Shown here piece after piece: positions 1 to 64,000 of a DNA stretch of 64,000 nt. The translations under genes and the position numbers were made by a program. Positions within the stretch are counted from its first letter, which is position 1. Each line of letters opens with the position of its first letter. The notes beneath the pieces are model-generated. The model ran no database searches, was not told the DNA's origin, and worked only from the letters and a program-made list of their open reading frames with translations. Location: NCBI GenBank assembly GCA_905235685.1, contig CAJOMO010000007.1:1-64000 (forward strand), given 5' to 3'. The DNA is from an uncultured Selenomonadaceae bacterium (GTDB lineage Bacteria; Bacillota; Negativicutes; Selenomonadales; Selenomonadaceae).

Positions 1-305
1 GTGTTCGCCTCAATAATCGTGCTGTTCGGAATTTGCGCCTGGAATTTCTGAACCATATCGCGCGGCAAAATATTCGGCCCATTCGGCTCGCCCGTGTGAA
101 GTTTAATCGCAACTTTGCCGCTAATTTCGGAATTAATTTTTTTGTAAAGCTGAATCAAATATTCGGCGTCAATCTGTTTGCTGAAATAAACCGTGGACTT
201 TTCGCCGTCAGCCGCCGCGCTCCCAAATCCGCCAAAATTATACAGCGCCGCGCCCGCCGCCGTCACGCCCGCCATTTTGATAAAATTTCTGCGCGAGATT
301 TTCAT
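1..305 (-). CDS. DUF362 domain protein, Tat-exported, 3' end cut by window edge
   Basis: Read on the minus strand from an ATG at 305, with GGGGTGA eight bases upstream. About 101 codons are visible before the edge. The N-terminus MKISRRNFIKMAG is a twin-arginine signal (SRRNFIK) followed by an Ala/Gly-rich hydrophobic stretch, so export is expected. The mature part (VYFSKQIDAEYL, GKVAIKLHTGEPNGPN, IIEAN) matches the start of DUF362 proteins, which often accompany ferredoxin domains. Any C-terminal Fe-S motif is outside the window. It starts 11 bases after the ABC-F stop codon and is probably co-transcribed with it. Function is unknown. Confidence 0.75.
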   Translation of the reverse strand, partial: MKISRRNFIKMAGVTAAGAALYNFGGFGSAAADGEKSTVYFSKQIDAEYLIQLYKKINSEISGKVAIKLHTGEPNGPNILPRDMVQKFQAQIPNSTIIEAN

Positions 306-316
306 ATCAATCACCC

Positions 317-1966
317 CTATTCTTCGACGAACGCTAAATACAATTCGTCAATTTCCTGCAATTTCAATTCGTGAGCCGCCGCCAATTCCGACAATTTCGC
401 CGGTTCGACTGCCGCGTTTATTTCGCGCTCAATCATTTTCAATTCCATCTCAGCCATTTTAATTTGCGCCTCGAGTTTTTCGAGCTGCTGTGTCGATTTT
501 TCCGGCGATTTGGATTTGGGCGGCTGTGAAGTTTTTGCGGGTTTCGGCTTAGAAATTTTTTCCGGCTTAGGAATTTCCGGTTTGTCTTCAAATTCGATAA
601 CGCGGCTTGTCACGGCGTCCAATAAATATCTGTCGTGCGTGACGATTAAAATTGTGCCGTCAAATTCGCGCAGTGCCGCCTCAATCGCCTCGCGCGCCGG
701 TAAATCCAAATGGTTTGTCGGCTCGTCCAAAATTAAAAAATTTGCGCCGGTCAAAATCAGTTTCGCCAATGCTACGCGGGTTTTTTCGCCGCCCGACATA
801 TCGGCTATCGGCTTTTCTACAACCTGCGCGAATAAATCTAATCGGGCTAATTCTGCGCGCGCCCGCTCCAACGTCAAATTAAATCCGTCAACAAGTTCTT
901 CAATTGCCGTCGCATTTTCATTGAGTTCTTCGTGTCCCTGCGAAAGATAGCCGATTTTAACGCGGTTGCCAATTTTCACAGTGCCGCTGTCAGCCCGCAA
1001 ATCGCCCACGATAATTTTTAGCAGCGTCGATTTGCCGATGCCGTTCCTGCCGATAAGCCCAATTTTTTCGCCCTTGAAAATTTCGGCGCTGAAATTCTTG
1101 ATAATGTTTTTGAAATTGATATCGTCAAGAATTAAAACGCGGTTGGCAGATTCGGCGGCGTCACCCAATTTGACTTTGACAAAATCATTGGACGGCGGCT
1201 TTTCCAGGCGCTCCATTTTATCCAGCGCAATTTGACGACTGCGCGCGCGACGGGCCGTTGAGGCGCGGACTTTATTTCGGCGGACAAATTCCTCAAGTTT
1301 AGCAATTTCTTCCTGCTGTTTTTCGTACGCCTTCAATTCGTATTCGCGCCGCTCAGCTTTGAGCTGAATAAATTTTTCGTAATTCGCCGCGTAAACCGTC
1401 GCCTTGCCGTTTTCAATGTCGATAATCTTGTCAACGCAATTCTGCAGAAAATGCCGATCGTGCGTAACGGCTATAACCGTGTAGCGATAATTTTTCAAAA
1501 AATCTTCGAGAAAATCAATCGCGTAAATATCAAGGTGGTTTGTAGGCTCGTCCAAAATCAAAATTCGCGGCTCAGCCAGTAGCGCCTTAGCCAATGCAAT
1601 TTTCGCAGTCTCGCCGCCGCTAAATTCGTTGGGATTTTTCGCAAGCTCAAATTCGCTGAAACCTAAGCCAAATAAAATTTTCTTAGCTTGAAATTCCTCA
1701 ACGCCAATGCTCAACATTTCGGCAAGCAGCGTAGATTTTTTGAACTGCGGAATCTGCTCGGCGTAACCAATATCTTCTGCGCGAAGCCCGCTGATATTTC
1801 CGGCGTCAAATTCTTCAGCGCCCATCATAATTTTAATCAGCGTCGATTTGCCCGCGCCGTTTTTGCCGACGATACCAACTTTTTCGCCGTCGACAATCTT
1901 AAAACTCACGTCAGAAAAAATCAGCCGCTCGCCATAAAATTTCGTAACTTTGTCTAACTGAATCAT
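317..1966 (-). CDS. ABC-F family ATP-binding protein (translation factor type)
   Basis: 549 aa with two ABC ATPase domains and no membrane segment, the ABC-F arrangement. Walker A motifs are GKNGAGKS (about 34-41) and GRNGIGKS (about 300). Signature motifs are FSGGE and MSGGE, each followed by LILDEPTNHLD. A charged linker separates the two domains. A Lys/Pro-rich stretch and a short coiled coil form the C-terminus, as in Uup/YdiF-like members. ABC-F proteins act on the ribosomal E site; some give antibiotic resistance, but nothing here allows a subtype call. ATG at 1966 follows AGGA and lies 6 bases after the bofA-like stop. It is the last but one gene visible in the recR-side operon. Confidence 0.9.
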   Translation of the reverse strand: MIQLDKVTKFYGERLIFSDVSFKIVDGEKVGIVGKNGAGKSTLIKIMMGAEEFDAGNISGLRAEDIGYAEQIPQFKKSTLLAEMLSIGVEEFQAKKILFGLGFSEFELAKNPNEFSGGETAKIALAKALLAEPRILILDEPTNHLDIYAIDFLEDFLKNYRYTVIAVTHDRHFLQNCVDKIIDIENGKATVYAANYEKFIQLKAERREYELKAYEKQQEEIAKLEEFVRRNKVRASTARRARSRQIALDKMERLEKPPSNDFVKVKLGDAAESANRVLILDDINFKNIIKNFSAEIFKGEKIGLIGRNGIGKSTLLKIIVGDLRADSGTVKIGNRVKIGYLSQGHEELNENATAIEELVDGFNLTLERARAELARLDLFAQVVEKPIADMSGGEKTRVALAKLILTGANFLILDEPTNHLDLPAREAIEAALREFDGTILIVTHDRYLLDAVTSRVIEFEDKPEIPKPEKISKPKPAKTSQPPKSKSPEKSTQQLEKLEAQIKMAEMELKMIEREINAAVEPAKLSELAAAHELKLQEIDELYLAFVEE

Positions 1967-1972
1967 AGCGTC

Positions 1973-2224
1973 CTACTTGAAAAAATTTAAATAAATCAGC
2001 AAAATCACAAGCCCAGGCACGCCGCACACGCCCACGATTAGGCAGTGAATGAACGTTATCTTGATTGTGAAAATGCCGATGAAATTAAAAATGTACAGCA
2101 TAACCGCGCCGATAAGACTGTTTTTCAAAAGCCAATACGGCAACGACACCAGCTGAATTAAAACCAAAATGATGACTATTCCAATGACCGGACCGGCGAA
2201 CATTTCTATGTCAAAATCAACCAT
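1973..2224 (-). CDS. bofA: BofA-like (pro-sigmaK processing inhibitor family) membrane protein
   Basis: 83 aa, almost wholly hydrophobic, with two to three membrane segments and the family's C-terminal GVPGLVILLIYL motif. It lies directly downstream of recR, the same neighbourhood as bofA in Bacillus. In spore formers BofA holds SpoIVFB inactive. Nothing in this window shows sporulation, so the role here is open and the name marks the family only. Start ATG follows GAGAGGGG. Confidence 0.75.
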   Translation of the reverse strand: MVDFDIEMFAGPVIGIVIILVLIQLVSLPYWLLKNSLIGAVMLYIFNFIGIFTIKITFIHCLIVGVCGVPGLVILLIYLNFFK

Positions 2225-2236
2225 AAAAATCCCCTC

Positions 2237-2836
2237 TCAAATCGGCACGCGGTTTTCAATCGCCCGCGCAATGGTTACGCTGTCAGTTCCGGCAAAATCC
2301 GCGCCAACCGCCATGCCCTGCGCGAGTTTCGTAACTTTGACGCCGAAAGGTTTTAAAAGTTTCGCGATAAAATGCGCCGTTGCAGTGCCTTCGACATTCG
2401 GCTCAAGCGCAATGATAACTTCGCGGATATCGTTTTCGTAAACGCGCTGAACAAGTTCCTTGAGTTTAATATCTTCCTGCGTGACGCCCGCCATTGGCGA
2501 AATCAAGCCGCCGGTAACGTGATATTTTCCGGTGTAAAAGCCCGCGCGTTCAATCGCGTCTAAATCCTTCGAATCTTTGACAACGCAAATGGTTTGCCCG
2601 TCGCGCTTATCCGAGGCGCAAATTTCGCAAACTTCGCTGCCAATGTCAATCGTGTTAAAACATATCGCGCAGGAGTGCGTTTCGGCTTTGATATTTTTAA
2701 TGGCGTAGGCAAGATTTTCGACGTCCTCAGCCTTCATTTCGACGATATGATAAGCAAGCCGAGCGGCAGTTTTCGCACCGACGCCCGGCAATTTCATAAG
2801 CGACTCCTTGAGATTCGCCATAGCTTTTGAACTCAT
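2237..2836 (-). CDS. recR: Recombination mediator protein RecR
   Basis: 199 aa, the usual length. An N-terminal helix-hairpin-helix (LPGVGAKTAARLAYHIV, about 16-32) is followed by a four-cysteine zinc motif (CAICFNTIDIGSEVCEIC, about 56-73) and a Toprim domain (ICVVKDSKDLDAIE, then ALEPNVEGTATA). RecR works with RecF/RecO to load RecA on gapped DNA. ATG at 2836 follows AAGGTGA. The partners dnaX and the YbaB-like gene that usually precede recR are not here; a small exported protein gene lies upstream instead. Confidence 0.95.
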   Translation of the reverse strand: MSSKAMANLKESLMKLPGVGAKTAARLAYHIVEMKAEDVENLAYAIKNIKAETHSCAICFNTIDIGSEVCEICASDKRDGQTICVVKDSKDLDAIERAGFYTGKYHVTGGLISPMAGVTQEDIKLKELVQRVYENDIREVIIALEPNVEGTATAHFIAKLLKPFGVKVTKLAQGMAVGADFAGTDSVTIARAIENRVPI

Positions 2837-2845
2837 ATTTTCACC

Positions 2846-3076
2846 TTAAGGTCTGCAATTCCCGCATGGACGATAACCTTTGCTGATAGCTTCTTCGCGC
2901 GTTTCAAGCGGTACTTGATGTTCTGCCCACATTTGCTGCACAGACCCACAATCGCGGTAATGGAAAGTTTTTCTAAAACTGTTGCCAATGTACGGCGTAT
3001 CGAAAAGAGCCGCCGCCGCAAAAGCCGTTGCCATTGTGGCGATTAAAATTGACGCCACTAACAAAATTTTTTTCAA
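2846..3076 (-). CDS. Small exported protein with Ada/sunset-like zinc-binding motif
   Basis: 76 aa from a TTG at 3076. This start puts KKILLVASILIATMATAFA at the N-terminus as a signal peptide or anchor and has GGGGCG six bases upstream. A GTG at 3097 is the alternative start. The rest (IGNSFRKTFHYRDCGSV, then EEAISKGYRPCGNC) has the spacing H-x3-C ... C-x2-C of the Ada-type metal-binding or ComEC C-terminal fold. Such domains are common in secreted Firmicute proteins, often nuclease-associated. It starts 2 bases after the VOC gene stop and precedes recR. Function is unknown. Confidence 0.7.
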   Translation of the reverse strand: MKKILLVASILIATMATAFAAAALFDTPYIGNSFRKTFHYRDCGSVQQMWAEHQVPLETREEAISKGYRPCGNCRP

Positions 3077-3078
3077 AG

Positions 3079-3456
3079 TTAACGCCCCATTTCCCACTTC
3101 TCAGACAGAACCTCAATCAAGTAGCCGTCAGGGTCTCGAATCCAATAAATTCCGTGCTCAATATATTCTTTGTAAATGCAGTTCATTTTCTTATGCTTGT
3201 TGTAAGCTTTTTTGAAATTGGCGGCGGTGAATGCCAAATGAAAATTGCTGTCGCCGAGGCTGTAAGGCGCTCTGCGATTTTTGACCAATTGCAATTCTAA
3301 AACGTGTTCGCTGCGGTAAGAATCGCCCAAATACACGAAAATAAAACTCGGCGTGTCCAGGCGGGTAATTTCCGTAAAATCAAGCGCCTCTTCGTAAAAT
3401 TTTATGCTGCGCTCCAAATCCATCACGTGTAAATTGCTGTGGTCGAATTTAAACAT
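3079..3456 (-). CDS. VOC (glyoxalase/bleomycin-resistance) family protein
   Basis: 125 aa. The start ATG at 3456 was chosen because homologous sequence begins there (MFKFDHSNLHVMDLERSIKF); the longer open frame upstream is read-through inside fabD. It overlaps the fabD stop by 8 bases. Motifs fit a lactoylglutathione-lyase-like fold: HSNLHV with the first metal His, FYEEALDF, GDSNFHLAF, and WIRDPDGYLIEVL with the terminal Glu ligand. It could be glyoxalase I or another VOC dioxygenase or isomerase; substrate cannot be read from sequence. Confidence 0.85.
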   Translation of the reverse strand: MFKFDHSNLHVMDLERSIKFYEEALDFTEITRLDTPSFIFVYLGDSYRSEHVLELQLVKNRRAPYSLGDSNFHLAFTAANFKKAYNKHKKMNCIYKEYIEHGIYWIRDPDGYLIEVLSEKWEMGR

Positions 3457-4381
3457 TCCGAACCGCCTCAATAGTTTTTTGAAGGCTGGATAAATCTTCG
3501 ACGTTGAAACTTTGCAAATTTTTGTCGATACGGCGATTGAATCCGCACAAAGTTTTACCCGGTCCGCACTCAATGAAAGTATCAGCGCCAAAATTTTTCA
3601 TAGCCTGCACGCAGTCAATCCATTTGACGGGGTGATCCGCCTGCGCAACGAGATTGTTTTTGATGTCCGCCGCGGAAGTTTCCAATTTGCCGTTGATATT
3701 CGCCGCAATGGGAAAAGCCGCATCGTGAATTTCGGTTTTATCAAGTTCGGCGGAAAGTTTTTCGGCGGCAGGTTTCATGAGCGTGCTGTGGAAAGGCGCG
3801 CTAACCGGCAAAATCACAGCTTTTTTTGCGCCCGCAGATTTTAATTTTTCGACAGCCGCCTCAACGCCCGCCACAGTTCCGGCAATTACAGTTTGCCCTG
3901 GACAATTAAAATTAACCGCTTGAACTTCGGCAGAAATTTCATTGCACGCGTTGACAACAATTTTATCGTCAAGCCCGATAATCGCCGCCATTGCGCCCTC
4001 GCCAACGGGAACTGCCTCCTGCATAAATTGTCCGCGCTTGTGAACTAAAACCACCGCGTCGCTGAATTTCAATGCGCCCGCCGAAACCAGTGCCGAATAT
4101 TCGCCCAAACTGTGACCGCCCGCAACTTCCGCTTCGACTCCTTCAGATTTCAAAAGTTCCGCCGCTATCACGCTCACAATTAAAATCGCCGGCTGTGTAT
4201 TCGCCGTCAATTTCAAATCGTCTTCCGAGCCTTCAAAGCACATTTTTTTAATAGAATAGCCAAGCGCCTCGTCCGCTTCGTCGAAAAGTTTTTTAGCCGC
4301 GTCGAAGTTGTCATAAAAATCTTTGCCCATACCGACGAACTGCGCGCCTTGACCAGGAAAAATAAATGCAAGTTTGCTCAC
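3449..4381 (-). CDS. fabD: Malonyl-CoA:acyl carrier protein transacylase
   Basis: 310 aa. It loads malonyl groups onto ACP for fatty acid elongation. FIFPGQGAQFVGMG opens the protein, the nucleophile Ser91 is in GHSLGEYS, and the active-site His is in SAPFHSTLM (about 198). It starts 12 bases after fabK, and the VOC gene overlaps its end. In many relatives fabG, acpP and fabF follow; here they do not, so the fab operon is cut short at this point. Confidence 0.96.
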   Translation of the reverse strand: MSKLAFIFPGQGAQFVGMGKDFYDNFDAAKKLFDEADEALGYSIKKMCFEGSEDDLKLTANTQPAILIVSVIAAELLKSEGVEAEVAGGHSLGEYSALVSAGALKFSDAVVLVHKRGQFMQEAVPVGEGAMAAIIGLDDKIVVNACNEISAEVQAVNFNCPGQTVIAGTVAGVEAAVEKLKSAGAKKAVILPVSAPFHSTLMKPAAEKLSAELDKTEIHDAAFPIAANINGKLETSAADIKNNLVAQADHPVKWIDCVQAMKNFGADTFIECGPGKTLCGFNRRIDKNLQSFNVEDLSSLQKTIEAVRNV

Positions 4382-4393
4382 AAAATCACCCGC

Positions 4394-5341
4394 TTACATA
4401 TAATTGCTTTGGAGATTGGCAACCGCCGCCGGAAGTCCATTAACGATATCGTCAATAATTTCCTGGACGGATTTAATATCTTCGAGCATACCGGAAATTT
4501 GACCAATCATAACCGAGCCGTTTTCAACGTCGCCCTCGTGTGTGGCTTTGTGAAGGCTGCCAACGCCGAGCTTTTCAAGTTCTTCAGCAGACGCGCCCGC
4601 CGCTTCCATTTCAAGGTACGTGCGCGTTAATTTATTCGCAATGACGCGCGCAGGATGCCCCAAAGTTCTGCCGGTGACAACGGTTGAACGATCTTTCGCC
4701 TTGAGGACGATATTTTTGTAATTCGGGTGAGCAATACATTCTTTGCTGAGTACAAAGCGCGTGCCCATTTGAATTGCATGAGCGCCCAATGCAAACGCCG
4801 CCGCTAAACCGCGACTGTCGGCAAATCCGCCCGCCGCGATAACCGGAACTTCAACCGCGTCAACAACTTGAGGAATTAACGGCATTGTGGAAATTTCGCC
4901 GATATGCCCGCCGGATTCACAACCCTCGGCGATAATCGCGTCCGCGCCGGATTTTACCAGACGCTTAGCCAACGCCACGCTTGCGATAACCGGAATGACT
5001 TTCGCGCCAATTTCTTTAAGCGCAGGGACATATTCACCAGGATTGCCCGCGCCCGTCGTAACGACTTTGACGCGCTCGTCAATCACGACTTGCATAACTT
5101 CTTTGACAAACGGCGACATCAACATGATATTCACGCCGAAAGGTTTATCAGTCCAACCTTTGCATTTTTGAATTTCTTTTCGCAAAACATCGGGCGGCAT
5201 ATGTCCCGCGCCGATTAGCCCTAAACCGCCCGCATTTGATACCGCCGAGGCAAGTTCCGCCGTGCCTATCCACGCCATTCCGCCTTGGAATATCGGATAC
5301 TTGATGTTTAGCAGCTTACAGATTACGTTATTCTCGAACAT
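4394..5341 (-). CDS. fabK: Enoyl-ACP reductase II, FMN-dependent
   Basis: 315 aa from ATG 5341, which has GAGGAGG nine bases upstream; the open frame continues upstream without support. A TIM-barrel FMN protein of the FabK / nitronate-monooxygenase family: YPIFQGGMAWIGTAELASAV, GVNIMLMSP, IAEGCESGGHIGE and PVIAAGGFADSRG. Position directly before fabD supports FabK, the final reduction step of each fatty acid cycle, over nitronate monooxygenase. It has its own promoter between plsX and itself. Confidence 0.93.
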   Translation of the reverse strand: MFENNVICKLLNIKYPIFQGGMAWIGTAELASAVSNAGGLGLIGAGHMPPDVLRKEIQKCKGWTDKPFGVNIMLMSPFVKEVMQVVIDERVKVVTTGAGNPGEYVPALKEIGAKVIPVIASVALAKRLVKSGADAIIAEGCESGGHIGEISTMPLIPQVVDAVEVPVIAAGGFADSRGLAAAFALGAHAIQMGTRFVLSKECIAHPNYKNIVLKAKDRSTVVTGRTLGHPARVIANKLTRTYLEMEAAGASAEELEKLGVGSLHKATHEGDVENGSVMIGQISGMLEDIKSVQEIIDDIVNGLPAAVANLQSNYM

Positions 5342-5365
5342 TAAATCTTCCTCCTCGCTGACTGT

Positions 5366-5394
5366 ATTATAACCTGCGCGAATTTTTATTTCAA
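5366..5394 (-). promoter_or_regulatory. Sigma-A type promoter of fabK
   Basis: Minus strand: TTGAAA (5389-5394), a 17-base spacer, then TATAAT (5366-5371), 25 bases ahead of the fabK start. It would allow fabK-fabD and downstream genes to be transcribed separately from plsX. Confidence 0.7.
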
Positions 5395-5405
5395 TCACGT
5401 TTGCC

Positions 5406-6407
5406 TTATTCTTCTTGGTTAAGCGCCGCCTTGATATGACCCAAAACATTGCTTTGAACATAGCCTTTGGCAACGCCGATAGCACTGCAAATAGATTTTG
5501 AATCCGAACTGCCATGCGCAATTATGCAGTAGCCATTTACGCCCAAAAGAGGCGCGCCGCCATATTCGGAGGCGTCAAGTCTTTTGGCCAAATCTCTTAG
5601 AGTCGGCATTAACATCATCGCGCCCAATTTCGCCGCCAAGCCGCCGTTGTCAATCGATTCTTTAATCAGCGTAAAAATTGTCGTGGCAAGCCCTTCACCG
5701 AATTTCAGAACGACATTGCCAACAAAGCCGTCGCAAACGATAACGTCAAAATCGCCCGTCGGAATATCGCGCCCTTCAGCATTGCCCGCGAAATTTATCG
5801 TTCGCATATTTTTAAAAATCTGGTAAGTTTCCTTAGCCTGTTCGTTGCCCTTAGTTTCCTCTTCGCCGATATTCAGCAAACCAATATTGGGATTATTTTT
5901 GCCCAAAACGTGTTCGGCGTAAAGCGCGCCCATGATACCGCTTTGAACAAGATGCTCGGGCTTACTGTCGACATTAGCGCCGCTGTCTAAGAGCAAAGTA
6001 ACGCCTTTGGGAGTTGGAATTGGGGTAGCAATGGCGGGGCGACCGATACCGTGAATGCGCTTTAAGATTAATTGAGCCGCCGCGACCGCCGCGCCCGTTG
6101 AGCCGGCAGAAAGTACCGCGTCACATTCGCCATTTTTAACCATATTTGTAGCGACAACGACGGAGGAATTTTTTTTATTACGTACCGCGTCAGCCGGATG
6201 TTCTCCCATTTTGATAAATTCCGTGGTATGTTTTATGGTAAGCGGCAAATTTTCCCAATCGGATTCGTCGCGCAGGACTTCACGAATTTTAGATTCGTCG
6301 CCGACCAAAATTATTTCGCAGGAATATTTTTTAACCGCTTCAAGTGCGCCCTTGACGATTTGCTCAGGGGCGTTATCGCCGCCCATCGCGTCAACTGCAA
6401 TTTTCAT
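5406..6407 (-). CDS. plsX: Phosphate acyltransferase PlsX
   Basis: 333 aa, standard length. Converts acyl-ACP to acyl-phosphate, feeding PlsY (encoded at 35.3 kb) for lysophosphatidate synthesis. MKIAVDAMGGDNAPE is the family N-terminus; VLSAGSTGAAVAA, LLLDSGANVDSKPEHL and FDVIVCDGFVGNVVLK are conserved blocks. It sits in the common DUF177-rpmF-plsX order. The usual fabH between plsX and fabK is absent. Confidence 0.96.
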   Translation of the reverse strand: MKIAVDAMGGDNAPEQIVKGALEAVKKYSCEIILVGDESKIREVLRDESDWENLPLTIKHTTEFIKMGEHPADAVRNKKNSSVVVATNMVKNGECDAVLSAGSTGAAVAAAQLILKRIHGIGRPAIATPIPTPKGVTLLLDSGANVDSKPEHLVQSGIMGALYAEHVLGKNNPNIGLLNIGEEETKGNEQAKETYQIFKNMRTINFAGNAEGRDIPTGDFDVIVCDGFVGNVVLKFGEGLATTIFTLIKESIDNGGLAAKLGAMMLMPTLRDLAKRLDASEYGGAPLLGVNGYCIIAHGSSDSKSICSAIGVAKGYVQSNVLGHIKAALNQEE

Positions 6408-6423
6408 TTAACATTCTCCATAA

Positions 6424-6454
6424 CAAAAAAATGAGCAGGTTTTTAAATGCCTGC
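6424..6454 (-). terminator. Weak hairpin plus T-run between rpmF and plsX
   Basis: On the minus strand GCAGG and CCTGC (6435-6454) enclose a 10-base loop, followed by TCATTTTTTT. The stem is only five base pairs, so it may attenuate plsX relative to rpmF rather than stop all transcription. Confidence 0.45.
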
Positions 6455-6473
6455 CCAACAATTTCCGCTATCC

Positions 6474-6650
6474 TCAAGCCGTTTCAATGACTTCTCTGCC
6501 GTCATAGTAACCGCATTCCAGGCACACATGGTGCGGGAGTTTTGGTTCGTGGCATCTCGGACATTTTACATAGTTCGGAGTTTCCAACTTCCAATTTGCA
6601 CGCCGCCTGTCGCGTCTGGATTTACTTAATTTTCTTTTAGGTGCTGCCAA
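6474..6650 (-). CDS. rpmF: 50S ribosomal protein L32
   Basis: 58 aa from a TTG start at 6650, with GGAGGTG seven bases upstream inside the end of the DUF177 gene. Translation begins AAPKRKLSKSRRDRRRANW, the canonical L32 start, and contains the zinc ribbon CPRC...CLEC intact (the C+ type). It is 3 bases from the DUF177 stop, the conserved yceD-rpmF pair. Confidence 0.95.
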   Translation of the reverse strand: MAAPKRKLSKSRRDRRRANWKLETPNYVKCPRCHEPKLPHHVCLECGYYDGREVIETA

Positions 6651-6653
6651 AGT

Positions 6654-7127
6654 TTACACCTCCTCGATTGATTTGAAATTCAATAACGGTGCAAGTCTCG
6701 GGTCAACACAAAACCTGTTACAATTACACACGCCGTCATTCAAATTTTTTCCGCAGACAGGACACAGCCCTTTGCAATCAGCCTTGCACAGATTTTGAAT
6801 AGGCTGACCGGCAACGAGCGTATCTTTAATGAGTTCAGTGATATCAAGCGTTTCGTCGATAATATCAGCGGGGTTAATTTCTTCGTCGAAATTGAGCGTT
6901 TGATTTTGAGTAGCCTCGGTTAAGCATCGGTCGCAGTTGAAGATTTTTTTGCAATTGATTTTACCGCGGGCAACTATATTCAAACCGTCGTTGTAGGTTT
7001 CGCCGGAGATTTTGATATCGCCGATAAATTCACCGTTAGCCAGAAAATTATCGCCGCAAAAATTTTGAGCTGACAAAATGAACTCGAAGGGCAAAGCAGC
7101 GCCCCTGGAAATCTGCACTTTGAGCAT
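6654..7127 (-). CDS. DUF177 (YceD family) protein
   Basis: 157 aa, the protein encoded just before rpmF in most bacteria; family members influence 23S rRNA accumulation. Cysteine-rich segments CDRCL (about 86) and CKADCKGLCPVCGKN (about 119-133) followed by CNCNRFC suggest metal binding. The open frame starts ATGCTCAAAGTG, but a good promoter -10 hexamer overlaps this ATG (see findings), so translation may start at the GTG three codons downstream. Confidence 0.88.
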   Translation of the reverse strand: MLKVQISRGAALPFEFILSAQNFCGDNFLANGEFIGDIKISGETYNDGLNIVARGKINCKKIFNCDRCLTEATQNQTLNFDEEINPADIIDETLDITELIKDTLVAGQPIQNLCKADCKGLCPVCGKNLNDGVCNCNRFCVDPRLAPLLNFKSIEEV

Positions 7128-7153
7128 TTTACAACACCGCCGCCTTTATTGTC
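7124..7153 (-). promoter_or_regulatory. Candidate promoter overlapping the DUF177 start codon
   Basis: Minus strand: TTGACA, 18-base spacer, TAAAAT whose last bases are the AT of the annotated ATG. If used, the transcript would be leaderless or start inside the coding frame. No other convincing promoter was seen in the 120 bases upstream. Confidence 0.4.
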
Positions 7154-7201
7154 AAGGATAAACTAATTTACCGTTGCCATAAAATATCTTGTTAAAAATA
7201 C

Positions 7202-7230
7202 TTGCCATTGGGAAAAACTTCCATTAAAAT
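7202..7230 (+). promoter_or_regulatory. Promoter of the superoxide-reductase-like gene
   Basis: TTGCCA (7202-7207), 17-base spacer, TAAAAT (7225-7230). Predicted start near 7237, which places the 112-base three-hairpin repeat (7252-7363) inside the 5' untranslated leader. Confidence 0.6.
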
Positions 7231-7251
7231 TCTGTAAGGCTCAAGTTGAGA

Positions 7252-7363
7252 CCGCCCAAGGATGGGCGGCGGACTCGTTTGCCGTTAATGAGCGTGACGC
7301 GAATTATCCGGCAAACAAGCACTTTCTTTGCAACTTTCTTTCGGCGACTGAGAAAGAAAGTTG
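7252..7363 (+). repeat. Three-hairpin repeat element, copy 1 (in mRNA leader)
   Basis: Head hairpin CCGCCC/GGGCGG with loop AAGGAT (7252-7269); middle stem GTTTGCCG/CGGCAAAC (7277-7284, 7309-7316) around TTAATGAGCGTGACGCGAAT; spacer CTTTCTTTG; tail hairpin CAACTTTCTTTC/GAAAGAAAGTTG (7331-7342, 7352-7363). Same architecture as copies at 50.88 and 60.75 kb, with different but still complementary stem bases. No coding potential seen. It ends 18 bases before the ribosome binding site of the next gene. Confidence 0.8.
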
Positions 7364-7393
7364 AACAACAATTAATTTTTGGGAGTGATATTT

Positions 7394-7774
7394 ATGTCAA
7401 ACGGAAGGATCTTAATTGGAGCGGACAAAACTTTGGTAATGCTGATAAATAAAGACACCGCCGAAATTTCTTGCAATGGCGAGCCAATGAAAGTTTTAAC
7501 CGCAAATACTACGGACGCCGCGCAGGAAAAACACGTTCCGGTTGTCGAAGTGGAGGGCAATAAAATTTCTGTCAAAGTTGGGAGCGTTGCACACCCGATG
7601 ACTGAGGCTCACCTTATCCAGTGGATTTACCTTCAGACGAAAAAAGGCGGGCAACACCGAAATTTGACACACGCGGATAAACCCGAGGCTACATTTTTTA
7701 TCGCGGAAGAGGATACACCAATAGCTGTTTACGAATACTGCAACCTCCACGGACTTTGGATGGCGAAAATTTAA
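7394..7774 (+). CDS. Desulfoferrodoxin-family (superoxide reductase-like) protein
   Basis: 126 aa from ATG 7394 (GGGAGTGA upstream). The catalytic iron-site domain is complete: EKHVPVVEV, VGSVAHPMTEAHLIQWIYL and the C-terminal EYCNLHGLW, providing the four His and one Cys of centre II plus the conserved Glu-Lys. The N-terminal desulforedoxin part aligns in length (ISCNGEPMKVLTANTTDAA) but keeps only one of the four cysteines, so the rubredoxin-like centre I is lost. Expected role: reduction of superoxide to peroxide without releasing oxygen. Its stop codon abuts the stop of the convergent porin gene with no bases between. Confidence 0.9.
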   Translation: MSNGRILIGADKTLVMLINKDTAEISCNGEPMKVLTANTTDAAQEKHVPVVEVEGNKISVKVGSVAHPMTEAHLIQWIYLQTKKGGQHRNLTHADKPEATFFIAEEDTPIAVYEYCNLHGLWMAKI

Positions 7775-9079
7775 TTAGAAAAACCAACTGGCGCGTGTGA
7801 AGAGAACTTTGTTAGTGCCGCCCTTGAAAGATTTTCCGTGGAAGTAGCTAAGTTCCGCCAAAGTATTTTTGTAAGGGACATAACCGCCGCCAAGTTCAAA
7901 ACCTTTCTTGTCGGCAGTGCGCTCGAAAGAATCAAACGTAGGACAAAGCCCAACTTCTTCGCCAATGTACCTGTACGCCACAAACGCGCCCCAACTTTTA
8001 GGAATACTTTCGTCAGCACCAAGATAATCTAATTCAAGATTGTAAGCATTTTTATGAGCGTCCGCCTTGCTGTTATGAGCGTAGGCGGCGTTAATTTTTG
8101 TATCGTCAGTTAATTGATAACCGCCGCCGAGCGAAAAAATATTTGCCTTGCCGTCGTCCAATTTGAAACGCCGAAAAGCTACGCCGCCATCAAGTCCAGC
8201 GCCGCTATCGTACATCAATTCAGCGCCAAAATAATCTGACGCAGGATCAAGAGCGCTACTATAGCCGCTCCAACGTCCCGCCTCAAGTTTGGCGTTGAAA
8301 TTTTCATCGATATCATAAATCAGCCGCCCGCCACTGAAAAAATCATCGACTACAATTCCCTGGTCTGCGTGCGAAAAAAGCGGCATTTTTCCGAAGTCCA
8401 TCGTCAATTTCCCGTACTTGCCTTGAGCGTAGACAAAGGTCAATTCCGCGTCCGAAGAATTATCGGACTTCATATCAACCTCCGCAGTCAAGCGCGCCAT
8501 AGCCGCCCAATTATCAGTGATTTGCACGGTTGGGAAAAGTCGAAGTTGCATTCGGCTCAAATTGTCGTGCGCGCCCGCGGTTTTGTCATTCCAATAATTG
8601 TAGCGAACTTCGCCCGTCCATTTAACCATATCGGAATGTCTTTCAAGATTTGAAATGCGAACGCCAAGGTCGTCAATCTCTTCGCGAAATTCATTGGCGA
8701 GCCTGTCGATATCGGATCTTGTTTGAAGGTCGACGCGCATATTTCTTAAGCGCCTTTCGTGGCTGCTCATATTTTCGTCAGCGCTAAGACTCGCGCCTTT
8801 AACCATTTCCGGATTTTTCTCAAGCAGTCTGTCATATTCTTCAAGATAAACTATAGCGTTGACGACCATTTGAGCCATTTCGTATCGGGTAATGTTGCGG
8901 CTGCCGCGAAAAGTGCCGTCTCCATAACCGGCGATAATTCCCGCCTCTTGAAGTCGCGAAACCGCGCCGTAAGCCCAATGATTTTGAGGAACATCGCTAA
9001 ATGGATCAGCCGCCGCAAATGTCGTGGACGCAGTGCCGATAAAAAAAGCCGTTAGCGCCGAAACAACAGTTCGTCTCAT
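7775..9079 (-). CDS. SLH-domain outer membrane porin (paralogue A)
   Basis: 434 aa. Signal peptide (about 1-23, ending TFAA), then one SLH domain (FSDVPQNHWAYGAVSRLQEAG, GYGDGTFRGSRNITRYEMAQ, about 27-75), a coiled-coil region to about 150, then a beta-barrel ending in ASWFF. In Negativicutes such proteins tether the outer membrane to polyamine-modified peptidoglycan through the SLH domain. The barrel resembles the two genes upstream (GAFVAYRYIGEE, GGGYVPYKNTLAELSYFHGK). ATG follows GGGAGGA. First in order of transcription downstream of a duplicated intergenic segment. Confidence 0.9.
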   Translation of the reverse strand: MRRTVVSALTAFFIGTASTTFAAADPFSDVPQNHWAYGAVSRLQEAGIIAGYGDGTFRGSRNITRYEMAQMVVNAIVYLEEYDRLLEKNPEMVKGASLSADENMSSHERRLRNMRVDLQTRSDIDRLANEFREEIDDLGVRISNLERHSDMVKWTGEVRYNYWNDKTAGAHDNLSRMQLRLFPTVQITDNWAAMARLTAEVDMKSDNSSDAELTFVYAQGKYGKLTMDFGKMPLFSHADQGIVVDDFFSGGRLIYDIDENFNAKLEAGRWSGYSSALDPASDYFGAELMYDSGAGLDGGVAFRRFKLDDGKANIFSLGGGYQLTDDTKINAAYAHNSKADAHKNAYNLELDYLGADESIPKSWGAFVAYRYIGEEVGLCPTFDSFERTADKKGFELGGGYVPYKNTLAELSYFHGKSFKGGTNKVLFTRASWFF

Positions 9080-9111
9080 TTAAAATCCTCCCGTGCAATA
9101 AATTTGCCGAA

Positions 9112-9140
9112 ATATTAACATACGCGAAAATTTTTTTCAA
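9112..9140 (-). promoter_or_regulatory. Promoter of porin A
   Basis: Minus strand TTGAAA (9135-9140), 17-base spacer containing ATTTTCGCGTATG, TAATAT (9112-9117). The spacer is nearly identical to those of porins B and C. Confidence 0.75.
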
Positions 9141-9145
9141 GCAAA

Positions 9146-9171
9146 TAAAAAAAGCCGTCGAAGTGGCGGCT
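9146..9171 (-). terminator. Rho-independent terminator in intergenic repeat unit 1
   Basis: Minus strand AGCCG...CGGCT (9153-9171) followed by TTTTTTTATT. It would end any transcript entering from porin B if the first terminator fails. Confidence 0.65.
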
Positions 9172-9266
9172 CATAAATTTTGGTGGCGAATATTTTTTTA
9201 GAAAAACAAACCGGCGCGTGCATTTCAAAATGAAGATTTAACATCCGCGAAAATTTTTCAAGCAAA

Positions 9267-9292
9267 TAAAAAAAGCCGTCGGATTGGCGGCT
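9267..9292 (-). terminator. Rho-independent terminator of porin B
   Basis: Minus strand AGCCG...CGGCT (9274-9292) followed by a run of T. Located 27 bases after the porin B stop. Confidence 0.7.
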
Positions 9293-9318
9293 CATAAATT
9301 TTGGTGGCGAATATTTTT

Positions 9319-10266
9319 TTAGAAAAACAAACTGGCGCGTGCCAAGAAAATATTCGTGCTGTCGTTGCCGGTAATTCTTTTGCCGTGCATATAGCTGACT
9401 TTCAAAAGGCTGTTTTCAATCGGCGTCCAAGTTCCGCCAACATTTATACCTTTCAAGCCACGGGCGAAGTTGAACATATCATTTTCGTTGTTGTCCAAAA
9501 CGTTCGTGCCGAGATAACGATAGGCAACGAATGCGCCCCAAGTATCCGGAATTTCACTGTCAGCGCCAAGGTAGGCTGCCTCTATGTTGTAAGCATTTTT
9601 CTCGAAGTTAGCTTTGGAATTGTGAGCATAAGCGCCGTACAAATTCCAATCCTCATTGACTTGATATCCCGCGCCCAAAGTAAAGACGTTGGATTTAAAG
9701 CTGTTCTTTTTCAAGTAATGGTAGCCGACGCCGCCCGTCAAATTTTCGTTGCTGTCATAAAGGGCTTCAAGCCCAATGTAAGTCGGATCGTGAAGTTTGC
9801 CCGCGTTAACAATGAAAGTGGCGTCCGCGCCGTTGTCAAGTTCCAAACCGGTGGAAACTTGCACGCCCTTGAATGCGTCCTCGGCAACCATACTGCCGCT
9901 GACGGGGTTTCTGTCTGCTTGAGTTGCCAATTGAACTCTACCGGCTTTGATATTGTACGCGCCGATATCGCCTTCAAGATAAATGTAGCTAAGGCGGCTG
10001 TCAAAATCGGCGTCGCCGTCGTTCAAATCCCACCAACCGACAAGACGCGATTTCAGCGTCAAATTATCGTTTAGGGTAACCGTCGGGGCAAGCCTAAGTT
10101 CCAGAGCGTTACTATTTTTTCTGCCGGCTAAACCGTTATGCAAAAAATAATAGCTGGTTTCGGCGTCAAAAGTAAGTTGGTCGTCAATTTCGCGGGCAGA
10201 CGTAGTTGAGGACGCCGTACTCAATATGAGCGCCGCCGCCAACGCAGAAAGTACTTTTTTCTTCAA
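9319..10266 (-). CDS. Outer membrane porin without SLH domain (paralogue B)
   Basis: 315 aa from TTG 10266 (AAGGAGGAG upstream; LKKKVLSALAAALIL). Signal peptide of about 24 residues ends at TSA. The mature protein goes straight into the barrel (DDQLTFDAETSYYF) with no SLH domain or coiled coil, so it lacks the peptidoglycan anchor of paralogue A. Alternating hydrophobic strands, GAFVAYRYLG and the terminal ARASLFF match the neighbours. Likely a passive channel; substrate unknown. Confidence 0.85.
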   Translation of the reverse strand: MKKKVLSALAAALILSTASSTTSAREIDDQLTFDAETSYYFLHNGLAGRKNSNALELRLAPTVTLNDNLTLKSRLVGWWDLNDGDADFDSRLSYIYLEGDIGAYNIKAGRVQLATQADRNPVSGSMVAEDAFKGVQVSTGLELDNGADATFIVNAGKLHDPTYIGLEALYDSNENLTGGVGYHYLKKNSFKSNVFTLGAGYQVNEDWNLYGAYAHNSKANFEKNAYNIEAAYLGADSEIPDTWGAFVAYRYLGTNVLDNNENDMFNFARGLKGINVGGTWTPIENSLLKVSYMHGKRITGNDSTNIFLARASLFF

Positions 10267-10323
10267 GGTAATTCTCCTCCTTACGATTATAAAATATTTC
10301 CAGTGCGCCTAAATTCGCGAAAA

Positions 10324-10352
10324 ATGATAGCATATCAAAGAAATTTTTTCAA
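10324..10352 (-). promoter_or_regulatory. Promoter of porin B
   Basis: Minus strand TTGAAA (10347-10352), 17-base spacer, TATCAT (10324-10329). Confidence 0.75.
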
Positions 10353-10366
10353 GCCGTCACGGTTTC

Positions 10367-11467
10367 TCAGAAAAACAGACTTGCGCGCGCAAACAAAGTT
10401 CTGGCGTTTTGGTGATTGAAAGTCTTGCCGTGGAAATAGCTAACTTTCAAAAGGCTATCCTTAATTGGCGTATAAGTGCCGCCAATTTCGAAACCTTTCT
10501 TATTGCTGCTTACGCTGAAAGAATCATAGGTTGGAGCAATACCAATCCGGGACGGGACGTAACGATAGGCAGCGAACGCACCCCAGCTGCCCTCTTCCGA
10601 ACGTTTCGCGCCGAGATAATTGCCTTCAATATTGTAACCGTTTTTGTGGTTGCCCTTGTTATTGTGAGCGTAAGCGCCGTTAATGCTCCAATCTTCATTC
10701 AGTCTGTATTCGCCGCCGGCAACGAAGATATTGGATTTAGCGCCGCTGTGTTGGAAATGGTGAAAACCCGCGCCAACTGTCAAATCGTCCATCAAGCCGT
10801 AAGTTGCCTCCGCGCCGAGATAATCCGAATCTTTCCAATCGCCGCCGTTAACCTTAAGATCGATACCGTCAAAGTTGGTGAGAAATTGCACCCCGCTGAA
10901 GAAGTCATCGGCAATCATACCTCTGTCAACGTCCGTGAACAGCGGCATTTTACCGGCGTTAACCTGGAAACCGTTAAATTTCCCTTGAAGGTAAGCATAA
11001 GTCATTGCCCACGAAGAGCCGTTATCGTGTTCCATGTGGTTGTAAGTTCCGGTGAGACGAGTCTTGATAGTAAATGTATCGTTAATTTCAACCGTCGGGA
11101 AAAAACGCACTTGCAGCTGGTTATTGCTGCCCTTGTTGTTGCCGGCTTTGTCGTACCAAAAACGATAGCGCATTTCGCCGGTGAGCTTGAATTTGTCAAG
11201 CCAATCGTGATTGGATTTGTTGTAATCTTGATTTTCGCGGTAATCGCGGTCGCGTTCAAGCTCAGCTATCCGCGCGCGCAATTCCCGCAGTTCTTCGTTG
11301 ACTTGCGGATCTGTACGCGTTACAATTACGGGACTTGCAACTTCAACATCTTCCACTTCGACCTCAACCGGTTCAACGTCTTCCTCAACCGGCGCTGCCG
11401 AAACTTGCGGCGCTGTGAAGCCCAAAACAAATGCTGCAGTCAACGCTGAGAGCACCGTTTTCTTCAA
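10367..11467 (-). CDS. Outer membrane porin with acidic N-terminal linker (paralogue C)
   Basis: 366 aa from TTG 11467, preceded by GGAGGAGA; the frame runs further upstream but without a ribosome site. Signal peptide LKKTVLSALTAAFVLG...VSAA, then a very acidic Glu/Val stretch (about 25-48), a short coiled coil (ELRELRARIAELERD) and a beta-barrel ending ARASLFF. There is no SLH domain where paralogue A has one. The acidic and coiled segment may act as a periplasmic spacer. Barrel sequence is close to A and B. Confidence 0.86.
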   Translation of the reverse strand: MKKTVLSALTAAFVLGFTAPQVSAAPVEEDVEPVEVEVEDVEVASPVIVTRTDPQVNEELRELRARIAELERDRDYRENQDYNKSNHDWLDKFKLTGEMRYRFWYDKAGNNKGSNNQLQVRFFPTVEINDTFTIKTRLTGTYNHMEHDNGSSWAMTYAYLQGKFNGFQVNAGKMPLFTDVDRGMIADDFFSGVQFLTNFDGIDLKVNGGDWKDSDYLGAEATYGLMDDLTVGAGFHHFQHSGAKSNIFVAGGEYRLNEDWSINGAYAHNNKGNHKNGYNIEGNYLGAKRSEEGSWGAFAAYRYVPSRIGIAPTYDSFSVSSNKKGFEIGGTYTPIKDSLLKVSYFHGKTFNHQNARTLFARASLFF

Positions 11468-11589
11468 AATAATCTCCTCCTGACATTGTAAAATAATCAC
11501 CAACGCACCGGAGAAGTTAAAAAATATAAATTTACAATTCCAAAAAAAAACTTATCCAGCTTCCCCTGTCATTGCGTTTTCGTGCGAAA

Positions 11590-11618
11590 ATAATAGCATA
11601 CGCGAAAATTTTTTTCAA
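11590..11618 (-). promoter_or_regulatory. Promoter of porin C
   Basis: Minus strand TTGAAA (11613-11618), 17-base spacer AAAATTTTCGCGTATGC, TATTAT (11590-11595). The leader to the TTG start is about 115 bases and holds no gene that I can see. Confidence 0.75.
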
Positions 11619-11663
11619 GCCGTCTTTCAGATTTTTATCATATTTTTATAAATTAAGCCGTGT

Positions 11664-11692
11664 TTGCAATGTACAGAGAAAAATGCTATACT
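11664..11692 (+). promoter_or_regulatory. Promoter of the small gene-alaS transcript
   Basis: TTGCAA (11664-11669), 17-base spacer, TATACT (11687-11692). It is divergent from the porin C promoter 46 bases away. No T-box leader is visible before alaS. Confidence 0.65.
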
Positions 11693-11729
11693 GCGCGCGT
11701 GCTAAATTATTTTTGAGAAGGTGAGGACA

Positions 11730-11993
11730 GTGCAAGTTTACATTTTCTTTAACTGCGACGAAAATAAATCGGAGCGGTCGATGAATATTTTTTACAATAA
11801 ATTTGTTTTCAAAGACAATCAAACTTCGCGCAGGAAACTTTTTATCAAAATTATGTCCGAAAAGCAAGCCGGTCGCGTGCAAATTGCGGACGAAAATCTT
11901 GCGAAAGTTGAATCGCTGATTATGGACGGCGACCCCGTCAAGGCGAGCGATTATATTTTGTACGGCGTGATTAAAATTTTTGAATGTGTTTAA
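11730..11993 (+). CDS. Hypothetical protein upstream of alaS
   Basis: 87 aa, not recognised. Start GTG 11730 chosen because AGGTGAGG lies just upstream; GTG 11721 is possible. Soluble, mixed charge, with FFNCDENKSERSMNIF near the N-terminus and no signal or membrane segment. It shares a promoter with alaS and ends 15 bases before it, so both are probably co-expressed. Confidence 0.6.
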   Translation: MQVYIFFNCDENKSERSMNIFYNKFVFKDNQTSRRKLFIKIMSEKQAGRVQIADENLAKVESLIMDGDPVKASDYILYGVIKIFECV

Positions 11994-12008
11994 TGGAGGC
12001 TTGGGAAC

Positions 12009-15000
12009 TTGAAATATATGACGGGAAATGAACTGCGCGAGGCGTATATCAAATTTTTTGCCGACAAGAAGGGGCATTTGCATTTGCCGAGCGCGTCACT
12101 TATACCGAAAGACGATCCGACGCTTTTAATGATTGGCGCGGGCATGGCGCCGTTCAAAGCGTATTTCACTGGCAAAGTTACGCCGCCGTGCCGCCGCGTT
12201 GTTACGTCTCAGCGCTGCGTTCGTACCGGCGATATTGAAAATGTCGGGCGCACTGCCAGACACCACACTTATTTTGAAATGCTCGGAAATTTTTCATTCG
12301 GCGATTATTTCAAAGCGGAGGCAATTCCGTGGGCGTGGGAATTTCTGACTGAAGTTTGCGGTTTGCCGAAAGATAAACTTTGGGTTTCAATTTATCCGAA
12401 AGACGACGAAGCCGAAAAAATTTGGCTCAAACAGTCCGGTTTAAATCCTAAGCATATCGTGCGAATGGAAGATAATTTTTGGGAAATTGGCACGGGCGGA
12501 CCTTGCGGACCGGATTCGGAAATTTACATAGATTTGGGCGAAGAGCGCGGCTGTGGCAAAGAAACCTGCGCGCCTGGCTGCGATTGCGACCGGTATTTGG
12601 AAATTTGGAATTTGGTTTTCACGCAATACAACAAAACTGAAGACGGCAAATATGAGCCGCTCGAACACAAAAATATCGATACCGGCTGCGGGCTGGAGCG
12701 CCTTGCCTCTGTCCTGCAAAATAAGCCGTCGAATTTCGAAACCGATTTGCTTTTCCCGATAATTGAGTACGTCGAAAAATGCAGCGGCGTTAAGTACGGC
12801 GTTGACGCGAAAAAAGATATTTCCTTCAAGGTTATTGCCGACCACGCGCGCTCTATGTCGATTATGATTATGGACGGAATTTTGCCGTCGAATGAAGGGC
12901 GCGGATATGTTCTGCGTCGAATTTTGCGGCGGGCGATTCGTCACGGGCGCATGCTCGGAATTAAGGACGCGTTTTTGGAAGGCGCGGTTGATGCTGTCAA
13001 TAAAATTTACGCGGGCGTGGCGGATTTTGAGGAACTCGGCGCGAAAATTTCTTATATCAAAAAAGTTATTCGCATTGAGGAAGACAGATTCGCGGCGACC
13101 CTCGCGCAGGGCATGGAACTTTTGACGCGCGAAATTGACGCTGTTAAAAATTCCGGCAAAACCGAATTCAGCGGCGAATTTATTTTCAAGCTGTACGATA
13201 CTTACGGTTTCCCGTTTGAGCTGACCGAGGAGATTTTGCAGGAAAATTCTTTGACACCGGATAAAGCCGGTTTCGACAAGGCTATGGAAAATCAGCGGCA
13301 GCGGGCTCGTGCGGCGCGCGCGGCTAATGAATGGGCGGCTATTCCGGATTTGTCTTCGGTTAACGTCAAGGATTTGGAAGTCGACGAAACCACGACCGAG
13401 TCAAAAGTTGTGGCGATGTGGAAAGACGGCAAACTGGTTGAAGAAATTCACGACGGCGACGAAGTTGGAATAATTTTGGAAAGTACGCCGTTTTACGCGG
13501 AAGGCGGCGGGCAAGTCGGCGATGTTGGCGAATTTATCGGCGAGCTCGGCAAGATTCGCGTTGACAATGCGAAAAAACTTTTAGACGGCACGGTTTACCA
13601 TGAGGCTTACGTTGAGGAAGGGCAGCTGAAAATCGGCGAGGTTGTCAAAATTCAGATTGACCGCGACAAAAAACTTTCTTCTGCGCGAAATCATACGGCG
13701 ACGCATTTACTTCAAGCGGCGCTCAGAAAAGTTGTCGGCGAGCAGGTTCATCAAGCGGGCTCATTGGTTACGCCGGAACGTTTGCGCTTTGACTTTTCAA
13801 ATTTCGAGCCGGTAACCGCTCAGCAAATCACGGCGGTTGAGGAACTTGTTAACGAAGAAATTTTGAAATCGGCGGACGTCGATATCCGGCAAATGAAAAT
13901 TGACGACGCGAAAAAATTGGGTGCAATGGCGCTTTTCGGCGAAAAATACGGCGATGTTGTGCGCGTGGTTACTGTTCCTGGTTTCAGCTGTGAACTTTGC
14001 GGCGGCTCTCACGTTAAAAATGTTGGGCAGATTGGCAGATTTAAAATCGTCAGCGAAAGTGGCGTTGCTGCGGGCGTGCGGCGCATTGAGGCGATAACCG
14101 GTCGCGCGGCGATTAAGGACGCCAATAAACAAACTGAAATTTTAAATTCGGTATCGGCTCTGTTAAAAATTCGCGCAGAAGATTTACCGGCTCAAGTCGA
14201 AAAGATTATCGCCGAAGATAAATCCATGCGCAAACAGCTTGACGAAGTACACGCAATGCAAGAGCGCGCCGAGGCTCAGAAACTTTTGTTAGCCGCGAAA
14301 GAAATTGGCGATTTGAAATGTTTGGGCGGCGTTGCCAAAGCGAAAGATATGGACGAACTTCGCGATATTGCCGACTTTCTCATTGACAAACTCGACGGCG
14401 GCGGCGTGATAGTTTTGGCGGCGGTTAATGACGGCAAAGTCAATCTGGTTGTCAAAGCCGATAAAAAAGCTGTCAAAGCCGGTATTCACGCGGGCAAAAT
14501 CGTTAAGGAAATTTCAAAACTTATCGGTGGCGGCGGCGGCGGTCGTCCGGATATGGCGCAGGCGGGCGGTAAAAATCCCGAAGGTTTGCCCAAAATGTTC
14601 GAGGCGGCTGAAAATGAAATTCGCCGCGTCCTCGAATTTAAACTTGAAGATAAGAAAACTGGAGGCTTGAGTGGTATGTTTGAATCTGTGAAAAATCTTG
14701 CGAGCAATGTTAAAGACGCGGTTGCTGAAAAAGTTGATGACGCCAAAGGCAAAGCTGCGGGAATCAAAGAATCCGTTTGTGACGAAGTGGACGAGGCAAA
14801 GGCAACCATTACCGAAAAAGTTGGTGCGGCGAAAGAAACTCTTACCGAAAAAGTTGACGACGTCAAAGGCAGAGTTAGCGCCGCCGCCGGAGATTTGAAA
14901 AACGCCAAAAAGACGCTCGCCGAAGTTAAAGACGACGTCAAAGAATCCGTCGAAGAAAAAGTTGACGGCGCCGTTGACGCGGCTAAGGACGCGAAATTTG

Positions 15001-15089
15001 CCGCCGAGGCGAAAGTTAAGGGCGCTATTCGCGGCGTTATGAAGGAAACCGTTAAGACTATCAAAAAGGCTGAAGGCGAACTTAAGTAA
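12009..15089 (+). CDS. alaS: Alanyl-tRNA synthetase with fused C-terminal amphipathic repeat domain
   Basis: 1026 aa, about 150 longer than usual. Residues 1 to about 886 are a complete AlaRS: class II core (CQRCVRTGDIENVG-like TSQRCVRTGDIENVG, RHHTYFEMLGNFSFGDY), editing domain with HTATH (about 561) and CELCGGSH (about 660-667), and the C-Ala domain with GGGGGGRPDMAQAGG. The remaining 140 residues are Lys/Asp/Ala-rich repeats (for example EKVDDAKGKAAGIKE, EKVDDVKGRVSAAAG) like LEA or apolipoprotein amphipathic helices. At the junction a ribosome site (GGAGG, 14661-14665) and in-frame TTG 14667 and ATG 14676 remain, so the tail could also be translated alone. Start TTG 12009; the ATG at 12018 is possible. 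Confidence 0.93.
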   Translation: MKYMTGNELREAYIKFFADKKGHLHLPSASLIPKDDPTLLMIGAGMAPFKAYFTGKVTPPCRRVVTSQRCVRTGDIENVGRTARHHTYFEMLGNFSFGDYFKAEAIPWAWEFLTEVCGLPKDKLWVSIYPKDDEAEKIWLKQSGLNPKHIVRMEDNFWEIGTGGPCGPDSEIYIDLGEERGCGKETCAPGCDCDRYLEIWNLVFTQYNKTEDGKYEPLEHKNIDTGCGLERLASVLQNKPSNFETDLLFPIIEYVEKCSGVKYGVDAKKDISFKVIADHARSMSIMIMDGILPSNEGRGYVLRRILRRAIRHGRMLGIKDAFLEGAVDAVNKIYAGVADFEELGAKISYIKKVIRIEEDRFAATLAQGMELLTREIDAVKNSGKTEFSGEFIFKLYDTYGFPFELTEEILQENSLTPDKAGFDKAMENQRQRARAARAANEWAAIPDLSSVNVKDLEVDETTTESKVVAMWKDGKLVEEIHDGDEVGIILESTPFYAEGGGQVGDVGEFIGELGKIRVDNAKKLLDGTVYHEAYVEEGQLKIGEVVKIQIDRDKKLSSARNHTATHLLQAALRKVVGEQVHQAGSLVTPERLRFDFSNFEPVTAQQITAVEELVNEEILKSADVDIRQMKIDDAKKLGAMALFGEKYGDVVRVVTVPGFSCELCGGSHVKNVGQIGRFKIVSESGVAAGVRRIEAITGRAAIKDANKQTEILNSVSALLKIRAEDLPAQVEKIIAEDKSMRKQLDEVHAMQERAEAQKLLLAAKEIGDLKCLGGVAKAKDMDELRDIADFLIDKLDGGGVIVLAAVNDGKVNLVVKADKKAVKAGIHAGKIVKEISKLIGGGGGGRPDMAQAGGKNPEGLPKMFEAAENEIRRVLEFKLEDKKTGGLSGMFESVKNLASNVKDAVAEKVDDAKGKAAGIKESVCDEVDEAKATITEKVGAAKETLTEKVDDVKGRVSAAAGDLKNAKKTLAEVKDDVKESVEEKVDGAVDAAKDAKFAAEAKVKGAIRGVMKETVKTIKKAEGELK

Positions 15090-15099
15090 AATTTTTTCG

Positions 15100-15127
15100 T
15101 TGACAATCAACCGGTTTGTGTTATTAT
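15100..15127 (+). promoter_or_regulatory. Promoter of the PTS EIIA gene
   Basis: TTGACA (15100-15105), 16-base spacer, TATTAT (15122-15127). Confidence 0.7.
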
Positions 15128-15164
15128 TGCAGTAGATTTTTATTTTGGAAGGAGCGATTTTTGG

Positions 15165-15614
15165 ATGTTTGGAATAATTGTTGGAACTCACGGCGAATTT
15201 GCGAACGGCATTCTGGAATCCTGCGAAATGATTTTGGGCGAAGACACCGTTAAAAACGGCATTCGCGCGGTAACTTTGAAACGCGGCGAAGGTCCGGAAA
15301 ATGTTATCGAAAAGTACAAGGCGACCATTGATAGCCTCGGCAATCCGGATCGCATTTTGTTTTTAAATGATTTGCGCGGCGGCACTCCGTACAACGCGGC
15401 AAGCACTCTTGCCATTGCCGACGAAAAATACGGTATCGTTGCGGGCGTGAATTTCCCGATGCTCATTGCCATGGCGCAGGAACAAATGGTTGACGACGGT
15501 TCGGCTGACATTAAGACGCTTATGGACAAAGCCGTTGAGGCGGGCAAAGAAGGCGTCATTCCCACAACTTACGACGAACTCAACACTCCTGCCGGTGACG
15601 AAGACGATTTATAA
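15165..15614 (+). CDS. Mannose/fructose-family PTS EIIA domain protein
   Basis: 149 aa, a single EIIA-Man domain. The phospho-acceptor His is in IIVGTHGEFANGI (His10), and LFLNDLRGGTPYNAA is the second conserved block. It has its own promoter and terminator and no EIIB, EIIC or EIID gene beside it. It could serve a transporter encoded elsewhere or act as a phosphorylation-state sensor. ATG follows GGAAGGAG. Confidence 0.9.
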   Translation: MFGIIVGTHGEFANGILESCEMILGEDTVKNGIRAVTLKRGEGPENVIEKYKATIDSLGNPDRILFLNDLRGGTPYNAASTLAIADEKYGIVAGVNFPMLIAMAQEQMVDDGSADIKTLMDKAVEAGKEGVIPTTYDELNTPAGDEDDL

Positions 15615-15638
15615 TATTTTTTAACACAAACTAAAAAG

Positions 15639-15678
15639 GCGGTTGTTTCCCCAAATCGGAGATTCAACCGCTTTTTTT
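15639..15678. terminator. Terminator after EIIA gene, usable from both sides
   Basis: GCGGTTG (15639-15645) pairs with CAACCGC (15665-15671), followed by seven T on plus; AAAAA on the left gives a T-run for hpf on minus. Confidence 0.75.
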
Positions 15679-15692
15679 ACTGTTCAGCAATT

Positions 15693-15726
15693 ATTCCCTA
15701 TTCGCTAAATCCTAGCCCCTAACCCC
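15693..15726. repeat. Heptanucleotide repeat tract downstream of hpf
   Basis: Degenerate 7-base units TTCCCTA-TTCGCTA-AATCCTA-GCCCCTA-ACCCCTC running up to the hpf stop codon. Same unit type as at 18.1, 28.1 and 38.9 kb. Confidence 0.7.
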
Positions 15727-16290
15727 TCAATTATCGGATTCGAGCAAGCCGTACGCGCCGTCATTGCGTCTGTAAACTACGCAGAAATTTTCACTTTGGG
15801 CGTCGCGGAATACAAAGAAATTGTGATTGAGCAAATTCATCTGCATAATCGCCTCTTGCACGTCCATAGGCTTAACGACAAAGCGCTTAGTTTTCACAAC
15901 CGGATATTCTTCAGCCTCGTCTTCGTGCTGTTGCTGTTCGTTGCGAATTTTTTGTTCTTCAGCGAAGAGTTCAGATTTAAAGCCGCCGCCGCGAAAACGA
16001 CGTTCAAGTTTAGTTTTCTGCTTGCGAATTTGACGCTCCAATTTTTCGACAACCAAATCAATCGACGAATACATATCAGCCGTAGATTCTTGACCGCGAA
16101 GGACTAAGCCGCTGCGGGGAATTTCCGCCGTGACTTCGACAATGTGTCTGCCCTTTTCGACCGCCAAAAGTACGGAAACTTCCTGGATATTTTCAAAGTA
16201 GCGGGTGATTTTGCCTACGCGCTTTTCGACGTAATCGCGCAGATTCTGCGTGACTTCGACGTTTTTGCCGCGAATGTTAAATGTAGCCAT
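15727..16290 (-). CDS. hpf: Ribosome hibernation promoting factor, long form
   Basis: 187 aa: N-terminal S30AE domain (MATFNIRGKNVEVTQNLRDYVEKRV, about 1-100), charged linker, and the C-terminal domain (VVKTKRFVVKPMDVQEAIMQM..., about 128-187) that dimerises 70S ribosomes into 100S particles. It follows efp by 21 bases in the same direction. A heptamer repeat tract starts directly at its stop codon. Confidence 0.94.
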   Translation of the reverse strand: MATFNIRGKNVEVTQNLRDYVEKRVGKITRYFENIQEVSVLLAVEKGRHIVEVTAEIPRSGLVLRGQESTADMYSSIDLVVEKLERQIRKQKTKLERRFRGGGFKSELFAEEQKIRNEQQQHEDEAEEYPVVKTKRFVVKPMDVQEAIMQMNLLNHNFFVFRDAQSENFCVVYRRNDGAYGLLESDN

Positions 16291-16311
16291 AAAAATTCAG
16301 CTCCCTCCAAA

Positions 16312-16869
16312 TTAGGCACGTTCGATATAATTTCCGGTGCGGGTGTCGATTCTCAAAACGTCGCCTTCGTTAATGAACAGCGGCACTCTGACGACGTAAC
16401 CGGTTTCAAGCGTAGCATTTTTTGTAGCGCCGGTGGCGGTGTTGCCCTTAACGGCGGGCTCGCATTCGGTAACCTTCAGCTCAACGGAATTGGGCAGGCT
16501 GACGCCGATAATGCGGTTTTTGAAAGTCTGCAGATTGACTTCCATATTTTCCTTGAGATAATTCAGCGCGTCGCCGAGCTGTTCTTTGGTGAGTTCCATC
16601 TGCTCGTAGGTTTCGGTATCCATCAAAGTATAATTGCCGTCGGTTTCGTAAAGATATTCCATTCTGCGGGTATCGAGGCGCGCGGGCGGCATTTTTTCGT
16701 TGGGGTTAAAAGTGCGCTCGACAACTGCGCCGGTTTCGACATTTTTAATTTTCGTGCGGACAAACGCCGCGCCCTTGCCAGGTTTCACGTGCTGAAATTC
16801 AACAACCTGCCACGCTCCGCCGTCAAGTTCAATCGTTAAGCCCGTCCTAAAATCTGTACTTGAAATCAC
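16312..16869 (-). CDS. efp: Elongation factor P
   Basis: 185 aa from GTG 16869 with GGAGGAATG nine bases upstream. Three beta-domains as usual; the tip loop is [10 protein letters not shown] (Lys about 33). The C-terminal block [15 protein letters not shown] is typical. The gene normally follows an Xaa-Pro peptidase gene, as here, but a duplicated fragment of that gene lies between them. Confidence 0.95.
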
Positions 16870-16887
16870 AAAAACATTCCTCCAAAT

Positions 16888-16988
16888 TTAAATTTCTATT
16901 AAATGTTTGGGGCTGTTAGTCAAAGTTTCCGCCGCGCCGTCTTTCACCGGAACGGTATCTTCGATTCTAAGCCCGCCGAATTTTTCAA
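16888..16988 (-). pseudogene. Duplicated 3' fragment of the Xaa-Pro peptidase gene
   Basis: About 100 bases nearly identical (four differences seen) to 17022-17121. On the minus strand it still encodes FEKFGGLRIEDTVPVKDGAA and ends TNSPKHLIEI then TAA. It has no start or 5' portion. It lies between the intact peptidase and efp and ends just before the efp ribosome site. Confidence 0.9.
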
Positions 16989-17021
16989 AACCTGCAAAAT
17001 TTTTTAATTAAATCTTTGAAA

Positions 17022-18104
17022 TTAAATTTCTATCAAATGTTTGGGGCTGTTGGTCAAAGTTTCCGCCGTGCCGTCTTTCACCAGAACGGTATCTTCGATT
17101 CTAAGCCCGCCGAATTTTTCAATATAAACGCCTGGCTCGTCCGTCACAATCATATTCGTCTTCAAAATTTTATCGCAAAGACGGCTGAGCCGCGGCTCTT
17201 CGTGAATTTCCAAACCTAAGCTGTGTCCCAGCGCGTGCGTGAAATATTTGTCGAGTCCTGCGCGAGATAATTTTTCGCGAACGGCAGAATCAATCGCCTT
17301 GCAACTTTCGCCGGATTTGATAATTTTCAAGCCGTGAAGTTGCGCGTCCAAAACCGCATCGTAAATTTCGCGCTGCCTGTCGTTTGCCTTGCCCACGCAA
17401 ATTGTCCGCGTCATATCTGAACAGTAACCGTTGAACATCGCCCCAAAATCCATCGTGACAAATTCGCCCGCCGAAATTTTTTTATCGGTAGCCGTACCGT
17501 GCGGCAAACTCCCGCGAATCCCCGACGCAACAATCGTATCGAACGCGGGCTTTTCCGAGCCGTACCGCCGCATCAGATTTTCCAATTCCGCCGCAATTTC
17601 AATCTCGGTGATATTCGGCTTGATAAAATTCAGCATTTCGACGAAAGATTTATCGGCAATTTCGCACGCCCGCCGAATGCAGGAAATTTCCGCCGCGTCT
17701 TTAATCTGCCGTAAGCTGTCAATTTCCACGGACTTCAATTCGACGCCGGACAAATTTTCCTTCAAGCTAGTATATTCGTCAAAAGTCACAACTCTACCTT
17801 CAAAGCCGAGAATTTTTGCGCCGGTAATTTTAATTTCTTCAGCCAATTTTTTGAAAAGTCCGTTGCGGTGTTCGATAATCTCAAAATTTTTCGTTTGAAG
17901 TTTCGCCTGCTCGATATATCTGCCGTCGGTTATGAATTTGCGGAAATTTTTTCCGATTAACAAAATCGAACTATCGCCGCGAAATCCGCTGAAATAATGC
18001 ACATTCGCCGCCTTGTAGACAATCACCGCGTCAAGATTTTCAGCGCCGATTTTTTTGCAAAGCTTATCGATTCGCGCAGAAAAATTAAAACTTGCCATCT
18101 CCAT
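17022..18104 (-). CDS. pepQ: Xaa-Pro aminopeptidase / prolidase (M24B family)
   Basis: 360 aa. N-terminal creatinase-like domain (about 1-130), then the pita-bread metallopeptidase: DFGAMFNGYCSDMTRT with the two Asp ligands, HALGHSLGLEIHEEP with His and Glu, and DEPGVYIEKFGGLRIEDT with the last Glu. HGTATDKK is the substrate-side His block. First ATG (18104) has AGGAAG upstream. Cleaves peptides beside proline in the cytoplasm. Gene symbol is by family and could be a ypdF-type enzyme. Confidence 0.9.
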   Translation of the reverse strand: MEMASFNFSARIDKLCKKIGAENLDAVIVYKAANVHYFSGFRGDSSILLIGKNFRKFITDGRYIEQAKLQTKNFEIIEHRNGLFKKLAEEIKITGAKILGFEGRVVTFDEYTSLKENLSGVELKSVEIDSLRQIKDAAEISCIRRACEIADKSFVEMLNFIKPNITEIEIAAELENLMRRYGSEKPAFDTIVASGIRGSLPHGTATDKKISAGEFVTMDFGAMFNGYCSDMTRTICVGKANDRQREIYDAVLDAQLHGLKIIKSGESCKAIDSAVREKLSRAGLDKYFTHALGHSLGLEIHEEPRLSRLCDKILKTNMIVTDEPGVYIEKFGGLRIEDTVLVKDGTAETLTNSPKHLIEI

Positions 18105-18109
18105 TCACT

Positions 18110-18193
18110 ACTTCCTAAATTAGGGGCAAGAGCCTAGGAGTTAGGGATTAGTGGAAAAATCACTATTCCCTATTCCCTATTCACTAGTCCCTA
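18110..18193. repeat. Heptanucleotide repeat tract with dyad symmetry between aroQ and pepQ
   Basis: Units CCTAGGA-GTTAGGG-ATTAGTG on the left and TCACTAT-TCCCTAT-TCCCTAT-TCACTAG-TCCCTAC on the right, so TAGGGATTAGTG can pair with CACTATTCCCTA across GAAAAAT. The TAG stop of aroQ (18191-18193) is itself part of the last unit. Confidence 0.8.
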
Positions 18194-18646
18194 CTTCGAT
18201 TCACGCTGCAACTTTCTAATCGCAATTTCCAGCGCCGCAATGTAACTGTCGACGCCGAAGCCGCAAATTTGCCCCATAACCACCGGCGCGATAACCGATT
18301 TGCGCCGAAATTCTTCGCGCTTGTGGATATTCGACAAATGAATTTCTATCACCGGTACGGGAATTGCCGCAATGGCGTCGCGCAGCGCCACGCTGTAATG
18401 CGTCAGCGCCGCCGCGTTTAATAAAATAAAATCGTACCTCCCGCGCGCATTTTGTATCGCCGTGACCAATTCGCCCTCGAAGTTCGACTGCAAAAAATTT
18501 ATTTCGTCCGCGCCCAATTCTTTTGCACGTTCGCGCAGTGCGTCATTTATCGCCGTCAAGGTCAAGCTGCCGTAAATTTCCGGCTCGCGCGTTCCCAGCA
18601 AATTTAAATTCGGTCCGTGCAAAACTAAGATTCGTTTCGTGTTCAT
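18191..18646 (-). CDS. aroQ: 3-dehydroquinate dehydratase, type II
   Basis: 151 aa from ATG 18646 ([20 protein letters not shown]), the correct family start; the open frame extends upstream into acyP. Motifs: [10 protein letters not shown], the catalytic Tyr in [29 protein letters not shown] and AALEIAI. Third step of the shikimate pathway. It follows acyP by 4 bases. Its stop codon lies inside a heptamer repeat. Confidence 0.95.
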
Positions 18647-18650
18647 TCCG

Positions 18651-18998
18651 TCAATATTTAATTCCAAATTTGTTTTCCCCCTTGACAACGGCGAGGTCGC
18701 TGCTCTTCAGCTGAACAACTTTAGAATAGCCGTTGCCGCGCTTCAAGCGTTCAATCAATTCGTCAATAACTTCGGGAGCGCCTTGAATTTCCATTGTGAC
18801 AGAGCCGTCGTCTAAATTCATAACCCAGCCGCTTATCCCCAAAGCGCGCGCCTCTTGCCGCACAAAATAACGAAAGCCGACGCCTTGAACGCGCCCTTGA
18901 ACCGTGACAGATTTTCGCACGGCGTTTTTTTCGTCAACCGCCGGAACTGTATCTTCGTCCGAATTGCTGCCGAAAATTTTTTTAAAAAGCTCTCTCAT
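18651..18998 (-). CDS. acyP: Acylphosphatase with N-terminal extension
   Basis: 115 aa; residues about 28-115 are acylphosphatase with [16 protein letters not shown] (catalytic Arg) and [17 protein letters not shown] (catalytic Asn). The first 27 residues ([19 protein letters not shown]) are an extra charged leader not found in the usual 90-residue enzyme; GGGGGAG upstream of the ATG supports this start. Confidence 0.92.
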
Positions 18999-19004
18999 AA
19001 AAAT

Positions 19005-19574
19005 TCACTCCCCCACGTCATTTGGCAGAATTTTAATCAGTTTCGCGGGAATGCCGCCAACCAGTGAATTATCGGCAATGTCTTTCGTGACAACCGCGCC
19101 CGCCGCCACAACCACGTTATTGCCAATCTTCACGCCTGGCAAAATCGTAACATTCGCGCCTATCCAAACGTCATTGCCAATTTCAACCGGCTTTGCCACA
19201 CCCAAATGTTTGCGCCGCCCCAATGGATTCAGCGGATGATTTATCGTCGTTATAAGCGTATTCGGCGCTATCATTACGTTATCGCCAATTTTGACTTCGC
19301 GAATATCCAAAATCGTCACGTTGTAATTCGCCAAAAAATTATCACCCACGTGAATATTTTTGCCATTGTCGCAATTAAAAACCGGCAGGACAACCGGATT
19401 TTCGCCCGCGCTCCCGAAAAGTTCACGGATAATTTTTTCCTTCGCCGCATAATCGGTTACGTCCACGGCGTTAAGCTTTTGGCAAAGTTTCACGGCGTTA
19501 AGTTTCAGCGCGTCGACTTCGGGGTCGGTGAAGTCAAATTCAAGTCCTGCGCGAAGTTTTTCAAGTTCGGTCAT
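19005..19574 (-). CDS. Maltose/galactoside O-acetyltransferase-like LbH protein
   Basis: 189 aa from ATG 19574, preceded by GAGGTG, overlapping the upstream stop as ATGA. A Maa-type N-terminal helical cap is followed by left-handed beta-helix hexapeptides (IGDNVMIAPNTLI, IGNDVWIGANVTILPGVKIG, VVAAGAVVTKDI). The catalytic His is in TTINHPL. Acetyl-CoA dependent acetylation of a sugar; acceptor unknown. Confidence 0.88.
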   Translation of the reverse strand: MTELEKLRAGLEFDFTDPEVDALKLNAVKLCQKLNAVDVTDYAAKEKIIRELFGSAGENPVVLPVFNCDNGKNIHVGDNFLANYNVTILDIREVKIGDNVMIAPNTLITTINHPLNPLGRRKHLGVAKPVEIGNDVWIGANVTILPGVKIGNNVVVAAGAVVTKDIADNSLVGGIPAKLIKILPNDVGE

Positions 19575-20773
19575 AGCGAACACCTCATTAACGAAAAAAA
19601 TTCAACCGGTTCTTCGATAGGAATTTTAACGATTTGCTGAGCGTGCGGGGCTGAAGAAATTTCCGCGCCGGTTTCGTCGAACATTGCCGATATTTTTTGC
19701 GAAAAAGTTTTTCCGTGCGGCTGAAAAAATTCAACTTCCTGCCCGAGCTCAAATTTCCCGCGTTGCTCGATCGTCGCCGTCATATTTTCCGCGTCAAATT
19801 CCCGCACAATCCCGAGAAATTCAGCGGCGCGTTTAGGCTTCGACGTATCGTAAATTTCAGTCGGCTTGCCGTCGCTTATAAAAAATCCGCTGGTGTAAGG
19901 GCGATGAGCGACTTTGTCGAGTTCGTCAAGCCACTCTGCGCGAATCTGAAAATCGCCGCGATAATAGCTGTCAATCGCTGCGCGATAAACTTTCACGACG
20001 CCCGCCACGTAATTAACGCTTTTCATTCGCCCTTCGATTTTCAACGAACTGACGCCGCTCTCAATTATTTTATCAAGATACGGCAGCAAACACAAATCTT
20101 TTGAGTTCATAACGTAAGCGCCGCGGCTATCTTCCTCCACGGCAAAAAATTCATTGGGGCGCTTTTCTTCGAGCAAAGAATATTTCCAGCGGCAGGAGTG
20201 CGTACATTCGCCCTTGTTGCCGTCGCGCCCCGTCAGATAGTGCGATAAATAACACCGCCCCGAATACGATATGCACATTGCGCCGTGAACGAAAATTTCA
20301 AGTTCCGCCGCGCATTTGCTTTTAATCGCCGAAATTTCCTCAAGCGTCAATTCCCGCGCCAAAACTATTCTGCGCGCGCCCATTTCGTGGAAAAAATTTG
20401 CCGCCCGCCAATTTGTTATATTCGCTTGCGTCGAAACGTGCAACTCAAGATTTTTCGTCAAACTTTTAGCCAAACTGAATACGCCCAAATCCGAAATCAA
20501 AACCGCGTCAACGCCCGCGCCGTCCAAAAATTTGAAATACTGCGCGAGTTCGTCCAAATCCGAGTTGTGGGCAAAAACATTCGCCGCCACATAAATTTTT
20601 TTATTGAGCCGGTGCGTAAATTCTACCGCTTGAAGAATTTCCTGTTCGGTGAAATTGTCGCCGTAAGCCCGCAGGCTAAAATTTTTCCCGCCGATATAAA
20701 CCGCGTCCGCGCCGTAAATCAGCGCCGCCTGCAACTTTTCAAAATTCCCCGCCGGTGCTAAAAGTTCAACCAA
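19571..20773 (-). CDS. U32 family peptidase / RlhA-like hydroxylation protein
   Basis: 400 aa from TTG 20773 (VELLAPAGNFEKLQAALIYGADAVYIGG), behind GAGGCGGTG; ATG 20800 inside mltG is the alternative. Characteristic blocks: ISYSGRCYLSHYLTGRDGNKGECTHSCRWKY with the cysteines of the U32 cluster, and LKIEGRMKSVNYVAGVV. Related proteins hydroxylate 23S rRNA or tRNA using prephenate. The common short U32 partner is not adjacent. A C-terminal beta-barrel domain is present. Confidence 0.88.
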   Translation of the reverse strand: MVELLAPAGNFEKLQAALIYGADAVYIGGKNFSLRAYGDNFTEQEILQAVEFTHRLNKKIYVAANVFAHNSDLDELAQYFKFLDGAGVDAVLISDLGVFSLAKSLTKNLELHVSTQANITNWRAANFFHEMGARRIVLARELTLEEISAIKSKCAAELEIFVHGAMCISYSGRCYLSHYLTGRDGNKGECTHSCRWKYSLLEEKRPNEFFAVEEDSRGAYVMNSKDLCLLPYLDKIIESGVSSLKIEGRMKSVNYVAGVVKVYRAAIDSYYRGDFQIRAEWLDELDKVAHRPYTSGFFISDGKPTEIYDTSKPKRAAEFLGIVREFDAENMTATIEQRGKFELGQEVEFFQPHGKTFSQKISAMFDETGAEISSAPHAQQIVKIPIEEPVEFFSLMRCSL

Positions 20774-20786
20774 AATCTTCACCGCC

Positions 20787-21887
20787 TCAACGATATTCAT
20801 TCACCAAATTCAAATGCTCGTCATAACTGTACGCGTAATGATTATGCCCGTCCCTGTCCGCCACGAAATACAAATAATCGGTATCGGCAGGATTCAGCAC
20901 CGCCTCAATCGATTCAATTCCAGGATTGGCTATCGGACCCGGCGGCAACCCCGCATTCTGATAAGTGTTGTACGGCGAATCAATTTTCGTGTCCTCAATC
21001 GTCACGTCTTCCTTCGGCTCGTCAAGCAGATATTGAAGGCTGGCGTCGGTTTGCAGCGGCATATCCATTTTCAGCCGTTTCAAAAAAACCTGCGCGACAA
21101 TCGCCCGATCTTCCGGATAACGAACTTCACGCTCCACAAGCGACGCCAAAGTTACCAAATCGTGAATAGACAAGCCCATATTCTCGGCGCGCGCCCGCAT
21201 TTCTGCCGTCAAGCGGCTGTCAAATTCTCCCGCCAAAGTTTTTAAAATTTCTTCGACGCTGTAATCGCTCTCAATATCGTAAGTGTCCGGAAACAAAAAA
21301 CCTTCAGCCGCGTATCGAACATTTTCACGGCGTTTCATATAGCTGTACGGCGCAAAATCCACCGCCGTCTTCAAAAAATCTTCCCTGTCAACTAAATCTA
21401 ATTCGTGAAGCCGCTCGGCAATTTCCTTGACGCCAAAACCTTCGGGTATCGTGAACCGCACCAAATGTTTCTCGCCCGTCATTAACTTTTCAAAAACATC
21501 GTCGTTGCTCATATTTTCGGAAAAAGTGTACATACCAGGTTTCATTTTGCCGTCGTAGCCGCGCACCCGCGCCAAAAATCTAAATTTCAAACTGCTGGTA
21601 ATGACGCCCTTATCCGCCAACTGCTGCGCAATTTCGCCCGTCGTCATTCCTTCGCGAATATTCACGTGAATTTTATTTTCGTCAAGGTCAGAGTGAATCG
21701 AAACATTTTCCGGCTTGCCCGTCGGATCTGCGAATATCAAAACTAAGCCAACTACCAGTACGCAGAATAACACGCCCGCCGTTACCAAAATTACAAAGCG
21801 CGGCGAAACTTCGGCAAACATATCGCGCAGTTCCATCAACGGCGATAAAATTTTTTGCGCCAAAGTTTTTTTTCCGTCGGCGCTCAT
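20787..21887 (-). CDS. mltG: Endolytic murein transglycosylase MltG
   Basis: 366 aa. One membrane segment near residues 30-53 (FVILVTAGVLFCVLVVGLVLIF), a LysM-like region, then the YceG domain with the catalytic Glu in LASLVEREVRYPEDRAIVAQVF and PYNTYQNAGLPPGPIANPG. It cuts nascent glycan strands and sets their length. Order ireB-ruvX-DUF1292-mltG is the Firmicute arrangement. It overlaps DUF1292 by 4 bases. Confidence 0.95.
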   Translation of the reverse strand: MSADGKKTLAQKILSPLMELRDMFAEVSPRFVILVTAGVLFCVLVVGLVLIFADPTGKPENVSIHSDLDENKIHVNIREGMTTGEIAQQLADKGVITSSLKFRFLARVRGYDGKMKPGMYTFSENMSNDDVFEKLMTGEKHLVRFTIPEGFGVKEIAERLHELDLVDREDFLKTAVDFAPYSYMKRRENVRYAAEGFLFPDTYDIESDYSVEEILKTLAGEFDSRLTAEMRARAENMGLSIHDLVTLASLVEREVRYPEDRAIVAQVFLKRLKMDMPLQTDASLQYLLDEPKEDVTIEDTKIDSPYNTYQNAGLPPGPIANPGIESIEAVLNPADTDYLYFVADRDGHNHYAYSYDEHLNLVNEYR

Positions 21888-22240
21888 TCGTCTTCTTCCG
21901 CTTCGTACATTATCTGCTCGTAGACTTCGTTAACCTTGTCAAATTCTTCATCGGTCGGCTCAACGTATTCTTCTTCGCCGTTTTCGTCGATAACAATTTT
22001 TGCAATGACAACATCGCCCTCTTCGCAGTCGCATTCTTCGCCGTCGGCGTGTTCGTGCAATTCAACCAAAATGGCAAAATTATCGTCGCCAATCGGAATC
22101 ACAAGTTCCTCGGCGTAATGATAAACGTTGCCGTCCTCGTCCGTCATTTCCACGATAATTGGCTCGTCGTCAAAAAAATCTTCATCGTCAATCGGAGTTT
22201 CATTGATAACCGGTTCTTCGGTAGTATTTTTCTTAGCCAT
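21884..22240 (-). CDS. DUF1292 acidic protein
   Basis: 118 aa, strongly acidic, with the DUF1292 core (VEMTDEDGNVYHYAEELVIP then DDNFAILVELH and DVVIAKIVIDENGEEEYVEP). Function of the family is unknown. It sits between ruvX and mltG as in many Firmicutes, with AAAGGGG before the ATG. Confidence 0.9.
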   Translation of the reverse strand: MAKKNTTEEPVINETPIDDEDFFDDEPIIVEMTDEDGNVYHYAEELVIPIGDDNFAILVELHEHADGEECDCEEGDVVIAKIVIDENGEEEYVEPTDEEFDKVNEVYEQIMYEAEEDE

Positions 22241-22255
22241 AAAAATTCGTCCCCT

Positions 22256-22669
22256 TTAATTTAAACTGTCAAGATAGCCCTGCAGAATATAAACCGCCGC
22301 CATCTTGTCGATAACTTTTTTACGTTTGGCGCGGCTGACGTCGGCGGCAATCAAAGATTTTTCCGCCGCAACAGTCGAAAGTCTTTCGTCCCAAAAAATT
22401 TGCTCAATCGCCGGAAAAGCCTTGCCGATTTTCGCCGCAAAATTTTTCACCATTTCGCAGCGTTCGCCCTCAGTGCCGTTCATATTTTTGGGATAGCCGA
22501 TTATCAGCGCGGTAATTTCGCACTGCGCGATAATTTCACCGAGCTGCCGCAAATCTTCTTTGTTTGAAATGCGCCGGATAGTTTTAATTCCCTGCGCCGT
22601 CAAGCCGAGCAAATCACTCGCCGCTGTGCCAATAGTTTTATCGCCAATGTCCAAGCTTAGGTATCTCAA
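22256..22669 (-). CDS. ruvX: Holliday junction resolvase-like nuclease / 16S rRNA maturation protein
   Basis: 137 aa RNase H-fold YqgF protein: SLDIGDKTIGTAASD (first Asp), ALIIGYPKNMNGTEGE (Glu region) and FWDERLSTVAAEKSL (catalytic Asp-Glu). Starts one base after ireB. The family takes part in pre-16S rRNA 5' end processing. Confidence 0.94.
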   Translation of the reverse strand: MRYLSLDIGDKTIGTAASDLLGLTAQGIKTIRRISNKEDLRQLGEIIAQCEITALIIGYPKNMNGTEGERCEMVKNFAAKIGKAFPAIEQIFWDERLSTVAAEKSLIAADVSRAKRKKVIDKMAAVYILQGYLDSLN

Positions 22670-22927
22670 TTATTTAGCCCTCAAATGTTCAAGGTAAGTA
22701 CGAACGAGCTCTTCAAGCAATTCGTCACGTTCGACTTTGCGAATCTTACTGCGCGCGTCAAGGTGGCTGGTGATATACGCGGGGTCGCCGCTCAAAAGAT
22801 AGCCAACCAGTTGGTGAACAGGATTGTAGCCTTTCTCGCTCATGGCTTGATACGCCGTCTTGATAACTTGCTCTGCGCGATTTTCCTCAACGCCGATTTT
22901 AAACATCATAGTTTCGTCGCTAACCAT
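22670..22927 (-). CDS. ireB: IreB family regulatory phosphoprotein
   Basis: 85 aa, standard length. In Enterococcus IreB is a substrate of the PASTA kinase IreK and affects cephalosporin tolerance. [43 protein letters not shown]-type block ([20 protein letters not shown]) and the phospho-threonine region near the N-terminus are present. GGGGAGGAG upstream of the ATG. Confidence 0.93.
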
Positions 22928-24031
22928 TTATGCACTCCTCCCCAAGATTATTCCGCAAATTTTATCGACAACTTCAAGCGGCAAATCGGCGTACATCGGC
23001 AGCGTCAAAACTTGCCTGCTGATTTTCTGCGCAATCGGAGTTTTGCTTACGTCGAATCTGCCTTCAAAGCATTCAAATTCATTCGTCAGCGGATAAAAAT
23101 ATTTGCGCGCGATAATTCCCGCATTCGCCAAATCCGCGAAAATTTTATCACGAATTTTTTCTTCGAACAGCACCGGAAAATATGAATAATTCGCGCTCAA
23201 ACCTTCCTGAACAAAATTTAATTTCAAATCCGCCGCGCCGCCCAAATTTTCCACGTACCGATTAAAAACTTTGTGCCGTTTCAAAATCCCCGCGTCAACA
23301 TTTTTCAAATTGCAAAGCCCCATTGCCGCGCAAAATTCATTCATCTTAGCGTTTGCACCGATACCGTCAACGTGCTCAGCGTCTCGAATCCCAAAATTTT
23401 TCAAATGGTAAAGTTTGACGCCCAAATTTTTATCGTGGAAACACGCGCAACCGCCTTCAATCGTATGAAAAGTTTTCGTGGCGTGGAAACTGTAACAGGA
23501 AACGTCGCCAAATTCCGCAACGCTCCGACCGTTGAATTTTTCGCCGAAAGTGTGTGCCGCGTCGTAAATAATCTTCAGCCGATATTTTTTCGCAAGGCGC
23601 GAAATTTCTTCGACGTCGCAAATGTTGCCGTAAACGTGCACCGGCATAATCGCGCAGGTTTTTTCCGTGATAAGATTTTCAATCTGCGCCGCGTCAATCG
23701 TGTAATTTTTGGAATTAATATCGCAGAAAACCGGCGTTAAACCATTTCGGACGATGGCGTGAGTTGTCGAGGCGAAAGTAAACGGCGTGGTTATGACTTC
23801 AGCGCCCGCCGGAAAATTAAACGCCTGCAAGGAAAGTTCCAGCGCCATATGTCCGTTCGTGAAAAGTTCGACATTCGACACATTTAAAAATTCGCGCAGT
23901 GCCGCTTGAAATTTTTGGTGATAAAAACCCATATTCGTAAGCTGCCGCGTTTGCCAAATGTCGCGCAGAATTTCACAGTAACTTTCAAAATCCGGCATAT
24001 CCGGACGCGTCACAAAGATTTTATTTTCCAT
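22928..24031 (-). CDS. DegT/DnrJ/EryC1/StrS family aminotransferase
   Basis: 367 aa from ATG 24031, overlapping the asd stop by 11 bases; a TTG at 24037 is possible. PLP lysine lies in SCYSFHATKTFHTIEGG, with IIYDAAHTFGEKFNG before it. Members transaminate keto-sugars for O-antigen, flagellin glycans or antibiotics. Lying between asd and ireB, it has no sugar-pathway neighbours, so substrate is unknown. No ribosome site is visible; translational coupling with asd is likely. Confidence 0.88.
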   Translation of the reverse strand: MENKIFVTRPDMPDFESYCEILRDIWQTRQLTNMGFYHQKFQAALREFLNVSNVELFTNGHMALELSLQAFNFPAGAEVITTPFTFASTTHAIVRNGLTPVFCDINSKNYTIDAAQIENLITEKTCAIMPVHVYGNICDVEEISRLAKKYRLKIIYDAAHTFGEKFNGRSVAEFGDVSCYSFHATKTFHTIEGGCACFHDKNLGVKLYHLKNFGIRDAEHVDGIGANAKMNEFCAAMGLCNLKNVDAGILKRHKVFNRYVENLGGAADLKLNFVQEGLSANYSYFPVLFEEKIRDKIFADLANAGIIARKYFYPLTNEFECFEGRFDVSKTPIAQKISRQVLTLPMYADLPLEVVDKICGIILGRSA

Positions 24032-25049
24032 TCGCAATCAAATATTCGGCGATTTGCAACGCATTGAGCGCCGCGCCTTTTCTGATTTGGTCGCCGCATA
24101 CCCAGAAATTTAAGCCGTGTTCGACGGAAAAATCTTTGCGAATACGCCCAACTTCGACGTCATCTTTGCCCGAAGTTTCCAGCGGTTGCGGATAAATCAT
24201 TTCAACAGGATTATCGCGCACAATCACGCCAGGGAATTTTTCCAGCGCCGCTCGCGCAGATTCAACCGAAACTTCGTCACAAAATTCAACGTTGACAGAT
24301 TCTGCATGACTGCGATACACCGGCACGCGCACCGTCGTTGCCGTGATTTTCATATCGCCGTCTTCCATAATTTTGCGCGTCTCGTCAATCATTTTCATTT
24401 CTTCCTTGGTGTAAAGATTATCCATAAAAATGTCGATTTGCGGCAAAAGATTCGAGGCGATTTGATAATGTTTATTCAGCGACGCCACCGGCAAAACTTT
24501 CGCCTCAACTTCCCTGCCGTTAGCAAGCGCGTCAAGCTGATTTTTCAATTCTTCCATGCCTTCGCGCCCCGCGCCGGAAACCGCCTGATAAGTTGAAACG
24601 ACGATTCGCTTAATCTTCGAAAGGTCGTACAGCGGCTTAAGCGCCATAACCATTATAATCGTTGAGCAATTTGGATTGGCGATAATCCCGTGGTGGCGCG
24701 AAATTGCCTGCGGGTTGACTTCCGGAACAACCAGCGGCACGTCCGCGTCCATTCTGAAAGTGCTGGAATTGTCAATGCAAACCGCGCCCGCTTTGACAGC
24801 CGCCGGTGCAAAAATTTTGCTCGCCTTGCCGCCCGCAAAAAGCGCAATGTCGACGCCCGCAAACGAATTTTCGGTTGTTTCCTCGACGGTATAATCTTTG
24901 CCCATAAAATGAATCTGTTTACCGGCACTGCGCGAAGACGCCAGCATTTTCAGATTTTCAAATGGAAAGTTGCGCTCTTCAATCAGTTTCAAAAATTCTT
25001 GACCAACAGCGCCCGTCACGCCGACTATCGCCAAATTTATTTTCCTCAT
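24021..25049 (-). CDS. asd: Aspartate-semialdehyde dehydrogenase
   Basis: 342 aa. NADP-dependent step from aspartyl phosphate to the semialdehyde, feeding lysine/DAP, threonine and methionine. IVGVTGAVGQEFLKLIEER binds nucleotide, the catalytic Cys is in NPNCSTIIM (about 132), and FWVCGDQIRKGAALNALQIAE closes the protein. With dapB it forms a lysine/DAP gene group interrupted by one unknown gene. AGAGAGGAAG upstream of ATG. Confidence 0.95.
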   Translation of the reverse strand: MRKINLAIVGVTGAVGQEFLKLIEERNFPFENLKMLASSRSAGKQIHFMGKDYTVEETTENSFAGVDIALFAGGKASKIFAPAAVKAGAVCIDNSSTFRMDADVPLVVPEVNPQAISRHHGIIANPNCSTIIMVMALKPLYDLSKIKRIVVSTYQAVSGAGREGMEELKNQLDALANGREVEAKVLPVASLNKHYQIASNLLPQIDIFMDNLYTKEEMKMIDETRKIMEDGDMKITATTVRVPVYRSHAESVNVEFCDEVSVESARAALEKFPGVIVRDNPVEMIYPQPLETSGKDDVEVGRIRKDFSVEHGLNFWVCGDQIRKGAALNALQIAEYLIANGK

Positions 25050-25064
25050 AAAAATTCTTCCTCT

Positions 25065-26087
25065 CTAAAAAATTCGCGCCGCGTCAGAAATTTCTTCATC
25101 TCCGAAAATAAAATCTTCGTCGCGAAATACGCATTTAATACTGCGGCGAAAAACTTCCGCTACAAAATTTTCGTCACACGCCTTGACAATCGCGCGCTCC
25201 GATTTGCCGCAAACATAATTCCGAAAACTGCGCTCAACGCCGCCGTAAATCAGAAAAACTAATGTCGGCTCTTCAAAAATATCTTCGAGCGTCAAATTTA
25301 AATTGGGCAAAATCCCCAGCGCAGAATAATTTTCCAAAATGTTGACAACTTCGCCGCGCAACTTCGTAAATCGCCCGCGGTAGCCGCCGCAGTCATAATT
25401 TTTATCCGCCGCGTATCTGACAAAATCCGCAAAATGTCCGAATATCCCGCTGCCAAAATTTTTACTACTGCCGAGCAATTCAGCCGTCGTTAATTTTTTT
25501 TGCGGAAAATATTTCGCATTCGTGCCCAAACTGCCAGAACCAATTTTCAACTCAATCATCAGCAATTTATATTTGCCGGCGACCGGACGCCGCGAAATTG
25601 CAATGATATCCGCACGCCCAAAATCCGCCTCAAATTTATTTCGCCGCTGCATCGAATATTCCATATCCACGCAATACCACGCCGAAATTTCCGCCGCATT
25701 GTTCGCCATAACTATACGCTGTTGCAATTGCTTTTCCGGATTTTTCAAATTTAACGCCTTGATATTCGCGCAAATTTTTTTGAAGTCACACGCGGAATTT
25801 TCCACCGGCAAAATTGCATACCCCGAAGAATTTTCGCCGAGATATTTTTTGTGAATTTCAACGTCTACAATCCGCGCACCCTCAAAATTAAATTTGCCAA
25901 TGCTCGCGCCGCTCAAATAAAGATTGAAATAGCCATTGCGAACGCCCATAAAAATTTCGGCGTCGGGCTTTCTCAATTCGCGCAGAACCCCATACAAAAA
26001 ATTTCCAGTCTGCGCGTCAGCAAATTTTATCGCGTCAATTTGATTTGCGTTTAAACCTCTGCCATTTTCAGCGAAATAGCGTTTCAT
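25065..26087 (-). CDS. Unknown protein with PD-(D/E)XK nuclease-like core
   Basis: 340 aa, not recognised as a named family. The stretch FEADFGRADIIAISRR then KLLMIELKIGS has the D-(x)n-E-x-K order of PD-(D/E)XK nucleases, with a preceding acidic ME in VDMEYSMQ. No DNA-binding domain is obvious and there is no signal peptide. It begins 1 base after dapB and ends 15 bases before asd, so it is embedded in the DAP operon. Codon use resembles its neighbours. Confidence 0.6.
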   Translation of the reverse strand: MKRYFAENGRGLNANQIDAIKFADAQTGNFLYGVLRELRKPDAEIFMGVRNGYFNLYLSGASIGKFNFEGARIVDVEIHKKYLGENSSGYAILPVENSACDFKKICANIKALNLKNPEKQLQQRIVMANNAAEISAWYCVDMEYSMQRRNKFEADFGRADIIAISRRPVAGKYKLLMIELKIGSGSLGTNAKYFPQKKLTTAELLGSSKNFGSGIFGHFADFVRYAADKNYDCGGYRGRFTKLRGEVVNILENYSALGILPNLNLTLEDIFEEPTLVFLIYGGVERSFRNYVCGKSERAIVKACDENFVAEVFRRSIKCVFRDEDFIFGDEEISDAARIF

Positions 26088-26088
26088 T

Positions 26089-26853
26089 TCAATCTAAAAT
26101 TTTATCAAGCCCGACCGTCAAGCCCTTCAAGCCGCGAATTTTTTTGCACGCCAAAAGCACGCCGGGCATAAATGAATCTCTGCCGGTGGAATCGTGGCGA
26201 ATGGTAAGCGTTTGCCCCAGCCCGCCAAAAATAACTTCCTGGTGAGCAACGTAGCCAGGCAACCGCACGCTGTGAATCCGAATCCCGTTGTAATCAGCGC
26301 CGCGCACGTGTTCAAGCCGCTCCTTTTCGTCGGGGTGCCCCTGTTTATGCGGCGGGCGAACTTCGGAGATCATTTTCGCGGTTAATTCGGCTGTGCCGCT
26401 CGGCGCGTCCAATTTTTTGTCGTGGTGAAGTTCGATAATTTCAACTTCCGGCATATATTTGGCAACTTTTTGGCAAAGCTGCATCATAAGCACCGCGCCT
26501 ATCGCAAAATTCGGCGCAATGAAAATCGGCGTGTCATTTTTTTCAGCAGTCTCACGAATTTTCGCCTTATCTCCGTCGCTCAAGCCCGTTGTTCCAACCA
26601 CCGGCGAAACTTTGCGGTTCAGCGCTATCATTATATTTTGAAAAACTGCGTCCGGACGCGTGAAATCAATCATAACTTCTGGCTTGTACTTTTCCAGCGC
26701 CGCCGCTAAATCCGTTTCGACTTTGACGCCTTCAACTTCGCCCGAAAAAATATCCACCGCGCCCACAAGTTCCAATTCTTTATCAGCTTTGACGGCAGCC
26801 ACGACGGTTTTTCCCATCCGCCCGAGCGCGCCGTTAACCAATACTTTTATCAA
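26089..26853 (-). CDS. dapB: 4-hydroxy-tetrahydrodipicolinate reductase
   Basis: 254 aa from TTG 26853, with GGAGGCG upstream; the GTG at 26868 would put the ribosome site inside the gene. KVLVNGALGRMGKTVV binds NAD(P)H, FTRPDAVFQN and VGTTGLSDGDK are conserved, and catalytic His/Lys are in ELHHDKKLDAPSGTA. Step in DAP/lysine synthesis, needed for peptidoglycan. No lysine riboswitch is visible in the 66 bases upstream. Confidence 0.95.
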   Translation of the reverse strand: MIKVLVNGALGRMGKTVVAAVKADKELELVGAVDIFSGEVEGVKVETDLAAALEKYKPEVMIDFTRPDAVFQNIMIALNRKVSPVVGTTGLSDGDKAKIRETAEKNDTPIFIAPNFAIGAVLMMQLCQKVAKYMPEVEIIELHHDKKLDAPSGTAELTAKMISEVRPPHKQGHPDEKERLEHVRGADYNGIRIHSVRLPGYVAHQEVIFGGLGQTLTIRHDSTGRDSFMPGVLLACKKIRGLKGLTVGLDKILD

Positions 26854-26919
26854 AAAGCTCGCCTCCACAAAAAATTTACGTTAATTCTAACTTATGCAAC
26901 CCGCCGCGTCAATAAATTT

Positions 26920-27690
26920 TCAATCCGGCAAAATAATTTCCAAATTCAAATCCCGCGCCGCCTTTGAAATTTCCGCCGCCGGTGCAATTTCCGTTACCAC
27001 GCCACGAATATTTTGCAAAGTCGAAAAAGTAAAATTTGCCTCAAGCCCAAATTTCCGCGATTCCGCTATGACATAAGAATTTTTACTCACGCTAAGAATT
27101 TTCGCTTTGTGCATACCGCTATTGATATTGTTCGACGACAGCGAATTTTTCAGCACGTTAACGCCCGCCACGCCGATAAATGCAATGTCCGGTCGAAAAC
27201 GCGACATAAATTCCAAATTCAGCCCGTCACAAAAACCGTCGCGGCTCTTGTTGATTTGCCCGCCCGCAAAAATCAAATCGATTTTCGGATTCCGCGCCAA
27301 CATTACAAGCACGTCAACCATATTTGTTATAATTTTGTAAGCGGTATCGCGCTTTTCGAGAATCTCGGCGATGGCTATGCTGATTGTCGAAATGTCTAGG
27401 AAAACTAAATCGTTCGGGGAAATCATTTTGACGGTGGCGGCGGCAATTTTCCGTTTCGCCTCAACGTCGCTGATTCGGCGCTTATTCGCGGCTATCATTT
27501 GAAGTTTTTCCTTGATTGTAACAGCGCCGCCATATGTGCGTTTAAGTTTGCCGTCCAATTCGAGTGCGCTTAAATCTTTGCGAATTGAATCTTCGGTTAC
27601 GTTGAACATTTCGGCTAATTCTTTGACCAAAACTTTGCCGTTGGCGTTGAGCATTTCTAAAATTTTTGCTTGGCGTTCTTCTAAAAACAT
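26920..27690 (-). CDS. DeoR/GlpR family transcriptional regulator
   Basis: 256 aa from ATG 27690 (MFLEERQAKILEMLNANGKV), behind GGAGC. N-terminal winged helix (VKELAEMFNVTEDSIRKDLSALE, about 23-45) and C-terminal sugar-phosphate sensor domain (LDISTISIAIAEIL, IITNMVDVLVML, ICLIFAGG-like IDLIFAGGQINKSRDGF). Target is unclear: no sugar operon adjoins it. dapB lies 66 bases downstream. Confidence 0.87.
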   Translation of the reverse strand: MFLEERQAKILEMLNANGKVLVKELAEMFNVTEDSIRKDLSALELDGKLKRTYGGAVTIKEKLQMIAANKRRISDVEAKRKIAAATVKMISPNDLVFLDISTISIAIAEILEKRDTAYKIITNMVDVLVMLARNPKIDLIFAGGQINKSRDGFCDGLNLEFMSRFRPDIAFIGVAGVNVLKNSLSSNNINSGMHKAKILSVSKNSYVIAESRKFGLEANFTFSTLQNIRGVVTEIAPAAEISKAARDLNLEIILPD

Positions 27691-27767
27691 TGGTATCAGC
27701 TCCAAAAAAAAATTGCCGCAACCGCTAAGTCACAGCATTTTTATATCAGTTAAATATTTTCTTGAAG

Positions 27768-27844
27768 TGGCGACCCGGATCAGACTTGAACTGACGACCT
27801 CCGCCGTGACAGGGCGGCATTCTAACCAACTAAACTACCGGGCC
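27768..27844 (-). tRNA. tRNA-Asp (GTC)
   Basis: Minus strand, 77 nt with encoded CCA. Acceptor GGCCCGG pairs with CCGGGTC, anticodon loop CTGTCAC gives GTC, T-arm GTCAGTTCAAGTCTGAT. Identical to the plus-strand tRNA-Asp at 45347-45423. Confidence 0.96.
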
Positions 27845-27847
27845 AAA

Positions 27848-27915
27848 TGGTGACGCTAGCGGGACTTGAACCCTGCAAATGCGATGAGTAAGAGCACTTG
27901 CTACCCGCCGTGAAT
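27848..27915 (-). pseudogene. tRNA-Glu remnant: 3' half with an extra hairpin
   Basis: Minus strand: ATTCACGGCGGGT matches the 3' anticodon arm of the tRNA-Glu next door, then GCAAGTGC and GCATTTGC form an 8-bp stem around TCTTACTCATC, then TTCAAGTCCCGCTAGC and GTCACCA match the T-loop and acceptor 3' end. The 5' half is missing, and the T-stem has two mismatches, so a functional tRNA is unlikely. Confidence 0.75.
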
Positions 27916-27941
27916 CTATGTGGATTGGTAAATATCAAAAT

Positions 27942-28016
27942 TGGTGACGCTAGCGGGATTTGAACCCACGAACCCGCCGTGAAAGGGCGGTGTCTTAACC
28001 ACTTGACGATAGCGCC
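27942..28016 (-). tRNA. tRNA-Glu (TTC)
   Basis: Minus strand, 75 nt with CCA. Acceptor GGCGCTA/TAGCGTC, anticodon loop CTTTCAC gives TTC, T-arm GTGGGTTCAAATCCCGC. Confidence 0.96.
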
Positions 28017-28030
28017 TTAACACGGAGGGA

Positions 28031-28059
28031 ATTATAGCACAGAATTTTTTTCAATGCAA
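28031..28059 (-). promoter_or_regulatory. Promoter of the tRNA-Glu-tRNA-Asp transcript
   Basis: Minus strand TTGCAT (28054-28059), 17-base spacer, TATAAT (28031-28036), 15 bases before the mature tRNA-Glu 5' end. Confidence 0.8.
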
Positions 28060-28067
28060 GCTTTTTT

Positions 28068-28105
28068 TAGGGGTTAGGAGTTAGGAACTAGGGGTTAGGG
28101 GGCTT
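28068..28105. repeat. Heptanucleotide repeat tract downstream of thiD
   Basis: Units TTAGGGG-TTAGGAG-TTAGGAA-CTAGGGG-TTAGGGG. Lies between the thiD stop and the tRNA promoter. Confidence 0.8.
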
Positions 28106-28120
28106 AGAAATTTTCACTAA

Positions 28121-28909
28121 TCACTTAATGTTGAAAGCGTGATTCAAAGGACCGTTGCCTTTGCCAAGATTCATACCGTCCTGGAGCGCGCCGGTAACAT
28201 ATTTTTTCGCCTTGCTGATAGCGTCAACAAGCGTATCGCCCTTCGCCAAATTCGCCGCAATAGCCGAGCTCAATGTGCAGCCCGTGCCGTGCGTGTTGTT
28301 GGTGTTAATTCTTTGCCCGCGAAACCAACGAATATTTTCGCCCTCGACGAGAACGTCATTGGCGCTGTCGGTAAGATGCCCGCCTTTCGCCAAAACCGCG
28401 CAGTTGTACTTCGCCGCAACTTTTTTAGCCGCGTCAGCCATTGTGTGCATATCGGTAACTTTTTCGCCGCTCAGAGCCTCAAGTTCGGGAATATTCGGCG
28501 TAATAACAGTTGCCAGCGGGAAAAGTTCCTCGGCAAGGACTTCAAGCGCGCCGTCGTCCAAAAGTTTCGTTCCGGATTTCGAAACAAGCACAGGGTCAAC
28601 CACAACATTTTTGGCGCCGTACTGTTTCAATCTCTGCGCGATAACGTCAATCAGATTCGCCGAACAAACCAAGCCAATTTTCGTGGCGGCGGGCGTAATG
28701 TCATTAAAAACCGCGTCGATTTGTTCACCGACAACTTCCGGCGACGCGTCCATGTAGCTGTGCACGCCCAAAGTATTCTGCGCCGTCAACGTGGTGATAA
28801 CCGATTCCGCGTAAACGCCATTTGCCATCATAGTTTTGATATCAGCTTGAATACCCGCGCCGCCCGAACTGTCCGAGCCGGCGATTGTCAATACAGGTGT
28901 AAGATTCAT
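28121..28909 (-). CDS. thiD: Hydroxymethylpyrimidine/phosphomethylpyrimidine kinase
   Basis: 262 aa ribokinase-fold enzyme: LTIAGSDSSGGAGIQADIKT, VVVDPVLVSKSGTKLLDDGA and NTNNTHGTGCTLSSAIAANL with the catalytic base. Phosphorylates HMP and HMP-P in thiamine synthesis; it can also salvage HMP, which fits a cell whose thiC is broken. Last gene of the thiC-ARH-ARH-thiD run, one base after the preceding gene. Confidence 0.93.
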   Translation of the reverse strand: MNLTPVLTIAGSDSSGGAGIQADIKTMMANGVYAESVITTLTAQNTLGVHSYMDASPEVVGEQIDAVFNDITPAATKIGLVCSANLIDVIAQRLKQYGAKNVVVDPVLVSKSGTKLLDDGALEVLAEELFPLATVITPNIPELEALSGEKVTDMHTMADAAKKVAAKYNCAVLAKGGHLTDSANDVLVEGENIRWFRGQRINTNNTHGTGCTLSSAIAANLAKGDTLVDAISKAKKYVTGALQDGMNLGKGNGPLNHAFNIK

Positions 28910-29881
28910 TTAATACATCTCCTTTGCAAAGGTATTATAAAAGTCTGCGGCGATTTTTTCAAGATAATCTTTTTTGCGAAGGACAGCAAGCCACTCTGCC
29001 GGAATTTGCTCAAGCCCATAAAACGCGCCCGCCATTCCGCCGGAAATTGCAGCGATTGTATCAGCGTCGCCGCCCAAATTTACCGCCTTCAAAATCAAAT
29101 CGCGGTAATTATCGGTATTCAGCAAACACCACAGCGCCGCCTTCAAATTATCGACAACGTAAACGCGGCTGACAATATTTTTTTCCGGCAAATTCGCAAA
29201 ATCTTTATCGAAAAATAAATCGTAATGATGCCATTCGTCCTTGAAGTCCGGATTTTCACTGTAAAAATTTTTCGCACGATTCAAGCCGTTGGAAATTGCG
29301 CTTTGTAAATTTTGCCCGTCAAAAATTTCCGCCAAAACCAAACTGTAAATTCCGCAGGCAATCAAAGTCCGCGGGTGAGCGTGTGTTAATTTCGCCAGAT
29401 TGTGAATGAGCGTCATAGCCTCGGCGTCGAAATTATTTCCGCGCGTCATAAAAATATAAACCACCGCGGGCGAAATTCGAATCAGCGCGCCGTTTTCATT
29501 TGAATATTCGTCGCCAATTCCGCTGTCGAGTGGACGGCTGCCCTTCAAAAAATTCTCAATCGCCTCAGCCGTTACGGGGTCGCAGTCAAAAGTTATATCG
29601 TTCGCCGTGAATAAATTTCCGCTGTACCAGTTCACAAAATTGCACATAATATCTTCGTAGTCGAAAATTTTTCTGCGCGAAAGGCTGTCCATTGTGGCGA
29701 TAGTCAAGCTGGTATCGCCCGACCAACTGCCAGGCGGCTGAGCGTGAGCGCCATAGCCGCGCATTTCCGTCACAGGATTATCTTCAAGCCGCCAGCGCGA
29801 AGCCAATTCCACCGGAACGCCCATTGCGTCGCCGACCGCGTGTCCCAATAGCATTGCGGTTACCGTTTCTTGATTAATCAT
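28910..29881 (-). CDS. ADP-ribosylglycohydrolase family protein 1
   Basis: 323 aa from ATG 29881; overlaps the paralogue upstream by 8 bases. All-helical DraG-type fold: LLGHAVGDAMGVPVEL, GSWSGDTSLTIATMDSL and NLGGDADTIAAISGGMAGAFYGL. In its family the first metal site reads T/S-D-D-T; here it is SGDT, so one Asp ligand is replaced by Gly, while the paralogue keeps SDDT. Activity may be altered or lost. Possible substrates: ADP-ribosyl protein or nucleic acid. Confidence 0.88.
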   Translation of the reverse strand: MINQETVTAMLLGHAVGDAMGVPVELASRWRLEDNPVTEMRGYGAHAQPPGSWSGDTSLTIATMDSLSRRKIFDYEDIMCNFVNWYSGNLFTANDITFDCDPVTAEAIENFLKGSRPLDSGIGDEYSNENGALIRISPAVVYIFMTRGNNFDAEAMTLIHNLAKLTHAHPRTLIACGIYSLVLAEIFDGQNLQSAISNGLNRAKNFYSENPDFKDEWHHYDLFFDKDFANLPEKNIVSRVYVVDNLKAALWCLLNTDNYRDLILKAVNLGGDADTIAAISGGMAGAFYGLEQIPAEWLAVLRKKDYLEKIAADFYNTFAKEMY

Positions 29882-30845
29882 TTCGCTCACCAACTTTGTA
29901 AAAATCCGCGGCAATTTTTTCAAGATAAGATTTTTTCTTCAATGCGCTCAGCCACTCCGCCGGAATTTCTTCAAGCCCATAAAAAGCGCCCGCCAAACCG
30001 CCGGCTATCGCCCCGATGGTATCGGTATCGCCGCCCAAATTTACCGCCTTCAAAACCAAATCTTTGTAGTTATCGGTATTCAAAAGACACCACAGCGCCG
30101 ACTCCAAACTTGCAATGACATACCCGCGACTGCTAATTTCCTCTTCCGGAAGGTTGGCAAAATTCGCGTCAAAAATTCTTGCCAATCTTTGAGCCGCCTC
30201 TTCAAATTCGCGCAGGTTTCCATAAAAATTTTTAGCTTTGTTAATGCCGCTGAGAATTGCCTTTTTTAAATCTTGACCGTCGAAAATTTCAGCCGCAATT
30301 AAAGAGTAAACGCCGCAGGACATTTGACAACTATAACTGCCGTGAGTTATTCGCGAAAAGTTGTGAACCGTTTGCATAGCGTCAGCGTCAAAATTATTTC
30401 CGCGTTTCAAATACAGGTAAGCGGCGACGGGAAAAATTCGCATAAGTGAGCCGTTGCCGCTGGTACTCTCATTAGTCGGTCCGCACTCAAGCGGCGTAAT
30501 TCCCAGCATAAAATTTTCAATCGCTTGCGCAGTCGTATTTCCAACGTCGAAAATAACATCATTCGCGGTAAATTTATCGTGTTCGTACCATTCGACAAAA
30601 TTTTTCATAATATCTGCGTAATCGATTTTGCCTAGGCGCGAAATACTTTCCATGGCGGCGATACTCAAGCTGGTATCGTCCGACCAAGTGCCTGCGGGCT
30701 GATGGTACGTCCCATATTCGAGAATGCCGGTTACAGGATTTTTCTTCAAATGGGCGCGTTTAGAAAATTCCACGGGTACGCCGATGGCGTCAGCCATTGC
30801 GTGCCCAATGAGCATTGCCGTCATTTTTTCCATAGTCAAAGCCAT
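29874..30845 (-). CDS. ADP-ribosylglycohydrolase family protein 2
   Basis: 323 aa, same length and strongly similar along its full length to the next gene, a tandem duplicate. Both metal motifs are intact: GTWSDDTSLSIAAMESI and NLGGDTDTIGAIAGGLAGAFYG. Removes ADP-ribose from targets if canonical. Starts 16 bases after the thiC remnant; no ADP-ribosyltransferase gene is in the window. Confidence 0.9.
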   Translation of the reverse strand: MALTMEKMTAMLIGHAMADAIGVPVEFSKRAHLKKNPVTGILEYGTYHQPAGTWSDDTSLSIAAMESISRLGKIDYADIMKNFVEWYEHDKFTANDVIFDVGNTTAQAIENFMLGITPLECGPTNESTSGNGSLMRIFPVAAYLYLKRGNNFDADAMQTVHNFSRITHGSYSCQMSCGVYSLIAAEIFDGQDLKKAILSGINKAKNFYGNLREFEEAAQRLARIFDANFANLPEEEISSRGYVIASLESALWCLLNTDNYKDLVLKAVNLGGDTDTIGAIAGGLAGAFYGLEEIPAEWLSALKKKSYLEKIAADFYKVGERND

Positions 30846-30860
30846 TTAACATACCGCCTT

Positions 30861-32085
30861 TCAATCGTTACAAGGGCTAAGTGGCGAGTCAAAATATTGG
30901 CTGGCAATTTTCACCGCGCAATATTCGCCGCACATCGAACAAGCAATTTCGTTAATTTTATTTCTATCGCCGCGTTTAGTTTTAGCAAATTCGGGATCAA
31001 TGGCGAGTTTCATTTGCTCTTCCCAATCTAAATTTTTTCTAGCGCGCGCCATTTTCAAATCCCAATCCGCCGCGCCCTTTACGCCTTTAACCAAATCCGC
31101 AGCATGAGCGGCAATTCTTGAAGCGATAACTCCGGCGTGTACATCCTCAATCGTCGGCAAAGCTAAATGTTCAGCTGGCGTAACATAGCAAAGAAAATCC
31201 GCGCCATTAATCGCCGCCAAAGTTCCGCCAATCGCCGCCGTGATATGGTCGTAACCTGGCGCAATATCCGTTACCAGCGGACCTAAAACGTAAAACGGCG
31301 CATTTCGACAAATTTTTTTCTCAAGTTTCATATTCGCCGCAATTTGATCGTAAGGAACATGACCAGGACCTTCAACCATAACTTGAACGCCGCGCTGCCA
31401 AGCCCTGTCAACCAATTCGCCAAGCGTGAGCAATTCGGTAATTTGAGCGCGGTCTGTGGCGTCAGCAATGCAGCCAGGACGCATACCGTCACCCAAGCTG
31501 ATTGTTACGTCGTATTTTTCGCAAATATCAAGAATATCGTCATAACGCTAATACAGCGGATTTTCCTTGCCGTTATGAAGAATCCACGCCGCAATGTATC
31601 GTCATAAAATCTGCGCCGTCTTTCGCCTGCGTTTCGATTGTTTTAAGTAAATCTTCAACCGTCATTGAAACAATCGCGCCGTGTTCGCGAATTGCTTTAA
31701 CCGCCGCCTGATAAATCGGCACAGTTCCAACCATTACCGGCGAATGCTCAATAATTTTCCTGCGCGATAAATCGATATTATTTCCCGTCGATAAATCCAT
31801 AACCGAATCTGCGCCGCATTTCACAGCCTCAGCGAGTTTTTCAAGTTCGGGCTCAATTTCCGGAAAAGTGCTTGACGTTCCGATATTCGCATTAACTTTC
31901 GTCCGCAAACCTTCACCGACGCCGCACGGTTTTAAATTTTTGTGATTGGTATTCGCGCAGATAGCAATTTTGCCGCAAGCCACGCCGGAACGAATTATTT
32001 CTGCGTCAAGATTTTCATTTTCGGCAACAATTTTCATTGCGTCAGTAATTTTGCCTTCGCGCGCCATTTGCATTTGAGTTGACAT
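30861..32085 (-). pseudogene. thiC: Broken phosphomethylpyrimidine synthase gene
   Basis: Two fragments of ThiC. The 5' part (from ATG 32085, GGGGGA upstream; MSTQMQMAREGKITDAM) runs to DFMTIHCGV then shifts to DSS and stops near 31569. The downstream sequence continues in another frame as WILHNGKENPLY, a TAG, then [14 protein letters not shown] and the 3' part [10 protein letters not shown]... to the end, with the Fe-S motif CSMCGEYC intact. Compared with known ThiC, about 27 residues between HCGV and WILHNG are missing. So there is a deletion with frameshift and a separate nonsense codon. Confidence 0.92.
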
Positions 32086-32103
32086 AAAAAAATCCCCCAA
32101 AAC

Positions 32104-32138
32104 CAAAAGGCACTACGTCAAGTCTTAACGCAGTGCCT
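32104..32138 (-). terminator. Terminator between eno and thiC
   Basis: AGGCACTRCG arms at 32108-32117 and 32129-32138 (one mismatch) with TTTTGGTTTT after the stem on the minus strand. It separates eno from the thi segment. The thiC remnant has no riboswitch-sized leader: only about 20 bases lie between this stem and its start. Confidence 0.7.
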
Positions 32139-32173
32139 CAGTTTTATTCGACTATTAAATTTTTACCGGAAAA

Positions 32174-34157
<1,984 letters not shown>

Positions 34158-34175
34158 TAAATCGCCCTCAAAAAA

Positions 34176-35318
34176 TTAATCATTGTAACCAGGTTCAAGA
34201 ATGCTCATCAATTTATCGTCGTGGTGATAACGAACGACAGATTTATTGTCGAAAATCATAAATGGAATTTCCGCGCAATGATACGCCATACCGAAACCAC
34301 CCATTATCGGCGTTTCCCACGTGAAAATGTAATTGTAAACCGGCGCGGCTTGCTCAGATTTTATTCGCGCAGTTTTGACTGCTCGCGTCCTCATCCACGA
34401 ATCGACGTAAAGCGCATTGGCTATCGGCTTATCGGGATACGCCTCGTGAAAAGCTGCTTTAACCGCGTCAGTTTTATCGCCGTACTTTTGACGCAGGCGG
34501 CGCTCAACTTCGGCAACGCTCCAATTATTTTTGTTGTCGGTTTGTGAAGTTGCCATTGTCGCCCATTGGTCAATCGTTGCCCATTCATTTGCCGCAGTGC
34601 CAATCAGCAGCGGAATATCATTAACCCGCTCCGAAAATCCGTCGATAACCGGATTCTGCGTAACATTCACGTCGTCAACAATCGGCGCCCAACCAATCAT
34701 TCCTTGATAAACGCGCTCCGATCCAAATTCTTCGCCGGTTTGAAGAATAGCCCGATTGGCGGCGTCAGCAAGTTCAGCATAGGGCAAAGTTTGAAGTTTT
34801 TCAATTTCGCTGGCGTCGACACCGAGATTTTGCAAAGTCAATTCGGCAATGCGGGCGGAAATTTCTTTGTCGGGTAAAGACATTCCCATTAATTCATTCG
34901 CGCCGCTCTGAACAATGGTTTTATGGAATAATCCTTTCGCAGCAGGCATCGCCGTCAAAGTTAAAATTTTCGCGCCGCCGCCCGATTGTCCAAAAACCGT
35001 CACGTTATCGGGGTCGCCGCCGAATTGCTCAATATTTTCGTGAATCCATTTAAGCGCCGCGACTATGTCAAGCATACCGTTATTCGCGGAAAATTTATCG
35101 GTCGCCAATACGGCAAGTACCAATGCGGCGGGAAAATATCATTCGCCTGGTCAATGAGCTGCGGCGCAACTTTTCCGTAAGTCATAGCGGTTTTAATTCC
35201 GTATCAGCTTTTAACTTTCTGCGGCGGCGGCAACCGGCGGCAAATTTGTCGGCGCTCCAAGAATTAAAAACGTCGAAGCCATCAACCCCGCGGCGCATTT
35301 CAAAAACTTTTTCTTAAA
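34176..35318 (-). pseudogene. Decayed type-B carboxylesterase
   Basis: The 3' part (to about 35123, 315 codons) keeps IHENIEQFGGDPDNVTVFGQ, the nucleophile Ser in GQSGGG, and later AYHCAEIPFMIF with the catalytic His region. Upstream, in other frames, are a signal peptide (KKKFLKCAAGLMASTFLILG) behind GGAGAGGG but with TTT where a start codon should be, and a short N-terminal stretch (TYGKVAPQLIDQANDIFP). The segment carrying the oxyanion-hole GGG is deleted. Several lesions make function very unlikely. Confidence 0.85.
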
Positions 35319-35336
35319 GTGAAGCCCTCTCCAAAA

Positions 35337-35912
35337 TTAAATTTTATTTTCGCGCCCCGCGCGCATTCTCAAGATATTGTCGTGGTGACGGAGAATTACG
35401 ACAACCGCCGCCAATACGCCGAAAATGAAGAAGGATCTTTCTTCGTGCAAAATCAGCGCCAAAATCGGAACGAGTGCTGACGCCGCGATTGACGCCAACG
35501 ATACATAGCGCGTTGTCAAAACGATTATCACCCACGCCAAAAATACCAGCGCGGTTACCGACGGCATTAAAATTGTAATGACGCCCAAGCCGGTTGCAAC
35601 GCCTTTGCCGCCTTTGAATTGCAGGAACGGACTAAATGCATGACCGATTATCGCGAATAAACCCGCGAGTACCATTGCTTGAGGTGTGCCGATTGCCAAA
35701 TGCGCCAAAATTACGCTCAATTCGCCTTTCAGAAAATCCAGCACGAAAATTAAAATTCCCGCCTTTTGACCGAGTACGCGCCACGCATTTGTCGCTCCAA
35801 CATTCCCGCTGCCATAACGCCGCAAATCCTTTTTCCAAAACAGCTTGCCGAAAATTAAACCGTTCGGAATCGAGCCCAACAAAAAGCTCGCCACTAAAAT
35901 TGCCACCAACAT
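35337..35912 (-). CDS. plsY: Glycerol-3-phosphate acyltransferase PlsY
   Basis: 191 aa integral membrane protein using acyl-phosphate from PlsX. Conserved loops: SIPNGLIFGKLFWKKDLRRYGSGNVGATNAWR (here split GSGNVGATNAWR), HAFSPFLQFKGGKGVATGLG and the HHDNILRMRAGRE end. Follows der in the usual DUF512-der-plsY grouping. GGAGGG precedes the ATG. Confidence 0.95.
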   Translation of the reverse strand: MLVAILVASFLLGSIPNGLIFGKLFWKKDLRRYGSGNVGATNAWRVLGQKAGILIFVLDFLKGELSVILAHLAIGTPQAMVLAGLFAIIGHAFSPFLQFKGGKGVATGLGVITILMPSVTALVFLAWVIIVLTTRYVSLASIAASALVPILALILHEERSFFIFGVLAAVVVILRHHDNILRMRAGRENKI

Positions 35913-35936
35913 TTTTAAATCCCTCCAAAATTTATT

Positions 35937-35998
35937 GATTTAAATTTTTAATGAAGCCGTGCTTAATCATCACTTCGCGCAGATACCGGCGAAATTAT
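35937..35998 (-). other. Possible gene fragment between der and plsY
   Basis: Minus strand has a short in-frame stretch RRYLREVMIKHGFIKNLNQ ending in TAA just before the plsY ribosome site, with no start codon. It may be the 3' end of a lost gene. No source gene is visible in the window; could also be chance. Confidence 0.25.
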
Positions 35999-36014
35999 CA
36001 ACGCCGCAACAATT

Positions 36015-37337
36015 TTATTCTTCCTCGTTGCGTTTGCGAATTACAAATTTCAGCGGCGCACCTTCGAAACCGTAAGTTTCGCGCAGTTTGTTTTCGATAA
36101 ATCGCAAGTACGAAAAATGCATAAGCTCCGGCTCATTTACAAAAATCACAAAGCGCGGCGGGCAAATATCAGCCTGCGTCATAAACAAAATTTTTAGCTG
36201 TTTGCCTTTTTTGGTTGGCGGCGGATTTACAGAAACCGCGTCGCGTATCAGCTCATTTAAAACGCTGGTTTTAATCCGCATTGATTGTTGTTCCGCCACA
36301 AATTTAACAAGTTCGGTAACTCTGTCGACGCGCTGACCGGTTAAAGCGCTGGCGTACAAAACCGGCGCGTATTGCAGAAAACCTATCTCTGCGCGAAGTT
36401 CATCGGTAAATCTGTTCGTCGAACGATCGTGCTTGTTCGGGAAAATATCCCACTTGTTGACGACAATAACACAACCTTTGCCGGAATCGTGCGCATAACC
36501 GGCAATTTTTTTGTCCTGCTCAGTAATTCCAACCGGCGCTTCAATCAACATTAAAACAACGTCCGCCCTGTCAATCGCCCGCAGCGAACGCATAACGCTG
36601 TAGCGCTCAACCGGAATTTCAACTTTGGATTTGCGGCGCATTCCCGCCGTGTCAATCAGCGTGAATTTCGTGCCGTCTTTGAAAAAATGCGTGTCAATGG
36701 CGTCGCGCGTCGTGCCTGGAATATCGCTGACGATAACGCGCTCTTCGCCGAGCAGCGCATTCACCAGTGAAGATTTACCGACATTCGGACGCCCGATAAC
36801 CGCAATTCTGATTTCGTCTTCGTCGCGAATTTCAGTTTCAGTCGCCGGAAAATTTTTGACAACTTCGTCAAGCAAATCGCCCAAATTCAAAGCGTTGCTG
36901 GCGGAAATTCCAATCGGCTCACCTAAGCCTAAGTTATAAAATTCGTAAGTATCCGCCTCAAGTTGCACGCTGTCAATTTTATTCACCGCAACAATCACGG
37001 GTTTTTTCGAGCCGCGCAAAATTTTGGCAATATCTTCGTCCGCCGCCGTCAATCCTGCGCGACCGTCGACGACAAAAATAATCACGTCCGCCTCGTCCAT
37101 TGCGATATTCGCCTGCGTTTTAATTTCCGTCAAAATTTTATCGTCCGAATTAATTTCAATACCGCCGGTGTCAATCAGCGTAAAATCGTGTTCCAGCCAA
37201 TTTGCGTCCATATAAATTCTATCGCGCGTCACGCCTGGCATATCGTCAACAATCGACACGCGCCGCTTGCCAATCTGATTAAAAAGAGTCGACTTGCCAA
37301 CATTCGGACGCCCGACTATCGCTACAATCGGTTTCAT
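36015..37337 (-). CDS. der: Ribosome biogenesis GTPase Der (double Era-like GTPase)
   Basis: 440 aa. Two G domains: GRPNVGKSTLFN with DTGG and NKID, then GRPNVGKSSLVN with DTAG and NKWD; C-terminal KH-like domain (KILFMTQADICPPRFVIFVN). Needed for 50S assembly. Start ATG 37337, 5 bases after the rtcB stop. Confidence 0.97.
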   Translation of the reverse strand: MKPIVAIVGRPNVGKSTLFNQIGKRRVSIVDDMPGVTRDRIYMDANWLEHDFTLIDTGGIEINSDDKILTEIKTQANIAMDEADVIIFVVDGRAGLTAADEDIAKILRGSKKPVIVAVNKIDSVQLEADTYEFYNLGLGEPIGISASNALNLGDLLDEVVKNFPATETEIRDEDEIRIAVIGRPNVGKSSLVNALLGEERVIVSDIPGTTRDAIDTHFFKDGTKFTLIDTAGMRRKSKVEIPVERYSVMRSLRAIDRADVVLMLIEAPVGITEQDKKIAGYAHDSGKGCVIVVNKWDIFPNKHDRSTNRFTDELRAEIGFLQYAPVLYASALTGQRVDRVTELVKFVAEQQSMRIKTSVLNELIRDAVSVNPPPTKKGKQLKILFMTQADICPPRFVIFVNEPELMHFSYLRFIENKLRETYGFEGAPLKFVIRKRNEEE

Positions 37338-37341
37338 TAAA

Positions 37342-38547
37342 TCACCCTGCCTTAAAATTGTAAACCGGCTTCATAACTTCGACAATTTCAACCGTGTCGC
37401 CGATAACGTCAAGAATATCTTCAAGCGATTTGTAAGCCTGCGGCGATTCGTCAAGCGTGGCTTCGTTAATCGACGTGCTGTAAATTCCCGCCATCGAATT
37501 TTGATAATCGATCATGCTCAAATTTTCCTTAGCCTCACTGCGCGACATAATGCGCCCTGCACCGTGCGGCGCGGAAAAATTCCAATCAGCATTGCCCTTG
37601 CCGACAGCCAAAACCGAGCCGTCACGCATATTTATCGGTATCAAAACTTTTTCGCCGCTGTGAGCCGCAATAGCGCCCTTGCGCAAAATCATTTCTTCGG
37701 TGTCGATATAATTGTGGATTGTGTGAAAAGTTTCAGTGGCGGTTAAACCGGTTTTCTTCAACAAAATTTCCGCCATGCGTTCGCGATTAATCCTTGCAAA
37801 GCGCTGGCAAATTTCTATATCGTGCAAGTACTGCGCCAAATATTTTCCGTAAACCCAGCATAAATCGTGCGGAACTTCGCTATGCTGAATTTTGAATTGC
37901 CGGTGCAGTTCCTTGATAGCCGATTGAATTTCCTTGCGGCGACCGGCGGATTTGTATTCGCTGATAATTTTTTCCTGCGCTTTGAACATTTCAGCTTTGC
38001 CAATCGCCAAATCTACCGCCAATTTCTGATAAATCTCAGCGACCTGTTTGCCCAAATTTCGACTGCCGCTGTGAATCACCAGGTAAAAAGTTCCGTCCGA
38101 AGATTTGTCAATTTCCATGAAATGGTTGCCGCCGCCCAAAGTTCCGATACTGCGCTCAATCCGCCGCGTATCCTTCAAACTGCGATAACAAAATAAATCC
38201 TGCAATTCGAAACGCTCGCCGCGGCTTTCCCAAACATTTTGCCCCGAAGGTATGAAATGCGCCGCCTCGTCAAATTTTTCAAAGTCAATCGAATCAGCCG
38301 CCAATTTCACGGTGAACATTCCGCAGCCGATATCGACGCCGACAACATTTGGCACGGCTTTATCGTGAACAGTCATTGTCGTGCCAATCGTACAGCCCGC
38401 GCCCGCGTGCACGTCCGGCATTATCCGAATTTTGCTGCCCGCCGTAAATTCATAATCGCACATTCGCTTAATCTGTTCGCGCGCGCCTGGCTCAATTTCT
38501 TTCGCGAAAGACAGCGCCGTATTATATTTGCCGATAATTTCTTCCAT
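37342..38547 (-). CDS. rtcB: RtcB family RNA ligase
   Basis: 401 aa. Metal and GMP-binding motifs: MPDVHAGAGCTIG, VVGVDIGCGM, GGGNHFMEI, VIHSGSRNLGKQ, and the guanylylated His in FSAPHGAGRIMSRSEA. Joins 2',3'-cyclic phosphate or 3'-phosphate to 5'-OH RNA ends in repair or tRNA splicing. Inserted between DUF512 and der, which are usually neighbours. No RtcA or RtcR seen. One base separates it from the DUF512 stop. Confidence 0.92.
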   Translation of the reverse strand: MEEIIGKYNTALSFAKEIEPGAREQIKRMCDYEFTAGSKIRIMPDVHAGAGCTIGTTMTVHDKAVPNVVGVDIGCGMFTVKLAADSIDFEKFDEAAHFIPSGQNVWESRGERFELQDLFCYRSLKDTRRIERSIGTLGGGNHFMEIDKSSDGTFYLVIHSGSRNLGKQVAEIYQKLAVDLAIGKAEMFKAQEKIISEYKSAGRRKEIQSAIKELHRQFKIQHSEVPHDLCWVYGKYLAQYLHDIEICQRFARINRERMAEILLKKTGLTATETFHTIHNYIDTEEMILRKGAIAAHSGEKVLIPINMRDGSVLAVGKGNADWNFSAPHGAGRIMSRSEAKENLSMIDYQNSMAGIYSTSINEATLDESPQAYKSLEDILDVIGDTVEIVEVMKPVYNFKAG

Positions 38548-38548
38548 G

Positions 38549-39841
38549 TCAGTTTAGCTCCTTGAAAAATTCGCCGCCGCCATTTATCGCCACTATTCGC
38601 GCAGAAAAAATTTCCCGCATATCGTCAACCGTCACGTCGTCAAGAAAAGTTTCAGTGCCAGCTCTAAGCGCCGTCGCCGGTATCAAAATTTTGTCCACCG
38701 CGCGCGCATTTTTTTTCAGCGTGTTAATGATATCGCTGCCCGTCAGCAAGCCCGAAACATTTATTCGGCTGCCGAAAAATTCATTTACCACCGGCAAAAT
38801 CCGCACGTCCAGACTTTTGTTGCGGCTCATCATTTCCGCGGCTAATTTTTTCAGCACAACGGCAATGGACGTACCGGCGATAACGTCTATTTTAGTGGTT
38901 AGTGGAGAGGGGATAGGGATTAGTGGAGTGGCGGAGGTAAATTCGTCAATGAAATTGCGCGTCATACCGATACCGTTTTCAATCTGCGGAAAATCGTCGT
39001 AATAATCGGCGGGCGGAATTTCTTTACCTGCCAAAAAATAAAATTCGTCGCCCAGATAAACGAAAGTCTTGCCGAAATCTGCGCGCGCCTTTGCTTGAAA
39101 TTTTTCAACCTGCGCGATAACTTTTGCCGCGCCGTCTCTGTCAAATTGCGTCAGCGGAAAATTATCCCGCCGATGTTTCGTCATTCCAACCGGCACAATC
39201 GCCAGACTTTGAGCGCGCGGATACCGTTTCATAATTTCGCTAATCGTATAATCGAGCTCCGCGCCGTCATTGAGATTCGGGCAAAGTACAACCTGCGTGT
39301 GATATTCAACGCCCGCTTTTTCAAGTTTATCAAGGTCGCTTTGAATTTTCGCGGCAAGCGGCGTCCTTAACATTTTCGCTCGAACTTCGCCGTTCATTGC
39401 GTGAACTGAAACGTACAGCGGCGACAGGTGAAAATTTTTAATCCTGCGAAAATCGGCTTCCGTTAAATTCGTCAGCGTGATAAAATTTCCGTACAAAAAA
39501 CTCAGCCGGTAATCGTCGTCTTTGATATTCAACGTCCGGCGCATATTCGGCGCGATCATATCCACGAAACAAAATACGCAATGATTTTTGCAGCAACGGA
39601 TTTTGTCAACGGCGGATTCAAATTCAGCGCCAATTTCTTCGTCAATATCCTTTTCAAAGCCGATAAGTTCACGCGCACCGTTCGAATGTTCAATCAGCAT
39701 TTCAATTTCTTCGTCGGCTAAGAGAAAACTCAAATCAATTAAATCAGTTGGTTTGCGCCCATTGATTTTCAAAATTTTATCGCCAACGGAAAGTTCGAGT
39801 TCCGCGGCAAGGCTGTTGGGTTCAATCTTCGTAATTTTCAT
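38549..39841 (-). CDS. DUF512 family protein (PDZ plus radical-SAM-like)
   Basis: 430 aa. N-terminal PDZ-like part (NSLAAELELSVGDKILKING), then cysteine motif CCKNHCVFCFVD, RLSFLYGNFITLTN and HTQVVLCPNLNDGAEL, and the DUF512 C-terminal domain. A stretch TPLIPIPSPLTTKID (about residue 305-319) is encoded by an in-frame heptamer repeat tract and lies in a linker. Function unknown; associated with der across Firmicutes. Confidence 0.9.
   Translation of the reverse strand: MKITKIEPNSLAAELELSVGDKILKINGRKPTDLIDLSFLLADEEIEMLIEHSNGARELIGFEKDIDEEIGAEFESAVDKIRCCKNHCVFCFVDMIAPNMRRTLNIKDDDYRLSFLYGNFITLTNLTEADFRRIKNFHLSPLYVSVHAMNGEVRAKMLRTPLAAKIQSDLDKLEKAGVEYHTQVVLCPNLNDGAELDYTISEIMKRYPRAQSLAIVPVGMTKHRRDNFPLTQFDRDGAAKVIAQVEKFQAKARADFGKTFVYLGDEFYFLAGKEIPPADYYDDFPQIENGIGMTRNFIDEFTSATPLIPIPSPLTTKIDVIAGTSIAVVLKKLAAEMMSRNKSLDVRILPVVNEFFGSRINVSGLLTGSDIINTLKKNARAVDKILIPATALRAGTETFLDDVTVDDMREIFSARIVAINGGGEFFKELN
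38892..38931. repeat. Heptanucleotide repeat tract inside the DUF512 gene
   Basis: Plus strand TTAGTGG-TTAGTGG-AGAGGGG-ATAGGGA-TTAGTGG type units, same family as the intergenic tracts. The reading frame passes through and encodes a Pro/Ser/Thr-rich linker. Confidence 0.7.
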
Positions 39842-39844
39842 AGC

Positions 39845-39881
39845 TAAAAAATAAACGGCGCGAAAAAAATTCTACGCCGTT
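39845..39881 (-). terminator. Terminator of the DUF1858 gene
   Basis: Minus strand AACGGCG...CGCCGTT (39854-39881) then TATTTTTT. Lies between the DUF1858 gene and DUF512, so the latter needs its own promoter or read-through. Confidence 0.7.
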
Positions 39882-39907
39882 GCAAATTCAAATTTTCCGT
39901 GTAATAT

Positions 39908-40135
39908 TTATTCAGCGTTGGCGGCTTTATCGGCTTCGACAACGTCAACAACTTCATTGAGCGCGTCAACGAGCGCGTCAACGTCGATACCGTGAGCCGT
40001 CGCGCCCTGTTCGACAGTTTCAAATTGCGCCACGTGGCAACCGAAACAGCCCATTCCCGCGTACAAAAAAACTTCGATTGTCTCAGGATAGTTGCGAACC
40101 ACTTCGGTGATATTCATGTCTTTGGTAATCTTCAT
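39908..40135 (-). CDS. DUF1858 (hybrid-cluster-associated redox disulfide) protein
   Basis: 75 aa from ATG 40135 behind AAGGGAGG. MNITEVVRNYPETIEVFLYAGMGCFGCHVAQFETVEQGA carries the CxxC disulfide (CFGC) of this family, then an acidic tail. Members are thought to be redox carriers linked to hybrid cluster proteins; no such partner is nearby. Confidence 0.9.
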   Translation of the reverse strand: MKITKDMNITEVVRNYPETIEVFLYAGMGCFGCHVAQFETVEQGATAHGIDVDALVDALNEVVDVVEADKAANAE

Positions 40136-40160
40136 AAAATGACCTCCCTTGAACTGAGAA

Positions 40161-40188
40161 ATTATATCACGAAATGGCACGGCGTCAA
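40161..40188 (-). promoter_or_regulatory. Promoter of the DUF1858 gene
   Basis: Minus strand TTGACG (40183-40188), 16-base spacer, TATAAT (40161-40166). Confidence 0.75.
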
Positions 40189-40211
40189 TGAATTTTCACT
40201 GAAAAATTTTC

Positions 40212-40240
40212 TTGCAATGGTAGGATTTTTCTGGTATAAA
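40212..40240 (+). promoter_or_regulatory. Promoter of rsmH-ftsL
   Basis: TTGCAA (40212-40217), 17-base spacer, TATAAA (40235-40240). Confidence 0.7.
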
Positions 40241-40268
40241 TCGAATTAAAAAATTGGCGGTGAGCGCG

Positions 40269-41198
40269 TTGGAATTTAAGCACAAAAGCGTGATGCTTGA
40301 GGAAGTTATTTCGGCGCTCGAAATTCGCCCCGACGGAATTTATCTTGACTGCACATTGGGCGGCGGCGGGCATTCTTTGAAAATCGGCGAGCGTTTAAAT
40401 TCGGCAGGAAAAATTATCGGGCTTGACCAGGACGCTGAAGCGATTGATGCGGCGCGCGAAAAATTGAGCGGCTTGACTTGCAGCGTTGAAATTATTCACA
40501 GCAATTTTAGTGAACTCGATAAAATTTTGGGCGACCGGAAAATTGACGGCGCGCTTTTCGATTTGGGCGTTTCTTCACACCAAATTGACACTGCCGAACG
40601 CGGATTTTCCTATATGCACGACGCGGCGCTGGATATGCGAATGGACAGGCGCGAAAAATTCACCGCTCCGGACGTCATTAACGGTTACGCCGAGGCGGAT
40701 TTGGTTAAGATTTTCAGTGAATTTGGCGAAGAGAAATTTTCAAAACGAATTGCGAAAAAAATTGTAGCCGCGCGGAAAATTGCGCCGATTAAAACCACCG
40801 GCGAATTGGTTAAAATTATCGAAGGCGCTGTTCCGAAAATTCCCGACGGCGGGCATCCTGCAAAGCGCGTTTTTCAAGCCGTGCGAATTGAAGTCAATCA
40901 CGAATTGGAAATTTTGAGCGACGCTTTAAAGGCGGCGGTGAATCATTTGAAAATTGGCGGGCGAATTGCGGTTATCACTTTTCACTCGCTCGAAGATAGG
41001 ATTGTCAAGCAAACTTTTAAAAGTCTCGCGCAGGGTTGCATTTGTCCGAAAAATTTTCCGGTGTGCGTTTGCGGGCACAAGGCGGAAATTAAAATTTTGG
41101 GCAAAGCGAAAACTGCGGCGGACAGTGAGCTCAACGAAAATTCCCGCGCGAAGTCAGCCAAACTTCGTGTTGCGGAAAAAATTTCTAAGGAGGAGTAA
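40269..41198 (+). CDS. rsmH: 16S rRNA (cytosine1402-N4) methyltransferase
   Basis: 309 aa from TTG 40269 (family start MEFKHKSVMLEEV) behind GGTGAG; TTG 40254 and GTG 40260 are less likely. SAM-binding YLDCTLGGGGHSLKI, FDLGVSSHQIDTAERGFSY, and GGRIAVITFHSLEDRIVKQ near the end. First gene of a dcw-type cluster, but mraZ is not upstream. One base separates it from ftsL. Confidence 0.95.
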   Translation: MEFKHKSVMLEEVISALEIRPDGIYLDCTLGGGGHSLKIGERLNSAGKIIGLDQDAEAIDAAREKLSGLTCSVEIIHSNFSELDKILGDRKIDGALFDLGVSSHQIDTAERGFSYMHDAALDMRMDRREKFTAPDVINGYAEADLVKIFSEFGEEKFSKRIAKKIVAARKIAPIKTTGELVKIIEGAVPKIPDGGHPAKRVFQAVRIEVNHELEILSDALKAAVNHLKIGGRIAVITFHSLEDRIVKQTFKSLAQGCICPKNFPVCVCGHKAEIKILGKAKTAADSELNENSRAKSAKLRVAEKISKEE

Positions 41199-41199
41199 T

Positions 41200-41595
41200 A
41201 TGTCTTCACGGCGTACACCCAAAGCCGAAAATCCAATCAATCAGTCGAATGTTCCGGTGAATTTTGGCGGCGAAGAAAAAATTTTAGACAACGGCGCGAA
41301 ACTTCAGCTGATAAAATGCAAGCCGCGGCTGAATCATTTGCTCCGGTCGCGTTGCCGCGTTGCCTTCATTGTGATTTCGATTCTGGCGATGTTGGTTGTC
41401 GTTCGCAATGGAATTAGTGCGAGCCGCGGTTATGCTTTGGTGGCGACACAAAATCAAACGGCACAAATCGAACAAGAAAACGAACTCTTGAAAATTGAAA
41501 TTGCCAAATTAAAATCTCCAATCCGGATTAAACAAATCGCGCAGGAAGAATTGGGAATGGACGTACCCAACAAAATGTACTTCTCTCACGAATAA
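41200..41595 (+). CDS. ftsL: FtsL-like septum protein
   Basis: 131 aa from ATG 41200 behind AAGGAGGAG. Cytoplasmic N-terminus of about 60 residues, one membrane span (VAFIVISILAMLVVVRNGI), then a leucine-zipper-like coiled coil (AQIEQENELLKIEIAKLKS) and an FtsL-like end (IAQEELGMDVPNKMYF). Divisome component. In most relatives ftsI, mur and fts genes follow; here a strong terminator follows at once. Confidence 0.85.
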   Translation: MSSRRTPKAENPINQSNVPVNFGGEEKILDNGAKLQLIKCKPRLNHLLRSRCRVAFIVISILAMLVVVRNGISASRGYALVATQNQTAQIEQENELLKIEIAKLKSPIRIKQIAQEELGMDVPNKMYFSHE

Positions 41596-41601
41596 CAAAA
41601 A

Positions 41602-41639
41602 GGGCTGTACCGAAAAACCGGCACAGTCCCAATTTTTTT
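41602..41639 (+). terminator. Terminator after ftsL
   Basis: GGGCTGTACCG pairs with CCGGCACAGTCC around AAAAA, followed by seven T. Ends the rsmH-ftsL transcript. Confidence 0.8.
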
Positions 41640-41670
41640 GTTGCTGTTGCGAAAAATCAATTATTGCTCT

Positions 41671-42618
41671 TTAAGAAATTTTTCCGCGCCGGATCAAAAA
41701 GCCCATACCGGCAAGTCCGGTTTTCTTTTGAATATTTTTCGCGGCGGAATGAGCAATTGCGAGATTGTCAACGTTTGTAAAAATCGCCTTAGTAATATCG
41801 TAGCCGTTTTTGTCGCTCATTTTGTCGGTGGTTACGAGAATAGCCATAACGTTAACCGTGGGAATTTCGCCGTTGAAACCTTGATAAGTTCCGCCAGGAA
41901 CAACTGCGCGAGTGTAGAATGGATAATCGATCGTCAGCGCGGTAATTTTGTCTTCGTCCAGAGGAATTAAGCGGATATTTCTCTGCGAAGCCACGTCTTG
42001 AATTGAGGCGGTCGGATAACCGGCGGTAACACAAGCCACGTCCACGTTGCCGTCTTTGAGGGCGTTCGCGCCTTCAGCAAATGACAAAAATTGCTCTTCA
42101 ATGTCATCATAAGTCATACCGTAGGCTTTGAGAATCTGACGAACATTAGCCTCGACGCCGGAACCTGCCGCGCCAACCGCAACCCGCTTGCCGCGCAGAT
42201 CGTTAATCGACGTGATACCGGAATCAGCCAGTGTCACGAATTGGCAAGTTTCCGGATACAGTGAAGCTATGCCGCGCAGATTTTCGATTTTCTTATCAAA
42301 AATTTCAGTGCCGTTGACAGCGTAATAGGCAATGTCATTTTGCACAATTGCCATTTCGACTTGACCGTCGGCAAGCATATTGATATTCGCCACGGACGCG
42401 CCGGTGCTCTGCGCACTGGCATTTACGCCATAAACATTCTTGTTGATAACTTCAGCCATAGCGCCACCAATCGGATAATACACGCCCGCTGTGCCGCCGG
42501 TTGCAATGTTAACAAAATTTTCCTGCCCCGAGTTTTCTCCGCAGCCCGCCACGCCAAAAGCAAACGCCACTGCCAAACCCGCTGTTAACGCCCGCTTCAA
42601 AAATTTTGGTAGCCTCAT
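41671..42618 (-). CDS. TAXI-family TRAP transporter binding lipoprotein, C-terminus frameshifted
   Basis: 315 aa from ATG 42618 (GGAGGGG upstream). Lipoprotein signal ends FGVAGCGE. TAXI motifs: IATGGTAGVYYPIGGAMAEVINK, AQSTGASVANINML, GKRVAVGAAGSGVE. The reading frame ends GMGFLIRRGKIS; one added T in the T-run would give GMGFFDPARKNFLKSNN, which resembles the normal HPGAxKFxK end. So the last nine residues are probably shifted. The membrane subunit of the transporter is not in the window. Confidence 0.88.
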   Translation of the reverse strand: MRLPKFLKRALTAGLAVAFAFGVAGCGENSGQENFVNIATGGTAGVYYPIGGAMAEVINKNVYGVNASAQSTGASVANINMLADGQVEMAIVQNDIAYYAVNGTEIFDKKIENLRGIASLYPETCQFVTLADSGITSINDLRGKRVAVGAAGSGVEANVRQILKAYGMTYDDIEEQFLSFAEGANALKDGNVDVACVTAGYPTASIQDVASQRNIRLIPLDEDKITALTIDYPFYTRAVVPGGTYQGFNGEIPTVNVMAILVTTDKMSDKNGYDITKAIFTNVDNLAIAHSAAKNIQKKTGLAGMGFLIRRGKIS

Positions 42619-42722
42619 CTTCAACACCCCTCCAAAAATTTTTAAAAAACCTAGCGAATTATACCATACTTTTCGACTTTGCAACAATATTACTGAAAAT
42701 TTTATGAACCAATTTTTTATGG

Positions 42723-42751
42723 TTGCCTTGAAGATTTTCCTGTGTTAGAAT
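42723..42751 (+). promoter_or_regulatory. Promoter of the 65-aa unknown gene
   Basis: TTGCCT (42723-42728), 17-base spacer, TAGAAT (42746-42751). Confidence 0.55.
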
Positions 42752-42784
42752 ATTTTTATCAAATTTTTGGCTGGAGGAATTTTT

Positions 42785-42982
42785 ATGGAGGTTAAAATTT
42801 TTACCGTTGAATTAACCGGAATGGTCGGGCAAAATCTTCGCAAGGTTGAAGGCGAAATTAATTTATTTTTATCGACGCGCGACTGCATTTCGCTCACTCA
42901 ATCCATTTTGCAAGAGCCGACTGCCGGCAGACCGCGAATCATTATAACCGTTGTTGCGGCGAAAAAACCTAACGCCGAATAA
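42785..42982 (+). CDS. Hypothetical small protein
   Basis: 65 aa from ATG 42785 behind GGAGGAA. Not recognised. Beta-rich start (VKIFTVELTGMVGQNL), a helix, and IIITVVAAKK at the end; no signal peptide or membrane span. It has its own promoter and terminator, so it is a monocistronic unit just before codY. Confidence 0.6.
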   Translation: MEVKIFTVELTGMVGQNLRKVEGEINLFLSTRDCISLTQSILQEPTAGRPRIIITVVAAKKPNAE

Positions 42983-43006
42983 AAAAATTTTTCGCGCAGG
43001 ACTTGA

Positions 43007-43038
43007 GACCGTTGCAAAAAATTTGCCGGTCTTTTTTT
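43007..43038 (+). terminator. Terminator after the 65-aa gene
   Basis: GACCG-TT-GCAAA pairs with TTTGC-CGGTC, then seven T. Confidence 0.75.
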
Positions 43039-43065
43039 GTTGGCGAATACGCAAATTGCAAAATA

Positions 43066-43080
43066 AAAATTCTGAAAATA
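43066..43080. promoter_or_regulatory. CodY-box-like site upstream of codY
   Basis: AAAATTCTGAAAATA matches AATTTTCWGAAAATT at 12 of 15 positions. Just downstream is TTCACT, 16 bases, TACTAT, and an inverted repeat GTGGTA...TACCAC (43102-43121). Autoregulation is possible but unproven. Confidence 0.35.
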
Positions 43081-43156
43081 CTTTCACTTCATAAAAACTT
43101 GTGGTACTATAACTTTACCACTTAACCACGAGAATTTATTGAAAGGAAGTCTTTAA

Positions 43157-43993
43157 ATGGCGACATTGTTAGAAAAGACGCGAAAAATTAACAAGTTGCT
43201 CCAAAGGTCAGAAACTGTTGAGTACGACGGAATATCAAAAGTTCTCAGCAATATTCTTGACGCAAACGTTTACATTATGGACAAGAAGGGCGATATCTGC
43301 GGTTATGCGTTCGTTGATAATTTTGAATGCGAATTAATGATTGACAAAGTTATTCGCAAGGGCAAATTTCCTAAGCAGTACGTGCGCTGGCTGAATCAAA
43401 TGGAAGCGACGCAGGCGAATATGCGGACGAAAAGCGGTATGTGTGCTTACGAGGAAAATCGCCCCTGCAATTTCGACGGCAAAAATACTACGATTGTTCC
43501 GATTTACGGCGTCGGTCACAGAATCGGCACGCTGATAATTGCGCGCTATGACGACGATTTTACCGATGACGATTTACTTTTGGCGGAATACGGCGCGACT
43601 GTCGTTGGTATGGAAATGCTCCGCGACCACACTGAAAAAGTTGAGATTGAGGCGCGGAAAAAGGCTAACGTGCAAATTGCGCTGGCTACTTTGAGTTATT
43701 CTGAAACAGAGGCAGCGATTAATATTTTGGGCGAATTGGACGGCAGCGAAGGGCTTTTAGTTGCGTCAAAAATCGCCGACAGAGTTGGAATTACGCGCTC
43801 GGTTATCGTCAACGCGCTCAGAAAATTTGAATCCGCCGGTGTCATAGAATCCAAATCCCTCGGTATGAAGGGAACGGTACATAAAAATTCTCAACGAATA
43901 TTTGATGGAGGAAGTGCAAAAACTTCGCCGTTAAAAAAATTTTTCTTGTATTCGTCGAAAACATATGGTACAATGACGTTGGAAAAATCTTAA
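43157..43993 (+). pseudogene. codY: GTP/branched-chain amino acid sensing regulator CodY, C-terminus frameshifted
   Basis: The frame gives 278 aa. N-terminal GAF domain is intact (ANVYIMDKKGDICGYAF, ENRPCNFDGKNTTIVPIYG) and so is the recognition helix region (ASKIADRVGITRSVIVNALR, KSLGMKGT). After GMKGT the frame reads VHKNSQRIFDGG and on. The next frame reads YIKILNEYLMEEVQKLRR and stops at 43934, exactly the family C-terminus and 258-aa length. So one extra base (GG at 43876-43877) shifts the wing and last helix. The gene is either impaired or the base is a sequencing error. Confidence 0.9.
43946..43974 (+). promoter_or_regulatory. Promoter of flagellin gene
   Basis: TTGTAT (43946-43951), 17-base spacer, TACAAT (43969-43974) with a TGG extension. 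It starts just after the original codY stop at 43934 and supports that as the true gene end. No sigma-28 type TAAA-N15-CCGATAA site was seen. Confidence 0.55.
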
Positions 43994-44040
43994 CGGATTG
44001 GTCTTTCCTTCACGGAAGAATTTAAAGGACGGTGATTATC

Positions 44041-44919
44041 ATGGCAATGACAATGGGCGGCGTGAATCCTACGCTTAGTAATTTAAATCGGATTAATAGC
44101 TCTCTGCAGCAAACTACTCAGCGAATTGCAACCGGTTCAAATTACAACAGCGCGTCGCAGGGTAGCTCGGCTTATGCAATTCTCCAGCGCATGAACAGCC
44201 ATATCGGCGCGATCGGGCAGTCTGTGCAAAATACTCAAAACGCCAGCGCTATGCTCAAAATTGCAGCGGGCGCAACCGGAAATACTGTCAGCGCGCTCAC
44301 TGAAATTCGCAAAAATCTTGTCAACGCGGCTAACGGTACAAATACCGACTCCGACCGTGCAACTCTTCAGCAAAACATCAATCAGATAATCAGCCAAATT
44401 GACGAAAACGCCCGCGCGAATTACAACGGCATAAATCTTTTGGACGGCTCGCGCAGTGGTATCATGGTTGCGGGTATCAGCGGCTATGAAAATGTCGAAG
44501 TCGGCGATATGCGTTCGCAGGCGCTCGGATTGACTGATAATCAAGGCAACGTCACAATCAGCACGGCGAATGACGAATCAATTCAATCTGCTCTGCAAAC
44601 CGTTGATACTGCTTTGAATGCTGTTGGCGGAGTCAATGATTCGCTGAATGCGGCTATGGACGAAGGCACATTTTCACTGGACGAGGCGCTTGACGAGGCT
44701 ACAACGCAAGGCGCGCAGCTCCAACGCTTGGAGTATCAAGCGGACAACTACACCACTATGGAAGAAAACGAACAAGCGGCGGCGTCCAATATCGGCGATA
44801 CTGACATGGCGCGCGCGGCTATCAATCTGAACAATCAAGAACTGCAACGGCAAATCGCTGTGGCTATTTCGCGTATGTTCAATCACAATCAAGCCAGCGT
44901 TTTAAATCTGCTGCAATAA
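44041..44919 (+). CDS. Flagellin
   Basis: 292 aa from ATG 44041 (AAAGGA upstream; GTG 44032 also open). Conserved D0/D1 ends: NPTLSNLNRINSSLQQTTQRIATG and QAAASNIGDTDMARAAINLN...ISRMFNHNQASVLNLLQ. The variable middle domain is very short (about 110 residues), a minimal flagellin. It indicates motility, though no other flagellar gene is in the window. tRNA-Gly follows 5 bases after the stop. Confidence 0.95.
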   Translation: MAMTMGGVNPTLSNLNRINSSLQQTTQRIATGSNYNSASQGSSAYAILQRMNSHIGAIGQSVQNTQNASAMLKIAAGATGNTVSALTEIRKNLVNAANGTNTDSDRATLQQNINQIISQIDENARANYNGINLLDGSRSGIMVAGISGYENVEVGDMRSQALGLTDNQGNVTISTANDESIQSALQTVDTALNAVGGVNDSLNAAMDEGTFSLDEALDEATTQGAQLQRLEYQADNYTTMEENEQAAASNIGDTDMARAAINLNNQELQRQIAVAISRMFNHNQASVLNLLQ

Positions 44920-44924
44920 ACCAG

Positions 44925-44998
44925 GCGGGCATAGTTCATCGGTAGAATGAGAGCTTCCCAAGCTTTAGAGGTGGGTTCGATTCCCATTGCCCGCTCCA
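44925..44998 (+). tRNA. tRNA-Gly (CCC)
   Basis: 74 nt with CCA. Acceptor GCGGGCA pairs with TGCCCGC; anticodon loop TTCCCAA gives CCC; T-arm GTGGGTTCGATTCCCAT. Confidence 0.93.
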
Positions 44999-45079
44999 AC
45001 TTTGAAATTTCCGAAGGCGTCGGTAGCGGCGTCTTTTTTGGTGAAAGGTGGTTTTTATGATAGACAAATTTCAAATGGA

Positions 45080-45277
45080 ATGCCCATTTCAGCGGACTTT
45101 GCAGAGGCACTTCAACAGTACATAGAACTTGCAAAATCACAAGGCAGCCAGTGTACCGAAGAAGAAATTGTTGCTGCTTTTGAAGTTATGCTAATGAACG
45201 CGGTGGGCATTCAGCCGACGGAAATTGCTATAGAAAAAAGTAAACGGGTTCTTAACGAAGTGGAGTCAAAAAATTAG
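45080..45277 (+). CDS. Hypothetical small protein, start uncertain
   Basis: 66 aa from ATG 45080 (MPISADFAEALQQYIELAKS...). Not recognised; helical and acidic. A good ribosome site (GAAAGGTGG, 45043-45051) points to ATG 45057, but that frame stops after 22 codons. The longer frame is open back to GTG 45041. A one-base change near 45060 would join the two, so the gene may be frameshifted. Confidence 0.4.
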   Translation: MPISADFAEALQQYIELAKSQGSQCTEEEIVAAFEVMLMNAVGIQPTEIAIEKSKRVLNEVESKN

Positions 45278-45295
45278 CCGCGCGCAAAAAAAAGC

Positions 45296-45324
45296 TTGCA
45301 TTATTCGGCGGCGTGTGTTAAACT
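45296..45324 (+). promoter_or_regulatory. Promoter of tRNA-Asp/tRNA-Cys
   Basis: TTGCAT (45296-45301), 17-base spacer, TAAACT (45319-45324). Confidence 0.65.
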
Positions 45325-45346
45325 TCCATTCGTGGCGAAAACTAAT

Positions 45347-45423
45347 GGCCCGGTAGTTTAGTTGGTTAGAATGCCGCCCTGTCACGGCGGAGGTCGTCAG
45401 TTCAAGTCTGATCCGGGTCGCCA
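45347..45423 (+). tRNA. tRNA-Asp (GTC), second copy
   Basis: 77 nt with CCA; same sequence as 27768-27844 on the other strand. Confidence 0.96.
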
Positions 45424-45432
45424 TAATCAATA

Positions 45433-45503
45433 GGCGACATAGCCAAGTGGTAAGGCCGAGGTCTGCAAAATCTCTATCCCCAGTCCGATTCTGGGTGTCG
45501 CCT
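45433..45503 (+). tRNA. tRNA-Cys (GCA)
   Basis: 71 nt; CCA not encoded (CTA follows). Acceptor GGCGACA/TGTCGCC, anticodon arm GGTCTGCAAAATC gives GCA, discriminator T. Ten bases after tRNA-Asp. Confidence 0.92.
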
Positions 45504-45590
45504 CTAATCTTGTAAATTTCGGCACTGCTTGATGAGGTAGTGCTTTTATTAATGTTAAGGGAAATTTTTATTGAGAAAGGCGGCGATACC

Positions 45591-47027
45591 GTGTTTGAAG
45601 ATCTGTCACAGAATATCCAGGAAGCCTTTCGTAAATTGCGCGGGCACGGCAAATTAACCGATAAGGACGTCGACAAAGCTTTAAAAGAAGTGCGAATGGC
45701 GCTCCTTTCGGCGGACGTGAATTATAAAATCGTGCGGCAATTCGAGAAAAGCGTCAAAGCGCGCGCCGTCGATACCGAAATTCTCAGCAAGCTGACACCC
45801 GCCCAATCAGTAATAAAAATCGTTGACGAAGAATTAACCGCGCTTATGGGCGGCAAGGCGGCGAAAATTAACATTTCTTCGCACCCGCCGACGATAATTT
45901 TAATGGTGGGCTTGCAGGGCTCGGGCAAAACGACTTCGGCGGGAAAATTGGCGCTGGCACTGCGCAAACAGGGCAAACGTCCGGCGCTGGTTGCGGCTGA
46001 TATTTACAGACCGGCGGCGATTAAACAGCTTCAGGTTGTTGGTGAACAAGTCGAAGTTCCGGTTTTCACTGAAGATATTCAAGACGCCGTGCAAATTGCA
46101 AAGGATTCGCTGACTTATGCAAATTCGCACGCCAAAGATGTTCTGATAATTGACACCGCGGGGCGCTTGCAAATCGACGACAGATTAATGCAGGAACTCA
46201 AGGATATCAAAGCCGCTGTCAATCCGCACGAGATTTTATTGGTTGTGGACGCGATGATTGGTCAAGAGGCTGTCAACGTGGCTGAAACTTTTCACAATGC
46301 GCTCGGCGTTGACGGCGTTGTTTTGACGAAACTTGACGGCGATGCACGCGGCGGCGCGGCGTTGTCGATTAAAGCGGCTACCGGCTGCCCGATTAAATTT
46401 GTGGGTATGGGCGAAAAATTAGAGCCGCTCGAAGTTTTTCACCCCGACAGAATGGCGTCGCGAATTTTGGGAATGGGCGATGTACTTTCGCTCATTGAAA
46501 AGGCGCAATCCACCATTGACGCCAAAACCGCCGAGAAGATGGTTAAGAAAATCAAATCCGACGAATTTACGCTTGCGGATTTTCTTGAACAGCTTCAGCA
46601 GGTTAAAAAGCTTGGCTCGCTGAATGATTTGCTCGGTATGATACCCGGGCTTGGCGGACTTAAGAAAAAACTTGTCGGCGTCGATTTGGATTTGGACGGC
46701 AAGGAAGTTAAGCATATGGAAGCGATAATTCTTTCAATGACGCCCAAAGAGCGGCTTGACGTTAGCATTATCGACGCGAAACGGCGCAAGCGAATTGCTC
46801 TGGGCAGCGGCACGAAAGTTTCTGACGTGAATAAACTTTTAAAACAATTTGACGAAATGCGCAAGATGATGCGCCAAATGAGCGTCAAGGCTAATTCCGC
46901 AACTTCCAAAAAAACTAAAGGCAAAAAAGGAAAAGCTAAGAAAGGCTCTGCGCCCAAACCGAAACTTCCAAATCTCGGCGGGCTTTTGAGCGGGCTTGGT
47001 AATAAATTTCCTTTCATAAATAAATGA
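45591..47027 (+). CDS. ffh: Signal recognition particle protein Ffh
   Basis: 478 aa from GTG 45591 (VFEDLSQNIQEAFRKLRG), with GAAAGGCGG upstream. N-domain, GTPase with GLQGSGKTTSAGKLA (about 108), DTAGR, TKLDGDARGGAAL, and the Met-rich M domain with a Lys-rich tail. Binds signal peptides with 4.5S RNA and FtsY. rpsP and khpA follow, as in Firmicutes; ylxM is not upstream. Confidence 0.96.
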   Translation: MFEDLSQNIQEAFRKLRGHGKLTDKDVDKALKEVRMALLSADVNYKIVRQFEKSVKARAVDTEILSKLTPAQSVIKIVDEELTALMGGKAAKINISSHPPTIILMVGLQGSGKTTSAGKLALALRKQGKRPALVAADIYRPAAIKQLQVVGEQVEVPVFTEDIQDAVQIAKDSLTYANSHAKDVLIIDTAGRLQIDDRLMQELKDIKAAVNPHEILLVVDAMIGQEAVNVAETFHNALGVDGVVLTKLDGDARGGAALSIKAATGCPIKFVGMGEKLEPLEVFHPDRMASRILGMGDVLSLIEKAQSTIDAKTAEKMVKKIKSDEFTLADFLEQLQQVKKLGSLNDLLGMIPGLGGLKKKLVGVDLDLDGKEVKHMEAIILSMTPKERLDVSIIDAKRRKRIALGSGTKVSDVNKLLKQFDEMRKMMRQMSVKANSATSKKTKGKKGKAKKGSAPKPKLPNLGGLLSGLGNKFPFINK

Positions 47028-47051
47028 TAATTGGCGAAAGGTGGTGAAATT

Positions 47052-47324
47052 GTGGTAAAGATTAGACTTAATCGCATGGGCGCGAAAAGGCAGCCGTTTT
47101 ATCGCATAGTCGTGGCGGATAGCCATTGCCCGCGCGATGGACGTTTTATCGAAATCGTCGGCAACTACGACCCGACCAAAAATCCGGCAATCGTCAATAT
47201 CGACGAGGATAAAATTATCAGCTGGATTAAAAACGGCGCGCAGCCGACAGATACAGTTCGCTCGCTGTTGAGCAAAAAAGGCGTTATGAAAAAAATTCAT
47301 TTGGAGAGAAAAAGCAAGGCGTAG
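47052..47324 (+). CDS. rpsP: 30S ribosomal protein S16
   Basis: 90 aa from GTG 47052 ([20 protein letters not shown]) behind [28 protein letters not shown] and [14 protein letters not shown] are conserved. Confidence 0.96.
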
Positions 47325-47353
47325 ACTTTGCATAAGTAATCGAGGTAGCAATT

Positions 47354-47581
47354 ATGCAGGAACTTGTAAAGGTGTTGGCACGGGCACTTGTTGAAAATCC
47401 CGACGCAGTTGAAGTTGAAGTCGTTGAAGAAGATTCGCGAACCGTTTTGAAATTGCACGTAGCCCAGGAAGATATGGGCAGAATTATCGGCAAGCAGGGA
47501 AGAATCGCGAAGGCAATTAGGACGATCGTAAAATCAGCCGCGACGCGCGAAAACAAGAAAGTTACTGTCGACATTGACTGA
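47354..47581 (+). CDS. khpA: KH-domain RNA-binding protein KhpA
   Basis: 75 aa, single KH domain with GRIIGKQGRIAKAIRTIVKS. Small RNA chaperone, partner of KhpB, linked to cell division in streptococci. The usual rimM, trmD and rplS do not follow; a terminator and an ATPase gene do. Confidence 0.94.
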   Translation: MQELVKVLARALVENPDAVEVEVVEEDSRTVLKLHVAQEDMGRIIGKQGRIAKAIRTIVKSAATRENKKVTVDID

Positions 47582-47590
47582 AAAAGTCCG

Positions 47591-47619
47591 GCGGTGAGTT
47601 TTAGGCTCGCCGCTTTTTT
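47591..47619 (+). terminator. Terminator after khpA
   Basis: GCGGTGAG pairs with CTCGCCGC (one wobble) around TTTTAGG, then six T. Ends the ffh-rpsP-khpA transcript. Confidence 0.75.
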
Positions 47620-47635
47620 ATTTGGAGGCGCTTTT

Positions 47636-48811
47636 ATGAATTTGGAAAATCTGATTGTCTGCCGAAATTTGCTTAGCGATAAAATTTTTAATCCCGCCGC
47701 AAATGAATTTGAAATTGCCGCCAAATTGATTGAGAAGGCTGAACGGCTCGGATTGAGCGGGAATTTATTTCGCAGTTATTTAATTTATGCGCTGGCTCAC
47801 GAATCAAATTTAGTTTCTGAAACTGTCGAAATGAGCGGCGGCAAAATCGGCGGAAGTCTGCGCGAAATTTTTAAACACGACATTGAAATTTTATTCAGCA
47901 GCGCGATGAATTTTCCACTGCTTGAAAATTATCAGCCCACGAATACAAATAAAATTGAGGCGTTGACGGAACTTGAAACTGCGCTTGAAAATCTGCGCGA
48001 CGCGGGCGAAATTGCGGACGCATTTATTGCTCATTATAAAAAATTCGGCTACGGCGACATTGCGGCTTATCGGGCGTTCCGCTGGGATTCCGACGCCAAA
48101 AATCTTATCGGCATTAAACATTTTGAAAATATTTTGCTTGAAGATTTAATTGGTTACGCGCATCAAAAAGAATTGCTCACGAAAAATACAATCGCGTTTC
48201 TCGAAAATAAACCGGCAAATAATGTTTTGCTGGTTGGTGCGCGCGGCACGGGTAAATCTTCCGGCGTCAAGGCGCTTGTCAACGAATATTTTATGCGCGG
48301 GCTGAGGCTTATTCAAATTACTAAACCGCAGCTTAAGAAATTGCCGGAGATTATGGACGCGTTGAGAAAATTCGCCAGCAAGCGATTTATAATTTTCCTG
48401 GACGATTTGTCATTTGAAGAATCTGAATCCGAATACAAATATTTGAAGTCGTCGATTGAGGGCGGCGTTGAGGCGCGACCGGAAAATGTTTTAATTTATG
48501 CGACGTCGAACCGGCGGCATTTGATACGCGAAACTTGGCGCGATAGAGTTGACGGGCAGGAGGAACTTTACCGCGACGACAGCGTCAATGAAACGATTTC
48601 GCTGTCAGATCGATTTGGGCTGATAATCCATTATTACGCGCCAACGCAGGCGGAGTACCTTGAAATTATTCGGCACATGCTCAAGAAAAAAAATATTGCG
48701 CTGGACGAAGAAACTTTGCGGCTTGAAGGTTTGCGCTGGGAAATGTCTCATTCGGGCAGGAACGGGCGCACGGCTCAGCAATTCGTGAATTATTATTTAG
48801 GGCAAAATTAA
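47636..48811 (+). CDS. DUF815 family AAA+ ATPase
   Basis: 391 aa from ATG 47636 behind GGAGGCG. N-terminal helical half of about 190 residues, then an ATPase with Walker A GARGTGKSS (about 200), Walker B FIIFLDDLSFE, sensor YATSNRRHLIRE and a C-terminal SGRNGRTAQQFVNYYL. Function of the family is unknown. Separate unit flanked by terminators. Confidence 0.9.
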   Translation: MNLENLIVCRNLLSDKIFNPAANEFEIAAKLIEKAERLGLSGNLFRSYLIYALAHESNLVSETVEMSGGKIGGSLREIFKHDIEILFSSAMNFPLLENYQPTNTNKIEALTELETALENLRDAGEIADAFIAHYKKFGYGDIAAYRAFRWDSDAKNLIGIKHFENILLEDLIGYAHQKELLTKNTIAFLENKPANNVLLVGARGTGKSSGVKALVNEYFMRGLRLIQITKPQLKKLPEIMDALRKFASKRFIIFLDDLSFEESESEYKYLKSSIEGGVEARPENVLIYATSNRRHLIRETWRDRVDGQEELYRDDSVNETISLSDRFGLIIHYYAPTQAEYLEIIRHMLKKKNIALDEETLRLEGLRWEMSHSGRNGRTAQQFVNYYLGQN

Positions 48812-48837
48812 ATCTGCGCGACAAATTAAAATAAAAA

Positions 48838-48872
48838 ATCCCCGACCATGAAAGTTGGGGATTAATTTTTTT
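48838..48872. terminator. Terminator between convergent DUF815 and aldo/keto reductase genes
   Basis: ATCCCC...GGGGAT (48838-48862) then ATTTTTTT on plus; AAAAAA on the left serves the minus strand. Confidence 0.75.
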
Positions 48873-48888
48873 GCGCAAAAATAATTTA

Positions 48889-50010
48889 TCAGCCGAGCGC
48901 TTTGTGGACGTTGACGAGTTCTTTGCGAATCTGGATGTGTTGCGGGCAAACTTTTTCACACGCGCCGCATTTGATACAATCGCCAGCGGATTTTTTATTG
49001 TGCCACTTAACAAGCCATTCTTCCTGCTGTTTCGCCTTCGCCAAATCGCGGTACAGCGTCAAAATATTCATCGCGGTAAATGAGCCGGAAATGCCGATAT
49101 TTTGCGGACAAACCTTCGCGCAGTAATTGCAGGTTGTACACGGAATAATCGGAATTGCCGCCATAACGCGCTGCGCTTCCTTGACGGTTTCGCGCTCAGA
49201 TTCATTGAGCGGCTGAAAATTCTCCATGTAGGAAGTATTATTTTGCATTTGCTCAAGGTTGCTCATACCGGACAAAACGGTGATAACGCCGTCCAAACTT
49301 GCTGAAAAACGAATTGCCCAACTTGCAAGCGACGCGTCCGGACTAGCTTTTTTGAAAACCTCGGCAACAGCGTCGGGCGGATTTGCCAACATACCTCCTT
49401 TAACCGGCTCCATAATCACAACGGGCTTGCCGTGCTTGCGCGCCATTTCATAGACACCGCGCGATTGAATTGCGTGATTTTCCCAATCGGCGTAGTTAAT
49501 CTGAAGCTGAACAAATTCTGCTTCGGGGTGCTTGATTAAAATTTCATCGAGTTCTTCGGGCGTGGAATGGAACGAAAAGCCGACGTGCTTAATCTTGCCG
49601 AGTTTTTTCTGTTCGAAAACGAAATTCCACATATCGAAGTCTTCAAAAAATTTGGTGCGCCCTTCGCCGAGATTGTGAAGCAGATAAAAATCGAAATAGC
49701 CCGCGCCGGTTTGTTTCAATGAAGTTTCGAATTGAGCAATGGCGTCTTCGCGGGTTTTACAGTTAATCCACGCGGCATTTTTTGTAGCGAGCTGAAATTT
49801 CTCACGCGGATAACGCTCAACCAGCGCTTGACGAATCGCATCTTCGCTGCCAGGATAAGCCCACGCCGTATCAAAATACGTGAAACCTTTCGACAGGAAC
49901 AAATCAACCATTTGCTTAACCTGTTCAACGTCAATGGTTTCGTCGTTTTTCTTCGGCAAACGCATTAAGCCGAAGCCCAGCTTTTTAATCTCTTCGCCTA
50001 AATAAGCCAC
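48889..50010 (-). CDS. Aldo/keto reductase with C-terminal 4Fe-4S domain
   Basis: 373 aa from GTG 50010 (VAYLGEEIKKLGFGLMRLP) behind GGGAGGGG. AKR barrel with catalytic Asp/Tyr in YFDTAWAYPGSED, Lys in ATKNAAW and His in YLLHNLGEG. C-terminal ferredoxin part has CTTCNYCAKVCP (about 281) and CIKCGACEKVCP (about 347). Such two-part enzymes are common in anaerobes; substrate unknown. Confidence 0.9.
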   Translation of the reverse strand: MAYLGEEIKKLGFGLMRLPKKNDETIDVEQVKQMVDLFLSKGFTYFDTAWAYPGSEDAIRQALVERYPREKFQLATKNAAWINCKTREDAIAQFETSLKQTGAGYFDFYLLHNLGEGRTKFFEDFDMWNFVFEQKKLGKIKHVGFSFHSTPEELDEILIKHPEAEFVQLQINYADWENHAIQSRGVYEMARKHGKPVVIMEPVKGGMLANPPDAVAEVFKKASPDASLASWAIRFSASLDGVITVLSGMSNLEQMQNNTSYMENFQPLNESERETVKEAQRVMAAIPIIPCTTCNYCAKVCPQNIGISGSFTAMNILTLYRDLAKAKQQEEWLVKWHNKKSAGDCIKCGACEKVCPQHIQIRKELVNVHKALG

Positions 50011-50049
50011 GATAACCCCTCCCAAAATATTTTTATACTACACGGCGAA

Positions 50050-50078
50050 ATTATACCGAAAAACCGTCAATTTGTAAA
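50050..50078 (-). promoter_or_regulatory. Promoter of the aldo/keto reductase gene
   Basis: Minus strand TTTACA (50073-50078), 17-base spacer, TATAAT (50050-50055). Confidence 0.6.
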
Positions 50079-50096
50079 TCGAAAAAATTTTTGCGG

Positions 50097-50125
50097 TTGA
50101 CAAATGCAGGCGTTTATGAAAAAAT
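50097..50125 (+). promoter_or_regulatory. Candidate promoter of the 240-aa membrane protein gene
   Basis: TTGACA (50097-50102), 17-base spacer, AAAAAT (50120-50125); strong -35, weak -10. Confidence 0.45.
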
Positions 50126-50146
50126 ATTCGTTGGTAGGTGATTTTA

Positions 50147-50869
50147 ATGGAAGAAGCGGCAGTACAGCAGGTTGGATTGGCGCTGGAAGATTTACACATG
50201 ATGGTAATTTTGAGTTTGACGCTCAATGTGATTTTGTTGTTCGCGTTTGCATATTTGATAGCAACGCGCGGGCAAAACGACAATTCGCTGAAATTGCAGA
50301 CCGACATAAAAAAATTGTCCAACGATTTGAAACTGCTGGACAGTAAAGTAAAAGATTTGCAGCCGAAACGCGCAGTAACAGAATTGCCGCAGGTTGAAGC
50401 GTTTGGCGGATTTAAAGCTGAAGAGCCGCCGCCCGAAATTCCCGAAGACTCCGGAATTGATTTTTCGGCGATGAATCCATTTGTGGACGCGTATAATTTA
50501 TTGGCGGCGAGTATGTCCGTGCCGAAACAGCGTCAAGCCTGCGAAAAGTTCATTAAAGACAACGATCTAAAAATGATTCGTTACGGCGGAATGATGAATT
50601 TTTTGCAAGCGGTTGACGTTGAAGAGAGTAATTATTGGGCGTGGAAAATTCCAAATCAAAAAAATCTCTACGCGGTTGTTCCAAATCCTATGATTCCCTG
50701 CGATAGAGAAGTTTATGAGCGCGGCGGTATGAACACAACTTTTGAGGCGAACTACAAAGACGGCGTCTATGCTCGTTACGTTGTTCTTTCGCCCGCAATT
50801 TTCGCCGTCGATAACGCCAACGCCTGGAAAATTGAAAATGTCGGTGAACTTAATCTGCTCAGAAAATAA
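50147..50869 (+). CDS. Unknown single-span membrane protein
   Basis: 240 aa from ATG 50147 behind TAGGTGA. Not recognised. One membrane span near the N-terminus (MVILSLTLNVILLFAFAYL, about 19-37), a coiled coil (LKLQTDIKKLSNDLKLLDSK), an acidic Pro-rich linker (EEPPPEIPEDSG), then a globular C-terminal domain with NPFVDAYNLLAAS and NYWAWKIPNQKNLYAVVPNP. No catalytic motif seen. Monocistronic. Confidence 0.65.
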   Translation: MEEAAVQQVGLALEDLHMMVILSLTLNVILLFAFAYLIATRGQNDNSLKLQTDIKKLSNDLKLLDSKVKDLQPKRAVTELPQVEAFGGFKAEEPPPEIPEDSGIDFSAMNPFVDAYNLLAASMSVPKQRQACEKFIKDNDLKMIRYGGMMNFLQAVDVEESNYWAWKIPNQKNLYAVVPNPMIPCDREVYERGGMNTTFEANYKDGVYARYVVLSPAIFAVDNANAWKIENVGELNLLRK

Positions 50870-50877
50870 AGGTTAAT

Positions 50878-50979
50878 CAACTTTCTTTTATCGTAAAAGA
50901 AAGTTGCAAAGAAAAGCGTGGCGCGGATTGTCACATCACGTGACAAGCGCGCCACAGGGGCGCTCATCCTTGAGGCGCC
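50878..50979 (-). repeat. Three-hairpin repeat element, copy 2
   Basis: Minus orientation, 25 bases after the korC stop. Head hairpin GGCGC(C)TC/GAGCGCC with loop AAGGAT (50959-50979); middle hairpin GTGGCGCG...CGCGCCAC with inner TGTCAC/GTGACA and loop GTGAT (50918-50955); spacer TTTTCTTTG; tail CAACTTTCTTTT/AAAAGAAAGTTG (50878-50906). Different stem sequence from copies 1 and 3 but the same fold. Confidence 0.8.
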
Positions 50980-51004
50980 TTTTTTGGTTTGGTTAATGTT
51001 TTTT

Positions 51005-51529
51005 TTATTTTACGGCGTCGAATCCCAACTGCAACGCCAGCATATTTTGTTCGACCGTATGAGCCGGTACGCGGTGAGCCACTGATTTTTTAATCGTGTC
51101 GAAGTCTACTAATTTTGTTATTTTTGCCAAAACGCCTAACGCTACAATGTTTGCGAATAGCGCTTTACCGACTTTTTCAACCGCTAATTTTGTTATCGGC
51201 ACGCGGATTATATTTTTAAATTGCGGCGAATTTGGAACTAAATCGTCGTCCAATATCAGCACGCCGTCCGAATTTAAATCGCTGTAATATTTGTCGGCGG
51301 CTTTCTGCGTCATTGCCAATACAAAGTCCGGCGCTTTCACGTGCGGGTGGAAAATTTTTTCGTCGTCAATTATAACTTCGGATTTGGACGCACCGCCGCG
51401 CGCCTCCGGTCCGTAAGACTGCGATTGTACAGCCTGCTTGCCTTCGGAAACCGCCGCCTCCGCCAAAATTATTGCCGCCGTTATCACGCCTTGCCCGCCT
51501 GAGCCCGATAATCTTAATTGCTTCCTCAC
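51005..51529 (-). CDS. korC: 2-oxoacid:ferredoxin oxidoreductase, gamma subunit
   Basis: 174 aa. RLSGSGGQGVITAAIILAEAA and QSYGPEARGGASKSEVIID are typical of the gamma subunit. Overlaps the beta subunit by 4 bases. Fourth gene of korDABC; the gene order fits 2-oxoglutarate (or branched) rather than pyruvate oxidoreductase. Confidence 0.93.
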   Translation of the reverse strand: MRKQLRLSGSGGQGVITAAIILAEAAVSEGKQAVQSQSYGPEARGGASKSEVIIDDEKIFHPHVKAPDFVLAMTQKAADKYYSDLNSDGVLILDDDLVPNSPQFKNIIRVPITKLAVEKVGKALFANIVALGVLAKITKLVDFDTIKKSVAHRVPAHTVEQNMLALQLGFDAVK

Positions 51530-52356
51530 TTCGCCGCGCCTCCTGCCATTTCAATTACGTGGTGATACGCCTCGTCGTACGTTTCGGTTTCAGCCTTATA
51601 AAAAAGTCCAATCGGGAATTTGTCGCCGATTTTTTTATCGTCGGGCAATTTGTCCCAAACATTTTTCATAACGGCATTATCGCGCATCCACGCCATCATT
51701 TTCGCCGGCTCGCCAATTTTATTACGCCGCCCGTAAGCCGTCGGACATTGAACAAGCGCCTCTATAAACGAAAAGCCCGCGTTGTCAAGCCCGTCTTCAA
51801 TCATTTTAACCAAATGCTGAACGTGAAAAGCCGTCGAACGGGCAACGTAAGTAGCGCCCGCCGCCTCCGCCAATTTGCACGCGTCAAAAGGTCTGTCAAT
51901 CGAACCGTAAGGCGCGGTCGTAGCCTTTTTGCCAAGCGGCGTCATTGGCGAAGCTTGCCCGCCGGTCATTCCGTAAATATTGTTGTTGAAAAGAATCACA
52001 GTCAAATCGACATTGCGCCTGCAGCCGTGAATAAAATGGTTGCCGCCAATCGCCGTACAATCGCCGTCGCCGGTTATCACAACCACGTTCAAATCGGGGC
52101 GAGCCAATTTAATTCCGGTGGCGAAAGGAATTGCGCGCCCGTGAGCCGTGTGCAACGTGTCAAAATCCATATAACCCGACGCGCGCGACGAACAGCCAAT
52201 TCCGCTGACAATGATTGTGTTATCCTGCGTCCAGCCGGATTTTTTTTCGATGGCTTGAACTATCGCCTTCATAACTATGCCGTTGCCGCAACCTGGACAC
52301 CACAAATGCGGCAGTCTATTTTGCCTAAAAAATTTTTCGTAACTTCTCTCAAGCAT
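51526..52356 (-). CDS. korB: 2-oxoacid:ferredoxin oxidoreductase, beta subunit (TPP-binding)
   Basis: 276 aa. Thiamine pyrophosphate site GDGDCTAIGGNHFIHGCRRN, Fe-S/TPP region LWCPGCGNG and FNNNIYGMTGGQ. Its cofactor depends on thiamine, relevant because thiC is broken in this genome. Overlaps korA by 8 bases. Confidence 0.94.
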   Translation of the reverse strand: MLERSYEKFFRQNRLPHLWCPGCGNGIVMKAIVQAIEKKSGWTQDNTIIVSGIGCSSRASGYMDFDTLHTAHGRAIPFATGIKLARPDLNVVVITGDGDCTAIGGNHFIHGCRRNVDLTVILFNNNIYGMTGGQASPMTPLGKKATTAPYGSIDRPFDACKLAEAAGATYVARSTAFHVQHLVKMIEDGLDNAGFSFIEALVQCPTAYGRRNKIGEPAKMMAWMRDNAVMKNVWDKLPDDKKIGDKFPIGLFYKAETETYDEAYHHVIEMAGGAAK

Positions 52357-53482
52357 TGCCGCTCACCTCGTCAATCGCCGCTTCAATTTCTTCCGGCTCA
52401 AAAATCGTCATATCGTATTTCGCGCAGAGCTGAACTTTGCACTGCCCCGCCGCCGCGCGCTCAACTTCATTGACAATCTGCCCGTAATTCAATTCAGCAA
52501 CGACAATGCCTTTAACTTTTTTGGCAAGCTCAGCAATGATTTTATCGGCAAATGGAAAAATCGTAATCAGCCGCACGAACCCGACTTTGACGCCGCGCTT
52601 ACGTGCATTCAAAACAGCCTCATAAGCCGTTCGCGCAGTGCCGCCAAATGACACAACCGCATAATCGGCGTCGCTCATAAATTCTTCGTGGACTTCGATA
52701 ATTTCGTCCGCCGCGATATTAATTTTTTCATGCATACGCTTGATAAATTCGCGGGTAATTTTCGGGCTGCCGACGGGAAATCCGGTTTCGTCGTGAATCA
52801 AGCCGGTAACGTGAATGTGGTAGCCTTCGCCGAAATTCGCCACGTTTGGAACTAAATCGGCGTCGGGCTTGTACGGCTCATAACCTTCTGCGCGAGAGAT
52901 TTTTGGAGTGCGGCGCGGATAAATTTCAACTGTCTCCGGCAATTCAACATTTTCGCGCAGGTGACCAACAATTTCGTCCATTAACAAAATAACCGGCGTT
53001 CTGAATCTTTCAGCGTAATTGACAGCCTTAACCGCCAAATCAAAAGATTCACGCACGCTCCACGGGCTTAAAACGATAATTGAATGATCGCCGTGAGTTC
53101 CCCAGCGCGCCTGCATAACATCGCCTTGACTCGGCGCGGTAGGCTGCCCCGTCGAAGGACCAACGCGTTGCACGTTGACGATAACAACCGGAATTTCCGC
53201 CGCCGCCGCGTAACCGATTAATTCTTGCTTTAAACTTATTCCAGGACCGGACGACGCGGTTAAAACTTTTTTGCCGGTCAATGACGCGCCCAAAATCACG
53301 CCCATGCTTGCAATTTCGTCTTCCATTTGTATGAAAGTGCCGCCGACCTGCGGTAACATTTTCGCCAAACTCTCGGCAATTTCTGTTGACGGCGTAATTG
53401 GATAGCCGCCGAAAAATCTAACGCCCGCCTTCAACGCGCCTTCAGCGACGGCTTCATTTCCCTGCATTAATCTTGCGCTCAT
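52349..53482 (-). CDS. korA: 2-oxoacid:ferredoxin oxidoreductase, alpha subunit
   Basis: 377 aa. MQGNEAVAEGALKAGVRFFGGYPITPSTEI, SSGPGISLKQELIGYA and VQRVGPSTGQPTAPSQGD are the standard blocks. Converts 2-oxoglutarate to succinyl-CoA reversibly with ferredoxin; works in a reductive or partial TCA path. Confidence 0.94.
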   Translation of the reverse strand: MSARLMQGNEAVAEGALKAGVRFFGGYPITPSTEIAESLAKMLPQVGGTFIQMEDEIASMGVILGASLTGKKVLTASSGPGISLKQELIGYAAAAEIPVVIVNVQRVGPSTGQPTAPSQGDVMQARWGTHGDHSIIVLSPWSVRESFDLAVKAVNYAERFRTPVILLMDEIVGHLRENVELPETVEIYPRRTPKISRAEGYEPYKPDADLVPNVANFGEGYHIHVTGLIHDETGFPVGSPKITREFIKRMHEKINIAADEIIEVHEEFMSDADYAVVSFGGTARTAYEAVLNARKRGVKVGFVRLITIFPFADKIIAELAKKVKGIVVAELNYGQIVNEVERAAAGQCKVQLCAKYDMTIFEPEEIEAAIDEVSGNA

Positions 53483-53694
53483 TTTTTATCCGCCGCCTCC
53501 TGCTTCAATTTATCAACAAAAATAGCGTAATCCGGACAGCGCAATTCGCATTGTCCGCACGCTATGCAATTTTCCGGATGCGCCACATAAACTTTGCCCA
53601 GCGTATCCAACGCCAAAACTTGTTTGGGGCAAAAGGCTACGCAAATTCCGCAACCTTTGCAACGGTCAAGTTTCAGTGTAAATTCCGACTTCAT
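53479..53694 (-). CDS. korD: 2-oxoacid:ferredoxin oxidoreductase, ferredoxin-like delta subunit
   Basis: 71 aa with two 4Fe-4S motifs: CKGCGICVAFCPKQVL and CIACGQCELRCPDYAI. First gene of the operon, 4-base overlap with korA. ATG follows TGGAGGGC. Confidence 0.93.
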   Translation of the reverse strand: MKSEFTLKLDRCKGCGICVAFCPKQVLALDTLGKVYVAHPENCIACGQCELRCPDYAIFVDKLKQEAADKK

Positions 53695-53726
53695 TAAAAG
53701 CCCTCCATATCTGTTTTGTCAAAGGA

Positions 53727-53754
53727 ATTATACCACGTTGAAATATTTTTGCAA
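53727..53754 (-). promoter_or_regulatory. Promoter of korDABC
   Basis: Minus strand TTGCAA (53749-53754), 16-base spacer, TATAAT (53727-53732). Confidence 0.75.
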
Positions 53755-53778
53755 AGCCGCAGAAAATGTATTCAATCA

Positions 53779-53807
53779 TTGAAAAAAATTTGCTGTTGCG
53801 GTATCAT
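53779..53807 (+). promoter_or_regulatory. Promoter of the tandem GGDEF genes
   Basis: TTGAAA (53779-53784), 17-base spacer, TATCAT (53802-53807). Confidence 0.65.
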
Positions 53808-53837
53808 AAAAAAAATTTTGCAAAGTGATTGGGTACG

Positions 53838-55700
53838 ATGAAAAAGTATTTGGCGGACAATAAAAATATTTCGCGGACGGTTTTATTGGTGACGGCGCTT
53901 GGCTCGGTGCTGGCAATTTTGGTATCGTGCTTTGTTTTGAGCCGCGTCATTGAGCGCCACGACGAAGAATTGATAAAATTTATCGCGGCGGATATTTACG
54001 ACGATATCACCAAAGATTTGCTTAAACCGGTAATGTTGGCGCGGGTTATGGCGAGCGACAGCCATTTGAAGGCGCAACTTCGCGAAGAAAAAAATATTCC
54101 CGAAACCGAGACGATTCAGTCAATGCGGGAATATCTGATGTCGATTAAAAAAAATTTCCGGTGCAGTGCGGCGTTTTTAATTTCCGACGCCACGAAAAAT
54201 TATTATTCTTACGGCGGCTTGAACAAGAAAGTTGACGTTGAGAAAAATCCGCACGATATTTGGTACAAAGTTTTCGTCGATAAAAATGTGGCGTACGATT
54301 TCGACATTGACATTGACGAGGTTAATAAAAATGCATGGACGGTTTTTGTAAACGCGCGGATTGACGACGACGCGGGAAATTTGCTCGGCGTTTGCGGCGT
54401 CGGCGTAGATTTTACCGATATGCAGAATTTTTTTATCACGGCGGAACAAACTTACAACATAAAAATTAATCTTGTCGACGAAGAGGGAATTGTGCAAGTT
54501 GACACGGCGTCTGTGAATATCGAAAATCCGCACGTCGAAAACGTTATCAATACGGAAAAATCCACGCAATTTGTTTTGACTTCCAAAGACAGCGTTTTTA
54601 CCGTGACGAAATATATTCCGGAATTGGATTGGTATTTGGTTGTCCGGCGCGACGCCGAAAATGCGCAGGGAACTTTTTCGCATATGATTATTTATATGTT
54701 CGTCAGTTTTTTGATTGCGTCGGCGATTTTTCTGCTGTTTATTCAAGTGGCGTTGCAGATTGACCGCAAAAAAGTTGAGGACACCGCGAAGAAACACGCT
54801 ATCGCCAGCTACGCCGATTTGTACGTTTCCATGCATTTGATTGACTTGAAAAATAATATGATTTACAAATTGAGCTCGAACAAGGACTTTGATTTGGCGA
54901 ATTTTGACGGCGCGAATAACGCCACCAGTCAAGTTATCGCCGCGGTTGAACATATGACTTCCGCTAACGATTTGAAGGATATGATGGAATTTATGAATTG
55001 GGAGACGCTCGACGATCGGCTGAAAATTCGGCGCGTCATTCACCACGAATTTCTCAGCAAAAATTACGGTTGGCTCAAAGCGTATCTTATAGCCGCGGAA
55101 TTTGACAGCGAGCAAAAAGTCAGCCAGATTATTTTTGCCATTGAACTTATCGACGAAGAGAAACGCCGCGAAAATCAGCTGCTTTACCTTTCACAAACCG
55201 ACGCAATGACAGGCTTAAAAAATCGCGGCAGCGGCGAAAAAACTATCAGCGCTCTTATGCGCGAGGGTATCGAAGGCGCGTTTTTTATGCTCGACGCCGA
55301 TAAGTTTAAATCGATAAACGACAACTACGGGCATGACGTTGGCGATAAAGTTATCAAGGCAATTGCCGATTGTTTGAAAAAATCTTTCCGCAACAGCGAC
55401 GTTGTTATGCGATTGGGCGGCGACGAATTTGCGGCTTATGCGCTCGGCGTTACCAATGAAGACCAGGTTAAAGTTATCGTCAAACGGCTTTTCAGCGAAA
55501 TTGAGCGAATTAAAATTTCCGAACTCGGCGACCGGCAAATTTCAATCAGTTTAGGCAGCGCGCTTTTCAGTGTTGCTGAACCTTGCACTTTTATGAAGAT
55601 TTACAAACGCGCCGATTCTGCCGTGTACGAGAGCAAAAAAACTCAAGGAAATTGCCACACCGCTTTTAAAAAATTAGAGGCAATTAACGTGGAGGTTTAA
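53838..55700 (+). CDS. Membrane diguanylate cyclase 1 (dCache-like sensor, GGDEF)
   Basis: 620 aa from ATG 53838. Membrane spans at about 17-38 and 282-305 enclose an extracellular dCache-like domain (NPHDIWYKVFVDKNVAYDF, LLGVCGVGVDF). A second alpha/beta domain (SYADLYVSMHLIDLKNN) leads to the cyclase: DAMTGLKNRGSGEK, DADKFKSINDNYGHDVGD, and RNSDVVMRLGGDEF at about 527, with the active GGDEF and the inhibitory RxxD five residues before it. Synthesises c-di-GMP. Confidence 0.93.
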   Translation: MKKYLADNKNISRTVLLVTALGSVLAILVSCFVLSRVIERHDEELIKFIAADIYDDITKDLLKPVMLARVMASDSHLKAQLREEKNIPETETIQSMREYLMSIKKNFRCSAAFLISDATKNYYSYGGLNKKVDVEKNPHDIWYKVFVDKNVAYDFDIDIDEVNKNAWTVFVNARIDDDAGNLLGVCGVGVDFTDMQNFFITAEQTYNIKINLVDEEGIVQVDTASVNIENPHVENVINTEKSTQFVLTSKDSVFTVTKYIPELDWYLVVRRDAENAQGTFSHMIIYMFVSFLIASAIFLLFIQVALQIDRKKVEDTAKKHAIASYADLYVSMHLIDLKNNMIYKLSSNKDFDLANFDGANNATSQVIAAVEHMTSANDLKDMMEFMNWETLDDRLKIRRVIHHEFLSKNYGWLKAYLIAAEFDSEQKVSQIIFAIELIDEEKRRENQLLYLSQTDAMTGLKNRGSGEKTISALMREGIEGAFFMLDADKFKSINDNYGHDVGDKVIKAIADCLKKSFRNSDVVMRLGGDEFAAYALGVTNEDQVKVIVKRLFSEIERIKISELGDRQISISLGSALFSVAEPCTFMKIYKRADSAVYESKKTQGNCHTAFKKLEAINVEV

Positions 55701-55704
55701 CAAG

Positions 55705-57567
55705 ATGAAAAAAAATTTGCCGGAAAATATCGGTATGTCCAAAATGGTGTTAATCGTCATTGCGGTTTCGGCGCTGATTTCCATTTCGGTATCGTGCTTT
55801 ATTCTGAATACGGTTATCAAGAGCCACGACGAAGAAACGATTAAGCTCATTTCCGCCGATGTTTACGACAGCATTAACAACGAACTCTTGAAGGCAATTA
55901 TGGTTTCGCAGACTATGGCGAATGATAGTTTTCTGCGGCACACTCTCGAAAATGAGAAAAATCTTTCGCCGGAACAGGAAGGCGATTTATTCAAAAATTA
56001 TCTGCACGAAATTAAGAATAACTTTTTTTACAGTTCGGCGTACATAATTTCTGACGGCTCGAAAAATTATTACACGGAAAACGGCGTTTACAAACAGGTT
56101 GACACTGAAAAAAATCCGCACGATATTTGGTACAAAAATTTTCTCAAGAAAAATGTTGAATACGCGTTCGACGTCGACCACGACGAAACCAACGACGGAA
56201 TTTGGACGATTTTTATAAATTCGCGGATTCGGGACGCTGACGGCGGCTTGCTCGGCGTTTGCGGCATTGGCTTTAAATTAGATGTGATTCAAACGCTTTT
56301 ACGGATTAACGAAAATAATTACGACATAAAAATTGATTTGCTCGACAAAAAAAACGCTTACGACATTAACACCAACGCCGCCAAATTCAAAGACCCGCAC
56401 CTTAGAAATATCGTTGACAATCTGCACAAAAATATTCGCAACGCCAGCAAATTAAATCTGAGCCGCGTTGACGACGTTTATATCGTGACGAAATATATTC
56501 CGGAAATTGATTGGTACTTGGTCATTCGCCGAGACGTCAATATGCAGACGATTTTTTCAAACTGGATTTTTTACATTTCGGTGACGTTTTTATTTGCGCT
56601 GATAATTCTGCTGATATTTATTCGCGCGCGCATAAAAAAGGGCAGCAAGGAAATTGAGGAAACCGCCAAAAAGCACGGCATAGCCAGCCACGCCGGACTT
56701 TATATTTCAATGCACTTGATTGATTTTGAGAGCGATACCATTCACGAATTGAGCCGCGACCCGAAAGTCAATCTGTTCATTATCGACGACGGCGAAAGTG
56801 CCTCCGACAAAATTCAGCACGCCATTCAAGAAATAACCGCTCCGGAAAGTTTGGGCGAAATGCTGTCTTTCGTTAACTTCGCAACTTTAGCCGAACGAAT
56901 GAAGGGGCATTACGAACTTCATCAAGAATTTGTCAGCGAAAAATGCGGCTGGTGCAAAGCTTATTTTATGTTGGTTGACGATAACGAAGACGGCAGCATC
57001 AATCAGATAGTTTTTGCGGTTGAACTTATCGACGAAGCAAAGCGCCGCGAAAAGCAGCTTGTGTACCTTTCCGAAACCGACGCAATGACCGGCTTAAGAA
57101 ACCGCGGCAGCGGCGAAAAAACTATTAGCGCGCTGATGAATGAGGGTATCGAAGGTATGTTCTGCCTTCTCGACGCCGATAAATTCAAATCGATAAATGA
57201 CAATTACGGGCACGAAGTCGGCGACAAAGTCATTAAGGCTATCGCGCAGTGCTTGAAAAAATCTTTCCGCAACAGCGATATAGTTATGCGTTTGGGCGGC
57301 GACGAATTTGCGGCGTATGCGCTCGGCGTCACCAACGCTGAACAGGCGAAAATTATTGTCGATAGATTTTTCGGCGAAATTGACAAAATCGATATCCCCG
57401 AACTCGGCGACCGCAAAATTACAGTCAGCTTGGGAACGGCACTTTTCAGTATCAAAGATTATTGCTCATTCACCGAAATTTATAAACGCGCCGATTCCGC
57501 CACTTACATCAGCAAGAAAACGCAAGGAAATTGCCATACCGCCTACGAAAATGAAAAATTATCTTGA
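55705..57567 (+). CDS. Membrane diguanylate cyclase 2, tandem paralogue
   Basis: 620 aa, 4 bases after the first gene, GGAGG upstream. Same layout: two spans, dCache-like domain (NPHDIWYKNFLKKNVEYAF), middle domain (SHAGLYISMHLIDFESD) and GGDEF with RNSDIVMRLGGDEF. The cyclase halves are almost identical, while the sensor halves diverge, suggesting two ligands feeding one output. Confidence 0.93.
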   Translation: MKKNLPENIGMSKMVLIVIAVSALISISVSCFILNTVIKSHDEETIKLISADVYDSINNELLKAIMVSQTMANDSFLRHTLENEKNLSPEQEGDLFKNYLHEIKNNFFYSSAYIISDGSKNYYTENGVYKQVDTEKNPHDIWYKNFLKKNVEYAFDVDHDETNDGIWTIFINSRIRDADGGLLGVCGIGFKLDVIQTLLRINENNYDIKIDLLDKKNAYDINTNAAKFKDPHLRNIVDNLHKNIRNASKLNLSRVDDVYIVTKYIPEIDWYLVIRRDVNMQTIFSNWIFYISVTFLFALIILLIFIRARIKKGSKEIEETAKKHGIASHAGLYISMHLIDFESDTIHELSRDPKVNLFIIDDGESASDKIQHAIQEITAPESLGEMLSFVNFATLAERMKGHYELHQEFVSEKCGWCKAYFMLVDDNEDGSINQIVFAVELIDEAKRREKQLVYLSETDAMTGLRNRGSGEKTISALMNEGIEGMFCLLDADKFKSINDNYGHEVGDKVIKAIAQCLKKSFRNSDIVMRLGGDEFAAYALGVTNAEQAKIIVDRFFGEIDKIDIPELGDRKITVSLGTALFSIKDYCSFTEIYKRADSATYISKKTQGNCHTAYENEKLS

Positions 57568-57571
57568 CTAA

Positions 57572-57635
57572 AAAAGCCCTGCGGTGTTATGATTGATACG
57601 TCAGAAAAATCAATCGAACACGGCGCAGAGCCTTT
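57572..57635 (+). terminator. Long imperfect hairpin after the GGDEF genes
   Basis: AAAAGCCCTGCGGTGTT pairs imperfectly with AACACGGCGCAGAGCCTTTT, with an inner GATTGAT/ATCAATC. The T-run is short (CCTTTTGAG), so termination strength is doubtful. Confidence 0.4.
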
Positions 57636-57696
57636 TGAGTTTAAATATTATAGCAAGCTTGCGCCTTGTTTGTCAAGAAATGGGTGTGAGCTTTTT

Positions 57697-58038
57697 ATGG
57701 GCGGAGTCATTTATGGTATCGAGAATATGATTAACCATAAGATTTACATTGGGCAGACGGTTCATCGGGTCAAGAAACGTTTCGATGAACATAAGCGTGC
57801 AAAATCGGTTATCGGCAATGCCATTCGCGAATTTGGCATTGAAAATTTTGTTTTCGTGGTGATTGAAGAATGCGAAACGATTGAACAGTTGAATGCGCGC
57901 GAAAAATACTGGATTGAAAAACTTAATTGCAGATGTCCGAACGGCTATAATGTTCAAAGCGGCGGCAGAAATTTCGTCACAAAACGCATTAACATATTCG
58001 AGATCTGCAAAAATTGGCAAGCCACAGATAAAAATTAA
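57697..58038 (+). CDS. GIY-YIG nuclease domain protein
   Basis: 113 aa from ATG 57697 with GTGAG upstream. GVIYGIENMINHKIYIGQT is the GIY-YIG motif, followed by the catalytic Arg in RFDEHKR and Glu in LNAREKYWIEKL. Resembles phage and mobile-intron style endonucleases, but no DNA-binding repeats, intron or phage genes adjoin it. Probably a solitary acquired gene. Confidence 0.88.
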   Translation: MGGVIYGIENMINHKIYIGQTVHRVKKRFDEHKRAKSVIGNAIREFGIENFVFVVIEECETIEQLNAREKYWIEKLNCRCPNGYNVQSGGRNFVTKRINIFEICKNWQATDKN

Positions 58039-58067
58039 AAAATTTCTCTTGACTTATGTGGTACAAT

Positions 58068-58096
58068 ATAATTAGTCAAACCGATTGACTAATTAT
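58068..58096 (+). promoter_or_regulatory. Perfect 12-base dyad before clpB (operator candidate)
   Basis: ATAATTAGTCAA-ACCGA-TTGACTAATTAT, all twelve positions symmetric, just downstream of TTGACT (58049-58054) and TACAAT (58062-58067). It is not the CIRCE element nor a CtsR direct repeat, although it contains the AGTCAA half-site. A heat-shock or stress repressor site is likely. Confidence 0.65.
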
Positions 58097-58115
58097 AAAT
58101 TGGAGCTGATAAATT

Positions 58116-60734
58116 ATGGCAGGAGAAAAATACACAGCAAAAGCGATGGCGGCGGTACAGGCGGCGCAACAATTAGCGGCGATGAGGTATCACCAGGAAT
58201 TTAATTCGATACATTTAATGTTGGCGCTGGCGAAAGAGCCGGAGGGCTTGTTGGCGACGATATTTGCGGATTGTCAAACGGATTTGCCGATGTTGAAAGT
58301 GCGGCTCGAAGCCGAATTAAATAAAATTCCGAGCGTCCAGGGGCAAGAACGGCTTGCAATGGGCGTAGATTTGGCGCGCGTGATTGGCAAGGCGCAGGAA
58401 TATTCAAAGTCTATGCGCGACGAATATATCAGCACTGAGCATTTACTTTTGGCGCTGGTGGCGGACGGTAGTTCGGTTGTCAAAGACATTGCCAAAGAAT
58501 TTAAATTGACGCGTGACAAAATTGACGATTCAATCAAGAAAAATCGCAAGCAAAATGTTACCAGCGAAAATCCGGAAGAGGCTTATCAAGCGTTAGAAAA
58601 ATTTGGGCGCGATTTGACGGCGGCGGCTCGCGCAGGGAAACTTGACCCTGTTATTGGGCGCGACGAAGAGATCAGGCGCACGATTGAGATTTTGAGTCGG
58701 CGCACGAAAAATAATCCTGTGCTGATTGGTGAGCCTGGCGTTGGCAAGACGGCTATTGTCGAAGGTTTAGCGCGGCGAATTGTGGCGGGCGATGTTCCGG
58801 AGTCTTTGAAAAATAAAACTTTGTACGCGCTTGATATGGGTTCGTTGATTGCGGGCGCGAAATTCCGCGGCGAATTTGAGGAACGCTTAAAAACCGTGCT
58901 TAGCGAAATTGTTAAATCTGACGGGCAAATTTTGTTGTTTATCGATGAAGTTCACACGGTGGTTGGCGCGGGCAAAGCCGAGGGCGCAATGGACGCCGGA
59001 AATTTGCTGAAGCCGATGATGGCACGCGGCGAATTGCGCTGTATCGGTGCTACGACGCTGAATGAATATCGCAAGTACATTGAAAAGGACACGGCGCTTG
59101 AGCGGCGTTTTCAGCCGGTAATGGTGGGCGAGCCGACGGTTGAGGATACGATAACGATTTTGCGCGGCTTGAAGGAGCGTTATGAAGTTCACCACGGCGT
59201 GCGTATTCGTGACGCGGCGCTGGTGGCGGCGGCGACTTTGTCCGACAGATATATTTCTGATAGATTTTTGCCGGATAAGGCGATTGACCTTGTCGACGAG
59301 GCGGCGGCGAAACTTCGCACGGAAATTGAGTCTTTACCCGCGCCGATTGATGAAATTCGCAGAAAAACTATGCAGCTTGAAATCGAAGTTCAGGCGCTCA
59401 AAAAGGAAAATGATTCTTCTTCGCGCGAAAAACTTAAATCAATTCAAGCGGAAATTGAAACTTTGCAGGCTCAAGAAAAAGTTCTGCGCGACAAATGGGA
59501 AGCTGAAAAGCAGTCTATATTGCGCGTGCGTGCTATCAAAAAGGAAATTGACGACGTTAATACCGAAATGGCGACGGCCGAACGCGCTTATGATTTGCAG
59601 AAACTTTCTGAGCTGAAATACGGCAAACTTCCGGCGTTGCAGAAAACTTTGCAAAACGTTGAAAAGGAAATTGCGGAGCAGGCTAAGGGCGAGCGCCTTT
59701 TGAAGGAAGAAGTCGGCGAAGAAGACATTGCCAAAGTTGTAAGCCGCTGGACGGGCATTCCCATTACCAAAATGATGACGGGCGAACGCGAAAAGCTGTT
59801 GCATTTGGAAGACACTTTGCATAAGCGCGTGGTTGGGCAAGATGAGGCTGTTAAAGTTGTGAGCGAGGCGATTTTGCGGGCGCGCGCCGGTATCAAAGAT
59901 CCGAATCGTCCGATTGGCTCATTTATTTTCTTAGGACCGACGGGCGTTGGCAAAACCGAGCTGGCAAAGGCGTTGGCTGAAGCGCTGTTCGACGACGAAC
60001 GCAGCATGATTCGCGTAGATATGAGCGAATTTATGGAAAAGCACACTGTGGCAAGGCTGATTGGCGCGCCTCCTGGTTATGTTGGTTATGAGGAAGGCGG
60101 GCAATTGACTGAAGCGGTTCGCCGCCGCCCCTACAGCGTTATTTTGCTTGACGAAATCGAAAAGGCTCACCGCGACGTTTTCAATGTGCTGTTGCAGATT
60201 CTTGACGACGGAAGGCTCACCGACGGCAAAGGGCGCGTTGTCAACTTTAAAAATACGGTTATCATTATGACGAGCAACCTCGGTTCGCAGGAAATTTTGC
60301 AGCGGGCGAAAATCGGCTTTATCACGAACAAAGATTTTGCCGAAGCCGAAAACATTATCAAGGATATGCTGAAAAATTATTTCCGCCCCGAATTTTTGAA
60401 TCGCGTTGACGATATCGTTGTGTTCAAATCTTTGGCTAAGGAGCAGGTTAAATCTATCGCCGAAATTTTGTTGAAGAATTTGAATGCGCGGCTTGAGAAG
60501 CAGATTAACGTAACTCTGAAGTGGACGGATAAAGCGGTTGAGGCGCTTGCGGCTCAAGGTTTCGATCCGAATTTTGGGGCGCGTCCGTTGCGCAGACTTT
60601 TAACTCATACCGTGGAAACCGAACTTAGCAAAAAAATAATCGCCGGCAACGTGAAAGACGGCGACACTGTTGAGATAGATTTTGACGGCAAAAACTTTAC
60701 CTTTAACGCGAAAATTTCTCTGAATAAACAATAA
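58116..60734 (+). CDS. clpB: ATP-dependent disaggregase ClpB
   Basis: 872 aa. N-domain (about 1-145), NBD1 with Walker A GEPGVGKT (about 206), coiled-coil M domain (about 410-525), NBD2 with GPTGVGKT (about 607), and [14 protein letters not shown]. Works with DnaK on aggregates. Start ATG 58116 behind TTGGAGC. Controlled, by inference, from the dyad upstream; followed by repeat copy 3, whose tail acts as terminator. Confidence 0.96.
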
Positions 60735-60747
60735 CCCAAAATTAGAA

Positions 60748-60859
60748 GCGCTCAAGGATGAGCGCCGAACTCCGCCCGCCGCTAATGAGCGTGAAGCGAA
60801 TTATCCGGCGGGCTGTTTTCTTTGTAACTTTCTTTTGCGCCAAAAGAAAGTTTTTTTTT
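60748..60859 (+). repeat. Three-hairpin repeat element, copy 3 (clpB 3' end)
   Basis: Head GCGCTC/GAGCGC loop AAGGAT (60748-60765); middle GCCCGCCG/CGGCGGGC around CTAATGAGCGTGAAGCGAAT (60774-60813); spacer TTTTCTTTG; tail AACTTTCTTTT/AAAAGAAAGTT (60826-60852) then T-run to 60859. The tail and T-run form a good terminator for clpB and reach the stop codon of the convergent hydrolase. Confidence 0.85.
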
Positions 60860-62093
60860 ATACATTTAGCAAATTAGAAATTTTACCAACAAGATTTTCT
60901 TCCCAAATGTAATTGCCGCTGAATTTTCCCGCACTGCGCGAATCTTCTTCGGAAATAGCCGCGCCATTCATCATATAAATAAATCCGGTTTTGGTTTTCG
61001 GAATAAAAAAAATTCCAGACAACATCCCGAACGCCGCGCCGGTATGTCCAATCAAATTCAGCTCAAAATCTTTGCAAAGTCGCGCAGAACTTTTGCCGTC
61101 AATGAAATAAATTCCTAAGCCGTAGCTTAAAATCGCGCCGCCGTAAGTATTGCCGTTTTTGCCGTTGTAAATCCAATGCGGCGTCAACATAGTTTCAATC
61201 GACTTTTCGCTGAGAATTTTTCTGCCGCGAAAAACGCCGCCATTCATCAGCATTTCCAGCGCGTGCGTCATTTCCTCAAAAGAAATCCTAAGCCCGCCTT
61301 GCGGTGAAAAAATCGTTGCATTCGTCCCTGCGCGATAATTTTTCAAATCGTAGACAGCTTGAAAATTTTCGTCGTAAGGATTTTGCAGGGAAATGGTATC
61401 TTTGGGCGGCTGAATCCCGCGAAAATCATCAGCTTTGCCGTACCAATCGCCGCGTTCGTTCCAAATACCGCGCGGATTTTTTTTCTGGTAAACAGCGCCG
61501 AGCATTTCAAATTCAGCGCGCTCAAAATTGCTCGGAACATAATCAGCCCTGGTTTCCAACTGCGATAAAATATTTTCCCGCTGATAAATATCAAAGCGCG
61601 TGCCGGTCACCGCTTCAATAATCGTACCGAGCAAACCGTAATTCAAATTGCTGTACACGAAAAAATTTTCTTCCGCGCCAAAATGTCCGCCGCCCTCAAA
61701 ATATTTGCCGTCCGGAGTAAAAAATTCTTTAACGCTGACTTCTGGCGGTATGCTGTAAATTTTACCGTCGCGCAGAGTTGACGTATGGCTCGCCAACATT
61801 CGCACGGTGATTTTTTTTTGCGGAAAATGCGGATTGTGCAAGTCAAAATCCAAATACCGGCTAATATCTTCGTCGAGATTAATTTTGCCGCGCTCAACCA
61901 GCTGCAGAATCGTAAAAATCGTAAACATTTTGGAAATAGACGCCGCCCGAAATTTTGTCTGCCGCGTCACCGGCTTATTCAAAAAAATATCGCGCCGCCC
62001 CAAAAATTTTGAGTAAATCTCCGCGCCGTCCCTGTAGACAATCACGCCCAGCCCAGGAACTTTGACGCCGCTGTCACCAATCAGTTCGTCCAA
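60858..62093 (-). CDS. Serine hydrolase of the beta-lactamase/class C family
   Basis: 411 aa from TTG 62093 behind AAGGGGGCG. SxxK motif in RAASISKMFTIF, YxN in FVYSNLNYGLLG and HTG in LIGHTGAAFGM. It has no signal peptide, so it appears cytoplasmic; an esterase or D-amino-peptidase is as likely as a penicillin-binding protein. Divergent from the M15 peptidase gene 54 bases away. Confidence 0.87.
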   Translation of the reverse strand: MDELIGDSGVKVPGLGVIVYRDGAEIYSKFLGRRDIFLNKPVTRQTKFRAASISKMFTIFTILQLVERGKINLDEDISRYLDFDLHNPHFPQKKITVRMLASHTSTLRDGKIYSIPPEVSVKEFFTPDGKYFEGGGHFGAEENFFVYSNLNYGLLGTIIEAVTGTRFDIYQRENILSQLETRADYVPSNFERAEFEMLGAVYQKKNPRGIWNERGDWYGKADDFRGIQPPKDTISLQNPYDENFQAVYDLKNYRAGTNATIFSPQGGLRISFEEMTHALEMLMNGGVFRGRKILSEKSIETMLTPHWIYNGKNGNTYGGAILSYGLGIYFIDGKSSARLCKDFELNLIGHTGAAFGMLSGIFFIPKTKTGFIYMMNGAAISEEDSRSAGKFSGNYIWEENLVGKISNLLNV

Positions 62094-62147
62094 TTTGACG
62101 CGCCCCCTTAATTTTGTTATTATAGCAAAAATTTTTTTCGAGGGGTA

Positions 62148-62747
62148 ATGAGTTTATTGGAAAAAACATTTTGCATTGCCGAAATTGACAACGAAATTTT
62201 TTCGCGAATTGACGGCAAATCTTACAAAAAAAATTGTCCCGTACCGATTGGCGATTTACGCTACTTGAAAATCCTGCATAAAAATTTGAGCGGCGAAATT
62301 TTATCCGGCGAAATGATTTGCCACGCCCAAATTGCCGCCGCGCTCATCGACATTTTCAAAAAACTTTTCACGGAGAATTATCCCATTGAGAAAATCCGGC
62401 TCATTGACGAATACGACGCCGACGACGAACTTTCAATGCGCGATAATAATTCTTCGTGTTTTAATTTTCGCTGTATTTCGCACACGACCGAAATTTCAGC
62501 TCACGGTTACGGGCTGGCGGTTGATATTAATCCGCTTTACAATCCTTACATTAAATTTGTCGATGGCAAGAAAATTATTGAGCCGATAACCGCCGCTGAC
62601 TTCGAAGACCGCGAAAAAATTTTCCCGTACAAAATTACCGAAAATGATTTGTGCTGTAAACTTTTTGCCGAACACGGCTTTTCGTGGGGCGGAAATTGGC
62701 GCGGCAAGAAAGATTATCAGCATTTTTATATTGAAAGGAAGTATTGA
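62148..62747 (+). CDS. M15 family D-Ala-D-Ala carboxypeptidase-like protein
   Basis: 199 aa. Zinc ligands SAHGYGLAVDIN (His-x6-Asp) and DYQHFYIE (His) with the VanY/M15C arrangement. No signal peptide in MSLLEKTFCIAEIDNEIF. Probably trims murein peptides. Followed after 1 base by an OppA-like gene. Confidence 0.85.
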   Translation: MSLLEKTFCIAEIDNEIFSRIDGKSYKKNCPVPIGDLRYLKILHKNLSGEILSGEMICHAQIAAALIDIFKKLFTENYPIEKIRLIDEYDADDELSMRDNNSSCFNFRCISHTTEISAHGYGLAVDINPLYNPYIKFVDGKKIIEPITAADFEDREKIFPYKITENDLCCKLFAEHGFSWGGNWRGKKDYQHFYIERKY

Positions 62748-62748
62748 C

Positions 62749-64000
62749 GTGAAGAAATTTTTGGCAATGGCGCTGTTGATTTTATCGGCGCTAATGACGG
62801 GTTGCGGCGGCGACGAATCCGCGGGCAACGGCAGATTGAGCGTTATGCTGCAGTCAAATATTGTATCTTTGGACAGCGCGCAGGCAACCGACTCGGCGTC
62901 CTTTGAAGTTATCGCTGACTGTATCGACGGTTTGATGCAGCTCGACGCGGACGGCAAAGCTGTTCCGGCTCTCGCGCAGGACTACGACGTTTCTGAAGAC
63001 GGCAGAACTTATACATTTCACCTGCGCGAAGCGATTTGGGCGAATGGCGAAGAAGTTACCGCCGAAGATTTTATTTTCGCGTGGCGGCGTCATTGCGTCG
63101 AATCCAGCAAGTACGCTTACATTATGGGCTCGACCGTTGCCTGCATAAAAAATGCTGACGCCGTTATTCGCAAAGAAATTTCCCCCGAACATTTGGGCGT
63201 TTATGCGATTGGATCAAAAACTTTGGTTGTCGAATTGGACGCGCCGGTTTCGTTTTTCCCGTCGCTGATGTGTTTCCCCGCCTTTTATCCGATTAATGAA
63301 AATTTTTATAACAGCCTCGAAAAAAATTCTTACGGCACAAGCCCCGAAACTTTTTTGTCGAACGGCGCATTTAAGCTTGCCGATTATGTTCCTGGCGCGG
63401 CAAGTATTCAGCTCGTGAAAAATAATTCTTATTGGGACGCCGCCCGCGTTTCTCTGGAAAATCTGCAGTACCAGGTTGTTTCTTCGTCCGATAACGCTTT
63501 GACTGCTTTTAAAAACAAAACTCTGAATTTGGCGGTTATCAACGGCAACCAGGTTGTGAATGTCCAAAATGACCCCGAACTTTCCCAAAATCTGCAGACA
63601 ATTCCCACCGGACTTTTGAATTACCTTTCGTTTAACCAGGACTACAAAAATAATCACGGCGGCGCGCTTGCCAACGCCAATCTCCGCCTTGCAATTTCAA
63701 ACGCCATTGACCGCGAATCTCTCGTTGACAATTACGTTATGAACGGCTCGCAGGCAACTTACACGGCTATTCCGCTCAGATTTGCGGCGAATGCCAAAAC
63801 CGGCGAATATTTTGCCGCCGACCAAAAACAATTTTCTGACGTGGTAAGTTTCGACGTTGAAAAGGCGCGCGGATTTTTGGAAAAAGCTAAATCTGAACTC
63901 GGCGCGGAGAATTTTTCGCTTGAATTGATTTACGCCAATGACAGCGGCGATACCGTTGTGAAAGTCGCGCAGGCAATTAAATCTCAAGTCGAGGGAAATT
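62749..64000 (+). CDS. Oligopeptide ABC transporter binding lipoprotein, 3' end cut by window edge
   Basis: 417 codons visible from GTG 62749 (AAAGGAAG upstream). Lipoprotein signal VKKFLAMALLILSALMTGCG. SBP family 5 features: DYDVSEDGRTYTFHLREAIWANGEEVTAEDFIFAW-type block (here TFHLREAIWANGEEVTAEDF), SNGAFKLADYVPGA and LRLAISNAIDRESL. Operonic with the M15 peptidase, suggesting uptake of cell-wall peptides (inference). Confidence 0.92.
   Translation, partial: MKKFLAMALLILSALMTGCGGDESAGNGRLSVMLQSNIVSLDSAQATDSASFEVIADCIDGLMQLDADGKAVPALAQDYDVSEDGRTYTFHLREAIWANGEEVTAEDFIFAWRRHCVESSKYAYIMGSTVACIKNADAVIRKEISPEHLGVYAIGSKTLVVELDAPVSFFPSLMCFPAFYPINENFYNSLEKNSYGTSPETFLSNGAFKLADYVPGAASIQLVKNNSYWDAARVSLENLQYQVVSSSDNALTAFKNKTLNLAVINGNQVVNVQNDPELSQNLQTIPTGLLNYLSFNQDYKNNHGGALANANLRLAISNAIDRESLVDNYVMNGSQATYTAIPLRFAANAKTGEYFAADQKQFSDVVSFDVEKARGFLEKAKSELGAENFSLELIYANDSGDTVVKVAQAIKSQVEGN

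Follow-up and report, generated by a model that had tools for sequence, protein, structure and literature searches.

The question raised by positions 60748–60859 of the stretch analysed here (the window, 64,000 nt of DNA) is what kind of element its three closely spaced hairpins form, and what keeps copies of it alike. A sequence-only reading had recorded three copies in the window, at 7252–7363 (+), 50878–50979 (−) and 60748–60859 (+), and all three are present there with the stems and loops it described. It had proposed a palindromic mobile repeat or a selected RNA structure, and had recognized no named family in it. The source organism belongs to Quinella, a genus of uncultured rumen Selenomonadaceae of which there is no culture (PMC9585023).

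The three copies in the window

Each copy consists of a first hairpin (H1, recognized from sequence), a second hairpin (H2) and a tail hairpin (H3), the latter two recognized from sequence and folding, with a putative third-strand tract (L1) ahead of the tail. In the copy that raised the question these are H1 GCGCTC-AAGGAT-GAGCGC (60748–60765, +), H2 GCCCGCCG..TAATGAGCGTGAAGCGAATTA..CGGCGGGC (60774–60813, +), L1 TTTTCTTT (60816–60823, +), which matches the purine strand AAAAGAAA in parallel, and H3 AACTTTCTTTTG-CGC-CAAAAGAAAGTT followed by T7 (60826–60852, +). Read on the − strand, H1 of this copy (60748–60765) is terminator-like, GGCGCTCATCCTTGAGCGCT + TCTAATTTTG. The upstream gene (58116–60734, +; a ClpB-like ATPase by sequence reading) has its stop codon end 13 nt before H1, and the stop codon of the convergent gene (60858–62093, −; serine-hydrolase-like, also by sequence reading) lies 5 nt past H3.

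The 7252–7363 copy, flanked by divergent genes, comprises H1 CCGCCC-AAGGAT-GGGCGG (7252–7269, +), H2 GTTTGCCG..CGGCAAAC (7277–7316, +), L1 CTTTCTTT with purine strand GAAAGAAA (7322–7329, +) and H3 CAACTTTCTTTC/GAAAGAAAGTTG (7331–7363, +). The 50878–50979 copy lies between convergent genes at 50138–50869 (+) and 51005–51529 (−); its parts are H1 GGCGC(C)TC-AAGGAT-GAGCGCC (50959–50979, −), H2 GTGGCGCG..TTGTCACGTGATGTGACAA..CGCGCCAC (50918–50955, −), L1 TTTTCTTT (50908–50915, −) and H3 CAACTTTCTTTTA/TAAAAGAAAGTTG (50878–50906, −). The tail hairpin had been noticed earlier and is present, but the triplex tract TTTTCTTT ahead of it had been overlooked. Folded as RNA, the three copies gave z-scores of −5.0 to −7.0 against shuffled sequences; folded as DNA, they gave −6.3 to −9.0.

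Size and distribution of the family

A covariance model (R1) was built from 22 copies of the genome that holds the window, and these 22 are among its matches by construction. At E < 1e-3 the model matched this 1.96 Mb genome in about 117 places, which bears out the earlier view of a multicopy repeat; the search for more copies that had been suggested makes the window's three a small part of the set. Further copies of the three-hairpin repeat were also found by a BLAST search of the same genome. Members of the family were found by R1 in 30 of the 36 genomes of Quinella, with patchy counts per genome (from 0 to at least 63 among the matches listed). Under stricter filters R1 had no match in G003, G006, G008, G016, G035 and G036, of which G003 is a nearly complete genome; absence from these congeners would reflect either loss of the element or its never having been gained. 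Beyond the genus, 23 genomes from other families yielded a single weak R1 match. One full element (L160) is on a contig assigned to a Clostridia MAG from goat omasum, either through mis-binning or through transfer.

With Rfam 15 only tRNAs were found in the window at gathering scores, and for eight element loci searched at E ≤ 5 nothing reached a gathering score, which agrees with the earlier failure to recognize a named family. The literature search yielded no paper on the motif in Quinella and none on TTTCTTTGGTTACTTTCTTT; as far as searched, the family is undescribed.

Anatomy and covariation of the hairpins

The anatomy was parsed in 282 non-redundant copies. The element has three hairpins and a length of roughly 110 bases (range 105–190 nt). 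H1 is a perfect stem of 6–9 pairs with the loop ANGGAY and an invariant closing C-G, the other stem pairs being highly variable; despite this variation the C-ANGGAY-G loop is found in H1 of nearly all 282 copies. H2 has a longer stem and a C-NKGAN-G loop, with inner loops GTGAN, AGGAT, CGGAA, ATGGAT or similar, and GTGA occurs in about half of them. The loops had earlier been given as always AAGGAT in H1 and always with CGTGA in H2, which is true of the window's three copies but not genome-wide. Modules mix freely: the 121 copies of the own genome show 45 different combinations of H1, H2 and tail.

Joint variation of paired bases, noted earlier on three copies, is a property of the family. The covariation score was 0.295 for the own copies versus 0.091 (sd 0.011) after shuffling, and 0.529 versus 0.127 (sd 0.007) for the congeners, in an alignment fitted to the model; in neither set was the observed score reached by any of 500 shuffles. 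Stem covariation was also far above slid controls, and one-sided changes are almost absent.

A second palindromic repeat of about 33–36 nt (GCGYGGYTTGCGTAAGCAARGCRTGCTCTTTAGTA) is nested in both orientations within hairpins of the element. It was seen in H2 (L007, L018, L024, L028, L240 and L257), in the tail (L014 and L247) and in the H1 loop (L224 and L244), where it has AGGA on each flank; G004 loci have it as well.

A predicted triple helix and pseudoknot in the tail

L1, a pyrimidine (T/C) tract, precedes the tail hairpin and mirrors its stem. A third strand lying parallel to the purine arm has its T-runs in mirror order, whereas a direct repeat of the 5′ arm has them in the same order. 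In 18 of 19 tract types the 3′ T-run of L1 is as long as the stem's first T-run. Over the 19 types the T-runs correlate under the mirror rule (r = 0.96) and not under that of a direct repeat (r = −0.41), and the mirror rule exceeded shuffling (P = 5e-5, 16 types). Asymmetry occurs in both senses (TTTTCTTT/AAAAGAAA and TTTCTTTTT/AAAGAAAAAG), and one copy pairs CTCTCT with GAGAGA. A direct repeat was accordingly rejected for a mirror repeat. Since the T-runs of L1 obey the mirror and not the direct rule, the tail is predicted to be able to fold as a parallel (Hoogsteen) triple helix with L1 in the major groove.

In many congeners a short stretch just 5′ of L1 is complementary to the tail loop (arm/loop pairs GTGCCC/GGGCAC, GGTCC/GGACC, GGCTC/GAGCC, GCGAA/TTCGC, GCAGC/GCTGC and CGCGT/ACGCG). 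Complementary runs average 3.21, versus 2.70 (sd 0.06) with partners shuffled, the maximum of 500 shuffles being 2.86. The 5′ arm and the tail loop would thus pair as an H-type pseudoknot, with L1 crossing the deep groove of the tail stem. Copies of the own genome mostly lack this pseudoknot, and pairing of at least 4 nt is rare among them. Taken as a whole, the predicted structure of the element (H1, H2, triplex tail and pseudoknot) is well supported. An insert, CGCCCC(T/C)GCGAGG, is conserved directly ahead of the pseudoknot arm in many congeners (L105, L107, L108, L110, L111, L116 and others).

H-type pseudoknots with a major-groove triplex are known from telomerase RNA, and the order S1-L1-S2, the pyrimidine L1 and the use of the deep groove of S2 are shared by the Quinella tail. 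The same likeness extends to the SAM-V riboswitch, described as such a pseudoknot (PMC6061858). Both of these are single functional RNAs, whereas the strand symmetry of the Quinella repeat points to DNA. The order of Hoogsteen, pyrimidine and purine tracts is that of the class IV intrastrand triplex motif (PIT/ITM; Hoyne and Maher; Holder et al. 2015, PMC4666352). In the tail this order is present from the 5′ Hoogsteen tract to the 3′ purine tract, with tracts of at least 6 nt, a parallel third strand and T.A-T and C.G-C triplets, and the Quinella element, like PIT/ITM, is an abundant intergenic repeat. It differs from the well-studied motif of E. coli, which is G/C-rich, of class II, about 36 nt long and stands alone (PMC4666352), in that its tail is A/T-rich, of class IV, and forms the 3′ module of a 105–190 nt element with a covarying pseudoknot.

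Tail-like triplex modules (TTTCTTTGCTACTTTCTTT..AAAGAAAGTAG) without H1 and H2 were seen in other phyla, some with a possible pseudoknot: L123, L138, L149, L152 and L170 are from Prevotella, Bacteroides, Parabacteroides and Xylanibacter, others are L161, L174 and L119, and the records with such modules include a spirochaete and a Ruminococcaceae one. The tail-scan matches L126, L129, L166 and L186 were dismissed as lysine-rich coding sequence.

Genomic context

Context was taken from simple ORF calls, with 199 copies overlapping no ORF. These copies lie in 82 convergent, 97 tandem and 20 divergent gaps, versus 7, 22 and 8 for the window's gaps longer than 20 bp; by this comparison, copies track the 3′ ends of genes. 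On either strand, stop codons lie at a median of 15 nt from the element on its H1 (5′) side and 8 nt on its tail (3′) side. Both orientations relative to the adjacent gene occur (36 >E>, 61 <E<).

By a threshold picked after inspecting the data, an A-tract precedes H1 in 50 of 82 copies flanked by convergent genes (>E<) versus 7 of 36 >E> copies (Fisher P = 4e-5). The two arrangements are alike on the H1 side, and the right-hand gene alone differs. The association is strong in the own genome (P = 1e-5) and is weak in the congeners alone (P = 0.2 and 0.06). An A-tract ahead of H1 is a T-tract after H1 on the other strand, and it is found mainly where a gene points at it. The layout of an intrinsic terminator (a GC-rich hairpin, then a T-tract) is found in H1 in reverse and, by inspection, in H2 plus TTTTCTTT in the forward direction. 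A bidirectional, terminator-like element of gene 3′ ends is therefore moderately supported as a reading of sequence and context: H2 with the TTTTCTTT tract would terminate genes on the element's strand, and H1 with the upstream A-tract those on the opposite strand. Terminator function leaves the conserved GGA loops, the pseudoknot and the triplex unexplained.

RNA or DNA structure

Of the 2405 paired cells in the stems of the congeners, as aligned, 2290 are Watson–Crick, 25 are G-T and 20 are A-C. Selection on RNA from one strand should favour G-T; since G-T is as rare as A-C, RNA-specific selection is unsupported, and the counts favour a constraint on DNA structure, or on both strands, in a test that is rough because the copies are related. 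The selected RNA structure proposed earlier is unsupported, given these counts and the occurrence of copies in either orientation to the adjacent gene.

A particular RNA role was weighed all the same, in which the ANGGA loops of H1, and partly of H2, are bound by CsrA as in RsmZ/CsrB, copies in 3′-UTRs or sRNAs sequester CsrA by titration, and the 3′ triplex pseudoknot shields the end of the transcript. A hairpin loop with A(N)GGA, the CsrA/RsmA motif, is found in H1 and in about half of the H2 loops, the two such hairpins are about 40 nt apart, and the RsmZ-2 hairpin loop is AAGGAU (PMC4066749). The near-constancy of C-ANGGAY-G on variable stems also speaks for this role, as does csrA, which the own genome and most of the congeners have. 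However, csrA is also present in the element-free G003, G006, G008, G016, G035 and G036, and was rejected as a predictor of the element; copies show no co-orientation with the upstream gene, G-T pairs are no commoner than A-C, and about half of the H2 loops have GTGA, not GGA. Neither TwoAYGGAY nor any Csr/Rsm family in Rfam was matched up to E = 5. We consider CsrA titration unlikely. In its A(N)GGA hexaloop H1 resembles the hairpins of RsmZ/CsrB (Rfam TwoAYGGAY), from which the Quinella copies differ in being orientation-neutral, wobble-poor and without an Rfam match; the loop may serve as a lead and does not establish membership.

Conserved sites with replaced content

Sequence on either side of the own copies was compared with G004, a genome about 85% identical, and G003, using the first 20 kb of 20 contigs. 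In G004, 18 syntenic sites have an element in both genomes, 4 are empty and about 3 more hold remnants. The own element has a median identity of 0.835 to its G004 ortholog, versus 0.855 to a random own copy and 0.975 to the best own copy, while G004 copies are 0.91 identical among themselves. At shared sites the G004 elements mostly belong to another, longer subfamily of about 170–190 nt. In this long subfamily, which dominates G004, H2 and tail are separated by a T-rich spacer that contains GATCTCGC (for example L337, L339 and L352). Among other congeners, flanks are 90–94% identical up to the boundary and the element within is from another subfamily (L046/L176, L072/L156 and L265/L169); the same element is retained at the one locus L072/L091. 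Orientation is preserved in 23 of 24 two-flank pairs, some of them non-independent, and in all G004 pairs.

The replacement of element content at conserved sites is well supported. Old sites, kept orientation and content homogenized within each genome indicate concerted evolution. Ectopic gene conversion is its simplest explanation and accounts for the reassorted modules too. The earlier suggestion of a mobile repeat agrees with the empty sites in the relative but not with the majority, which are common to the species and have had their content swapped in place.

High copy number, patchy counts (0 to at least 63) and the four empty sites in G004 would also suit a non-autonomous MITE- or REP-like element that is mobilized by a transposase in trans and has struck the same sites repeatedly in different species. 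We find this doubtful, as independent insertion would not yield sites that are mostly common and conserved in orientation. A RAYT was sought through PF01797 (Y1_Tnp) with no match in the own genome (99.8% complete) or in G004, and no RVT_1 reverse transcriptase was found in either; both were rejected as mobilizers. By inspection there are no terminal inverted repeats, the ends AAGAGG.. and ..GTTGAT/..TGCCGA being non-complementary, and the four empty G004 sites are too diverged for a target-site duplication to be read. Recurrent insertion at hot spots instead of conversion, for which the same four sites count, retains some residual probability.

Another alternative is that these are recombinogenic structures in DNA, maintained through replication-associated template switching, in which one hairpin arm is copied from the other. 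Since such copying perfects hairpins, it would explain GC-to-CG flips without wobble intermediates: two H1 pairs are split almost evenly between GC and CG (53/49 and 53/47), and only 4 G-T and 1 A-C occur among about 735 H1 pairs. In E. coli, triplex repeats have been associated with instability (PMC4666352). Alone, however, template switching leaves the conserved loops and the homogenization over about 100 loci unexplained, and we hold it to be very unlikely.

Relation to known repeats and interpretation

The whole element fits no family tested and is best filed as a REP/ERIC-like interspersed palindromic repeat with a triplex tail. The ERIC/IRU of enterobacteria are palindromic, intergenic and about 127 bp long, and we know of no transposase, triplex tail or ANGGA loops in them. 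Likened by description, the Quinella repeat is palindromic and intergenic with no known transposase, and is set apart by its triplex tail and ANGGA loops. With REP/BIME it shares intergenic palindromes close to gene ends, high copy number and mosaic structure; it differs from their single palindromes of 20–40 nt with a RAYT in having three modules over 105–190 nt in a genome without Y1_Tnp. Gene conversion has been proposed for the evolution of REP, going by the title of Higgins 1988 as cited in PMC12306157.

The reading we prefer, to which we give an even chance, is that Quinella has a genus-level family of interspersed, modular palindromic repeats which mark the 3′ ends of genes, are terminator-like in both directions, and are spread and homogenized by gene conversion. 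Each copy would carry H1 with its ANGGAY loop, H2 with its NKGAN loop and a tail with L1 as third strand, closed in many species by the pseudoknot. Ectopic conversion between copies would swap whole modules in place and so result in the concerted evolution of copies within a genome, and the triplex or pseudoknot, formed on single-stranded DNA, would probably be a recombination or replication-pausing structure. A bolder extension, which we think improbable, is that triplex-pseudoknot palindromes in single-stranded DNA drive directional copying among some 100 scattered sites, by which a single version would take over all sites of a genome with no transposase of its own.

To our knowledge, intrastrand triplex repeats of bacteria have been known for years with no clear role. 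The present family supplies sequence evidence of a triple helix in a natural repeat, in the form of mirror covariation that extends to a pseudoknot. If directional copying is true, the Quinella repeat would be a non-coding element that supplants its relatives in place. The family's dozens of orthologous sites let the replacement of a dispersed repeat be tracked between species, and so allow a direct test of how REP-like repeats remain uniform, a long-standing question.
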